This document shows, piece by piece, positions 1-37,263 of a DNA stretch of 37,263 nucleotides. The notes beneath the pieces are model-generated. The model had not been told where the DNA came from and ran no database searches. It saw nothing but the letters and a program-made list of their open reading frames with translations. This stretch comes from a virus. The position numbers were made by a program, and so were the translations under genes. The stretch covers positions 1 through 37,263 of IMG/VR virus record IMGVR_UViG_3300035438_000265; one strand, 5' to 3'. Numbering within the stretch: the first letter of the stretch is position 1; every line of letters begins with the position of its first letter.

Positions 1-127
1 GCATCACGTTGTCGCCGTAGTCCAGCACCAGACAGTTGTCTTTCCCCGGCGCAATGCGTGTGCCGCGCCCGACTATCTGAATGTACAGGCCTGTGCTTTC
101 GGTGGCTCTCACGATTGCCACAAGATC
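1..127. repeat. Terminal direct repeat (left copy), circular-closure overlap
   Basis: The first 127 bases are identical to bases 37137-37263. The helicase reading frame passes across the join without a break, so the molecule is circular or circularly permuted with 37,136 unique bases. A length of exactly 127 is a common maximum assembler word size. The repeat is therefore more likely an assembly overlap than a physical terminal repeat. Confidence 0.95.
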
Positions 128-1072
128 AACATGCGGGACATTGAAGCCGGTGGTCAAGACGTTGACATTGATCAAACACTTGCTTCCGCCACGCCGGAAC
201 CGTTCGATCTTCTCGGCGCGTGCAGTCATGCCATCGGAACCAGTCACGACATCCGCCTCAATGCCATGCGTCTCGAACTCGGCACGGAGCAACTCGGCGT
301 GATTGACACCGCAAGCGAAGACCAGCCACGCCTTGCGTTCCGCACCATAGCGCACGATTTCTGCAACTGTTTCTGTTACCAATTCCGGATCAGATGCAGC
401 CTTGGCTAGTTCGCTCTCGATATACTCCCCGCCGCGTTTGCCGACGTTCGATAGGTCAATGGTCTTGACGCCGCTCTTGCTAATCACCGGGGCCAGGAAG
501 CCTTGCTCCATGAGATCGGCAACCGGGATGTCGTATGCAATGCCGTCGAAGATCGCGTTGTCGCCTTCGTGCAGCCAGCCACTATCGAGCCGGTATGGTG
601 TAGCCGTGAGGCCAACCACTTTCACGCCCGGATTGCATATGCGAAGGTCGGAGAGGAACTTGTTGTAGCGTGTGCCGTCTGTCTTCGGGATCAGGTGCGC
701 CTCGTCTACGATCACCAGATCAGGCGCTGGCACCATCTGATAGGCCTTCTTGTGGATCGACTGAATGCCCGCAAACGTGATCGGCTTCCGCAGAACTTTC
801 TTCTTAAGACTGGCACTGTAGAAGCCGACATCTGCCTCGGGATAAAGCGCGATCAATTCGCTGGCATTCTGCTCCAGCAACTCCTTGACATGCGTCAAGA
901 TCAGAACGCGCGTGCCGGGATAAGTCATCGCATCCTTGATCAGGTGCGCGATGATAAGGCTTTTCCCTGAGCCAGTCGGAGCGACGATAATGGGGTTGTC
1001 GCCATTCTTGTCTGACCAATAATTGTACAGGCCATCAATGGCGGCGCGTTGATAGGGGCGGAGTTCTAGCAT
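1..1072 (-). CDS. DEAH-box superfamily 2 helicase, N-terminal 357 codons (gene continues across the join)
   Basis: Reading the minus strand from ATG at 1072 gives MLELRPYQRAAIDGL followed by the full set of SF2 helicase motifs. Walker A is APTGSGKS (residues 31-38), the DEAH box is in VIVDEAH, motif III is GLTATPYR, and an LTTGFNVP motif V is followed by QIVGRGTRIAPGK (motif VI). The frame continues at 37136 and ends at 36583, giving 541 aa in all. The start overlaps the stop of the nuclease gene by 7 bases, so the two are translationally coupled. The family includes phage-encoded RecG/UvsW/RAD25-like ATP-dependent helicases. A role in branch migration or replication initiation within the leftward replication/recombination operon is inferred. 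Confidence 0.93.
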   Translation of the reverse strand, partial: MLELRPYQRAAIDGLYNYWSDKNGDNPIIVAPTGSGKSLIIAHLIKDAMTYPGTRVLILTHVKELLEQNASELIALYPEADVGFYSASLKKKVLRKPITFAGIQSIHKKAYQMVPAPDLVIVDEAHLIPKTDGTRYNKFLSDLRICNPGVKVVGLTATPYRLDSGWLHEGDNAIFDGIAYDIPVADLMEQGFLAPVISKSGVKTIDLSNVGKRGGEYIESELAKAASDPELVTETVAEIVRYGAERKAWLVFACGVNHAELLRAEFETHGIEADVVTGSDGMTARAEKIERFRRGGSKCLINVNVLTTGFNVPHVDLVAIVRATESTGLYIQIVGRGTRIAPGKDNCLVLDYGDNVM

Positions 1073-1995
1073 GTGCTGAACTCCCTGCCCTTGTTCCGCA
1101 CGATCTCGCCGTCTTCGTTGATGTAGTCGATCCAGTCCTCGCCGCTGTCATGTACGGGCAGTTTCACCAGCGCCGGATTGTATATGTGATCACCGCAGCC
1201 GCTGCGCTGGTCGATCTCATCGAGGGCCTTCTTGTGCCTGGCGCATGACCAGCCTTCTGTCTCTGCCGTCGAGAAGGCGCATGTGCGGCAGTTCAGTTCC
1301 GCAGCGCCATCTCCGTGGCAGATCGAATGATATGGACAGAACTTACATTCGAACCATGCCGGATCGTTACTGATGCCAAGCGGTGGCCGTTCGGTCGATA
1401 TGATCGTTCTGGCCTTCTCGATAAGCCCCTCTGCAAAGGCATGATCGACCTTCAACCGCTCGGCATAAATCTCATCGGTGTTCTTGTTGACCGAAATGAA
1501 CAAGCAGCGATCCAGCCCGCTCAGGTGCATTCCGATCTGGCACTGTGCATAATAGATCGGCTTCGCCTTCTCGATTCCGAGGTTACACAGCACCTTGAAA
1601 TACTTCTCGCTCATGGTCTTCACTTCGAGCGTGTGGACCTTGGCGCTTTCCGGCAAGCCCTCGACCACTCCGTCCAGGCTCAACGCGAAATGCCCACCGA
1701 CCGCCGTGTATCGGAACTGCTGACCTGTTGCCGGATCGCGATCCCAGACGGTGCAACCGGCGGCGCGAAGGTTCTGGATCACCCGTCCTTCCTCGCGTTC
1801 GCCAGTCTCGAAGAGACGCAAGATGCGGCCTTCGTGCTTCTCAGTATGGGTCCACCGGAATTGATACCAAAGCGCGCGAGAACAGATGTTCCCGATCTGC
1901 GACCCGCCAAGATGCGGCCTGTGTGCGTTGCGGCGGTTCTCTTCGTATCGCTGGTAGATTGCCTTTACGATTGGCGATGTCATGTCTAGTTTCAT
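1066..1995 (-). CDS. Cas4/RecB-like PD-(D/E)XK exonuclease with Fe-S cluster
   Basis: 309 aa. The nuclease core shows LDG (D108) and an EVK signature (E124, K126). One early cysteine (C38, in the segment NICSRALW) and a late CxxC-x5-C group (C217, C220, C226) match the four-cysteine [4Fe-4S] pattern of Cas4 and AddB nucleases. A second cysteine pair (C236, C239) and C251 follow and may bind another metal. The enzyme is expected to resect DNA ends to feed the neighbouring annealing/recombinase and ssDNA-binding proteins. It lies in the leftward operon, with its stop overlapping the helicase start. The start at 1995 has a short GGGA upstream; MTSP, 4 codons on, is an alternative. No CRISPR array or cas genes are near, so an adaptation role is not suggested. 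Confidence 0.85.
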   Translation of the reverse strand: MKLDMTSPIVKAIYQRYEENRRNAHRPHLGGSQIGNICSRALWYQFRWTHTEKHEGRILRLFETGEREEGRVIQNLRAAGCTVWDRDPATGQQFRYTAVGGHFALSLDGVVEGLPESAKVHTLEVKTMSEKYFKVLCNLGIEKAKPIYYAQCQIGMHLSGLDRCLFISVNKNTDEIYAERLKVDHAFAEGLIEKARTIISTERPPLGISNDPAWFECKFCPYHSICHGDGAAELNCRTCAFSTAETEGWSCARHKKALDEIDQRSGCGDHIYNPALVKLPVHDSGEDWIDYINEDGEIVRNKGREFSTC

Positions 1996-1997
1996 TC

Positions 1998-2462
1998 TTA
2001 TTCCCTCCCTGTCACGCTCTCAACCAACCTTCGCTCGTAGCCCATCAACAGGCAAATGGTTTTCACTGGTGTGGCTTGATCATGCAGCCACTTGACGATC
2101 TTCATTCGCCTGATCGTGACTTCCTTAGTCATGTTCGCATCTTGCTGGGCAATGACGCGCTTGTAATAGTCGCTCGTGGCCGTGTCGCTTGCTCCGAAGT
2201 TCCTGGCAATGTCTTTCCATGACCGGCCCTTGATCCGCAGCTTCTCCATCCGCTGAAAATCCTCCATCGACCAATCGCGGCGAACGATTTGCGCCTTGGG
2301 CCGATCTTCCTCGCCGTCCGTCCATGTGTAACGTTTGAACTGCGGGATGAAGTCAACCGCAACATCATTCCAGACGATCCGGCCTTCAACATCAAAGCTC
2401 CAGAAGTTGCCGTCTAGCTGCTGCTTCATCAGGCGTTCGATTGCATAGGTGTCGGTGGTCAT
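1998..2462 (-). CDS. Hypothetical protein with a helix-turn-helix-like middle
   Basis: 154 aa. I do not recognise the family. The middle, from about residue 64 (DWSMEDFQRMEKLRIKG, then RSWKDIARNFG), reads like a Myb/SANT- or recombinase-type helix-turn-helix with conserved tryptophans. The C-terminal part (KWLHDQATPVKTICLLMGY) could be a second helical unit. The ATG at 2462 follows GGGAGG at good spacing. It sits 2 bases from the nuclease gene in the recombination operon, so a DNA-binding accessory role is a reasonable guess only. Confidence 0.72.
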   Translation of the reverse strand: MTTDTYAIERLMKQQLDGNFWSFDVEGRIVWNDVAVDFIPQFKRYTWTDGEEDRPKAQIVRRDWSMEDFQRMEKLRIKGRSWKDIARNFGASDTATSDYYKRVIAQQDANMTKEVTIRRMKIVKWLHDQATPVKTICLLMGYERRLVESVTGRE

Positions 2463-2523
2463 GTGATCCTCCCTTGTAATAGGGGCGACCCGTGAGAGCC
2501 GCCCCGCTCTTTAATATGCTGCG

Positions 2524-2973
2524 CTACTTCTTCTTCCAGGGTGGCGTTGCCGCAGCAGGTGCCGCCGCCGGTGTGCCGCCTTCGCACGGCTCGTATCCGG
2601 CGATCTCGTTCGATGGCTGATAGTTCCCCTCGGCGGGCTTGACCTTAACCGTGATCATCATCGGCTTGTCGTGGAGGTCAGAACTCTCATTCGGCATCAT
2701 CACACCAACGGACCGGCAGATGGCCGAGAGCGTGCGCTGGGCAATCTCTTCTGCCGTCTTGTTCGGGTTGTTGAGGTTGAGCCGGTCCATCAGGCTTACG
2801 CCTTGATGCGGCCCCTCGATGATCTGGCAGGTGAGCACCAGCATCGAGCCGGTCTGTGCCTTGGTAGGGCGCTCCTCGCTCTTGGTGATCACGGCCTTGT
2901 ACTTGCCAGCCGGGATCGTTTCGCGTGGCGCACTCGGCTCCACGACATTCGCATCGAATCCATTCAGTCTCAT
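2524..2973 (-). CDS. DUF669 family protein, likely ssDNA-binding protein
   Basis: 149 aa. The sequence MRLNGFDANVVEPS followed by IPAGKYKAVITKSEE, a GxxLVLTxQIIEGPHQG stretch and a helical region with NPNKTAEEIAQRTLSAI matches the DUF669 family. Members often stand next to phage RecA-like/Sak4 ATPases and are thought to be SSB-like. The C-terminus is rich in alanine and proline and ends PPWKKK, unlike the acidic tip of cellular SSB. An AGGAGAAG site precedes the ATG. Nine bases separate it from the Sak4-like gene upstream, so the two are probably co-translated partners. Confidence 0.82.
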   Translation of the reverse strand: MRLNGFDANVVEPSAPRETIPAGKYKAVITKSEERPTKAQTGSMLVLTCQIIEGPHQGVSLMDRLNLNNPNKTAEEIAQRTLSAICRSVGVMMPNESSDLHDKPMMITVKVKPAEGNYQPSNEIAGYEPCEGGTPAAAPAAATPPWKKK

Positions 2974-2982
2974 TCTCTTCTC

Positions 2983-3738
2983 CTACTTTGCTACAAAAGC
3001 TTCAAAAGGGTTGCCGCTCTCGAATGTGAACGGCAGTGGCTGGGTGATGTTGAAACGGTTCTTCGTCACGCTCGAGGCTTGCGGGAAGCAGATGATCTCC
3101 CGGTCGCCTGTGCTGATCGCCCGCTTTTTGTCGCCGTCGCCGCGAACGTATGTCTTGAGCCGGATCAGGCCCACGAGGTCTACGTTGTCGGTGTAATGCG
3201 GCAATGACTTCTTGTGCATCCGCACCGTATATCTGGCGAACGGATCGAAGTCTGGCAGATCGAGCGTCTCGGTATCAGCGTGGCCGATGAAGACCACATT
3301 CATGCCGCGTTCGTAGGCCAGTGCGCCAGCCCATTCCCGCACCTGGCGGTGCTTCTCGGCAGCTGTATTGTAGCCTGCTCCGTATCCGCCACCGGCTTGG
3401 TTGATGCTCTTGGCCTTGGGATCGGCGGCCACAATCTCATGCTCGATGAGCGTGGCAAGCTGCGTGATGCTATCAATCACGACCGTCTTGAAGTCATGCT
3501 CTTGCGTTGCCAATGCCTCGATCTGGTCAAGCACTTCCTGGCTCGACGAGACCAGCGGGAAAAGCATCACTTCGTCGTTGCCAGCCAAGCTCGCGGTGCC
3601 GTCCTCGGTGCGGATGAACACCGGCCTCGGGAACATCGCAGCCAGCGTGCTCTTGCCCATGCCGCCTTCACCGAACACCGTTGCGATGATGGGCCGTTGC
3701 CCTTTCGGGCGCTCCAGTTTCTTCAGATCAATTGCCAT
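2983..3738 (-). CDS. Sak4-like RecA-fold ATPase (AAA_24), single-strand annealing/recombination
   Basis: 251 aa. The P-loop is FGEGGMGKST (about residues 23-32). A Walker B-like VVIDSITQLATLIEHE and the sensor segment NVVFIGHADTE follow. This is the phage nucleotide-binding/Sak4 type, a short RecA-related recombinase that works with an SSB partner. The DUF669 protein downstream fits that role. An AAGGAGG site lies at good distance from the ATG at 3738, inside the end of the 57-aa gene upstream (11-base overlap). Confidence 0.87.
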   Translation of the reverse strand: MAIDLKKLERPKGQRPIIATVFGEGGMGKSTLAAMFPRPVFIRTEDGTASLAGNDEVMLFPLVSSSQEVLDQIEALATQEHDFKTVVIDSITQLATLIEHEIVAADPKAKSINQAGGGYGAGYNTAAEKHRQVREWAGALAYERGMNVVFIGHADTETLDLPDFDPFARYTVRMHKKSLPHYTDNVDLVGLIRLKTYVRGDGDKKRAISTGDREIICFPQASSVTKNRFNITQPLPFTFESGNPFEAFVAK

Positions 3739-3901
3739 CGTTCTCAGCCTCCTTGACTCCGAGTATCCTCATAGCCTCGCGCAGGTTTTCAACAGCGCAC
3801 CGCACATGATGGTCACGGTTCACCTTGTCCGTCTTTGCAATGACCAGATGGTCTCTGGCATACTGCAATGCGTCTGCTGCTCCGTAGATGTCCTTACTCA
3901 T
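3728..3901 (-). CDS. Small hypothetical protein (57 aa) in the recombination operon
   Basis: Reading the minus strand from ATG at 3901 gives a 57-aa protein that begins MSKDIYGAADALQYARDHLV and ends KEAENDGN. It overlaps the stop of the upstream gene by 8 bases and the start of the Sak4-like gene by 11 bases, filling exactly the gap between them. Its own 3' end carries the ribosome binding site of the Sak4-like gene. It looks alpha-helical and soluble, with no recognised domain. The operon fit is the main reason for calling it. Confidence 0.7.
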   Translation of the reverse strand: MSKDIYGAADALQYARDHLVIAKTDKVNRDHHVRCAVENLREAMRILGVKEAENDGN

Positions 3902-4277
3902 CAGCCACCACCTTCACGCCGATCTTTCCCGGCGTGGCCGTGATGGCCTTGGCAGCGATCGACCAGAGATCTGGCCGCTCTTTTGCCAGCCACTTGCATC
4001 CGGCATCGTCCACCTCGATCTTGGTCTTGATCGGCCAAGCTTCGGCGGGCATGTCGTGCTTGACGGTCTCCCAGACGCCCAAATCAATCTTGCGATAGAT
4101 CGGCTGGGTAAGCGTGACCTTATACGGATTGACCTTGTGCGTGATCGCGCCTTCGGTCTTGGCATCCAGTGCTTCGGTGATGTCTTGCTCGATCTTTCGA
4201 CGCGCCTCAATGGCCTCGTCTTCGCGGCGTTTGGCTTCAAGCCAGGCCCCGCAAAGGCCCGTGATGTTGCTGCTCAT
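3894..4277 (-). CDS. Conserved phage early protein, function unknown
   Basis: 127 aa. This is the first gene of the leftward operon, with AGGAGG 6 bases before the ATG at 4277. The N-terminal third is a charged helix (EAKRREDEAIEARRKIEQDI), probably coiled coil. The rest (IYRKIDLGVWETVKHDMP, then a KTKIEVDD segment and GKIGVKVV) resembles a small phage family usually found beside recombination genes. I recall it as conserved but cannot name a function. Its end overlaps the 57-aa gene. Confidence 0.8.
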   Translation of the reverse strand: MSSNITGLCGAWLEAKRREDEAIEARRKIEQDITEALDAKTEGAITHKVNPYKVTLTQPIYRKIDLGVWETVKHDMPAEAWPIKTKIEVDDAGCKWLAKERPDLWSIAAKAITATPGKIGVKVVADE

Positions 4278-4372
4278 TGTCAGCCTCCTTTTCTCTCAAC
4301 AATCGCCTTATTGCATATTTTTGCAGGACGTGCAATAGAAAAAATTGCAATCACCAAACAGGAGCCAAGACC
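4278..4372. promoter_or_regulatory. Divergent early promoter/operator region
   Basis: The 95 bases between the two divergent operons hold overlapping promoters. Plus strand: TTGCAT (4311-4316), 17-base spacer, AATAGA (4334-4339) preceded by TGC. Minus strand: TTGCAC (4335-4330), 17-base spacer, AATAAG (4312-4307), also preceded by TGC. Both are therefore TTGCAn-N14-TGC-AATArr, with an extended -10. The plus start would fall near 4346, leaving a leader with GGAG (4361-4364) before the ATG at 4373. Confidence 0.7.
4311..4349. promoter_or_regulatory. Cluster of TTGCA/TGCAA inverted repeats, candidate operators
   Basis: Three overlapping inverted repeats are visible: TTGCA-N6-TGCAg (4311-4326), TTGCA-N5-TGCAA (4321-4335) and TGCAAT-N7-ATTGCA (4331-4349). 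The same form recurs at 8278-8317. They lie over the -35 and -10 boxes of both divergent promoters and just upstream of a Cro-like gene. Part of the symmetry follows from having two back-to-back TTGCA -35 boxes, so operator function is an inference. Confidence 0.5.
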
Positions 4373-4546
4373 ATGTTATCCATTGAAGAGATTCGTGCCC
4401 GACTTGCCAAGGCTGATATTCCCGAAATCGTCAAGGCCACCGGCCTCTCCTACAATACCGTGAAAGCGATTCGAGATGGCGCTCCCGGTGCTCGATATGA
4501 GACGATCAAGCTGCTCACGGAGTTTTATGAAGGCCGTGCAGCGTGA
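4373..4546 (+). CDS. Cro-like HTH transcriptional regulator (57 aa)
   Basis: Small DNA-binding protein whose helix-turn-helix is about residues 15-37 (DIPEIVKATGLSYNTVKAIR). It is the first gene of the rightward operon. The ATG at 4373 has GGAG 8 bases upstream. A longer in-frame reading from 4277 would run over the promoters and is rejected. Size and position match phage Cro-type repressors that act on their own divergent promoter region. No partner CI gene is found on the other side, so this is probably a one-regulator circuit that turns down early transcription. Confidence 0.78.
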   Translation: MLSIEEIRARLAKADIPEIVKATGLSYNTVKAIRDGAPGARYETIKLLTEFYEGRAA

Positions 4547-5547
4547 CCGCCTACTATAACGAATATGAGCCTTATGCAGTCGAATGGCTGCGAAACCTCA
4601 TCAAGCAAGGATTGATTGCAGATGGAGAAGTTGACGGACGTTCAATTGTCGATGTTCGAGCCGACGATCTTGGCAAATTCACGCAATGCCACTTCTTCGC
4701 CGGGGTCGGCGTCTGGTCCTACGCCCTCCGTCTCGCAGGATGGCCCGACGACCGACCCGTCTGGACTGGCTCCTGCCCTTGTCAGCCCTTCAGCGCCGCC
4801 GGAAAGGGAGCCGGATTTGCCGACGAGCGCCACCTCTGGCCCGAGTTTCACCGGCTCATCTCCGAGTGCCGTCCTCCAGTCGTCTTTGGAGAGCAGGTTG
4901 CGAGCAAGGACGGCCTCGGCTGGCTCGACATTGTATGCGCTGACCTGGAAGCAACGGGCTACGCCGTCGGGGCTGCTGATCTGTGCGCTGCGGGCGTCGG
5001 TGCGCCGCACATCCGACAGCGCCTCTGGTTTGTTGGGATGGCCGACGCCAACGACGCGGGATTGGAAGGATGGGCAGGAGTGCCGGAACGTGCCGGAGAA
5101 TGCGTTGCTGGGGCGCGTAGTGTGGCAAGCGGGCTGGCCGACGCCGACAGTTACGGATGCGGCGCGGGGGATAGAATACGACCCAATGGCCAAGAACATG
5201 ACGCTGAATATGGCAGCGGCGAGGTCGGGCTGGCCGACGCCGAACGCGAGCAATGTGAAGAATGCTTATCAAGACCCGGACAAGGTAATAGCTCGGAAGG
5301 AGGCCGGCCGTCAGTCGAACCTACAGGATTTTGCAGCTATGGCAGGCCCAGCCCGACTAACGGCCACTGGCGAGCTGCTGACTGGCTCCACTGCCGGGAT
5401 GGAAAGTGGAGGCCAGTTGAATCCGGCACATTCCCGCTGGCTCATGGGGCTGCCGCCCGAGTGGGACGACTGCGCGCCTATGGCAATGCGATTGTCCCGC
5501 AAGTCGCGGCAGAAATAATTCAATCCTTCATGGAGTGCCGTCCTTAA
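4543..5547 (+). CDS. DNA cytosine-C5 methyltransferase
   Basis: 334 aa from GTG at 4543, whose GTGA overlaps the stop of the Cro-like gene. Motif I is FAGVG (52-56). Motif IV is GSCPCQPFSAAGK, with C80 the catalytic cysteine. Motif VI is FGEQV (115-119), with Q where most family members have N. Motif VIII is RQRLWFVG (158-165). Motif X is GNAIVPQVA near residue 318. Between VIII and X lies a variable target-recognition region with repeated LADA/MADA segments. It probably methylates phage DNA against host restriction. The +1-shifted frame is also open for about 900 bases and codes for a separate, conserved-looking product. Confidence 0.9.
   Translation: MTAYYNEYEPYAVEWLRNLIKQGLIADGEVDGRSIVDVRADDLGKFTQCHFFAGVGVWSYALRLAGWPDDRPVWTGSCPCQPFSAAGKGAGFADERHLWPEFHRLISECRPPVVFGEQVASKDGLGWLDIVCADLEATGYAVGAADLCAAGVGAPHIRQRLWFVGMADANDAGLEGWAGVPERAGECVAGARSVASGLADADSYGCGAGDRIRPNGQEHDAEYGSGEVGLADAEREQCEECLSRPGQGNSSEGGRPSVEPTGFCSYGRPSPTNGHWRAADWLHCRDGKWRPVESGTFPLAHGAAARVGRLRAYGNAIVPQVAAEIIQSFMECRP
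4622..5518 (+). CDS. Overprinted ORF inside the methyltransferase gene (WPTP-repeat protein)
   Basis: 298 aa from ATG at 4622, or 300 aa from TTG at 4616. It is wholly contained in the methyltransferase gene in a different frame. The product has a Ser/Pro/Thr-rich N-terminal half, then YALTWKQ, ICALRASVRRTSDS, three GWPTPT/GWPTPN segments, and a C-terminus with GGQLNPAHSRWLMGLPPEW. I recall very similar products (LTWK, RRTSDS, GWPTP repeats, LNPAHSRWLMGLPP) recurring beside or inside phage C5-methyltransferases; this is from memory and unverified. The repeats arise where GGCTGGCCGACGCC reads GWPTP in this frame and GLADA in the other. An AAGG lies 5-11 bases upstream of the candidate starts. 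Whether it is translated is unknown. Confidence 0.5.
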   Translation: MEKLTDVQLSMFEPTILANSRNATSSPGSASGPTPSVSQDGPTTDPSGLAPALVSPSAPPEREPDLPTSATSGPSFTGSSPSAVLQSSLESRLRARTASAGSTLYALTWKQRATPSGLLICALRASVRRTSDSASGLLGWPTPTTRDWKDGQECRNVPENALLGRVVWQAGWPTPTVTDAARGIEYDPMAKNMTLNMAAARSGWPTPNASNVKNAYQDPDKVIARKEAGRQSNLQDFAAMAGPARLTATGELLTGSTAGMESGGQLNPAHSRWLMGLPPEWDDCAPMAMRLSRKSRQK

Positions 5548-5548
5548 C

Positions 5549-7879
5549 ATGACCATCATAGCGAGCATCAAGCAATACACCGAACTCGGCTGGTATCTCG
5601 TCCCGATCCCGGCAGGGCAGAAGGGGCCGACATCCTACGGCTGGAACCAGAAGGACAAGGCGCTCACCGGCCAGGGTGCCATCGACTTCTACTCCAAGAA
5701 TCCGACTTGGAATGTCGGCCTCATCCATCAATGGACCGGCACATGCGCGATCGACATCGATCACATGGAATGGACGCGGATTATTTTCGAGGGGCTGGGC
5801 ATTGACCTCGATGCCTTGATGGCGTCAACCGCGCGTATCCGTGGCCGGGAGGGCCGAGGCAAGCTGATCTTCCGCGCCCATCGGGATGACCTCTCCCGCC
5901 ACTCCATCGCGTGGCCTAACAAGGATGGCCGAGGCAATACGACTGTGTTCGAGTTGCGCGGTGGGCCGGTGCAAGATGTCCTGCCGCCTTCGATCCATCC
6001 CGACACGATGCAGCCCTATGCCTGGGAAGGATTGCCATTCGATCAGATTCCGATCCTGCCGCGTCAACTTCAGATCATGTGGGACGAATGGGACAAGATC
6101 AGACCGCAGATGATGGACCTATGCCCGTGGAAGGTGCGGCCTGAGTATCAAGCCCCGGTTCGGGTTCGCGCGCTCAATCCCGGCACATCCGTGATCGACG
6201 CCTATAATGCAGCGCACAATATTGGCGAATTGCTGGTCAAGTATGGCTACAAGCGCACCGCCCCGAATCGGTATCTCAGCCCGAACAGCGGCACCGGCTT
6301 GGCCGGTTGTAATGTGTTCGACAATAACACCGCCTTCAGCCACCACGGCTCCGACCCGTTCGGCAACGAACATGCTTTCGATTGTTTCGAATTATACCTT
6401 CAGTTCGAGCATGGCGGGAACATGAGCCAAGCGGTCAAACAAGCCGCCGCATTCCTCAACATCACGACCGATCCGAGCCATGAGTGGACGCCCGAGGCGA
6501 AGGTTCAGATTGACCACGGGAAGGCAGCAACTCCCGGCGTGCTGCCTTCCAAACGAACTACCAGCGTCACGCCAGACAATCCGCTGGCATCCATCCCGGC
6601 GCACCTGCTTTCGATCCCTGGCGTGCTGCAAGATGTGGTTCGCTACTATGAGACCACCGCCATCAAGACGCAGCCGCAGTTCGCGGTTCAAGCCGCCATT
6701 GCTCTTGGGGCCGTTGCAATGGGGCGGCGATGGACAACCAGCCAGCGCAACTTTAGCAACCTGTACCTGCTCAATATTGGCGAGACTGGTTGCGGCAAGG
6801 AACACGCCAAGACGGTCATAGAGGCCATGCTTGATGCAGCACAGCTAGGGCATCTGCTAGGGCCAGCCGGTTACACCAGCGCCAGTGGCGTCTTCTCGGC
6901 GCTTATCTCCCGGCCTATTCACGTTTCCGTGATCGATGAGTTAGGCCGAACCCTCAAGTCTGCCGCGAATCGCTCGATGCAGCACAAGGCTGATAGCCTC
7001 ACCGCCATCATGGAGTGCTTCGGGCGGCAGGATGGCGTCTTGCGGCCACAAGGATACGCCACCATCGGCCTAACCAAGGAACAGGCAGAGGCATTCGAGA
7101 AGGTCATCAGAAGACCGTCCTTGACGCTCCTAGGCATGTCTACGCCCAGCGAGTTCTATGGGGCCATCTCAGGCGGCGACATCGCGTCTGGCCTCTTGAA
7201 CCGCTTCCTCATCGTCAAGTCTGAGATTGGCGTTCAGATGAGCCAGGAGCGGCGGATCGTGCCGATTGGCGACCGCATCATCGGATGGCTCCAAGAACAG
7301 GCACAGGCGCACTCTGGGGCTGGAAACCTGACCGGCACCAATACCTATGACATGCCGCCCGATCCCGTCGAGGTGCCCTTTACAAGGCCAGCAATGGACA
7401 TCTTGCGGGACTATGAGGCCGAACTGGTCGGAGCGATTAAGAGCGAGGGCGAAACCGGCCTCGAGGCGATGTACAACCGCAGCCGTGAGATCGCCATGCG
7501 GGTCAGCCTGATTGTCGCTAGGTCACTGGGCGAGACCGAGATCGGACCTGAGCCCATGCAGTGGGCGATTGATTATGTCAGGTTCTACAACCGGCGCGCC
7601 ATCGCCATGTTCCGGGACAACATGGCCGAGAGCAGCCATCAGGCGATCTGCAAGGCCGTTATTGCCAAGCTTAGGGCATCCGGTCTCAAGGGGCTGACGG
7701 AATCCGAACTGGGCAACCGCATCTCTGCGTTCGATGCCTTGACGCTCCGAGACCGTGGTCAGGTGATGGACAAGCTGGTTGCAGACTACGGCATCCAATG
7801 CCGCCATACCAACAAGGGACAGCGAGGCAGACCGAGAATGGCGTGGTTCATCCCGGCACCTGACGCCACGGAAGATTGA
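5549..7879 (+). CDS. Bifunctional primase-polymerase / DUF3987-like helicase (replicative primase-helicase)
   Basis: 776 aa. The N-terminus (LGWYLVPIPAGQKGP, then AIDID at residues 67-71) is an archaeo-eukaryotic-type prim-pol domain of the 'bifunctional DNA primase/polymerase' family. The C-terminal half contains a P-loop, NIGETGCGKE (about 411-418), and a Walker B VIDELGR (about 461-466), as in DUF3987/virulence-E-like ATPases. Together they form a single-chain primase-helicase for phage replication. The last ~90 residues look like a winged-helix DNA-binding end (GLTESELGNRISAF, ending RPRMAWF). The ATG lies 1 base after the methyltransferase stop. An intrinsic terminator follows. Confidence 0.88.
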   Translation: MTIIASIKQYTELGWYLVPIPAGQKGPTSYGWNQKDKALTGQGAIDFYSKNPTWNVGLIHQWTGTCAIDIDHMEWTRIIFEGLGIDLDALMASTARIRGREGRGKLIFRAHRDDLSRHSIAWPNKDGRGNTTVFELRGGPVQDVLPPSIHPDTMQPYAWEGLPFDQIPILPRQLQIMWDEWDKIRPQMMDLCPWKVRPEYQAPVRVRALNPGTSVIDAYNAAHNIGELLVKYGYKRTAPNRYLSPNSGTGLAGCNVFDNNTAFSHHGSDPFGNEHAFDCFELYLQFEHGGNMSQAVKQAAAFLNITTDPSHEWTPEAKVQIDHGKAATPGVLPSKRTTSVTPDNPLASIPAHLLSIPGVLQDVVRYYETTAIKTQPQFAVQAAIALGAVAMGRRWTTSQRNFSNLYLLNIGETGCGKEHAKTVIEAMLDAAQLGHLLGPAGYTSASGVFSALISRPIHVSVIDELGRTLKSAANRSMQHKADSLTAIMECFGRQDGVLRPQGYATIGLTKEQAEAFEKVIRRPSLTLLGMSTPSEFYGAISGGDIASGLLNRFLIVKSEIGVQMSQERRIVPIGDRIIGWLQEQAQAHSGAGNLTGTNTYDMPPDPVEVPFTRPAMDILRDYEAELVGAIKSEGETGLEAMYNRSREIAMRVSLIVARSLGETEIGPEPMQWAIDYVRFYNRRAIAMFRDNMAESSHQAICKAVIAKLRASGLKGLTESELGNRISAFDALTLRDRGQVMDKLVADYGIQCRHTNKGQRGRPRMAWFIPAPDATED

Positions 7880-7903
7880 CCTAGGGACATGCGCTAGTGG
7901 CAG

Positions 7904-7932
7904 GGCCTCGGAGCGATCCGGGGCCTTTTCTT
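7904..7932 (+). terminator. Intrinsic terminator after the primase-helicase
   Basis: A 9-bp stem (7904-7912 with 7917-7925, one G-T pair) is closed by a GCGA tetraloop of the GNRA type and followed by TTTTCTT. It lies 25 bases after the primase stop and ends the early rightward operon. Confidence 0.85.
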
Positions 7933-8057
7933 ATTTAACGGGCCTTATTCGAGGGCAGGGCGTCACCCCCTAAATGGATCGTGCAAGTGCTTGATGTTGC
8001 TAGTGTTGTATATATATAGAGAGAATTATACTATTTATATATATTACAGTACCACCA

Positions 8058-8082
8058 CCCCACCACCCACCACCACCCACCC
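8058..8082 (-). other. G-quadruplex motif on the minus strand
   Basis: The plus strand reads as C runs separated by single A bases. The minus strand contains four runs of three or more G (8082-8080, 8078-8076, 8068-8066, 8061-8058) with loops of 1, 7 and 4 bases. This fits the usual G3+N1-7 rule. It lies next to the A/T-rich tract at 8007-8046. Confidence 0.6.
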
Positions 8083-8140
8083 GTCCGGGACTCCCCTTCC
8101 GCCTTCACCCATAAATCATTTAATTGCCTTTAATCCCGTG

Positions 8141-8260
8141 AAATGCCTAAGCCATTGAAAGCACAAGCAAATCTGCCATTCTTTGGCGGTTTCTCGGCTA
8201 CGCCGTATATTCGCCGTTAATTAAAAGCCCAACAATTTCAAAGGCTTAGGATTGGCATTT
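8141..8260. other. Long imperfect stem enclosing a nested hairpin
   Basis: CCTAAGCC (8146-8153) pairs with GGCTTAGG (8243-8250), TTGAAA (8155-8160) with TTTCAA (8236-8241), and AAATGC (8141-8146) with GCATTT (8255-8260). The result is about 20 pairs with one A-A mismatch and a 4-5-base bulge. Inside the 75-base loop, GGCG (8185-8188) can pair with CGCC (8212-8215) around CGGC-TAC-GCCG (8195-8205). It could be an origin structure or a structured RNA. The flanking promoter evidence does not settle which. Confidence 0.5.
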
Positions 8261-8277
8261 ATGGGGATAGCACTTTC

Positions 8278-8330
8278 TTGCACTTTCCCGCAACATGACG
8301 CTTGCATATTTCTGCAAGGTATGGGATAAG
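8278..8330 (+). promoter_or_regulatory. Early-type promoter with two TTGCA-N7-GCAA repeats
   Basis: TTGCAT (8302-8307), 17 bases, GATAAG (8325-8330) with TGG just before it: the same TTGCAn-N14-TGn plan as the divergent promoters at 4307-4339. Two inverted repeats of one form, at 8278-8293 and 8302-8317 (24 bases apart), overlap or abut the -35 box. The second (TTGCA-TATTTC-TGCAA) nearly copies 4311-4326. It would start transcription near 8337, just before AAGGGAG and the ATG at 8357. Confidence 0.6.
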
Positions 8331-8356
8331 GGGACATCAACAAGGGAGAGACGCAG

Positions 8357-8485
8357 ATGACGAACCTGAAAGAAAAGTTTGAAGCTTACTTCGCGGACCT
8401 CAAGGCTGATGCCAAGCGCGAGGGCTACACCGTAAACAAGCGGGCAGAGTGGGTGCGCTGGGTTGAGAAGAGCAAGGAAGACTAA
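8357..8485 (+). CDS. Small hypothetical protein (42 aa)
   Basis: A 42-aa charged protein beginning MTNLKEKFEAYFADLKADAK and ending VEKSKED. AAGGGAG lies about 8 bases before the ATG, and an early-type promoter is directly upstream, so it is very likely expressed. It is highly charged and helical, with no recognised family. It is the first gene of the middle block. Confidence 0.7.
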   Translation: MTNLKEKFEAYFADLKADAKREGYTVNKRAEWVRWVEKSKED

Positions 8486-8487
8486 CC

Positions 8488-8506
8488 GAGGGGCCTAGCG
8501 CCCCTC
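8488..8506 (+). other. Short hairpin between small genes
   Basis: GAGGGGC (8488-8494) pairs perfectly with GCCCCTC (8500-8506) around a 5-base loop, 2 bases after the stop of the 42-aa gene. No T run follows; the next bases are C/A-rich. It is therefore not a standard terminator and may trim or protect the mRNA. Confidence 0.5.
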
Positions 8507-8532
8507 ACCCACCCACCCAATAGGAGCCACCA

Positions 8533-8754
8533 ATGACCAACGACCAAGCCGTACTCGAAACCGCCTACGCCGCATTCAACATCGGAAGCACCGGCTTCTG
8601 CGGCTACGTCTCCGAGCGCGCCACCGGCCTCTGCATCAGCCGCACCGAAGCCGCAGCCATCGCAGCCAAGGCCTCCACCGCCGCCGAGTTCCTCAATATC
8701 TGGAACAACGAGGAAATGTGGCAGGATTGCCACAACGGTATCGACGCACTCTAA
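8533..8754 (+). CDS. Hypothetical protein (73 aa)
   Basis: Soluble, alanine-rich protein (TRTEAAAIAAKASTAAEF-like helix in the second half) with two cysteines in the first half (FCGY and GLCIS) and one near the end. AGGAGCC precedes the ATG. No family recognised. It belongs to the plus-strand block of small genes; a longer antisense frame here is a shadow. Confidence 0.65.
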   Translation: MTNDQAVLETAYAAFNIGSTGFCGYVSERATGLCISRTEAAAIAAKASTAAEFLNIWNNEEMWQDCHNGIDAL

Positions 8755-8767
8755 GGGAGAACTACCA

Positions 8768-9010
8768 ATGACCACCGCAGCCGACATCCTTGCCAAAGGC
8801 CACGCCGCAATGGCCGAACTCGCCACCCGCCCACGCAAGCCGCCCCAGACCGGCGAGGAAGCCACTCTCGTCATCGAAGAGATGCGCCGCCACACCAAGT
8901 CCAAAGCCGCCCGCCTCCGCATGGCCGACATGGCCATCAGCATCGGCAACCTGACGCCCCGCGCACGTTCGATCTGGATCGTTTATAGGGCAGAGGAGGC
9001 CTCGAAGTGA
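8768..9010 (+). CDS. Hypothetical protein (80 aa)
   Basis: A helical, basic protein (RKPPQTGEEATLVIEEMRRH, then KAARLRMADMAISIGNL). GGGAGAACTACC precedes the ATG. Its stop overlaps the GTG start of the next gene in GTGA, so translation is probably coupled. No domain recognised. Confidence 0.65.
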   Translation: MTTAADILAKGHAAMAELATRPRKPPQTGEEATLVIEEMRRHTKSKAARLRMADMAISIGNLTPRARSIWIVYRAEEASK

Positions 9011-9210
9011 CTGGCCAGCCCAAGCCAAGCGGACGTCCGCCCAAGTATCCGTGGCGCATTATCGAAGTGGGCGAATCCTTCTTCGCTCCCGGTCGCAGTT
9101 CCAAATCACTCCAGCACGATGCCGCCCGCTACTACCGCCCCCGCCGCTACACTTGCCGCAAGATCAGCCTGAGAGGCATCATCGGCACCAAAGTCACGAG
9201 GACCGAATGA
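9007..9210 (+). CDS. Hypothetical basic protein (67 aa)
   Basis: Starts with GTG at 9007, overlapping the previous stop by 4 bases. Begins TGQPKPSGRPPKYPW, followed by RIIEVGESFFAPG and an arginine/tyrosine-rich second half ending RGIIGTKVTRTE. The GESFF segment and size resemble small phage proteins of unknown role. Its end overlaps the next start in ATGA. Confidence 0.65.
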   Translation: MTGQPKPSGRPPKYPWRIIEVGESFFAPGRSSKSLQHDAARYYRPRRYTCRKISLRGIIGTKVTRTE

Positions 9211-9452
9211 CCGCCACATGGACCCCTATCGCCAAAGGCGACCGCAAGCCCGAAGGATGTGTCCTCGTAACCTGTACCTACGAGACCAGCAAATTCGAGC
9301 TTGCCATGTTCGGCGGTCCCGTCGAAACTTTCCACCGCATTCGCATCGCCCGATGGAATAAAACAAGCCAACGGTGGCACGATGACGGGCCCCGAGGCGA
9401 GAAACTCAATAACGTCACCGCATGGATGCCACTTCCGGAACCTCACCAATGA
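9207..9452 (+). CDS. DUF551-like protein (81 aa)
   Basis: Starts at ATG 9207, overlapping the previous stop. The pattern W-x-P-I near the start (TWTPIAKGDRKPEG), a central hydrophobic VLVTCTYE, and VTAWMPLPEPHQ at the end is the DUF551 signature, common in phages and prophages with no known function. An in-frame extension back to 9051 is rejected because it overlaps the previous gene fully and adds no conserved sequence. Confidence 0.75.
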   Translation: MTATWTPIAKGDRKPEGCVLVTCTYETSKFELAMFGGPVETFHRIRIARWNKTSQRWHDDGPRGEKLNNVTAWMPLPEPHQ

Positions 9453-10015
9453 CCGACTTCGCCGTCAAAGTCACCGTTCGCAACGCCAGACTCCTCCGCG
9501 CCATCAAGGCCGCAGGGTTTGCTACACAAGCCGATTTTTCCCGCTTCATGGGGAAGTCGCCGCAACATATCAACGCGATTATAAATTTCCGCGAAAAGCC
9601 CATCGCCAACGGCGACTGGTCAGAACTCGCAATGGATATCTCCTCTGCACTCCGCATCGAGCCGGAAGAACTCTGGCCGCACCACATGCGAGACTTGCTA
9701 ACAGCCCGCAACTCCATCGAGGCAGAGATCGACGCCGAGCAACTCGCTCAGATCGCCGCACCGTCCAGCCTCGAAGTAGACAAGCCGCTTCTCGCCAAGC
9801 TGGTCGCTGCCATCACCCACCCAAAGCGCCGCGCCATGATCGAAGCCCGCTTCGGGCTCAACGGCGAGCCGGAAAGGACGCTCGAAGAGATCGCCAAAGA
9901 CTATGGCGTCACGAGAGAGCGCATCCGGCAGAACGAATGGAAGGCCATCCGCGAGATGAGGGAAAAGGCTAGACGCATGGGCATTGAAGTGCCAAAGCAT
10001 CCATATCGATACTGA
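9449..10015 (+). CDS. XRE-like HTH fused to sigma-70 region 4-like domain, putative transcription regulator
   Basis: 188 aa from ATG 9449 (ATGA overlap with the DUF551 gene). Residues about 1-85 look like a Cro/C1-type helix-turn-helix (FATQADFSRFMGKSPQHINAII, then WSELAMDISSALRI and EELWP). Residues about 145-180 (ERTLEEIAKDYGVTRERIRQ followed by an arginine/lysine helix) are a sigma-70 region 4 helix-turn-helix. Region 2 of a true sigma factor is absent, so it cannot melt promoters by itself; it would act as a -35-binding activator or anti/co-sigma. It is the last gene before a strong terminator and a putative late promoter, which suits a middle-to-late switch. Role inferred. Confidence 0.8.
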   Translation: MTDFAVKVTVRNARLLRAIKAAGFATQADFSRFMGKSPQHINAIINFREKPIANGDWSELAMDISSALRIEPEELWPHHMRDLLTARNSIEAEIDAEQLAQIAAPSSLEVDKPLLAKLVAAITHPKRRAMIEARFGLNGEPERTLEEIAKDYGVTRERIRQNEWKAIREMREKARRMGIEVPKHPYRY

Positions 10016-10052
10016 TCCCCCTGCGGTTTACTCCTCCCGCCGCAGCAACTAG

Positions 10053-10079
10053 CCCCGCCCTTGTGGCGGGGTTTTTTTT
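10053..10079 (+). terminator. Strong intrinsic terminator after the sigma-like gene
   Basis: CCCCGCC (10053-10059) pairs with GGCGGGG (10065-10071) around a 5-base loop, followed directly by eight T. Its loop and right arm also form the -35 box of the promoter at 10061-10089, so termination and initiation are interlocked. Confidence 0.95.
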
Positions 10080-10089
10080 GCTCTATATT
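10061..10089 (+). promoter_or_regulatory. Putative late promoter 1, driving a leaderless mRNA
   Basis: TTGTGG (10061-10066), 17-base spacer, TATATT (10084-10089). The ATG of the next gene begins at 10097, 7 bases after the -10 box, where the transcription start is expected. No Shine-Dalgarno sequence can be seen. The same boxes recur at 15573-15601 and 23607-23636. Confidence 0.65.
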
Positions 10090-10096
10090 GCGCCGC

Positions 10097-10294
10097 ATGA
10101 CAGCAGACGAACTCATCCAATGGCGCACCTCGGTTGCCCTATCAAAGCGTAAGGCAGCAGAGGCCCTTGGCCTCGCACGCAATACGTTCCGAGCCTATGA
10201 AACCGGCAAGCAGCCGATTCCGCGATACATCGAACTTGCCGTTAAGGCAGTTCAGAAAACCGACAATAAAAAGGACAGCAATGCTGACCTATAA
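10097..10294 (+). CDS. XRE-family HTH protein (65 aa)
   Basis: A helix-turn-helix of the Cro/C1 type covers about residues 15-40 (SKRKAAEALGLARNTFRAYE). The start is set at ATG 10097. An upstream TTG in the same frame lies inside the terminator and is rejected. There is no ribosome binding site, and the ATG sits at the predicted transcription start, so translation is probably leaderless. The 3' end overlaps the methyltransferase start by 14 bases. Confidence 0.75.
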   Translation: MTADELIQWRTSVALSKRKAAEALGLARNTFRAYETGKQPIPRYIELAVKAVQKTDNKKDSNADL

Positions 10295-11579
10295 GCTGAT
10301 TCCAACCGCCGACCTCATCCCGTACGCCCGCAACAGCCGGACGCACTCCGATGCCCAGGTCACAAAGATCGCATCCTCGATCAAAGAGTTTGGCTTCATC
10401 AATCCGGTGGTGACGGACGGCAAGAATGGCATCGTGGCGGGACACGGGCGCGTCCTGGCGGCGAACAAGCTGGGACTGAAGGAAGTGCCGTGCGTTGAGG
10501 CAAGCCACCTCACGGAGGCCCAGAAGCGCGCCTATGTCATTGCTGACAACCGGATGGCGCTCGATGCCGGATGGGACATTGATCTGCTGAAAGTCGAACT
10601 TGGTGACTTGCAGGGCATGGACTTCGATCTGTCCCTTACCGGCTTTGATCCCGGCGAACTTGAGAACTTCCTCGCGGAGAAGACCGAGGGCTTGACCGAT
10701 CCGGATGCGGTGCCGGAAACGCCAGCCAATCCGGTGACTGTGCTGGGTGACGTTTGGCTGATGGGCAAGCACCGGCTGATGTGCGGTGATAGCACTAGCG
10801 TGGATGCCATGCAGACTTTGGTTCAAAACCAATTGGTCGATATGTGGCTTACAGATCCACCCTATAACGTCGCCTATGAGGGAAAGACAAAAGACGCTCT
10901 CAAGATTCAGAACGACGAAATGGGAGATGATCAATTCCGTCAGTTCCTGAGAGATGCGTGCGTGACAGCAGACACCGTCATGAAACCAGGCGCTGTGTTT
11001 TACATCTGGCACGCCGATTCGGAGGGATACAATTTCCGTGGTGCGTGCCATGACGCCAGATGGAAGGTGCGTCAGTGTTTGATTTGGAAGAAGTCAACAA
11101 TGGTCATGGGCCGTCAAGATTATCACTGGAAGCACGAGCCGTGCCTCTACGGATGGAAAGAGGGAGCCGGTCATCTCTGGGCGACCGACCGCAAGCAGAC
11201 CACCATCCTAGAATTCGATAAGCCAGCGCGCAACGGCGAGCATCCGACCATGAAGCCGGTCGCACTCTTTGCCTATCAGATGCTCAACAATACGAAGGGC
11301 GGTGACGTTGTGCTGGATAGCTTCGGCGGTTCCGGAACAACTATGATCGCAGCAGAAGAGCACGGGCGTTATGCCCGCCTCATGGAACTAGACCCGCGTT
11401 ATTGCGATGTCATCGTCAAACGCTGGCAGGAATTCACCGGCAACAAGGCAACGCTCGAATCCACCGGCCAGACATTTGAGGATGTCGCTTCCAACCGCTA
11501 TGATTGGAAGAAGGACAGCGCCGCATCATATGATGTTGCCATAGCCGAAAAACGCAAGGAACTTGAGGCCTCGACATGA
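10281..11579 (+). CDS. ParB-domain DNA adenine (N6) methyltransferase
   Basis: 432 aa. The N-terminal ~90 residues form a ParB/sulfiredoxin-like nuclease fold (TADLIPYARNSRTHS, then GHGRVLAANKLG). A typical phage MTase follows, with catalytic TDPPYN (about 191-196) before the AdoMet-binding SFGGSGTT (about 347-354), the beta-class order. It probably methylates adenine in phage DNA. Together with the C5 enzyme this gives the phage two modification activities. AAGGA precedes the ATG, and the stop overlaps the small terminase start (ATGA). It stands just upstream of terminase, where such enzymes are often found. Confidence 0.88.
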   Translation: MLTYKLIPTADLIPYARNSRTHSDAQVTKIASSIKEFGFINPVVTDGKNGIVAGHGRVLAANKLGLKEVPCVEASHLTEAQKRAYVIADNRMALDAGWDIDLLKVELGDLQGMDFDLSLTGFDPGELENFLAEKTEGLTDPDAVPETPANPVTVLGDVWLMGKHRLMCGDSTSVDAMQTLVQNQLVDMWLTDPPYNVAYEGKTKDALKIQNDEMGDDQFRQFLRDACVTADTVMKPGAVFYIWHADSEGYNFRGACHDARWKVRQCLIWKKSTMVMGRQDYHWKHEPCLYGWKEGAGHLWATDRKQTTILEFDKPARNGEHPTMKPVALFAYQMLNNTKGGDVVLDSFGGSGTTMIAAEEHGRYARLMELDPRYCDVIVKRWQEFTGNKATLESTGQTFEDVASNRYDWKKDSAASYDVAIAEKRKELEAST

Positions 11580-11959
11580 CCGAAGAAACCAAAGGCAAGC
11601 TAGGCCGCAAGCCTCACGCACCGACAGACGCGCAGCGCCAGCTGGTCTCGCTCCACGCAACGGTCGGCACCACGCATGAGAGCATTGCCGAAATCCTCGG
11701 CATCCACAAAGAGACGCTCTACAAGTATTATTCCGCTGAACTGAAGCAAGCCAGGGACAAGGCCAACGCAACCATCGGAGGTGCGCTCTTCAACAAGGCA
11801 AAGGCTGGCGATACAACCGCCATGATCTTCTGGCTCAAGACGCGCGCACGCTGGCGCGAAACCGTGGACATCTCGAACGAGGATGGATCGCTAAGACCGG
11901 AGCCAGTCGCCGCCGCCGTCCTTGCTGCGCTCAACAAGATTTACGATGACGCCGAGTGA
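11576..11959 (+). CDS. terS: Terminase small subunit
   Basis: 127 aa. An N-terminal helix-turn-helix (ESIAEILGIHKETLYKYY) is followed by helices (ELKQARDKANATIGGALF) and a WLKTRARWRE segment, as in many phage small terminases that recognise the packaging site. It overlaps the methyltransferase stop by 4 bases, and the large subunit start lies within its end. Confidence 0.85.
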   Translation: MTEETKGKLGRKPHAPTDAQRQLVSLHATVGTTHESIAEILGIHKETLYKYYSAELKQARDKANATIGGALFNKAKAGDTTAMIFWLKTRARWRETVDISNEDGSLRPEPVAAAVLAALNKIYDDAE

Positions 11960-13331
11960 GCATCGAGCCGCCAACCATCAACGGCTCTATAAGTTCGCCC
12001 GCACGATCTACCGCGCCCGCACCAATCAGGACATGCTACCGAACCAGCATCAGCGGGCGATCTGCCGCAGCCTCGAACAGGTATTCGCTCACCGCATCAA
12101 GCGGCTCATCATCAACGTGCCGCCTCGATCCGGCAAGACCGAGATTGCCGTCAAGGCATTCATCGCCTGGACCATCGGCCTCGTACCAGATGCCGAATTC
12201 ATCCACGCCAGCTATTCAAAGCGCCTCGCTACATCCAACGCATACGACATCCGCGCCATGATGCAGCACGAGACCTATCGCTCGATCTTCCCGTGGGTGT
12301 CGCTTCAAGACGATAGCAAGGCAAAGGATGAGTTCCGCACCTCACACGGCGGCATTGTCTACGCAACCGGCGCAGAAGGAACCATCACCGGCTACGGCGC
12401 TGGCAAGATGCGAGACGGCTTCGGCGGTGCCATCATCATCGATGATCCGCACAAGGCAGGTGAAGCAACCTCGCCTATCATGCGGCAGAACGTGATTGAC
12501 TGGTATCAGACCACGATACAATCACGCCTCAACAAGACCGACACGCCGATCATCGTCATCATGCAGCGGCTCCACGAGGATGATCTTTCCGGCTGGCTTC
12601 TAGGCGGCGGCTCCGGTGAACATTGGGATAGCCTTGTCATCCCTGCCCGTGATCCAGATGGATCATCGTTCTGGCCGGAACAATTCCCGCCTGAGATGCT
12701 CGACCGCCTCGAGCAGTCAAGCCCCTACGTCTTCGCTGGTCAATACATGCAACGCCCAGCCCCGCTTGGCGGAGGCATCTTCAAGGATGAATGGTGGCGG
12801 TTCTATGAGGCTATGCCGCCGCTCAAGTGGCGTGCCATCTATGCCGACACCGCGCAAAAGACAAGGGAACAGAATGACTATTCCGTCTTCCAATGCTGGG
12901 GCCAAACGCAAACCGGACAGATCGTGCTGCTCGATATGGCACGCGGCAAGTGGGAGGCTCCAGAACTGGAAACGATGGCTCGGGCATTCTGGAAAAAGCA
13001 TCTGGCACAAACGTATCATGGGCCGCTTCGAGCCTTCAAGGTCGAAGACAAGGTAAGCGGCACCGGCCTGATCCAGAAGCTGAAACGCGAAGGCATTCCG
13101 ATCATTCCGATTCAGCGAAACACCGACAAAGTGACACGCGCATTCGATGCCGCGCCCTATGTCCAATCGGGCAACGTCTATATCATGTCCAATATTGACC
13201 ACCTGGCCGATTTCATGTCCGAGGCGTCCGTCTTTCCTAACGGCACGCATGATGATATGATAGACGCCGCAATGAGTGCAATTTCCGATATGACCGCGCC
13301 GCAGTCTGCTCCTGCGGTTCGCGCCTTGTGA
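11946..13331 (+). CDS. terL: Terminase large subunit (ATPase and nuclease)
   Basis: 461 aa from ATG 11946. The Walker A variant is NVPPRSGKT (57-65) and the Walker B is AIIIDDPHK with DD at 166-167. A C-terminal RNase H-like nuclease follows, with acidic residues in YADTAQK (about 295) and in the HDDMIDA segment (about 443). It drives headful or cos packaging of DNA into the prohead; the type cannot be told here. The start is preferred over the one 24 bases upstream because it leaves a shorter overlap with terS. Confidence 0.94.
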   Translation: MTPSEHRAANHQRLYKFARTIYRARTNQDMLPNQHQRAICRSLEQVFAHRIKRLIINVPPRSGKTEIAVKAFIAWTIGLVPDAEFIHASYSKRLATSNAYDIRAMMQHETYRSIFPWVSLQDDSKAKDEFRTSHGGIVYATGAEGTITGYGAGKMRDGFGGAIIIDDPHKAGEATSPIMRQNVIDWYQTTIQSRLNKTDTPIIVIMQRLHEDDLSGWLLGGGSGEHWDSLVIPARDPDGSSFWPEQFPPEMLDRLEQSSPYVFAGQYMQRPAPLGGGIFKDEWWRFYEAMPPLKWRAIYADTAQKTREQNDYSVFQCWGQTQTGQIVLLDMARGKWEAPELETMARAFWKKHLAQTYHGPLRAFKVEDKVSGTGLIQKLKREGIPIIPIQRNTDKVTRAFDAAPYVQSGNVYIMSNIDHLADFMSEASVFPNGTHDDMIDAAMSAISDMTAPQSAPAVRAL

Positions 13332-13339
13332 GGTTCTAG

Positions 13340-14812
13340 ATGGGACTTTTTGACCGTTTCCGCCGCCCGCAAGAGCGCAAGGAATCCGCTGCTGCCAAGC
13401 TGATGGTGATCAATCCCGGCCAAGCCGTGTGGTCGCCACGCAACTACGAGAGCTTCGCAAAAGAAGCCTATGGCAAGAACGTGGTGGCATATCAGGCCAT
13501 CAACCGGATCGCTGATGCCATCGCATCTGTCCATCTTGGCGTCTATCGTGGCGAGACGGAACTGGTCGACCACCCGTTGATCACGCTGCTTGAGCGCCCG
13601 AATCCGCTTCAGTCCTATTCCGATTACGTTCGCGCCAAGGTGTCGTTCCTGATGATCGCGGGCAACGGCTACGAAGAGCGGTTCATGGTGGGCCGCGAGG
13701 TCAAGGAACTCTACCAGCTTCGACCCGACCGCATGAAGATCGTTCCGTCATCCAACGGCATCCCGTCTGCTTATGAATACACGCTCGGCCAGAACAAGGT
13801 GCGGTGGGAAATGGACCCGCGAACGCTCGAATGCGATGTGCGGCATTTGAAGCTGTTCAACCCGCTGAACGACTGGTACGGAATGAGTCCAATCGAGGCG
13901 GGTTCATACGCCATCGACCAGAACAACGAAGCCATGAACTGGATGCAAGCCTTGCTCCAGAACTCGGCACGCCCTTCCGGTGCATTGACCGTCAAGGATT
14001 CCGGCACGCTATCTGACGAGAATTTCAACCGCCTCAAAGCCCAGATCGAAGAGCAATATTCCGGTTCCTCGAACGCCGGTCGCCCGATGCTTCTCGAAGG
14101 TGGCCTTGACTGGCAGCAGATGGGCCTAAGCCCGACCGACATGGGCATCATCGAGGTCAAGTTCTCCTCGGCTCGTGACGTTGCCCTAGCATTCGGCGTT
14201 CCGCCGCAGTTGCTCGGCATTCCCGGCGACAACACCTATTCCAATTATGCCGAGGCCCGTCTGGCGTTCTGGGAAGACACGGCATTGCCGCTGCTCCAGA
14301 TGATCGTGAACGATTGGAACAATTGGCTCGGCTCCATCTACGGTGTCGAGATCAAGCCTGACATCGACAGCATACCGGCAATTGCCGAGAAGCGACTTTC
14401 GATGTGGCAGATGGCTGACCAGTCACAAGACCTCACCATCAATGAGCGCCGCGCCTTGAAGGGCTATGGGCCGACCGATGGCGGTGACACCTTGTTCGTG
14501 GCGTCTAGCCAGATTCCGCTTTCACTTGCCGAGGGCGACATCACAGGAGAGACGAGCATGGCAGTGACCGGCACCACGAGCGTGCAGGAAACGGCGCTCA
14601 ACGGCGCACAGATTGCATCGATGGTGCAGATCGTTCAGTCAGTTGCCGATGGCATGTTGCCAGCCGAGAGTGCAATTCAGATGATGCTGGTTGCGTTCCC
14701 CGGTATGGACGAAACAGAAGCCCGTTCGATCATCACGCCAGCGGCATCATTCGAGCCGCGCCTCACCGAGACAGACATCAAGGCACTGGCCTATGGCTCG
14801 AAGGCTGGTTGA
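13340..14812 (+). CDS. Portal protein, HK97 family
   Basis: 490 aa. MGLFDRFRR, then YQAINRIADAIASV, LLERPNPLQSYSDYV, LRPDRMKIVP, MSPIEAGSYAI and ALAFGVPPQLLGIPGDNTYSNY are hallmark segments of the HK97-type portal family. It forms the dodecameric DNA channel at the head vertex. The C-terminal ~90 residues beyond the portal fold are Thr/Ala-rich and acidic. The next gene starts inside its end. Confidence 0.93.
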   Translation: MGLFDRFRRPQERKESAAAKLMVINPGQAVWSPRNYESFAKEAYGKNVVAYQAINRIADAIASVHLGVYRGETELVDHPLITLLERPNPLQSYSDYVRAKVSFLMIAGNGYEERFMVGREVKELYQLRPDRMKIVPSSNGIPSAYEYTLGQNKVRWEMDPRTLECDVRHLKLFNPLNDWYGMSPIEAGSYAIDQNNEAMNWMQALLQNSARPSGALTVKDSGTLSDENFNRLKAQIEEQYSGSSNAGRPMLLEGGLDWQQMGLSPTDMGIIEVKFSSARDVALAFGVPPQLLGIPGDNTYSNYAEARLAFWEDTALPLLQMIVNDWNNWLGSIYGVEIKPDIDSIPAIAEKRLSMWQMADQSQDLTINERRALKGYGPTDGGDTLFVASSQIPLSLAEGDITGETSMAVTGTTSVQETALNGAQIASMVQIVQSVADGMLPAESAIQMMLVAFPGMDETEARSIITPAASFEPRLTETDIKALAYGSKAG

Positions 14813-15578
14813 TTCGAACACCCGCCGCGAGGTGCGCCGCCAAGGCGCATTGCTCGATAGGCTGACGGTTCAATTCCGTGGCCGTCTTCAGCGTGAGATC
14901 GCAACCGCCATGCGTGAGATGGTCGAGCATTGGGAGCAGACCGGCAACGTCATCTTGCCGCGCGACTTCCGTGATCGCATCGAGGCGACCTATCGCCAGA
15001 TGGCAATTGCCTCGATCACCACGTTCGGCTCTCGCATCATGGAGCAAGCCAAGGCGCGAGGCTTGAAGCTGGAGACGAAAGAGAGTTTCGCCCAGATCAT
15101 GACGCGCAGGGCATTGCGCTTTATTGAGCAAGAGGCGATCCGCCGCCGCATCACAGAGGTGACGGAAACAACTCGCGATCAAATAATTCGGGCAGTTCGG
15201 AAAGGATACGAGGACGGCTTGGGCCAACGCGGCACTGCGTCATACATCCTCGATCTGGTGCCGCAGATTTCGTCCTACAGGGCCGAGGTGATCGCCCGCA
15301 CCGAGACGCACGGCGCTGCCAATTACGGCTCACAGGAGGCCGCAAAGCAGACCGGCTTGCCATTGTCCCGCGAGTGGCTGTCCGCTGCCGATGACCGCAC
15401 CCGAGAGACGCACCGCGAGGCAAACGGTCAGGTTGTCGGAATGGACGATACGTTCCGCGTGGGCGATTCTGACCTAGCCTTTCCCGGCGATCCATCCGGC
15501 CCCGCCGATGAGGTTATCAACTGCCGTTGCGCCGTTGGTTACATCGTAGACGAAGCCGCCCTTGAGGCCATGTTGTGA
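14793..15578 (+). CDS. Head morphogenesis (minor head) protein, SPP1 gp7-like
   Basis: 261 aa from ATG 14793, overlapping the portal stop by 20 bases. An N-terminal helical, basic part is followed by the conserved block ARTETHGAANYGSQEAAKQ, REWLSAADDRTRETHREANG and INCRCAVGYIVD typical of SPP1 gp7/Mu gpF-type proteins. These enter the prohead with the portal and assist assembly or DNA ejection. A start 102 bases upstream would lie deep in the portal gene and is rejected. Confidence 0.88.
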   Translation: MARRLVDSNTRREVRRQGALLDRLTVQFRGRLQREIATAMREMVEHWEQTGNVILPRDFRDRIEATYRQMAIASITTFGSRIMEQAKARGLKLETKESFAQIMTRRALRFIEQEAIRRRITEVTETTRDQIIRAVRKGYEDGLGQRGTASYILDLVPQISSYRAEVIARTETHGAANYGSQEAAKQTGLPLSREWLSAADDRTRETHREANGQVVGMDDTFRVGDSDLAFPGDPSGPADEVINCRCAVGYIVDEAALEAML

Positions 15579-15601
15579 TTTCAATCAAGCAATGATATAT
15601 T
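15573..15601 (+). promoter_or_regulatory. Putative late promoter 2, driving a leaderless mRNA
   Basis: TTGTGA (15573-15578), 17-base spacer, TATATT (15596-15601), then 6 bases and the ATG at 15608. The TTGTGA includes the stop codon of the upstream gene. No purine-rich ribosome site exists in the gap, so the mRNA should be leaderless, as at 10061-10097. Confidence 0.65.
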
Positions 15602-15607
15602 CCCCTC

Positions 15608-16750
15608 ATGCCTAGCCCCGGCCCGACCGAAAACGAAGACGAGTTCATCTCCCGTTGCATGAGCGACGAGGAGGCAATGTCTGATTTTCCCGATGAAGAT
15701 CAGCGTTATGCCGTCTGCATTTCCAAATGGGAAGGCAAGGCCGATGGGTTCTCTCCCAACGAGGCAATGGCACGAGAAGCCACACGCGGCCTTGATTGGC
15801 GTGATGAGTTCAATCGTGGCGGCACCGAGATCGGCGTTGCCCGCGCTCGAGACATCAAGAACCGCCGCAACCTTTCGCTCGATACCGTCAAGCGGATGGT
15901 CTCCTACTTCGCCCGCCATGAGGTGGACAAGCAAGGAGAGGGCTTTTCTCCCGGCGAAGACGGCTATCCGTCCGCTGGCCGCATCGCATGGGCTTTGTGG
16001 GGCGGTGATCCTGGCCGCTCATGGGCCAACGCAATAGTTCGCAGAGAAGAGGGCGACAAGTTCATGTCCGAACCGATCCAGCATAAGAACGTATCCCTCA
16101 CGCTCAAGCGCGAACCGGATCAAGATGGCGTCTTTGAAGGCTATGCCTCCGTCTTCGGCGTTGTCGATCAGGGAATGGATGTTGTCGAACGCGGCGCATT
16201 CCGCAAATCGCTCGGTTCTCGTAAAGTCAAGATGCTCTGGCAGCACGATATGAGCCAGCCCATCGGCGTATGGGATGAAATCTACGAGGACGAACGCGGC
16301 CTGTTTGTCCGTGGCCGTCTTCTCAAGGAAGTAGAAAAGGGCCGCGAGGCAATGGCGCTTCTCCGCGCCGGGGCCATCGATTCCATGTCTATCGGCTATC
16401 GCACAATGGAAGCCATCCCGGAAGGCGATGGCCGTGTTCGCAAGCTGATGGAAGTAGACCTATTCGAGATCAGCCTTGTGACGTTCCCGATGCTGCCGGA
16501 TGCAAAGGTGACGAACGTCAAATCGATCACCACTGAAAGAGATTTCGAGCGTTTCCTGCGCGATGCAGGATACTCCCGCAAAGAGGCCGTGGCTCTCACT
16601 CTCCACGGATTCAAAGCCCTACAGAGACAGCGGGACGCTGGCGATGAAGAGGCCGTAATCGAGGGCGTCGATGCCCTTTTACAGTCACTGTCAAAGCTAA
16701 AGGAATCCCTGCATGTCAGAGGAAATCAAGAAGGCCATCGGCGCGGTTGA
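15608..16750 (+). CDS. Prohead protease (HK97 family) with a 150-residue N-terminal extension
   Basis: 380 aa. Residues about 155-340 are the prohead protease: FEGYASVFGVVD, a catalytic His in WQHD (H213), a catalytic Ser in SMSIGY (259-264), and VDLFEISLVTFPM. Residues 1-150 hold a separate extension with DEFISRCMSD, QRYAVCISKWEG and GYPSAGRIAWALWGGD. I recall these segments from other alphaproteobacterial phage head proteins, function unknown. An internal ATG at 16064 with AGAGGG upstream could give a free protease. The enzyme cleaves the capsid delta domain during maturation. It overlaps the capsid gene by 38 bases. Confidence 0.88.
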   Translation: MPSPGPTENEDEFISRCMSDEEAMSDFPDEDQRYAVCISKWEGKADGFSPNEAMAREATRGLDWRDEFNRGGTEIGVARARDIKNRRNLSLDTVKRMVSYFARHEVDKQGEGFSPGEDGYPSAGRIAWALWGGDPGRSWANAIVRREEGDKFMSEPIQHKNVSLTLKREPDQDGVFEGYASVFGVVDQGMDVVERGAFRKSLGSRKVKMLWQHDMSQPIGVWDEIYEDERGLFVRGRLLKEVEKGREAMALLRAGAIDSMSIGYRTMEAIPEGDGRVRKLMEVDLFEISLVTFPMLPDAKVTNVKSITTERDFERFLRDAGYSRKEAVALTLHGFKALQRQRDAGDEEAVIEGVDALLQSLSKLKESLHVRGNQEGHRRG

Positions 16751-18008
16751 CGCGCTGCACGCCGGATTCGAAGAGTTCAAGAAGGCAAACGACGAACGCC
16801 TTGCCCAGATCGAAAAGAAGGGCAGCGCCGATGTCGTGACCGAGGCCAAGCTTCAGAAGATTGAAGCCGATCTTGAGAAGGCCCAGAAGATCGCTGACGA
16901 GGCCGTTCTGGCTTCCAAGCGTCAGTCCCGCATCGTCACCGACGAGCGTGGCGAAGTGGTCGATCTCGACCGCAAGGCCCAGGAGTGGGCTTCCATGAAT
17001 GCCCGCCGCCGTGGCGCTGTTGCTGGTTCCTTCGGCGCTGCCGACATGGACGGCTACAAGGCCGCGTTCGACACCTTCCTCCGCAAGGGCGAAGAAGTCA
17101 TGGGGCCGGACGAGCGCAAGGCTCTCTCGGTCGGCACCGATCCCGATGGCGGTTACGTGGTCAATCCCGACCTCTCTGGCCGGATCGTGATGAAGGTCTT
17201 CGAGACCAGCCCGATGCGTGCATACGCCTCGATCCAGGTCATCTCTTCTGATGCCCTCGAAGGTCTGTTCGATCTCAACGAAGCCTCTTCGGGCTGGGTT
17301 GGCGAAACGGACAGCCGTCCTGAGACCAACACGCCGCAGCTTGGCAAGTGGCGCATTCCTGCCCACGAACTCTATGCGAAGCCCAAGGCAACGCAGAAGC
17401 TGCTCGATGACGCCTCGATCAACATGGAAGCATGGCTTGCCTCCAAGGTTGCCGAGAAGTTCGCCCGTGACGAAGCCAACGCTTTCGTTGTCGGCAACGG
17501 CGTCAACAAGCCCCGTGGCTTCCTGACCTTCCCGTCTGGCACCACGCTCCCCGGCACCATCGAGCGTTTCGATACCGGTGTGAACGGCGCATTTGCTGCC
17601 GCTCCGAACGGTGGCGATGTTCTCATCAACGCGCTCTATGGCCTCAAGCAGCAGTACCGCGCCAACGCAACCTGGTTCATGAACCGCGCCACGCTCAAGC
17701 TGACGCGCAAGCTCAAGGACTCGGACGGCGCTTATCTGTGGTCTCCCGGCATCGCTGCCGGTCAGCCCGCTTCGCTGCTCGGCTATCCGGTCGCGTCCTT
17801 CGAGGACATGCCCGATCCGGCCACGGACTCGCTCTCCATCGCCGTTGGCGATATGCGCGAAGCCTATCAGATCGTGGATCGTCTCGGCATCCGCACTCTG
17901 CGCGATCCCTATTCTGCCAAGCCCTACGTTGAGTTCTACACCACGAAGCGTGTGGGCGGCGATGTCGTGAACTTCGAGGCTCTCAAGCTGATCGAGTTCA
18001 CTGCCTAA
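16713..18008 (+). CDS. Major capsid protein, HK97 fold, with N-terminal delta domain
   Basis: 431 aa. Residues 1 to about 105 are a charged coiled coil (scaffolding delta domain) expected to be removed by the protease just upstream. The mature part begins around GSFGAADMDGYKAAF and contains KALSVGTDPDGGYVVNP, ASSGWVGETDSRPET, FVVGNGVNKPRGFLT and LGYPVASFEDMP, all standard for HK97-type capsids. AAAGGA precedes the ATG. A 635-codon frame on the opposite strand is a codon-bias shadow. Confidence 0.95.
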   Translation: MSEEIKKAIGAVDALHAGFEEFKKANDERLAQIEKKGSADVVTEAKLQKIEADLEKAQKIADEAVLASKRQSRIVTDERGEVVDLDRKAQEWASMNARRRGAVAGSFGAADMDGYKAAFDTFLRKGEEVMGPDERKALSVGTDPDGGYVVNPDLSGRIVMKVFETSPMRAYASIQVISSDALEGLFDLNEASSGWVGETDSRPETNTPQLGKWRIPAHELYAKPKATQKLLDDASINMEAWLASKVAEKFARDEANAFVVGNGVNKPRGFLTFPSGTTLPGTIERFDTGVNGAFAAAPNGGDVLINALYGLKQQYRANATWFMNRATLKLTRKLKDSDGAYLWSPGIAAGQPASLLGYPVASFEDMPDPATDSLSIAVGDMREAYQIVDRLGIRTLRDPYSAKPYVEFYTTKRVGGDVVNFEALKLIEFTA

Positions 18009-18017
18009 AGCACTAAC

Positions 18018-18043
18018 GCGGGGCGGCAATAACGCCGCTCCGC
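18018..18043 (+). other. Hairpin between capsid and next structural gene
   Basis: Ten-bp stem (18018-18027 with 18034-18043, one G-T pair) around a 6-base loop, 9 bases after the capsid stop. There is no T run. It probably protects the 3' end of capsid mRNA or dampens read-through. Confidence 0.55.
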
Positions 18044-18071
18044 AACCACGCCGATAAGAAGGATTCTTGAG

Positions 18072-18515
18072 ATGCGTGATATGCTTTCTAACAAGCAGGT
18101 TGTCCTGCTTGGCACCGTGACCCTCTCTGGCACCACTGCCGGGGCTACTTCGTGGGTTGACACCCGTGGCTTTGATGCCGTCACTTTGATGCTTGCCACC
18201 GATACCGTGACCGATGCTGGCGCTGCTGCTGGCTTCACATTCACGGCCCAGCACTCCGACACGACCGTTGCTGGTGACGCTGCGGCCATTGTCGCTGCTG
18301 ATTCGGTTAATGGCACGATTGCCCTGTCTGTCACTGCCGATGGCGATGACAACAAGATAATCGGCGGCATCGGCTATAAGGGCAGCAAGCGTTATGTTCG
18401 CATGAACGGCGTTGGCACCACCGGCACCGATGCGACCGTCAAGGTCTACGGCATCCTCAATGTGCCGCACCGCGCTGCCACCACCTTCGTCGGCACCAAC
18501 GTGGCTGCTACGTAA
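18072..18515 (+). CDS. Putative head decoration / structural protein
   Basis: 147 aa, rich in Thr, Ala, Gly and Val in alternating beta-type patterns (LLGTVTLSGTTAGATSW, then GFDAVTLMLATDTVTDAG). It is a soluble beta-protein lying directly after the capsid gene with AAGGATT before the ATG. Size, position and composition suit a head decoration or stabilising protein, but I see no named family. Closed off downstream by a hairpin at 18522-18545. Confidence 0.65.
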   Translation: MRDMLSNKQVVLLGTVTLSGTTAGATSWVDTRGFDAVTLMLATDTVTDAGAAAGFTFTAQHSDTTVAGDAAAIVAADSVNGTIALSVTADGDDNKIIGGIGYKGSKRYVRMNGVGTTGTDATVKVYGILNVPHRAATTFVGTNVAAT

Positions 18516-18521
18516 TCTCGA

Positions 18522-18545
18522 AGGGGCGGTTTCAAAGCCGCCCCT
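18522..18545 (+). terminator. Hairpin, weak terminator candidate
   Basis: AGGGGCGG (18522-18529) pairs with CCGCCCCT (18538-18545) around TTTCAAAG. Only a broken pyrimidine run (ACCTTTCTC) follows, so termination is probably partial. It marks the boundary between the capsid pair and the spike/fibre block. Confidence 0.5.
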
Positions 18546-18574
18546 ACCTTTCTCACTCCAGCCGGAGATAAAAA

Positions 18575-18826
18575 ATGTCTGATCCGTATTCCAATCATAC
18601 AATGGGGCTTGAAAGTCCCGCATATCGGCACTTCTCCATTACGCCAGGAGACTCTGATCTTGCGGTTCGTCCTCGCGCTCTTTATGTCAACGCAGACGAC
18701 AATCTTGTTGTTCGTGATATTGGCGGCGTTGATGTGACATACGCGGTTGTAAAGGGACAAATTCTTCCAATCTGCGCCGTTCAAGTTCGCGCAGCAACCA
18801 CAGCAACCGTCATTGGATGGCATTGA
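18575..18826 (+). CDS. Spike base protein, RCAP_Rcc01079-like
   Basis: 83 aa. The pattern HFSITPGDSDLAVRPRALYV, then DGN-like VVRDIGG, VKGQILPI and VQVRAATTATVIGWH agrees with the small spike-base family first named from the Rhodobacter gene transfer agent region. In gene transfer agents such proteins anchor head spikes. Placement next to the capsid gene supports a head-spike role. GGAGAT precedes the ATG. The stop overlaps the next start (TGATG). Confidence 0.75.
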   Translation: MSDPYSNHTMGLESPAYRHFSITPGDSDLAVRPRALYVNADDNLVVRDIGGVDVTYAVVKGQILPICAVQVRAATTATVIGWH

Positions 18827-19155
18827 TGGCAAGCCGCATCCAGACAACGAATCATAAGCGAAGTGATACGTTCACCAGGAAAATCATTGTCTCGGATGCG
18901 GATGGAGTCGTTGATTTGACCGGAGACACCGTGACTTCTCAGGTCAAAACATGGGACTTTTCGGCGGTTGCTACGTTGACGATTGATACATCTGGGGCGG
19001 CGACTGGGGAAATTTTAATTTCCGCTAGTGATACTTCCGCGTGGCCTCTTACTGATGAAGAACGACCACTGATTTGTGATCTTAAAATTGTCAGCGGTGA
19101 CACGGTTAGAACAGACACATTCGGAATCATCGTTGTCCGTCAGGTTACTGATTAA
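18826..19155 (+). CDS. Hypothetical Ig/BppU-like beta protein
   Basis: 109 aa. Alternating hydrophobic strands with FTRKIIVSDADGVVDLTG and CDLKIVSGDTVRTDTFGI resemble the small beta-sandwich modules at the N-termini of phage fibre and baseplate proteins. It starts at ATG 18826, sharing one base with the upstream stop, and its own stop abuts the fibre-like gene. A role as adaptor between spike base and fibre is inferred from order. Confidence 0.6.
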   Translation: MASRIQTTNHKRSDTFTRKIIVSDADGVVDLTGDTVTSQVKTWDFSAVATLTIDTSGAATGEILISASDTSAWPLTDEERPLICDLKIVSGDTVRTDTFGIIVVRQVTD

Positions 19156-20334
19156 ATGACAGACTTTGGCGCGGAAATAATTAGACTTCGATTGGCGAAT
19201 GGCGACAATATTGCAAGCCCTCTTGTCGGAAGTGACACCATAATAAACCTAAGTCTTGGCCTTCTCTCATCTACTGTTCTTTATGGACGCAGTTTTTCTC
19301 CTGGTGCATTGTTCTCAGCAGGTGAGCAGGGTGCTTGGTACGATCCGTCTGATTTCACCACGATGTTCCAAGACAGCGCGGGGACCACGCCTGTTACGGC
19401 GGTGGAGCAACCTGTAGGCCGCATTCTTGACAAATCCGGTCGCGGCAACACCGCATCGCAAGCCACATCTGCCTCCCGCCCCGTGCTGAGTGCTAGGGTG
19501 AACCAGCTTTTGGCTACGGCTACGCTGTCTACGCAGAGCGTCACTACACTTGCCGCTACCTACACCCTTTCGTTCAGTGGGGCGGGTACAGTCACGGCAT
19601 CTGGAACCAACATAGGCGTATATACCGCTGGGTCAAACTCGCTGGTATGTACTGCTGGCACATTAACACTGACTGTAGTTGGGTCAGTAACCTTTGCAGA
19701 CCTCCGCGTCACCAACGACGGCGTGGGTCTCCCCGCCTACCAGCGTGTCACCACCTCCACGGACTACGACACCACTGGCTTCCCGCTATACCTCCGCTTT
19801 GATGGCACAGATGACTTCCTTACTACAGCCTCTATTAATCCCGGTGCTGGAGTTAAAGCACAGATGTTTGCCGGGGTCAGGGTAGAGACACCAAGGTCAA
19901 ACAATAGTCCAGTATGGCAGTTTGGCGATACTACGACTACTGCGACAGATGCCGTGCTGCGTCTTATTACTGGCGATGGTTCAACAAATTCCTACCGCGC
20001 CGTTCTATATGGGTCGGCTCTTAACTTGTCACCGCGCGTTACCAAAGTTGCGCCTTATACAGTTGTGTTTTCAACTCTGTATGACGCCGCCGCAGCAGGT
20101 GCAGGTGAAATTTCCTTGAGAGAAAACGGAACGGTCAAGGCAACGGGCTCTGCTACGGATAGTGGGGTGACAAGTTTTGGTTCGCAGGTACTATACATAG
20201 GCAGACAAGCTACTGCTACCGGATACCTCAACGGAAAAATTTATAGTTTAATCGTCCGCTTCGGCGCAAACCTTGACGCAACCACGATCAGCGACACCGA
20301 AAAATGGGTCAACGGAAAGACGATGGCGTACTGA
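19156..20334 (+). CDS. LamG/concanavalin-like fibre or spike protein
   Basis: 392 aa. Features include GAWYDPSDFTTMFQDSAGTT, then RILDKSGRGNTASQATSA, a Thr/Ser-rich middle, and a C-terminal lectin-like half (LRFDGTDDFLTT, QMFAGVRVETP, YLNGKIYSLIVRFG). These are the usual segments of LamG-type phage surface proteins, likely carbohydrate- or receptor-binding. Its base composition is more A/T-rich with many ACT/ACA/GTT codons, unlike the GC-ending head genes around it, which suggests horizontal acquisition. Overlaps the next gene by one base. Confidence 0.75.
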   Translation: MTDFGAEIIRLRLANGDNIASPLVGSDTIINLSLGLLSSTVLYGRSFSPGALFSAGEQGAWYDPSDFTTMFQDSAGTTPVTAVEQPVGRILDKSGRGNTASQATSASRPVLSARVNQLLATATLSTQSVTTLAATYTLSFSGAGTVTASGTNIGVYTAGSNSLVCTAGTLTLTVVGSVTFADLRVTNDGVGLPAYQRVTTSTDYDTTGFPLYLRFDGTDDFLTTASINPGAGVKAQMFAGVRVETPRSNNSPVWQFGDTTTTATDAVLRLITGDGSTNSYRAVLYGSALNLSPRVTKVAPYTVVFSTLYDAAAAGAGEISLRENGTVKATGSATDSGVTSFGSQVLYIGRQATATGYLNGKIYSLIVRFGANLDATTISDTEKWVNGKTMAY

Positions 20335-20744
20335 TGGCTTACATTTTCCGCACTCTCATTGTCCCGGCTGACAGCGTTCAGTTGGCCCGTCAGATTGCCA
20401 CATCCTTTGGCCCCGGCGGCGAAGGTATGTGGACCACACCCTTGTCTGCATCCGACCTAGACCCCGCATCTCACTACATCTCGTCGGGCTATGTGCCGCC
20501 CGAGTATGGGTATCTTGTGCCGCTACAGGTCTGGGCACTTGATGAAGATGGCAACTGGGCGCTGGTTAGCAGCGAACCCGGCGATCCAGTGGCGGTCTAC
20601 ACGGCAGCTACAGCGCAAGGCGTTGTTTGCACGCAGCAGGATGTAGACGAACTCTTTGCAACAGTTGATGTCACGCAACAGGAACCATTCGTAGCAATGG
20701 GGCGTCTCGGCCTGACCATCATCAACCCGCCAATGGATACATAA
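20334..20744 (+). CDS. Hypothetical protein of the spike/fibre block
   Basis: 136 aa from ATG 20334, overlapping the upstream stop by one base. The sequence (FRTLIVPADSVQLARQIATS, then GEGMWTTPLSA and a long mid-part with VTQQEPFVAMGRLGL) resembles small accessory proteins that follow phage fibre genes, sometimes acting as assembly factors. I cannot name a family. No membrane segment. Confidence 0.65.
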   Translation: MAYIFRTLIVPADSVQLARQIATSFGPGGEGMWTTPLSASDLDPASHYISSGYVPPEYGYLVPLQVWALDEDGNWALVSSEPGDPVAVYTAATAQGVVCTQQDVDELFATVDVTQQEPFVAMGRLGLTIINPPMDT

Positions 20745-20745
20745 G

Positions 20746-20940
20746 ATGAAAGCAACTCTTCTCCATGATTATGCGTGCGCCCCAGAAGGGCATACGATCT
20801 TAAGGTTAAAAGCCGGAACAACCATCGAAAGCCCTATTGCAGAAATGGCAATAGCGGATGGTGTGGCAATCGAAATCCAGTCAATCCCTGATCTGGAAAC
20901 CAAGATCGAAACGCCAAAGAAGAAAGTTAGGAAAGGTTAA
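20746..20940 (+). CDS. Small hypothetical protein (64 aa)
   Basis: A short protein with a beta-rich N-terminal part (EGHTILRLKAGTTIESP) and a lysine-rich tail (ETPKKKVRKG). The start follows the previous stop by 1 base. Tail composition suggests nucleic acid or protein contact, no more. It carries the AGGAAAGG site for the connector gene at its end. Confidence 0.6.
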   Translation: MKATLLHDYACAPEGHTILRLKAGTTIESPIAEMAIADGVAIEIQSIPDLETKIETPKKKVRKG

Positions 20941-20943
20941 TCT

Positions 20944-21624
20944 ATGAGCCTTCGCGCCGCCGTTCCGCTTTATCAGTTTCGGGGTTCGGTTCTTACTTCC
21001 GCCCCTGCATCCGAGCCGGTAACGGCTGCGGAACTCCGCACGCATCTTCGCACTGATTCGACGGAACTCCCTGACGCGGAGGCGAATACGCTAATCACGG
21101 ACGCTAGGACCGAGATCGAGAACATGACCGGCCTTGCATTCATCACGCAGTCATGGCGGCTGTCGCTTGATCGCTGGCCCGCTGGTGGCGAGGCCTGGTG
21201 GGATGGCGTGCGCGAGATGTCGATCACCGAACTGGCGCGCACCAGCACCATTCAAAGCCTTGCTATCCCGCGTTGGCCTCTTCAATCGATCACATCGGTC
21301 ACTGTCTACGACGAGGGCAGCAATGCAACGGCAGTCACGGTTGCCAACGTCTTCGACGTTGACATCTACCAGACTCCCGGACGCCTCACACTCAAGCGGG
21401 GCCAGACTTGGCCGGTTGCTCTGCGAGCCAATAACGCCATCCAGATCATCTATGTGTCTGGATTCGCCAATGCAGCAGCAGTGCCGTCTCCGATGAAACG
21501 TGCCGTCAAGCAGCTTGCGGCTTTCCTCTATAGCAACCGTGGCGATGACTGCGATGCAAGTGATGCCTATGACGCATCCGGCGCTTCGGTCATTATGGCT
21601 CAATATAAGGCCATGAAGATATGA
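20944..21624 (+). CDS. Head-tail connector (HK97 gp6-like)
   Basis: 226 aa. VTAAELRTHLRTDS, then EANTLITDARTEIENMTGLA, WRLSLDRWP and IQIIYVSGFA plus a helical C-terminus match the gp6-like connector family. It forms the ring under the portal that receives head closure proteins. AGGAAAGG lies upstream. It returns the order to the standard head-tail joining module after the inserted spike/fibre block, and ends in ATGA overlap with the next gene. Confidence 0.85.
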   Translation: MSLRAAVPLYQFRGSVLTSAPASEPVTAAELRTHLRTDSTELPDAEANTLITDARTEIENMTGLAFITQSWRLSLDRWPAGGEAWWDGVREMSITELARTSTIQSLAIPRWPLQSITSVTVYDEGSNATAVTVANVFDVDIYQTPGRLTLKRGQTWPVALRANNAIQIIYVSGFANAAAVPSPMKRAVKQLAAFLYSNRGDDCDASDAYDASGASVIMAQYKAMKI

Positions 21625-22391
21625 CCTATCCAAGCAGTCTCGACATTGCGCGCGGGCTGGCTTCGGGTTGTCGGTCGTTCAACAAGTTCGGACGCAATAT
21701 TTCCATCGGTTCTAACTTCACGCCTGTCACACGTTCCGGCTTCTATCGCACGCCCCAAGCGAACGCAGCGGTTAGTCTCCGCATCAAGGCAGGTGGCAAT
21801 GCCAACGACACGGCCAACGGTTCCGGCGGCAGAGAGGTCACGCTCGTAGGGATCGATGCCAATGGCAACCAGCAAGTCGAGGCGCTTGCCACTGCTGGGG
21901 CTTCAGCGAGTGCGGCCACGACCACATCATTCATCCGGTTGCTCGATGCCTACGTCTCGAAGTCTGGCACCTATGCGACCCAATCCGCCGGATCACATGC
22001 CTCTACAATCGTGATTGAGAGGTCTACAGGCGGCGAGGATTGGGCAACCATTGCAGATGGCGCACTAGGCCGTGGCACGACTGAGATGGCGGTTTATACA
22101 ACGCCGCGTGACCGAAGTGCCGCACTTCGCAACGTGACCATTTCGAGCGATGCCGACAAGAAGGCGAACATCGTCCTGTACAAGCGAGAAAATATCCTTG
22201 AGACGGCGGCACCATATACCTCGCTGCTGCTCGTGACCGAGTATCCGCAAAGTGCCGGACTTCTCGACGTTGTTTTCGATCCGCCGCTCTACTTCCCGCC
22301 GCTGTGCGACTTCGGCTTCCTTGCCAACGTATCGGCTAGCACCGTTGACGTTTCCGTGAACATGGACATCGTGGAGTTCATTAGTCGATGA
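21621..22391 (+). CDS. Putative structural protein, beta-rich
   Basis: 256 aa. The segments KAGGNANDTANGSGGREVTLVGID, ATAGASASAATTTSFIRLLDAYVSKSGTYAT and a beta-rich second half resemble structural proteins I recall from marine siphoviruses and podoviruses; no function is known to me. Its place between connector and head closure genes points to a virion protein at the neck, perhaps a collar or whisker. Both ends overlap neighbours in ATGA. Confidence 0.65.
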   Translation: MTYPSSLDIARGLASGCRSFNKFGRNISIGSNFTPVTRSGFYRTPQANAAVSLRIKAGGNANDTANGSGGREVTLVGIDANGNQQVEALATAGASASAATTTSFIRLLDAYVSKSGTYATQSAGSHASTIVIERSTGGEDWATIADGALGRGTTEMAVYTTPRDRSAALRNVTISSDADKKANIVLYKRENILETAAPYTSLLLVTEYPQSAGLLDVVFDPPLYFPPLCDFGFLANVSASTVDVSVNMDIVEFISR

Positions 22392-22735
22392 TCAAATGTT
22401 GCGACATGAATTCCGGCAAGCTGAAAGAGCCAGTGACGTTCCAGCGCCGCACCTTGACCAGTGATGGTGCAGGGGGCCAGACAGAATCATGGTCCACCGT
22501 TTCCGGAGCACCGACCCGCGCCTATGTGGTGCCGGTTGGCGGCTCGGAGCGATTTGCCCATGACCGCACCGAGGCAACCGTTCGGTTGCGCCTTGTGGTT
22601 CGATACACCTCAACATTGCTTGATTCCGATCGCGTGCAGATCAGAAACAAGATCCACAACATCCGGTTCCTCGATAACATGGAGTTCGCCAATAAGTGGC
22701 TTCAGATCGACGTTGATGGCGGGGTCGCGGCGTGA
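22388..22735 (+). CDS. Head closure protein (Phage_H_T_join-like)
   Basis: 115 aa. The pattern KEPVTFQRRTLTSDGAGG, W-x4-GAPTRAYVVP, a FAHDRTEATVRLRLVVRY strand pair and IRFLDNM is the head-tail joining family (SPP1 gp16/HK97 gp7 type). It plugs the connector after packaging. Starts with ATG overlapping the upstream stop; ends in GTGA with the next gene. Confidence 0.82.
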   Translation: MIKCCDMNSGKLKEPVTFQRRTLTSDGAGGQTESWSTVSGAPTRAYVVPVGGSERFAHDRTEATVRLRLVVRYTSTLLDSDRVQIRNKIHNIRFLDNMEFANKWLQIDVDGGVAA

Positions 22736-23196
22736 CCGATGTCAAGGTCGAGATCAAGGGCTTAAAAGAGGTCAACGCGGCCTTGCAAGCCTATGGAAAA
22801 GACCTTGGTAAATCTCTGGCTCTCATTGTCGATGCCACCGCCTTGGAAGCCGTCACGGACGTCCGTAAGGCTATACAGGGGCCACCCAAGACAGGCAGGG
22901 AATATGCCAGAGGCGTGAACAACGATAAGGTTCACCGAGCATCTGCTCCGGGCGAAGCACCGGCTACCGATAGCGGCGGGCTTGTCATTTCGATCTACAA
23001 CGAAAGCCGTGGCAAGTATTCCAGAGCCATCGGAAGCCGTCTTGACTATGCCTACTACCTAGAGTTCGGCACCTTCAGAATGGGCAAACGTCCGTCTTGG
23101 ATTCCCGCCGTCGAGCGGGCGATTCCAAAGATGCTGAAACGGGTCGAAATTGCAATCGCCAAGGCCAAGGCACGCGCGGAGAAGACAACGAAATGA
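22732..23196 (+). CDS. HK97 gp10-like tail completion protein
   Basis: 154 aa from GTG 22732. VKVEIKGLKEVNAALQAYG, then PPKTGREYARG, HRASAPGEAPATDSGGL and YAYYLEFGTFRMGKRPSWIPAVE are diagnostic for the HK97-gp10 family. The C-terminal helix is lysine/alanine rich. It helps finish the head-proximal tail end. Overlaps the next start by 4 bases. Confidence 0.88.
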   Translation: MTDVKVEIKGLKEVNAALQAYGKDLGKSLALIVDATALEAVTDVRKAIQGPPKTGREYARGVNNDKVHRASAPGEAPATDSGGLVISIYNESRGKYSRAIGSRLDYAYYLEFGTFRMGKRPSWIPAVERAIPKMLKRVEIAIAKAKARAEKTTK

Positions 23197-23621
23197 AATC
23201 TGATGATCTCCAGACGGCAGTCTACAACCGGCTTAACGATAGCGCCGTCACCAGCCTTCTTAGCACCTATTACAGCCCGCTCGTGGCGATCTTTACCGAT
23301 GTCCCCCAGGCGGCTGACAGTGAATTGGAATCGGCATTCCCGTTCATAACCATCGGAGCTGATACGATCAATCCGTTCGACAGCAAAGATGACCTTGGCG
23401 GATCGGCAATCGTTCAGATTGATGTATGGGACCGCGCCGCATCCATGCTCGATCTAAAGACTGTAGTCGATGCCGTGGATGGCAGGATGCGCCGCCAGCC
23501 GCTTTCCATCGCGGGCGTCACGCACATCACCACCGAACTCGATTCTTGCAACTTCTCGCGCGATCCTGATGGCAAGACCAAGCGCGGCCTCATCTTGTAC
23601 CGTGTATTGTGGATTGCATAG
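23193..23621 (+). CDS. DUF3168-like tail terminator / completion protein
   Basis: 142 aa from ATG 23193 (ATGA overlap). LQTAVYNRLNDSAVTSLL, an FPFITIGADTINPFDSKD strand, VQIDVWDRAASMLD and the C-terminal GLILYRVLWIA match the DUF3168 tail completion family that caps the tail tube at its head end. It is the last gene of the connector cluster; a putative promoter sits across its end. Confidence 0.82.
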   Translation: MKSDDLQTAVYNRLNDSAVTSLLSTYYSPLVAIFTDVPQAADSELESAFPFITIGADTINPFDSKDDLGGSAIVQIDVWDRAASMLDLKTVVDAVDGRMRRQPLSIAGVTHITTELDSCNFSRDPDGKTKRGLILYRVLWIA

Positions 23622-23641
23622 TTTCCGTGATATAATCACGG
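23607..23641 (+). promoter_or_regulatory. Putative late promoter 3 with a palindromic -10 region
   Basis: TTGTGG (23607-23612), 18-base spacer, TATAAT (23631-23636). The -10 lies inside a perfect inverted repeat CCGTGAT-ATA-ATCACGG (23625-23641). Unlike the other two sites, the ATG is 24 bases further on and has an AGAAGAGG site. It would give extra transcription of the tail tube genes. The palindrome could also be a regulator site. Confidence 0.55.
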
Positions 23642-23660
23642 CCAAAGAAGAGGTTCTTGC

Positions 23661-24341
23661 ATGGCTATTTCTGGCCGATCAGTTCGCATAAGCCGCAACG
23701 GCTCCAACATCGTGGGCGCTCGTGCTGACAGCGTGACGATCAATAATGAGCCACTCGACATCACGGACAAGGATGATGCTGGTTGGCGCACCATGCTGGG
23801 CGATGTCGGCTTGCGCTCCGTCTCTTGCGAGATCGAAGGCGTGCTGAAGGATACCGTCCTCTTGGCGGATTCCGTAGGCACCGCCACCACGGCGCTTCTC
23901 AAGGAGTGCGTGGTCACGATCTCTGGCATCGGCACCTTGACCGGCGACTTCATGCTTCAAGGCCTTCAGATCGGCGCGGAACAGGCTGATGTCGTGACAT
24001 TCACCGCCACACTTGAGAGCGGCGAAAACATGACCGCCACCATTGGTCCCTACAATACCGTTCTCCCGGCGATCACCGGCACGCTTTCCGGAACCAACGT
24101 CCAGACCACGACAAACGGCACATGGGCTGGCGATGCCACGATCACATTCGCCCGCCAGTGGCAGCGCGGCAATGATGCTGATGCCAATGACCCGTCATGG
24201 GCCAACATCGCCTCTGCTACCGGAACGACTTACACACTCACAGGCTCCGACACCGGAAAGTATATTCGGTGCCGTGTAACCGCCACCAATAGCGTAGGGT
24301 CTACGGTGGCCTTCTCTAACATCCGTGGACCCGTGACCTAA
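23661..24341 (+). CDS. Major tail tube protein paralogue with C-terminal Ig-like domain
   Basis: 226 aa. Residues 1 to about 128 are a TP901-1-type tail tube domain (GARADSVTINNEPLDIT, KDDAGWR, TLTGDFMLQG). Residues about 130-226 form an immunoglobulin-like module (ITGTLSGTNVQTTTNGTW, then YTLTGSDTGKYIRCRVTATN) of the sort displayed on phage tail tubes to bind surface sugars. The next gene is a shorter paralogue without this module. Both copies share long identical runs in residues 17-60. A subset of tube subunits may therefore carry the decoration. Its own promoter candidate lies upstream. Confidence 0.85.
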   Translation: MAISGRSVRISRNGSNIVGARADSVTINNEPLDITDKDDAGWRTMLGDVGLRSVSCEIEGVLKDTVLLADSVGTATTALLKECVVTISGIGTLTGDFMLQGLQIGAEQADVVTFTATLESGENMTATIGPYNTVLPAITGTLSGTNVQTTTNGTWAGDATITFARQWQRGNDADANDPSWANIASATGTTYTLTGSDTGKYIRCRVTATNSVGSTVAFSNIRGPVT

Positions 24342-24356
24342 GAAAGGAACTGAAAC

Positions 24357-24746
24357 ATGCCCGCAATCGCTGGACGCAAAGTCCGTATCAAGCGCGGTTC
24401 GACTGCCGTGGCTGGTGCTCGTGCCGATAGCTTCACCATCAACAACGAGCCGATTGACATCACTGAAAAGGATGACAACGGTTGGCGCAAGATGCTGGCT
24501 GATGTCGGTGTCCGCTCCATCGATGCCGAAGTCGAAGGCATCCTTGAGGACACCACTTTCCTGGCGCTGGCCGTCGGCACCGCCTCGGCGCTGCTCGAAT
24601 CCTACACCATCGAACTGCTTGGCCTCGGATCGTTCACCGGCAACTTCTTCCTTGCCAGCTTCGCTGTGACCGGCGAACAGGCAGACGCCACGACCTTCAC
24701 GGCCTCGATCCAGTCTTCTGGCACAATTACGTTCACGGCCTCGTAA
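24357..24746 (+). CDS. Major tail tube protein, short form
   Basis: 129 aa, the bare tail tube domain (GARADSFTINNEPIDIT, EKDDNGWRKML, GSFTGNFFLASFAV, GEQADATTFTASI). It is about 60 percent identical by eye to the upstream copy over the first 65 residues, so the pair arose by tandem duplication. AGAAAGGAAC precedes the ATG. It is presumably the main tube subunit. Its third codon positions are strongly C/G, as in the capsid gene, which suits high expression. Confidence 0.88.
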   Translation: MPAIAGRKVRIKRGSTAVAGARADSFTINNEPIDITEKDDNGWRKMLADVGVRSIDAEVEGILEDTTFLALAVGTASALLESYTIELLGLGSFTGNFFLASFAVTGEQADATTFTASIQSSGTITFTAS

Positions 24747-24748
24747 TC

Positions 24749-25126
24749 ATGGCAATTTTTCGGGAGCTAACAATCAAGTGGAAGGGTGAAGAATATCGCT
24801 TCGTCCCTTCCATGAAGCTAATGCGATCCATCGAGATGGGCGACATATCCTTCACGGACATTGCCGTTCGCACAAGCCAAGGTCGCCCGCCTGTCAGTCA
24901 CATCGCTTTCGTTCTTTCCAAGATGTTGCAATCGGCAGGTGCCAAGGTTACGGACGAACAGGTCTATGAGGAACTTGTCACGGGCGATCAGGAAAGCATC
25001 ACTTCCTTGATCAGCCTTGTGCTCACATCGTTCTCTCCGACTGAAGACAAGTCAAAAAATCCAGACGCCCAGACCGAAAGCCAGTCGAAGGCGAGGGCGA
25101 AGATCATGGAGAGTATGGAGAACTAG
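24749..25126 (+). CDS. Tail assembly chaperone G-type, 0-frame product
   Basis: 125 aa. It starts 2 bases after the tube gene, lies between tube and tape measure, and is helical (MKLMRSIEMGDISFTD, then FVLSKMLQSAGAKVTDEQVYEEL). This is the standard position and size of the lambda gpG equivalent that coats the tape measure during tail assembly. A slippery heptamer, A AAA AAT at 25054-25060 in the correct phase, should give a longer -1 frameshift product. Confidence 0.82.
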   Translation: MAIFRELTIKWKGEEYRFVPSMKLMRSIEMGDISFTDIAVRTSQGRPPVSHIAFVLSKMLQSAGAKVTDEQVYEELVTGDQESITSLISLVLTSFSPTEDKSKNPDAQTESQSKARAKIMESMEN

Positions 25127-25317
25127 ACTGGAACGGGATGTATCTATGGGCGAGGGAATGGGGAATTCAGCCTAGCGATTTCTGGGAGATGACCATTCCC
25201 GAGTGGTGGTTGGAATACGAGTTGAAGAAGCCGAAAGAGCCAGGCGAAACATACGCAGGGAAACTGACTAGGGCCGATGTAGAGGAACTAAAGGAACTGT
25301 TGCATGGCTCAAGTTAG
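25060..25317 (+). CDS. T extension of the tail assembly chaperone, reached by -1 frameshift
   Basis: After slippage on A AAA AAT (25054-25060), the -1 frame stays open for 85 codons to TAG at 25315-25317. It reads LDWNGMYLWAREWGIQPSDF, then WWLEYELKK and RADVEELKELLHGSS. The tryptophan-rich segment is typical of gpT-type extensions. The fused G-T product would be 189 aa. The extension overlaps the tape measure start by 14 bases. Separate initiation at ATG 25138 is an alternative, but it has a poor ribosome site. Confidence 0.78.
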   Translation, partial: SRRPDRKPVEGEGEDHGEYGELDWNGMYLWAREWGIQPSDFWEMTIPEWWLEYELKKPKEPGETYAGKLTRADVEELKELLHGSS

Positions 25318-27232
25318 CGGAATTGAAGTCAACATCACCGGCAATTCGTCTGGCCTTGATCGAGCACTAGGCAAGGCAGAAAGTTCATTAAGCAGGTTTG
25401 CGAAAGGCGCTGCGGCTGGAATTGCCGGGGCACTTTCCGCTGGTGTGTTTGTCGCGGCTAGTAAGGCGGCGATCAACTATGCCGACAGCATTGATGAGAT
25501 GGCCGAGAAAGTCGGAATTGCTGCCGAGGAGCTTTCCGCGCTCACCTATGCCGCAAAAGTAAATGGCGTATCGACAGAGCAACTGCAAACTGGGCTGACC
25601 ATGCTCATCCGCAGCATGGGAGAAGGTGCCGAAAAGTTTGATGCACTAGGCGTCTCGATCTATGACAGCAACGGCCAGTTGCGTTCTGCCAATGATGTTC
25701 TTGTTGATGTCGCGGACAAGTTTGCATCAATGCCAGAGGGCGTTGGGAAATCCCAATGGGCGCTTGAGCTTTTCGGACGTTCCGGTCTCAATCTCATTCC
25801 GATTTTGAACCTTGGCGCTCAAGGGCTTGCGGATGCTACGGAGCAAGCGCGATTGTTCGGGCTTGTAGTATCCGGCGAAACAGCAAAAAGCGCCGCAAAT
25901 TTCAATGACAATCTTGTCAGGCTGCAACAATATGTATTGGGGGCAACAACCAGTTTTGCAACTGGAATGCTCCCTGCACTAGAAGGCATTACATCCGCTC
26001 TCATTAATAGCGCATCGTCAACTGATAGCTTCAAGTCTGCGGGAGAAACGGCTGGGCGCATCCTTGAAGGTATGGCCCGCGCTGTCATTGTAGTGAAAGA
26101 TAATCTCGGCCTTCTGAGCGATATGCTCAAAGGCCTTGGGCTTGTTCTATTCACCCGCTACATCTTTGGCGCTGCATCTGGTTTCGTGGCGTTTGCACAA
26201 GCAGTAAAAGCCGCGACCATAACAATGACGGCATTTAACGCCGCCAAGAAGATTGGCCTTGTCGGGTTCATTACACTAGCGGCTGGCATTGCAATCGCCA
26301 CCGACAGCGTAGATGAACTCAAGAAGGGTTTAGATTTCGTTTATCAGACTGCTCAAGACATGGTGCCAGGAATGGCAGAATTCGGAAAGCAGATTTCTGA
26401 CGCAATTGGAATAGACTTATCAGGTCTTCAAGCCGACCTTTCTGCGGCTCGTGCGATGGTCGAGAAGTCAAATGCTGGCGCTTTCATTCCGGAAATCCCC
26501 GGAAAAGATGGCGAAGCTGGAAAAATGAAAGAGCCTGGTATCTATCGAGAGGAAGACCCGTTCTTCGTTGATAGACTCCAAACTATTCGTGACCAGTTCG
26601 CAACTGAGCGTGAAATTCTTGCGGAAGAATACGCGCTCAACCAAGAAACTCTTGACGGAGCACTGGCGAACAAGCTGCTTTCCGAGCAAGAATACTATGA
26701 CCTATCACGCAAGCTGGCCGAAGATCATGCTACATCTCTTGCTGCCATTCAGTCTCAGCGTCTTGATGGTGATCTGACTGCCGCGTCTTCATTCTTTGGC
26801 TCTATGGCGCAAGTCGCACAAGCGGGCGGAAAGCGTCTGCTTAAAGTGGCGAAGGCCGCAGCAGCCGCACAAGCAATCGTTGACACCATTCGCGCAGCCG
26901 TTAGTGCGATGAATGATCCAACGGCCATCACGCCCATTCAGAAGTTCGCCAATTATGCCGCCGTCTTTGCCAAGGGCATGAGTGCCGTGGCGGCTATCAA
27001 GGGCGTCTCCGAAGGCGGTGGCGGCGGTAATGGAGGCGGTGGCGGTGGTGGCCGTCGAGGCGGTGGCGGTGGTGCATCCGCAGCCCCGGCAGCGGCATCG
27101 CCAACGACCACGTTCCAGTTTACAATGATGAATGATCCGATGGGCTTTGGCGAGAAGTTCGCCAGGCAGTTCATCGACCAGCTTAACAGCACGCAGCGCA
27201 ACGGCGGCACAATTCGCGGAGTGATAGCCTGA
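25304..27232 (+). CDS. Tape measure protein
   Basis: 642 aa. The N-terminal part is typical (GIEVNITGNSSGLDRALGKA, then an alanine-rich hydrophobic stretch and YADSIDEMAEKVGIAAEELSAL). Hydrophobic helices follow at about residues 280-330. A coiled coil lies at about 420-500. A glycine-rich linker (about 572-590) lies near the C-terminus, ending FARQFIDQLNSTQRNGG. At roughly 0.15 nm per residue the tail would be near 95 nm. The start lies inside the end of the chaperone T frame. It guides tail tube length and DNA entry. Confidence 0.92.
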   Translation: MAQVSGIEVNITGNSSGLDRALGKAESSLSRFAKGAAAGIAGALSAGVFVAASKAAINYADSIDEMAEKVGIAAEELSALTYAAKVNGVSTEQLQTGLTMLIRSMGEGAEKFDALGVSIYDSNGQLRSANDVLVDVADKFASMPEGVGKSQWALELFGRSGLNLIPILNLGAQGLADATEQARLFGLVVSGETAKSAANFNDNLVRLQQYVLGATTSFATGMLPALEGITSALINSASSTDSFKSAGETAGRILEGMARAVIVVKDNLGLLSDMLKGLGLVLFTRYIFGAASGFVAFAQAVKAATITMTAFNAAKKIGLVGFITLAAGIAIATDSVDELKKGLDFVYQTAQDMVPGMAEFGKQISDAIGIDLSGLQADLSAARAMVEKSNAGAFIPEIPGKDGEAGKMKEPGIYREEDPFFVDRLQTIRDQFATEREILAEEYALNQETLDGALANKLLSEQEYYDLSRKLAEDHATSLAAIQSQRLDGDLTAASSFFGSMAQVAQAGGKRLLKVAKAAAAAQAIVDTIRAAVSAMNDPTAITPIQKFANYAAVFAKGMSAVAAIKGVSEGGGGGNGGGGGGGRRGGGGGASAAPAAASPTTTFQFTMMNDPMGFGEKFARQFIDQLNSTQRNGGTIRGVIA

Positions 27233-27837
27233 TGGCCGACATCAAGATTAGCGCACTATCAGCACTGACCGGGGCCAACACGGCCACGGATGACCTTTAT
27301 GTGGTGGTGGACTCAAGTGTTCCAGAGACCAAGAAGCAGACGCGCGCGGAGTTGTTTCAGAATGTCCCGGCTGCGTCATTCGCAGGGGCCAACGTCTTCA
27401 ACGATGCTGGCGCTGACGTAGACCAACGCATCGAGGGTGACACAGACGCCAATCTTGTCTTCGTGGACGCTTCTACGGATCGCGTTGGCATCGGCACGGC
27501 AACGCCAACGGCGAAGCTGCAAGTCAACGGATCGTTTGCCCTTGCTGCTCCGGTGACTGTCACGACAGATTACACAGTCGCAGCTGGTGTGACATTCATC
27601 ATCTCTAATCGTGGCTCATCACCTAATACAATCACGCTTCCTGCCGCCGCTTCTAGTGCTGGTCGCATTCTCGTGATCTCAACAATCCAAGCATTTACCG
27701 TTATATCTGCGTCATCTAATGTTGTGCCGCGTGAAGGAGGTTCAGCAGGAACCGCTATTCTACCAGCGACAGATGGAGCATGGGCATTGCTTGTTTGTGA
27801 CGGAACTAACTGGATTGAAATGGCAGGAACGCCGTGA
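27232..27837 (+). CDS. Tail fibre-like protein
   Basis: 201 aa. KISALSALTGANTATDDLYVVVDSS is the common N-terminal adhesin/fibre attachment motif. VGIGTATPTAKLQVNGSFAL is the short beta-repeat found in phage fibre stalks. The C-terminal part is a beta-sandwich (TLPAAASSAGRILVIST, then DGAWALLVCDGTNWIEMA). The start overlaps the tape measure stop by one base. It probably sits at the tail tip. Confidence 0.72.
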   Translation: MADIKISALSALTGANTATDDLYVVVDSSVPETKKQTRAELFQNVPAASFAGANVFNDAGADVDQRIEGDTDANLVFVDASTDRVGIGTATPTAKLQVNGSFALAAPVTVTTDYTVAAGVTFIISNRGSSPNTITLPAAASSAGRILVISTIQAFTVISASSNVVPREGGSAGTAILPATDGAWALLVCDGTNWIEMAGTP

Positions 27838-28616
27838 CCATCAACACCGCCAGTTATATAGTCGAAACGAATCAGCCGCTTAACCATGCCCGCATCTTGT
27901 GGGATATGATAACCGGCACTGTCTCTGGCGGCGGAACCAATCCGTCTTATGCGACGAATGACTACACATCACAGCGTTGGGAACTTGCGCCGGGGTCTAA
28001 TACCTGGACCTTGCAAACAGCATCTAATGCCACAATTGATTGCGTCTTCATCGCAGCGCACAATCTATCAGGAAAGATGATCACAATCTCGACCGCATCG
28101 ACGGCTGGCGGCGCACATACAACGCGCGCAACCGTCAGCCCGACAGACAACACAACCATCTGCGCCCTCTTCAACAACGATGGAATTGCCTATACAATCC
28201 GCGAAGTGCGACTTGTCATCAATGACGGCACTGACATCGCCATCGGCATCATCCGCGCTGGCACTGCTCTGCAAATGCCAATCCCGATCTACGGAGGGCA
28301 TAGGCCGCTCAACCTCAACCGCGTCACGGAAGCACAGCAGCAGTTCTCCGAGACTGGCCAATGGCTTGGGCGCATCATCAAGAGGCGCGCCGTCACCTCA
28401 TCATACGATTGGGAGTATCTAACAACGACTTGGTACGACACATACTTCGAGCCGTTCGCAAAAACGCTGCCATTGCAGCCGTTCTGCATCGCTGGCAATC
28501 CGTCCAAGATCACGACCGATGTCGGCTTCGTCTGGACTGACCGAGACGTTGAACCAGTAAACATGGGGATCAAGGCTTATCGCTCTATCAGCCTCGGCGT
28601 CACAGGATATTACTGA
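27834..28616 (+). CDS. Putative distal tail protein
   Basis: 260 aa from GTG 27834 (GTGA overlap). The N-terminal half is a jelly-roll-like beta region (WTLQTASNATIDCVFIAAHNL). The second half (GHRPLNLNRVTEAQQQFSETGQWLGRIIKRRAV, WYDTYFEPFAKTLPLQPFC) recalls the Dit/distal tail proteins of phages without a lambda-type tip. Its place between fibre and hub genes fits. The family assignment is by overall pattern only. Confidence 0.62.
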   Translation: MTINTASYIVETNQPLNHARILWDMITGTVSGGGTNPSYATNDYTSQRWELAPGSNTWTLQTASNATIDCVFIAAHNLSGKMITISTASTAGGAHTTRATVSPTDNTTICALFNNDGIAYTIREVRLVINDGTDIAIGIIRAGTALQMPIPIYGGHRPLNLNRVTEAQQQFSETGQWLGRIIKRRAVTSSYDWEYLTTTWYDTYFEPFAKTLPLQPFCIAGNPSKITTDVGFVWTDRDVEPVNMGIKAYRSISLGVTGYY

Positions 28617-30415
28617 TGACTTTTGCAGCGCGCCCCGTCGAGATTGTCGAGATCATCCAGCCGCTCTGCTCCCGCACGTTCGGCGTCTCGCCGTGCAATG
28701 CAACGGGCGATGCCTGTTGGAACACGGATCGCACCTGCAAGTTCCTATCGGCTCTTGATCTGAGCAAGTCACTGACGCTGCGGTTCGTCAACGATGACGT
28801 TTACGAGTGGCAAGATAACAACACCAATCTGCTGACCGAGAATGGCAACACGCTCACCACTGAAACGGGCGATCCGTTCCTGATCGATTACATCTATCAG
28901 CCCGCACTCGCTATCCCGGCAATGCAGAACTATCAGACGGCTCCGACCGTCCTCAACGTGGCCTCTGGATCGCGTAATAAAAGCCCGCTAGGCTATCGCG
29001 CCGTGAGCAATGTCCGTATCAAGGACTTCCCTTGGAATGACGTAGGCACCGATCCTTACGTCTCCACGCGCGCTTATGATCCAGACCAGATCGGCAGCTT
29101 CTGGAGCAAGTGGCTTGCCCGCAATCCGTATCACATCGGATACACACTCAACATCTATGAGGGGCTGATAGGCGAACCGCTTTCGGTCATGACGCAGCGG
29201 GAATATGTGATCGAAAAAATTGACGCTGGTCGCAATGGCGTTTCGATCACGGCCAAGGACATCCTGCGAAAGATCACTGACACCAACCTGACGGCACCGT
29301 ATCTAAGCCGTGGTGAATTGGCCTCGAACATCACGAACGTAGCAACGGCCATGACCGTGGCTGGCGCAACCTTGAACGACTATCCTGCAACTGGCTATGT
29401 CAGGATCAACAGCGAGGTGATCCAATATACCCAGCGTTATGAAACGACCGGCGGCAACATCTACTTCGATGGGCTGACACGAGGACTGGCCGGAACAACA
29501 GCAGCGGCTCAAAGTCAGAACGACCGCGTGCAGCGCGTGCTTTATTATAACGCCACGCCATTCCACGAAATCCTCTATGACCTTCTTGTTAATTGGGGCG
29601 GCATCCCTGCGAAATACATCAACTTCGCGGATTGGGCGGCAGCACAGACCACCTATCGGCCAGACTACAATTTCACTGCGTGGATCACTGACCCCGACAA
29701 GATCGAAGAACTTCTAGCCGAGGTGTGCCTCCAGGCCGTCTCGAATTTGTGGTGGGATGAGCGCGTCCAAAAGATTCTCATGGAGCCTGTCAGGCCGCAG
29801 CCATCTCCTACGCTTTTGACTGATGACGATGCTATTGTTGCTGGCAGCTTCTCAATCGAAGAGAAGCCGGAAGAGCGCGCATCTCAGACGCATGTCTACT
29901 ATTTGCAACGCACGCCGATCCCAAGCGTGACCGAGAAGAGCAACTATTCCCGCGTCTCCGTATACATCGATGTTCTGAAGCAAGTGCAGTATGGCGGCGA
30001 ACCGCAGATCAGGGAACTGTTCTGCCGGTTCATTAGCACACAGGCAATCGCCAACTCCCTCGCCCAGAACTATCTTGACCGCTTCTCGGATGTTCGCAAG
30101 GAAATCACCTTCGACCTATCGGCCAAAGATGCCGCGAATATCTGGACCGGATCGGTTGTCCAGATACGGCACTATCTGGATGTTGATTTCACAGGTGCGC
30201 CGCGCGATGGCGAGTGGCTTATCACCTCAGCAGAGGTAGCCCGCAACGGCCTGACATATCGCTTTACAGCGGAAGACAACGAGAAGGGCGGCGTGCTCTG
30301 GACCTGGCTGACCGATGCGGGACTTGACGGCAATGGCGTTGCCCAGCCGTGGCGCTGGCTCGATGATAGTGGTAATGACTTGAGCGGGACTCCTCAACCG
30401 TATAGGTGGCTTTGA
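28616..30415 (+). CDS. Tail hub / baseplate protein with N-terminal four-cysteine cluster
   Basis: 599 aa. The N-terminus has C18, C27, C34 and C41 within 24 residues, a cluster also known to me from hub proteins of transposable siphoviruses, and likely metal- or Fe-S-binding. Then come long beta-rich and mixed regions (YVIEKIDAGRNGVSITAKDIL, GYVRINSEVIQYTQRY, FHEILYDLLVNWGGIPAKY, ITFDLSAKDAANIWTGSVVQI). It probably forms the central hub of the tail tip. The last residues repeat a short W-rich motif (WTWLTDAG, WRWLDDSG, YRWL). Overlaps its neighbours by one base each. Confidence 0.78.
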   Translation: MTFAARPVEIVEIIQPLCSRTFGVSPCNATGDACWNTDRTCKFLSALDLSKSLTLRFVNDDVYEWQDNNTNLLTENGNTLTTETGDPFLIDYIYQPALAIPAMQNYQTAPTVLNVASGSRNKSPLGYRAVSNVRIKDFPWNDVGTDPYVSTRAYDPDQIGSFWSKWLARNPYHIGYTLNIYEGLIGEPLSVMTQREYVIEKIDAGRNGVSITAKDILRKITDTNLTAPYLSRGELASNITNVATAMTVAGATLNDYPATGYVRINSEVIQYTQRYETTGGNIYFDGLTRGLAGTTAAAQSQNDRVQRVLYYNATPFHEILYDLLVNWGGIPAKYINFADWAAAQTTYRPDYNFTAWITDPDKIEELLAEVCLQAVSNLWWDERVQKILMEPVRPQPSPTLLTDDDAIVAGSFSIEEKPEERASQTHVYYLQRTPIPSVTEKSNYSRVSVYIDVLKQVQYGGEPQIRELFCRFISTQAIANSLAQNYLDRFSDVRKEITFDLSAKDAANIWTGSVVQIRHYLDVDFTGAPRDGEWLITSAEVARNGLTYRFTAEDNEKGGVLWTWLTDAGLDGNGVAQPWRWLDDSGNDLSGTPQPYRWL

Positions 30416-31029
30416 TGACAACATGGACGAGCATCTCAAACGCAGCGGTTGCCGTTGGCGGCATTCCGTCAAGCACGACCGTGACGGCGTTGCGCGACAA
30501 TCCTTCGGCTATTGCAGAAGCTGCAAACGGCGCTCCTGTCATGGTTTCTGGCTGGCATCCGTATGACAAGGTGTCCATTGGCGATGGTAAAACTGGGTTG
30601 ATCTATGATCACGCAGTGACGGGTACGGTGAGTTCCTTCGTCACGCCAGACTTTGTGGATGGTTACGAATACCGAATTATTGCGCATTTGATGCAAAGCG
30701 ATGCCGGTGCAACCGTGCGACTAAATCTTGAGGCATTCTTTGCAACAACCGCAGCATACAGAAGGCTTGCTTATACCTCTGATGAGTCTAGTGTAAGCAA
30801 CGAGTTTGGATATGATGTTGAAATTTTGATGCCGCGCATTGCCACAAAAACGCATCTGGTAAAAGGAGACGGCTATTCCGATAGCAATGTGGGGCTTGGA
30901 ATTGATGGCGCATCTTACGATGGGACATTGCAAAAATTGTTGCGTGCCCGCGTAAGATTTACGGCTGGCAATATTATAGCCGGAAAAGTCTGGATGTTCC
31001 GTCGCCGCGAATATGCCTCTTCTCCGTGA
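30415..31029 (+). CDS. Tail tip-associated beta protein
   Basis: 204 aa from ATG 30415, sharing one base with the hub stop. WTSISNAAVAVGGIPSSTTV near the start, then a beta-rich body (YEYRIIAHLMQSDAGATVRLNLEAFF). Similar small fibre-tip or host-range proteins follow the hub gene in related phages, as far as I can recall. Codons are a little more A/T-rich than in the hub gene. Confidence 0.62.
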   Translation: MTTWTSISNAAVAVGGIPSSTTVTALRDNPSAIAEAANGAPVMVSGWHPYDKVSIGDGKTGLIYDHAVTGTVSSFVTPDFVDGYEYRIIAHLMQSDAGATVRLNLEAFFATTAAYRRLAYTSDESSVSNEFGYDVEILMPRIATKTHLVKGDGYSDSNVGLGIDGASYDGTLQKLLRARVRFTAGNIIAGKVWMFRRREYASSP

Positions 31030-31038
31030 GACATTGAC

Positions 31039-31281
31039 ATGATTGACGATCAGACCTTCAAGGTGCTCGGGGCCATCATGCAATGGATCATCGCGCCAGT
31101 GGCCGCGTTTGTCTGGGTTATCTACCGCCAGCAACAGGCGCACGAGACTGCCATCGCAGTTCTGCAAGCGCAGACCGAAACATCGCGTACAGCGCATGAC
31201 CGTGAAATCAAGGAAATCCGCGAGACGAGCCGCGCCATCATGGCGAAGCTCGACAGCATCGAGGAGGCCTTGAGGAAATGA
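31039..31281 (+). CDS. Membrane-anchored coiled-coil protein, holin-accessory candidate
   Basis: 80 aa. One N-terminal membrane segment (about residues 9-28, LGAIMQWIIAPVAAFVWVIY) and a charged coiled coil to the end (HETAIAVLQAQTETS, then KEIRETSRAIMAKLDSIEEA). This plan matches XhlA-type lysis accessory proteins or an inner-membrane spanin. It lies right before the endolysin and overlaps its start in ATGA. Confidence 0.7.
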   Translation: MIDDQTFKVLGAIMQWIIAPVAAFVWVIYRQQQAHETAIAVLQAQTETSRTAHDREIKEIRETSRAIMAKLDSIEEALRK

Positions 31282-31700
31282 AACTGAACAGCGCATCGTT
31301 CGCCAAGCTGAAAGGTGTCCATCCCGATCTGGTGCGTGTGGTCAATCGATGCGCTTCCGATTGGAAGGACGCTGATACGGGCTTCGTCGTCACCTGCGGC
31401 GTGCGCACGCTGGAGGAGCAGAAAATCCTCAAGGCCAAGCGCGCATCCAAGACGTTACGGTCTCGCCACATTCCTGCGGCAAATGGTTTTTCACACGCTG
31501 TTGATTTGGCTTGCACGATCAAAGGCCAGGTGCGTTGGGATTGGCCTCTGTACGATAGCCTTGCCAAGCGAATGAAGGCAGCGGCGAAGGCTGAGAACGT
31601 GTTGCTAGAGTGGGGCGGTGACTGGGTTTCGTTCAAAGACGGTCCGCATTTTCAACTGCCGTGGAAGCAATATCCCGGCACAACAAAAGGAAGCAAGTGA
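31278..31700 (+). CDS. Endolysin, M15-family L,D-/D-Ala peptidase
   Basis: 140 aa. The zinc site of M15 peptidases is visible: SHAVD (H73, D76) and a second histidine in DGPHFQLP (H124), with VTCGVRTLEEQ before them. It cleaves peptidoglycan stem peptides during lysis. No signal peptide, so it needs the holin. Neighbours on both sides are small membrane proteins, forming a lysis cassette. Confidence 0.9.
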   Translation: MKLNSASFAKLKGVHPDLVRVVNRCASDWKDADTGFVVTCGVRTLEEQKILKAKRASKTLRSRHIPAANGFSHAVDLACTIKGQVRWDWPLYDSLAKRMKAAAKAENVLLEWGGDWVSFKDGPHFQLPWKQYPGTTKGSK

Positions 31701-31861
31701 TGACGAAGGAAATGGTTTGGGGCGTTGTTCGCGCCGTTCTCGCGGCTGGTGGCGGCTATGTTGTCGGCACCGGAGTCATTGATGCTACGGCCATGAATGA
31801 GATCATTGGCGCGCTCGGCGTCATCTTCGCCGCTGGCTGGTCTATCTGGGCCAAGAAGTGA
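31700..31861 (+). CDS. Putative holin (53 aa)
   Basis: Two short hydrophobic segments (VVRAVLAAGGGYVVGTGVI and IGALGVIFAAGWSIW) with a turn between and a terminal KK: a small class II-like holin, similar in plan to the Pam3-gp28 group. The start is set at ATG 31700, overlapping the endolysin stop by one base. Confidence 0.75.
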   Translation: MTKEMVWGVVRAVLAAGGGYVVGTGVIDATAMNEIIGALGVIFAAGWSIWAKK

Positions 31862-32088
31862 ACTGGATCGAGATTGCCGCCATAGTCGTGCTGTTGATCG
31901 GCATTGGCGCTGGCGGCTTTCTCGTCGCTCAAAGGCCATCCTTCTGGTTTGGCCTTGGCATTGTTATGTTCAAGGCATCGTTGCCTTTTCTAATGAAACG
32001 AATGCCGCCTGAGAAGGAACAGGAATGGAGGGATTGCATCCGCCGTGGCGGCGAATGGGATCATCATCGGAAGCGATGCAAGAGGTAA
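31858..32088 (+). CDS. Small membrane protein of the lysis cassette (76 aa)
   Basis: Starts with GTG at 31858, overlapping the holin stop. Two hydrophobic segments (about 5-24 and 30-45) and a basic, cysteine-containing tail (DCIRRGGEWDHHRKRCKR). A second holin, antiholin or spanin component are the options. I cannot choose. Many alphaproteobacterial phages carry a similar protein here, to my memory. Confidence 0.65.
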   Translation: MNWIEIAAIVVLLIGIGAGGFLVAQRPSFWFGLGIVMFKASLPFLMKRMPPEKEQEWRDCIRRGGEWDHHRKRCKR

Positions 32089-32092
32089 CACT

Positions 32093-32272
32093 ATGGCACG
32101 ACGCAAGATCACCATCGAATGGAAGACATGCGAACGTGCTTGGGGCTGGGCCTATATTGATGAAGATCACATCCAGCTAGACCCGCGCCTCCTTCAGAAG
32201 CCGAAGTTGCTCTTGGAGATCGCAGCACATGAGGTGGCGCATCTTGTCTTTCCAGAAGCAGAAGAAAAGTAG
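32093..32272 (+). CDS. Small HExxH putative metalloprotease-like protein, ended by an amber codon
   Basis: 59 aa from ATG 32093. RKITIEWKTCERAWGWAYID, then IQLDPRLL and a zinc-site motif HEVAHLVFPEAEE. The family (small SprT/M78-like phage proteins) normally goes on with a helix after this point. Here the TAG at 32270-32272 cuts it. The same frame is open for 22 more codons (32273-32338, before TAG) that read like the missing helix. It may thus be a truncated gene or use stop read-through. Confidence 0.62.
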   Translation: MARRKITIEWKTCERAWGWAYIDEDHIQLDPRLLQKPKLLLEIAAHEVAHLVFPEAEEK

Positions 32273-32341
32273 ATCGATATGTTCGGCAAGCAAGTTGCAG
32301 ATGTGATCTGGCGGCTAAACTTTCGCCGCGCGCAGGAGTAG
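32273..32341 (+). other. In-frame continuation after the amber stop
   Basis: Codons following the TAG read IDMFGKQVADVIWRLNFRRAQE and then TAG. This amphipathic helix is what small HExxH phage proteins usually have after the zinc site. ATG at 32279 is preceded by only a weak purine run (GAAGAAAAG), so separate translation is less likely. Confidence 0.45.
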
Positions 32342-32344
32342 CGA

Positions 32345-33301
32345 ATGACCAAGAGGTACTCCGATCAAGAGTTCATCGACGCATGGAAGCGTCTTGGATC
32401 ACCGTCTGCCGTATCCAAGGAATTGGGCCTCAACCTGCGCGGCGTCAACGCTCGACGGGATAGCCTTGAGCGCAAGCATGGAATCATTCTGAACACGATT
32501 TCGCAGCCAGCCCAGCGGATCAAGATCGAGGTGCCAACAAAAGGTTTTCGCGCCTTAAAAGAAAATGTTGTCGGCCCCGTCATCATCGGCAGCGATGGGC
32601 ATTTTTGGCCGGGAGAACGTAGCAAGGCGTTTGCGGCCATGATCGAGATCATCAAGGACTTGCAGCCTTCGATGGTCATCATGAACGGCGACAGCTTCGA
32701 CGGTGCGAAGATTAGTCGCCATCCTCCTGGCGCTCGTGTGCAGACGCCAAGCGTGGCCGAGGAACTAGAAGCCGTCAAGGAACGTCACGCAGAGATCGAG
32801 GCTTATGCTCCTCCCGGCTGCTATCTCATGTGGACCGATGGCAACCACGACAACCGCTTCATGGCGAGACTGGCTCAAGCAGCGCCGGAATATGTACAGG
32901 TTCAAGGATTTGACATCGCAGACCACTCCCCTGCGTGGCAGTTTAGCACAAGCCTATGGCTCAATGAGCACACGGTGGTAAAGCACCGCATCCACCAAGG
33001 CGTGCATGGGGCTTATAACAACACATTGAAGAGCGGCAAGTCGATTGTGACCGGCCACACGCATCGGCTCCAGGCGACCATGTTTGCGGATTACAATGGC
33101 CTTCGATGGGGCGTAGAGTGCGGCACGCTTTCGGATTACGGACCTGATAACGACAAGTTTGCCTATGCGGAAGACAACCCCGTGAACTGGTCGCAGGGTT
33201 TTGTGGTGTTGCACTTTGCACCTAGCGGCATGTTGCTCGAGCCGGAGTTCTGCCGCGTGATCAACGGTCAGACTTGGTTTCGAGGTCAGCCGGTGGTGTG
33301 A
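32345..33301 (+). CDS. Calcineurin-like metallophosphoesterase with N-terminal HTH
   Basis: 318 aa. All metal-binding blocks are present: GSDGHFW (D84, H86), NGDSFD (114-119), GNHDN (166-170) and GHTHR (237-241), with an extra histidine in HQGVHG. Residues about 18-40 (SPSAVSKELGLNLRGVNARR) form a helix-turn-helix, suggesting a nucleic acid substrate. Similar phage enzymes are called DNA repair exonuclease-like. CAGGAG precedes the ATG. It is the last plus-strand gene, and its end overlaps the minus-strand DUF6378 gene by 41 bases. Confidence 0.87.
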   Translation: MTKRYSDQEFIDAWKRLGSPSAVSKELGLNLRGVNARRDSLERKHGIILNTISQPAQRIKIEVPTKGFRALKENVVGPVIIGSDGHFWPGERSKAFAAMIEIIKDLQPSMVIMNGDSFDGAKISRHPPGARVQTPSVAEELEAVKERHAEIEAYAPPGCYLMWTDGNHDNRFMARLAQAAPEYVQVQGFDIADHSPAWQFSTSLWLNEHTVVKHRIHQGVHGAYNNTLKSGKSIVTGHTHRLQATMFADYNGLRWGVECGTLSDYGPDNDKFAYAEDNPVNWSQGFVVLHFAPSGMLLEPEFCRVINGQTWFRGQPVV

Positions 33302-33542
33302 GCCACCGCTCGATCAACGTGGCGTAGCCAGCGATGTCACGCCAATGGTCGGACTCGTGCGGATTACCTGACAGGATGCGGCTAATCTTGCTGGCGATCA
33401 TCTCCAGCGTCTCGCGCTGCATATCGTCTAGTATTCTCCATTTCTTGCCACGCCGCATGGCGTCCTTCAGTTCCTGTGCCATCATAGACACTTGATAATA
33501 ATCGCCGTGGGTTTTCTCGCGTTCGTCTAGGATGTCACTCAT
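33261..33542 (-). CDS. DUF6378-like protein
   Basis: 93 aa. EREKTHGDYYQV, then LDDMQRETLEMIASKISRIL and HESDHWRDIAGYATLIERW are the signature of a small phage family (DUF6378) of unknown role, perhaps all-helical like MazG-type proteins. It is the last gene of the leftward operon. Its last 41 bases lie under the end of the phosphoesterase gene on the other strand. Its start overlaps the HTH gene by 8 bases. Confidence 0.78.
   Translation of the reverse strand: MSDILDEREKTHGDYYQVSMMAQELKDAMRRGKKWRILDDMQRETLEMIASKISRILSGNPHESDHWRDIAGYATLIERWLTPPADLETKSDR
33291..33308. other. Hairpin at the convergent junction
   Basis: CGGTGG (33291-33296) pairs with CCACCG (33303-33308) around a 6-base loop that contains the phosphoesterase stop. 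No T run exists on either strand, so any termination here would be weak or factor-dependent. Confidence 0.35.
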
Positions 33543-33771
33543 CTCTCACCACCTTTACCGTCAGTTTCATTCCAAGGACGTTATAACAGGCTTCCAGTTC
33601 TGCACCGCGCGGGCAGTGCCGCGTTCGCCAGCCCTTGAACGTGTTCCTTGCAATGCCCGTCCGCTCGGCCATGTCGGTGACGCCGATTCGTTGGCTGTTC
33701 ATCTCTGCGTACAGTCGCCGCACCAGTGGGTGCGCGCGTTGCGGGATAGGCATGTGGCGAAAACGCTTCAT
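33535..33771 (-). CDS. HTH protein (78 aa)
   Basis: Helix-turn-helix in the middle (RIGVTDMAERTGIARNTFKGW) of Cro/C1 type, then ELEACYNVLGMKLTV. The start is MKRFRHMP at 33771, with AGGAAA upstream; a longer reading to 33843 has no support. It lies near the far end of the leftward operon and might regulate late in that unit. Confidence 0.7.
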   Translation of the reverse strand: MKRFRHMPIPQRAHPLVRRLYAEMNSQRIGVTDMAERTGIARNTFKGWRTRHCPRGAELEACYNVLGMKLTVKVVRDE

Positions 33772-33953
33772 GGCGTTTCCTGTGCCAGCGGCAGGATGAT
33801 CCGTGACGGCGTGAATGTCGGGCGGCACTCCATCCCCGGCCACGCTGCCAGCCCTGCTGCGAGGGCTTCACGAAACCCGCACGGCTTCTCGGCGTAGAAA
33901 GCACGATGCGCCGCCTCCACCACCTCGTCGGGTATCTGCTTCGGGTCAATCAT
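33768..33953 (-). CDS. Small hypothetical protein, paralogue of 34130-34348
   Basis: 61 aa from ATG 33953 with GAGGAG upstream. It opens IDPKQIPDEVVEAAHRAFY and ends RIILPLAQETP. The gene at 34130-34348 has the same opening (IKPEQIPDEVVEA), the AWPG/SWPG element and an LPL-type ending, so the two are duplicates. Function unknown. The stop overlaps the HTH gene start. Confidence 0.7.
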   Translation of the reverse strand: MIDPKQIPDEVVEAAHRAFYAEKPCGFREALAAGLAAWPGMECRPTFTPSRIILPLAQETP

Positions 33954-34146
33954 TGCGCGGCTCCTCGTACCAGCAGCGCAGTGGGAAATGCTCCTCAACC
34001 CATTCGTCAATGATCTGGCGCGGGTAGCCTTGCTCTACCATCCACGCGAGGATGTCGTTCCTGCGATTATCCGGCACGGCTTTAGGGAAGCCGTAGCGCC
34101 AGCCTTCAGGCGGGTCCACGATGAGGGTGTCAGGCACCAGCGGCAT
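33946..34146 (-). CDS. Small hypothetical protein (66 aa)
   Basis: MPLVPDTLIVDPPEGWRYGF opening, then a helical WMVEQGYPRQIIDEWVEEHF and an acidic end. The GWRYGFPK segment recurs in small phage proteins, function unknown to me. The start at 34146 overlaps the upstream gene by 17 bases; a longer start at 34209 is possible but less likely. The stop overlaps the next gene. Confidence 0.6.
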   Translation of the reverse strand: MPLVPDTLIVDPPEGWRYGFPKAVPDNRRNDILAWMVEQGYPRQIIDEWVEEHFPLRCWYEEPRND

Positions 34147-34348
34147 CCTTCGGCAAGGGGAGGCAAAGGCGGGTTGTCCTGTTGTCATGTCCATCAAGAA
34201 GGACGCCAAGAAACACCCTATCTTTCTGCGCCCCCGGCCACGAATTGATAGCGGCGGCGATGGCGGCTTTGCGGGTCATATCTTTGGCGTAGTAGGCATC
34301 TACAAAAGCCTCCACCACCTCATCTGGTATCTGCTCAGGCTTGATCAC
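34130..34348 (-). CDS. Small hypothetical protein (72 aa), paralogue of 33768-33953
   Basis: Starts with GTG at 34348 (GTGA overlap with the upstream stop) after AAGGA. IKPEQIPDEVVEAFVDAYYA, RKAAIAAAINSWPGA and TTRLCLPLPKDAAGA. Related in sequence and length to the gene two places downstream. No known domain. Confidence 0.7.
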   Translation of the reverse strand: MIKPEQIPDEVVEAFVDAYYAKDMTRKAAIAAAINSWPGAQKDRVFLGVLLDGHDNRTTRLCLPLPKDAAGA

Positions 34349-34689
34349 AGTCCTTCCCCCTCTTCTACATCAATCACTAACTTCACACAGGCGATGCGGT
34401 TTTGTTGTGCCACAGCGTCAGCGGTGGCTTTGTCGCGGTGAATAACGTCAGTGACTTGACTGGGATACACATTCACCCACACCTCACGCCGTATACGCGG
34501 CTTCACTTCAACGAGGTCGTTTATGGAATTGCCAATACCCCAGTGGCCTTCTTTTGACCATGTGGTTACAACCCACTCGCCGTTCCTTTTAATTGCACCG
34601 TGAACAGAATGGGCGCTACCTGCATCAACCGCATAGACACGGGCTTCGCAACCATCCTTAGTCTGGTACTGCTTACCAAGTTCAATCAT
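34345..34689 (-). CDS. Conserved phage protein of unknown function (114 aa)
   Basis: Start chosen at the second of two adjacent ATGs (34689), 6 bases from GGAGG. IELGKQYQTKDGCEARVYAVDAG, then VHGAIKRNGEWVVTTW, DLVEVKPRIRREVWVNVYP and IACVKLVIDVEEGEGL. I recognise the layout as a frequent phage protein with a beta-rich N-terminus but know no function. Overlaps both neighbours. Confidence 0.72.
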   Translation of the reverse strand: MIELGKQYQTKDGCEARVYAVDAGSAHSVHGAIKRNGEWVVTTWSKEGHWGIGNSINDLVEVKPRIRREVWVNVYPSQVTDVIHRDKATADAVAQQNRIACVKLVIDVEEGEGL

Positions 34690-35023
34690 CATTTTCCTCC
34701 AAAGCCTCATCAATAACATCAAGATCTCTCGCCGCGTCTTCCGGCATGAGAGACAACTCGCACGACTGCACCAGCACATACTTGCGCGCGACCAGCAGCG
34801 CCGCCCGCAGCTTATTGCGCTCAGCGGTTAGGTGAGTGATTTCCCATAAGAGAGCGGCCTGAGTGTCTTGACACCTTGCACTGTTTTCCTTGTGCCAGTC
34901 CACCTCGGCGGTGAGGCGGTCAATGGTGTCAGCGGCCTTTCCTGTAAGCTCTCGCAAATACTCATCGCCACAGTTTTCAGAGCAGTGGCGGAGCCTTCCT
35001 ACTATGGTGTCAATATCACTCAT
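34682..35023 (-). CDS. Coiled-coil hypothetical protein (113 aa)
   Basis: MSDIDTIVGRLRHCSENCGD, then long charged helices (AADTIDRLTAEVDWHKEN, HLTAERNKLRAALLVARKY) and an acidic end. This resembles the Ead/Ea22-type small phage proteins. GGGAGA precedes the ATG at 35023; an in-frame extension to 35047 is not needed. Confidence 0.68.
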   Translation of the reverse strand: MSDIDTIVGRLRHCSENCGDEYLRELTGKAADTIDRLTAEVDWHKENSARCQDTQAALLWEITHLTAERNKLRAALLVARKYVLVQSCELSLMPEDAARDLDVIDEALEENDD

Positions 35024-35264
35024 GTTTGTCTCCCGATATTGCGGCACTGGCTTTGACTCTAAACTTCGGCTTCACACCCAGCCTGCGCTGCATCTCCACG
35101 AAGGTGTCAGCCACGATCTCCAGACAGTTTAAAGCGTTGTGTTCCTCTGATCTGTCCATATCTTGCAAATCATCAAAAAGACATCTGCTCTTGAGGATTG
35201 GGATGTAAACAGTAGAGAGCTTGAGCATGTGGGCGAATTGGTCATCATCCATTCCTTCACTCAC
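35016..35264 (-). CDS. Hypothetical protein (82 aa)
   Basis: Start set at GTG 35264 because it gives the GTGA overlap used often in this genome and has GGGAGG 5 bases upstream. Helical, acidic in the middle (FDDLQDMDRSEEHNALNCLEI) and basic towards the end. No family recognised. Confidence 0.6.
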   Translation of the reverse strand: MSEGMDDDQFAHMLKLSTVYIPILKSRCLFDDLQDMDRSEEHNALNCLEIVADTFVEMQRRLGVKPKFRVKASAAISGDKHE

Positions 35265-35425
35265 CAATCCCTCCCAGATGCTAGTGCCGCCGCTCTGTGT
35301 GCCTCTGCCAATTCCTCTCGAAGCCGCCGGATTCTTCTGTCAGCATCGGCCAAGTCTTGCTGCAATTTCCTGACAGTCTCGCCCAATGCGCGATTGACGG
35401 TTTCAAGATCAGGTTCTCTGGTCAT
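35261..35425 (-). CDS. Small coiled-coil protein (54 aa)
   Basis: MTREPDLETVNRALGETVRK, then heptad-like helices rich in Arg, Glu and Leu. GAGGAGG, inside the end of the transglycosylase gene, precedes the ATG at 35425. The reading frame further upstream is a shadow of that gene. It might be a spanin-like or assembly factor, but it has no membrane segment. Confidence 0.6.
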   Translation of the reverse strand: MTREPDLETVNRALGETVRKLQQDLADADRRIRRLREELAEAHRAAALASGRDW

Positions 35426-35817
35426 TAACGCCTCCTCTTCTTTTTGCTGTACAATACAGACACGCCAACCTGGTGGCATCGTTTCGCCAGTGCCGCATTG
35501 CCTCGTGCTCCGCGCCAGCACATAGCCAGATGCTTCATCCCGTAATGCGTCTGCGTAGCGCATGAAGCACGCCGGATGTCGCCACGATAGCCCATAGCCC
35601 GCGCAGTGCCGCGAAGCACCTGCAATGGGCCTGATGCACTGCTTCGCTTGTTGTGGTTGTGGCATCGAATACCGCTCTCGATCTTTGCCATCTTCAAGGC
35701 GAATCCGACCGGCACGCCTTGCCGTCTCGCCTCCGATGTAACCAATCGAGTGGCATCCGAAGCATGTGCCAAGACACTTCCAGCCGTCATCGCGGCGATC
35801 AAAATAAGATACCTCAT
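35425..35817 (-). CDS. Secreted lytic transglycosylase (SLT fold)
   Basis: 130 aa. A signal peptide is visible (RYLILIAAMTAGSVLAHA). A catalytic Glu in AKIESG (E47), SASGPLQVLRGTARAMGY and a HYGMKHLAMCW segment are the lysozyme-like SLT pattern. Four cysteines suit a periplasmic enzyme. It cuts glycan strands and lies on the opposite strand from the M15 endolysin, so it may serve DNA entry or early cell-wall remodelling. Ends with a basic run (KKKRRR). Start at ATG 35817, sharing one base with the upstream stop; GTG at 35820 is equally possible. Confidence 0.83.
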   Translation of the reverse strand: MRYLILIAAMTAGSVLAHASDATRLVTSEARRQGVPVGFALKMAKIESGIRCHNHNKRSSASGPLQVLRGTARAMGYRGDIRRASCATQTHYGMKHLAMCWRGARGNAALAKRCHQVGVSVLYSKKKRRR

Positions 35818-36029
35818 CACGGCCAGTAAACTCCCATCAAGAAGCCAAGACCGACCATGATTGGGCCGCAGATCAGCCAGTCGATCAGGGAGAGCCGAGG
35901 GGCGCAGCTCTCCCTGACCTGGGTAGACTTGGCATACCGCTGATCAGCAGCGGCCACTGAACCGGACAGCACGCCCGGATCACCATGAAGCCACTCTTCT
36001 TGTGTGGCATCGTATTCATATTTCGCCAT
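35817..36029 (-). CDS. Small protein with C-terminal membrane segment (70 aa)
   Basis: AAGGAGG before the ATG at 36029. Hydrophilic N-terminal 45 residues, then a membrane segment (DWLICGPIMVGLGFLMGVYW) ending the protein. A tail-anchored protein of this type beside a secreted muralytic enzyme may be a lysis or superinfection factor. No family recognised. Confidence 0.65.
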   Translation of the reverse strand: MAKYEYDATQEEWLHGDPGVLSGSVAAADQRYAKSTQVRESCAPRLSLIDWLICGPIMVGLGFLMGVYWP

Positions 36030-36130
36030 GACGTTCCTCCTTGAAACTATGGCAAGCCTAGACTAGAATTCTCAATCAATCGTTAACGCAAGCATCCGGT
36101 CTGCTCGCTCCCGGATGCTAGGGGCGGTGG
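36030..36130 (-). promoter_or_regulatory. Short intergenic region with hairpins and a weak promoter candidate
   Basis: A perfect 9-bp stem, AGCATCCGG (36091-36099) with CCGGATGCT (36111-36119), stands after the VRR-NUC gene with no clear T run. A second stem, 36120-36127 with 36148-36155, spans that gene's stop. On the minus strand TTGAGA and CATAGT with an 18-base gap upstream of the 70-aa gene could be a weak promoter. Confidence 0.35.
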
Positions 36131-36502
36131 CTATCCTCCTTTAGTTGCCGCCCCTCCCATATTCAGAAGTGACAGCAGCTTGTCGCTGGCATCGGTTGCG
36201 CCATAGCCAACAATAACGCGATGGCCGATGCTTTCCAAGTATGAAATCATGTCGTCCTGATCCGATGAAGTGCGCCCGCCTTTCTGGCGCTTCATCTCGA
36301 TCCAGATTCCCCATGCCGGAATAAACAAGTCTGGCACGCCAGGAACAACGCCTTCGGCCTTCAGCTTCTTTGCCGTCGAGATGTTGCGCTTGCCACCATT
36401 CGGTATTGCAAATATCAATACACGAGGCCACTTGGATCGGAACCATTGAACGAATCCGGCTTGCTCGTCATGCTCAGAAGGGAGGGAAACCGTTGAACGC
36501 AT
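36131..36502 (-). CDS. VRR-NUC domain nuclease
   Basis: 123 aa from ATG 36502, with GAAGG upstream; a longer start at 36565 lies in another gene's frame region. SEHDEQAGFVQWFRSKWP, AIPNGGKR, GVVPGVPDLFIP with the key Asp, and IEMKRQKGG with the E-x-K pair form a complete VRR-NUC active site. These are PD-(D/E)XK endonucleases of phage replication modules, probably structure-specific. It follows the helicase and works with the recombination genes of the same operon. Confidence 0.85.
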   Translation of the reverse strand: MRSTVSLPSEHDEQAGFVQWFRSKWPRVLIFAIPNGGKRNISTAKKLKAEGVVPGVPDLFIPAWGIWIEMKRQKGGRTSSDQDDMISYLESIGHRVIVGYGATDASDKLLSLLNMGGAATKGG

Positions 36503-36677
36503 CGCAGCCTTCTTTCTGTACCTCATCAGGTACAACGTCACGCCAATGAGTGCAATATCGAGCATCGTACAGGCTCACGCAATCAGAACAGCGGCTCTTG
36601 TAGTTCTGCCAACTCTTCGGCGGTGAGCCGCTTGGGCTGGCTATAGTCGAGTTGTACAATGTCGTGGAACTTGTCAT
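36474..36677 (-). CDS. Cysteine-rich small protein, overlapping helicase and VRR-NUC genes
   Basis: The frame codes for RCSDCVSLYDARYCTHWRDV followed by VPDEVQKEGCDAFNGFPPF. The C-x2-C-x8-C-x16-C layout and the 'VP-EVQ-GCD-F-PF' ending resemble small zinc-binding phage proteins I remember. The only good start in frame is ATG 36677, which overlaps the helicase end by 95 bases. The N-terminal half would then be unconserved. Its end overlaps the VRR-NUC start by 29 bases. A frameshift from the helicase is another way it could be made. Confidence 0.45.
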   Translation of the reverse strand: MTSSTTLYNSTIASPSGSPPKSWQNYKSRCSDCVSLYDARYCTHWRDVVPDEVQKEGCDAFNGFPPF

Positions 36678-37263
36678 TCGGCTTCACCTTTATCCTGCGC
36701 GGCTTGATCCAATGGTCGCACTCAAGCATGGCGTCTTCGGTGGTCATGGCAGACGCTCCTAGCGATGGCATCCGCTTCTGGTATCGCTCCGCAGCATAAC
36801 CTCCGTGGTCAGGGCATAGCCACTCGGAGACCTTGATCAGGCCGCAATAATAGGTGACGCGAATGCTGTCTGGCTTGCCTTCCTTGCGCCAGCGCGAATA
36901 TCCCACATCATTAACGTCAACCCATTCGGCTTCTACCTGTGTGGAGATCATCGCCCCAGAATATGCCTTCGTTCCGTGGTTGAACTGAGGAGGCGGAAAT
37001 TCGTGGCCGCACTCAATGCATACTCTAACGGCGGCATGATTGACAGTCAAACATTCAGGGCATTTCTTGACGGGCGCTTCTCCGTTTTCGGTGCGGCCTT
37101 TGATCTTCGGCTTGATCTGATCAATGAAGCCGTGGCGCATCACGTTGTCGCCGTAGTCCAGCACCAGACAGTTGTCTTTCCCCGGCGCAATGCGTGTGCC
37201 GCGCCCGACTATCTGAATGTACAGGCCTGTGCTTTCGGTGGCTCTCACGATTGCCACAAGATC
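36583..37263 (-). CDS. DEAH-box superfamily 2 helicase, C-terminal part
   Basis: In-frame continuation of the gene that starts at 1072. Bases 37137-37263 duplicate 1-127, so only 36583-37136 is new sequence (184 residues). After motif VI there is a four-cysteine zinc ribbon, CPEC at about residues 383-386 and CIEC at about 397-400. A C-terminal domain of about 140 residues follows, ending ELQEPLF. A zinc ribbon after the second RecA fold is usual for this group of phage helicases. The last ~95 bases overlap another open frame that codes for a cysteine-rich small protein. Confidence 0.92.
   Translation of the reverse strand, partial: DLVAIVRATESTGLYIQIVGRGTRIAPGKDNCLVLDYGDNVMRHGFIDQIKPKIKGRTENGEAPVKKCPECLTVNHAAVRVCIECGHEFPPPQFNHGTKAYSGAMISTQVEAEWVDVNDVGYSRWRKEGKPDSIRVTYYCGLIKVSEWLCPDHGGYAAERYQKRMPSLGASAMTTEDAMLECDHWIKPRRIKVKPNDKFHDIVQLDYSQPKRLTAEELAELQEPLF
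37137..37263. repeat. Terminal direct repeat (right copy)
   Basis: Exact copy of bases 1-127. It lies inside the helicase gene and codes for residues of the helicase motif VI region. No gene starts or ends in it, and it shows no cohesive-end or packaging-site feature that I can recognise. Confidence 0.95.

Follow-up and report, generated by a model that had tools for sequence, protein, structure and literature searches.

In phages, the target-recognising domains of multispecific cytosine-5 methyltransferases (C5-MTases) are about 40 residues long, and in M.EcoHK31I the small gene resides inside the large one, in another frame. The multispecific phage enzymes M.SPRI, M.phi3TI and M.H2I harbor several such domains in tandem between motifs VIII and IX (cited in PMC8936443 and PMC12707154). 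M.EcoHK31I (Lee, Kam & Shaw 1995) consists of two polypeptides: according to PMC3404938, the larger carries motifs I-VIII and X, together with the predicted target recognition domain, and the smaller carries motif IX, hence the two-polypeptide kind of C5-MTase has a precedent. M.AquI is a split C5-MTase, its small subunit carrying motifs IX and X (PMC3404938).

The locus described here resides in the window (the whole analysed stretch of 37,263 bases, an IMG/VR virus record) and comprises two frames, alpha, the C5-MTase frame (frame 0), and beta (frame +1), the latter lying wholly inside the alpha gene in the window as well as in the relatives. The favoured reading, with a probability of roughly 0.87, is that of a two-subunit C5-MTase encoded by fully overlapping genes, with alpha as the catalytic subunit and beta providing target recognition and motif IX. 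Such an enzyme would resemble M.EcoHK31I in having two polypeptides, the large one with motifs I-VIII and X and the small one with a putative motif-IX equivalent. Unlike in M.EcoHK31I, the variable region is selected here in the frame of the small subunit and is modular; furthermore, M.EcoHK31I belongs to a restriction-modification system, whereas the immediate neighbours examined here (the HTH regulator, the Sak4-like protein and the primase) include no recognisable endonuclease. The PADLOC model PDLC03270, guessed as a route to M.EcoHK31I, yielded ordinary methyltransferases. With M.AquI, the enzyme would share the natural split in the variable region and the two subunits; the full +1 overlap sets it apart, no such overlap being described for M.AquI in PMC3404938. 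The multispecific phage C5-MTases are single chains encoded in one frame, whereas the modules of the locus described here are arrayed in the other frame and belong to a second protein. We know of no sequence relation between the type I subunits HsdM/HsdS and alpha/beta. The type I enzyme likewise combines a catalytic and an exchangeable specificity subunit, with genes in different frames, but it is an adenine methyltransferase with a gene overlap of 1 nt (PMC3510504).

Terminase, head, tail, primase and Sak4-like genes were recognised in the window. The methyltransferase gene is located between the ORF of a small HTH regulator and the primase gene (5549-7879). The stop codon of the HTH gene overlaps the GTG start of alpha in the tetranucleotide GTGA (4543-4546), making translational coupling possible. 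Elsewhere in the window, a 635-codon frame (16716-18623, minus strand) is open antisense to the major head protein gene (16713-18008); it has no PHROG match. The features of the locus are collected in Table 1.

Table 1. Features of the alpha/beta locus (positions in the window).
Feature	Position	Strand	Basis or remark
Small HTH-type regulator ORF, 57 aa	4373..4546	+	phrog_18104, E 1.6e-7
Alpha: C5-cytosine MTase catalytic polypeptide, 334 aa, GTG start	4543..5547	+	motifs I-VIII and X, without IX
AAGGA Shine-Dalgarno-like site within the alpha gene, 10 nt upstream of ATG 4622	4607..4611	+	ATG+SD survey of relatives
Beta: +1-frame polypeptide, 298 aa from ATG 4622; putative specificity subunit	4622..5518	+	open frame, stop avoidance, start signals, substitutions
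Alpha motif I (FFAGVG)	4693..4710	+	sequence and alignment of relatives
Alpha motif IV (PCQ, catalytic Cys)	4777..4785	+	aligned to M.HhaI
Double-constraint zone: alpha codons 103-157 (motifs VI-VIII), about 55 codons; beta helix 80-99 and hairpin 105-127 (LYALTWKQRATP...ALRAS)	4849..5013	+	
Alpha motif VIII (PHIRQR)	5005..5022	+	alignment of relatives
Beta module 1 (GWPTPTTRDWKDG...), 32 codons	5036..5131	+	also found at other positions in other betas
Beta module 2 (GWPTPTVTDAARG...), 32 codons	5132..5227	+	module survey
Beta module 3 (GWPTPNASNVKNAYQ...)	5228..5344	+	related module comes first in N15
Beta motif-IX-like segment LNPAHSRWLMGLPPEW, C-terminal	5417..5464	+	position and in-frame relatives
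Alpha motif X (RAYGNAIVPQVAAEI)	5473..5517	+	alignment of relatives; pLDDT 80-96

Alpha possesses the hallmarks of a C5-MTase, i.e., motifs I, IV (PCQ), VI, VIII and X along with the DNA_methylase fold, and matches PF00145 (E 2.3e-16) and phrog_363. Its residues P79, C80 and Q81 are invariant in 99 relatives, and motif VI reads GEQ, not ENV. The initial annotation had called the methyltransferase complete on the strength of these five motifs; all five were found, but motif IX is absent from frame 0, and neither this motif nor the target recognition domain is in the alpha chain. In the AlphaFold model of alpha (99 sequences), residues 1-170 and 313-334 are mostly of high confidence, and residues 171-277 form a low-confidence coil, called disordered. 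The top PDB matches of the model are M.HhaI (2z6q, E 3.4e-8, 177 aligned columns) and M.HaeIII. Judging from the model, alpha is likely an M.HhaI-like catalytic domain with a disordered middle.

The two long frames that had been noticed over the same stretch were confirmed, the +1 frame being open inside alpha from 4616 to 5518 (300 codons counted from TTG 4616). Taken alone, the open frame of the window is mildly unusual and constitutes weak evidence (0 stops versus 2.2 expected, p about 0.035). A comparison of second-frame stops with simulation, suggested in the initial annotation, was made on 107 non-redundant relatives, and frequent stops were not seen: the +1 frame contains 21 of them versus 376 expected from synonymous-codon shuffles. 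There are zero +1 stops in 91 of the 107 genes (4.3 expected); the other four frames are about at expectation (1333/1178, 425/458, 637/604 and 811/677). In all 80 viral loci recruited by the alpha protein only, the +1 frame is open for 260-389 codons. For leucine ahead of an A-starting codon, CTG is used in 1 of 182 cases inside the overlap versus 57 of 134 in the first codons, preceding the beta start. With the beta codons shuffled, alpha-frame stops in the module region amount to 0 versus 309, a difference that is partly ascertained, since the genes were required to have an intact alpha. As judged by stop avoidance, both frames are probably translated throughout.

A long second frame could be a by-product of GC content and codon bias, in line with the p value obtained for the window alone and with the length of another frame, on the minus strand (203 aa). 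Still, the 18-fold stop depletion is confined to the +1 frame across the relatives and holds also at GC <0.45 (+1 stops 1/70 in distant C5-MTase sets), whereas 18 canonical C5-MTases, a control set of mostly lower GC, show no depletion (330 stops versus 327 expected). The start signals and the substitutions at alpha codon position 1 in the module region, both considered below, also speak against this explanation. Chance and GC bias are ruled out by the shuffles, the other frames, the low-GC sets and the canonical controls, and the probability left to them is practically negligible. Beta is confirmed as a real gene.

As the start of beta, ATG 4622 is better than TTG 4616. A +1-frame ATG is present near the expected start in 105 of 107 relatives versus 57 expected, and an ATG combined with a Shine-Dalgarno site (a match of at least 4 nt, 5-11 nt from the ATG) in 89 of 107 versus 17 expected, with a maximum of 27 in 200 shuffles; beta thus has start signals of its own. 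The start shifts among a few fixed places (codons -24, -20, -14 and -10 relative to motif I), a pattern suggesting that a start has evolved anew several times and is not a shadow of alpha. These signals also bear on programmed ribosomal frameshifting, which would join alpha motifs I-VIII to the +1 modules and motif IX, leaving no separate beta. Frameshifting would accord with the change of the constrained frame near the boundary between motif VIII and the modules, as well as with the relatives L504/L508 and L397, which encode such a join in one frame. However, the +1 frame already stays open a long way ahead of any shift point (3 stops versus 85 expected from motif I on, ahead of the modules; 0 versus 118 within them), it has the ATG and the Shine-Dalgarno site near its 5' end, and alpha is also kept open across the modules, with motif X residing in alpha. 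Frameshifting was rejected because of the frame open well upstream and the start signals, and is regarded as extremely unlikely.

Owing to the offset of the two frames, the third position of an alpha codon coincides with the second position of a beta codon, and the first position of an alpha codon with the third of a beta codon. Counted over 23 disjoint close pairs, substitutions at positions 1/2/3 of the alpha codons amount to 159/99/422 over motifs I-VIII, where alpha is selected, to 297/109/80 in the module region, where beta is selected, and to 108/67/146 at the C-terminus, where the pattern is mixed. Position-3 rates, about 0.19 per codon ahead of beta, drop to 0.06-0.13 within the overlap. 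Stop avoidance, start sites and the codon-position analysis thus all support the earlier suggestion of selection on both frames. The excess conservation at synonymous sites that it implied was located at alpha codons 103-157, where the same-codon identity for conserved alpha residues is 0.62-0.87 versus 0.34-0.42 expected; at codons 1-34, it equals the expectation. Hence, the former zone is fixed by both proteins. In the repeats, alpha tolerates nearly any stop-free sequence. Thus, the view that one repeat serves two proteins stood as regards beta, which is selected there, and not as regards alpha; genuine double coding is located further upstream, in the zone around LTWK and motifs VI-VIII.

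The GGCTGGCCGACGCC block occurs at 5036 (with one mismatch), 5132 and 5228, at two intervals of exactly 96 nt; its translation is GWPTP in the beta frame and GMADA/GLADA in the alpha frame. The recurrence of WPTP products with phage methyltransferases, mentioned in the initial annotation, was borne out in the relatives. Betas carry 0-5 WPTP-type modules with a median length of 36 residues (middle half 32-40), although the hairpin contributed a few false entries to the survey. Where betas share modules of at least 60% identity, these differ in position or count in 432 pairs and agree in 88, and no module is repeated within a single beta. In several gene pairs, identity is at least 96% over motifs I-VIII and 93% or more at the C-terminus, yet the modules are unalike. 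The modules are, therefore, shuffled between relatives. By analogy with the multispecific phage methyltransferases, this pattern may be what exchangeable recognition units would look like. Between the window (4543-5547) and L001, the module region is identical and motifs I-VIII differ at 28 sites, suggesting recombination.

The beta segment LNPAHSRWLMGLPPEW sits at the place of motif IX, just ahead of alpha motif X. In Gordonia SchottB gp4 and Mycobacterium KyMonks1A gp92, LSPVFVEWMMGLPRGW (or RVSAEFYEWLMGLPRGW) is found in frame 0, directly before motif X; in L504/L508, motifs I-VIII share one frame with the PTP modules and motif IX, and motif X lies in a different one. The Gordonia SchottB locus (L295, 1009-2079) displays a third arrangement, the PTP modules being open in +1 and the motif IX equivalent residing in frame 0. 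When beta was compared profile to profile (Hhalign) with 18 canonical C5-MTases, no match to motif IX emerged; LNPAHSRWLMGLPPEW is, hence, a putative motif-IX equivalent, supported by its position and by the in-frame relatives and unproven by profiles.

Beta matches phrog_1008 and phrog_31772, each labelled “DNA methyltransferase”; it has no match in Pfam, NCBIfam or PADLOC, and a PDB sequence search with its profile gave none. Its AlphaFold model is confident only at residues 80-127 (pLDDT about 74-89), a helix and a hairpin with LTWK and ALRAS, and a fold search with this model, of low confidence outside these residues, returned no match. The lack of a recognisable domain, as well as the often accessory nature of overlapping phage genes, would suit a protein overprinted de novo that has a separate function (e.g., anti-restriction) and is not a methyltransferase subunit. 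Nevertheless, alpha lacks motif IX and beta has a putative equivalent just where it would be expected, relatives encode this segment in frame with motif X or with motifs I-VIII, and beta was seen only overlapped with this methyltransferase in the loci examined. A separate job of beta is, consequently, deemed highly unlikely. Of the two functions initially proposed for it, anti-restriction is left without support by the Pfam, NCBIfam and PADLOC searches, and that of a methyltransferase partner protein is the best supported.

Hundreds of genes in phages and prophages show this arrangement, most of them annotated as one protein. Homologues of the beta frame were detected in 222 phage and 15 plasmid records, as well as in 80 bacterial genome loci, all of the latter with the same +1 relation. 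Among 5,426 E. coli genomes, 63 carry related genes, as do PMG1, BASEL Bas74 and Bas76 and a Microcystis phage; N15 gp58 is a further related gene. Distant C5-MTases from phages of Acinetobacter, Paenibacillus, Bacteroides and Microcystis retain the same +1 frame. In three distant groups gathered with Acinetobacter ABMM1, Paenibacillus Honeybear and Bacteroides BKO1-TP3 as queries, the +1 stops are 1/189, 14/267 and 11/182, and a motif-IX-like segment is present in +1 in 58/62, 46/54 and 34/36 genes, respectively.

Public annotation of the beta frame is inconsistent: it is labelled DNA methyltransferase, Mte8-like or hypothetical (phrog_1008, phrog_31772; L158, L165, L168, L169), “Mte8-like” being its name in K1 phages, for which no definition was traced. 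Beta is annotated sometimes in place of alpha and sometimes beside it (Honeybear_55/56, PhiXhv-5, PhiXhv-28); in the ETEC H10407 record, alpha alone is annotated. Genome copies in decay comprise those with alpha broken and beta intact (L188, L201) and those with both broken (L208, L236). In Pseudomonas phage PACT201 (L160), both frames of the locus are disrupted, and its annotation consists of several short genes.

In the proposed two-subunit enzyme, alpha would constitute the SAM-binding and catalytic domain with motifs I-VIII and X, its stretch overlapping the repeats being a disordered, unconstrained linker. Beta would initiate at its own ATG and Shine-Dalgarno site inside alpha; following a disordered N-terminus, its conserved helix-hairpin (LTWK...ALRAS) probably docks on alpha, the tandem array of about 36-residue WPTP modules would serve as the target-recognition region, and beta would also supply the motif-IX equivalent. 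Together, alpha and beta would make up a complete enzyme marking phage DNA, presumably against host restriction. Translation, alpha:beta assembly, methylation and the recognition of one target per module are what we infer from these computational data. The odds lean slightly towards a broader proposition, namely a very widespread class of phage C5-MTases with the whole specificity subunit in the +1 frame of the catalytic gene, where each WPTP module is a target-recognition unit, recombination of modules rewrites the targets with the change being tolerated in the other frame, and the overlap is held across phages of several bacterial phyla.

In the literature searched, no paper describing the overlap in phages was found. 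The variable region under the selection of beta, its makeup as an array of modules of about 36 residues that are shuffled between relatives, and the very wide spread were not found there either and seem to be new. If the above is true, many phage and prophage genes annotated as “DNA cytosine methyltransferase” encode half an enzyme, the specificity half being unannotated or called as a rival gene, and one frame cloned alone would yield an inactive protein and wrong conclusions. Few overlapping gene pairs of phages would then be as widespread or as old as this one, which is testable in the lab phages N15, BASEL Bas74 and Bas76 and would lend itself to studies of the sharing of recombining DNA by two selected frames.
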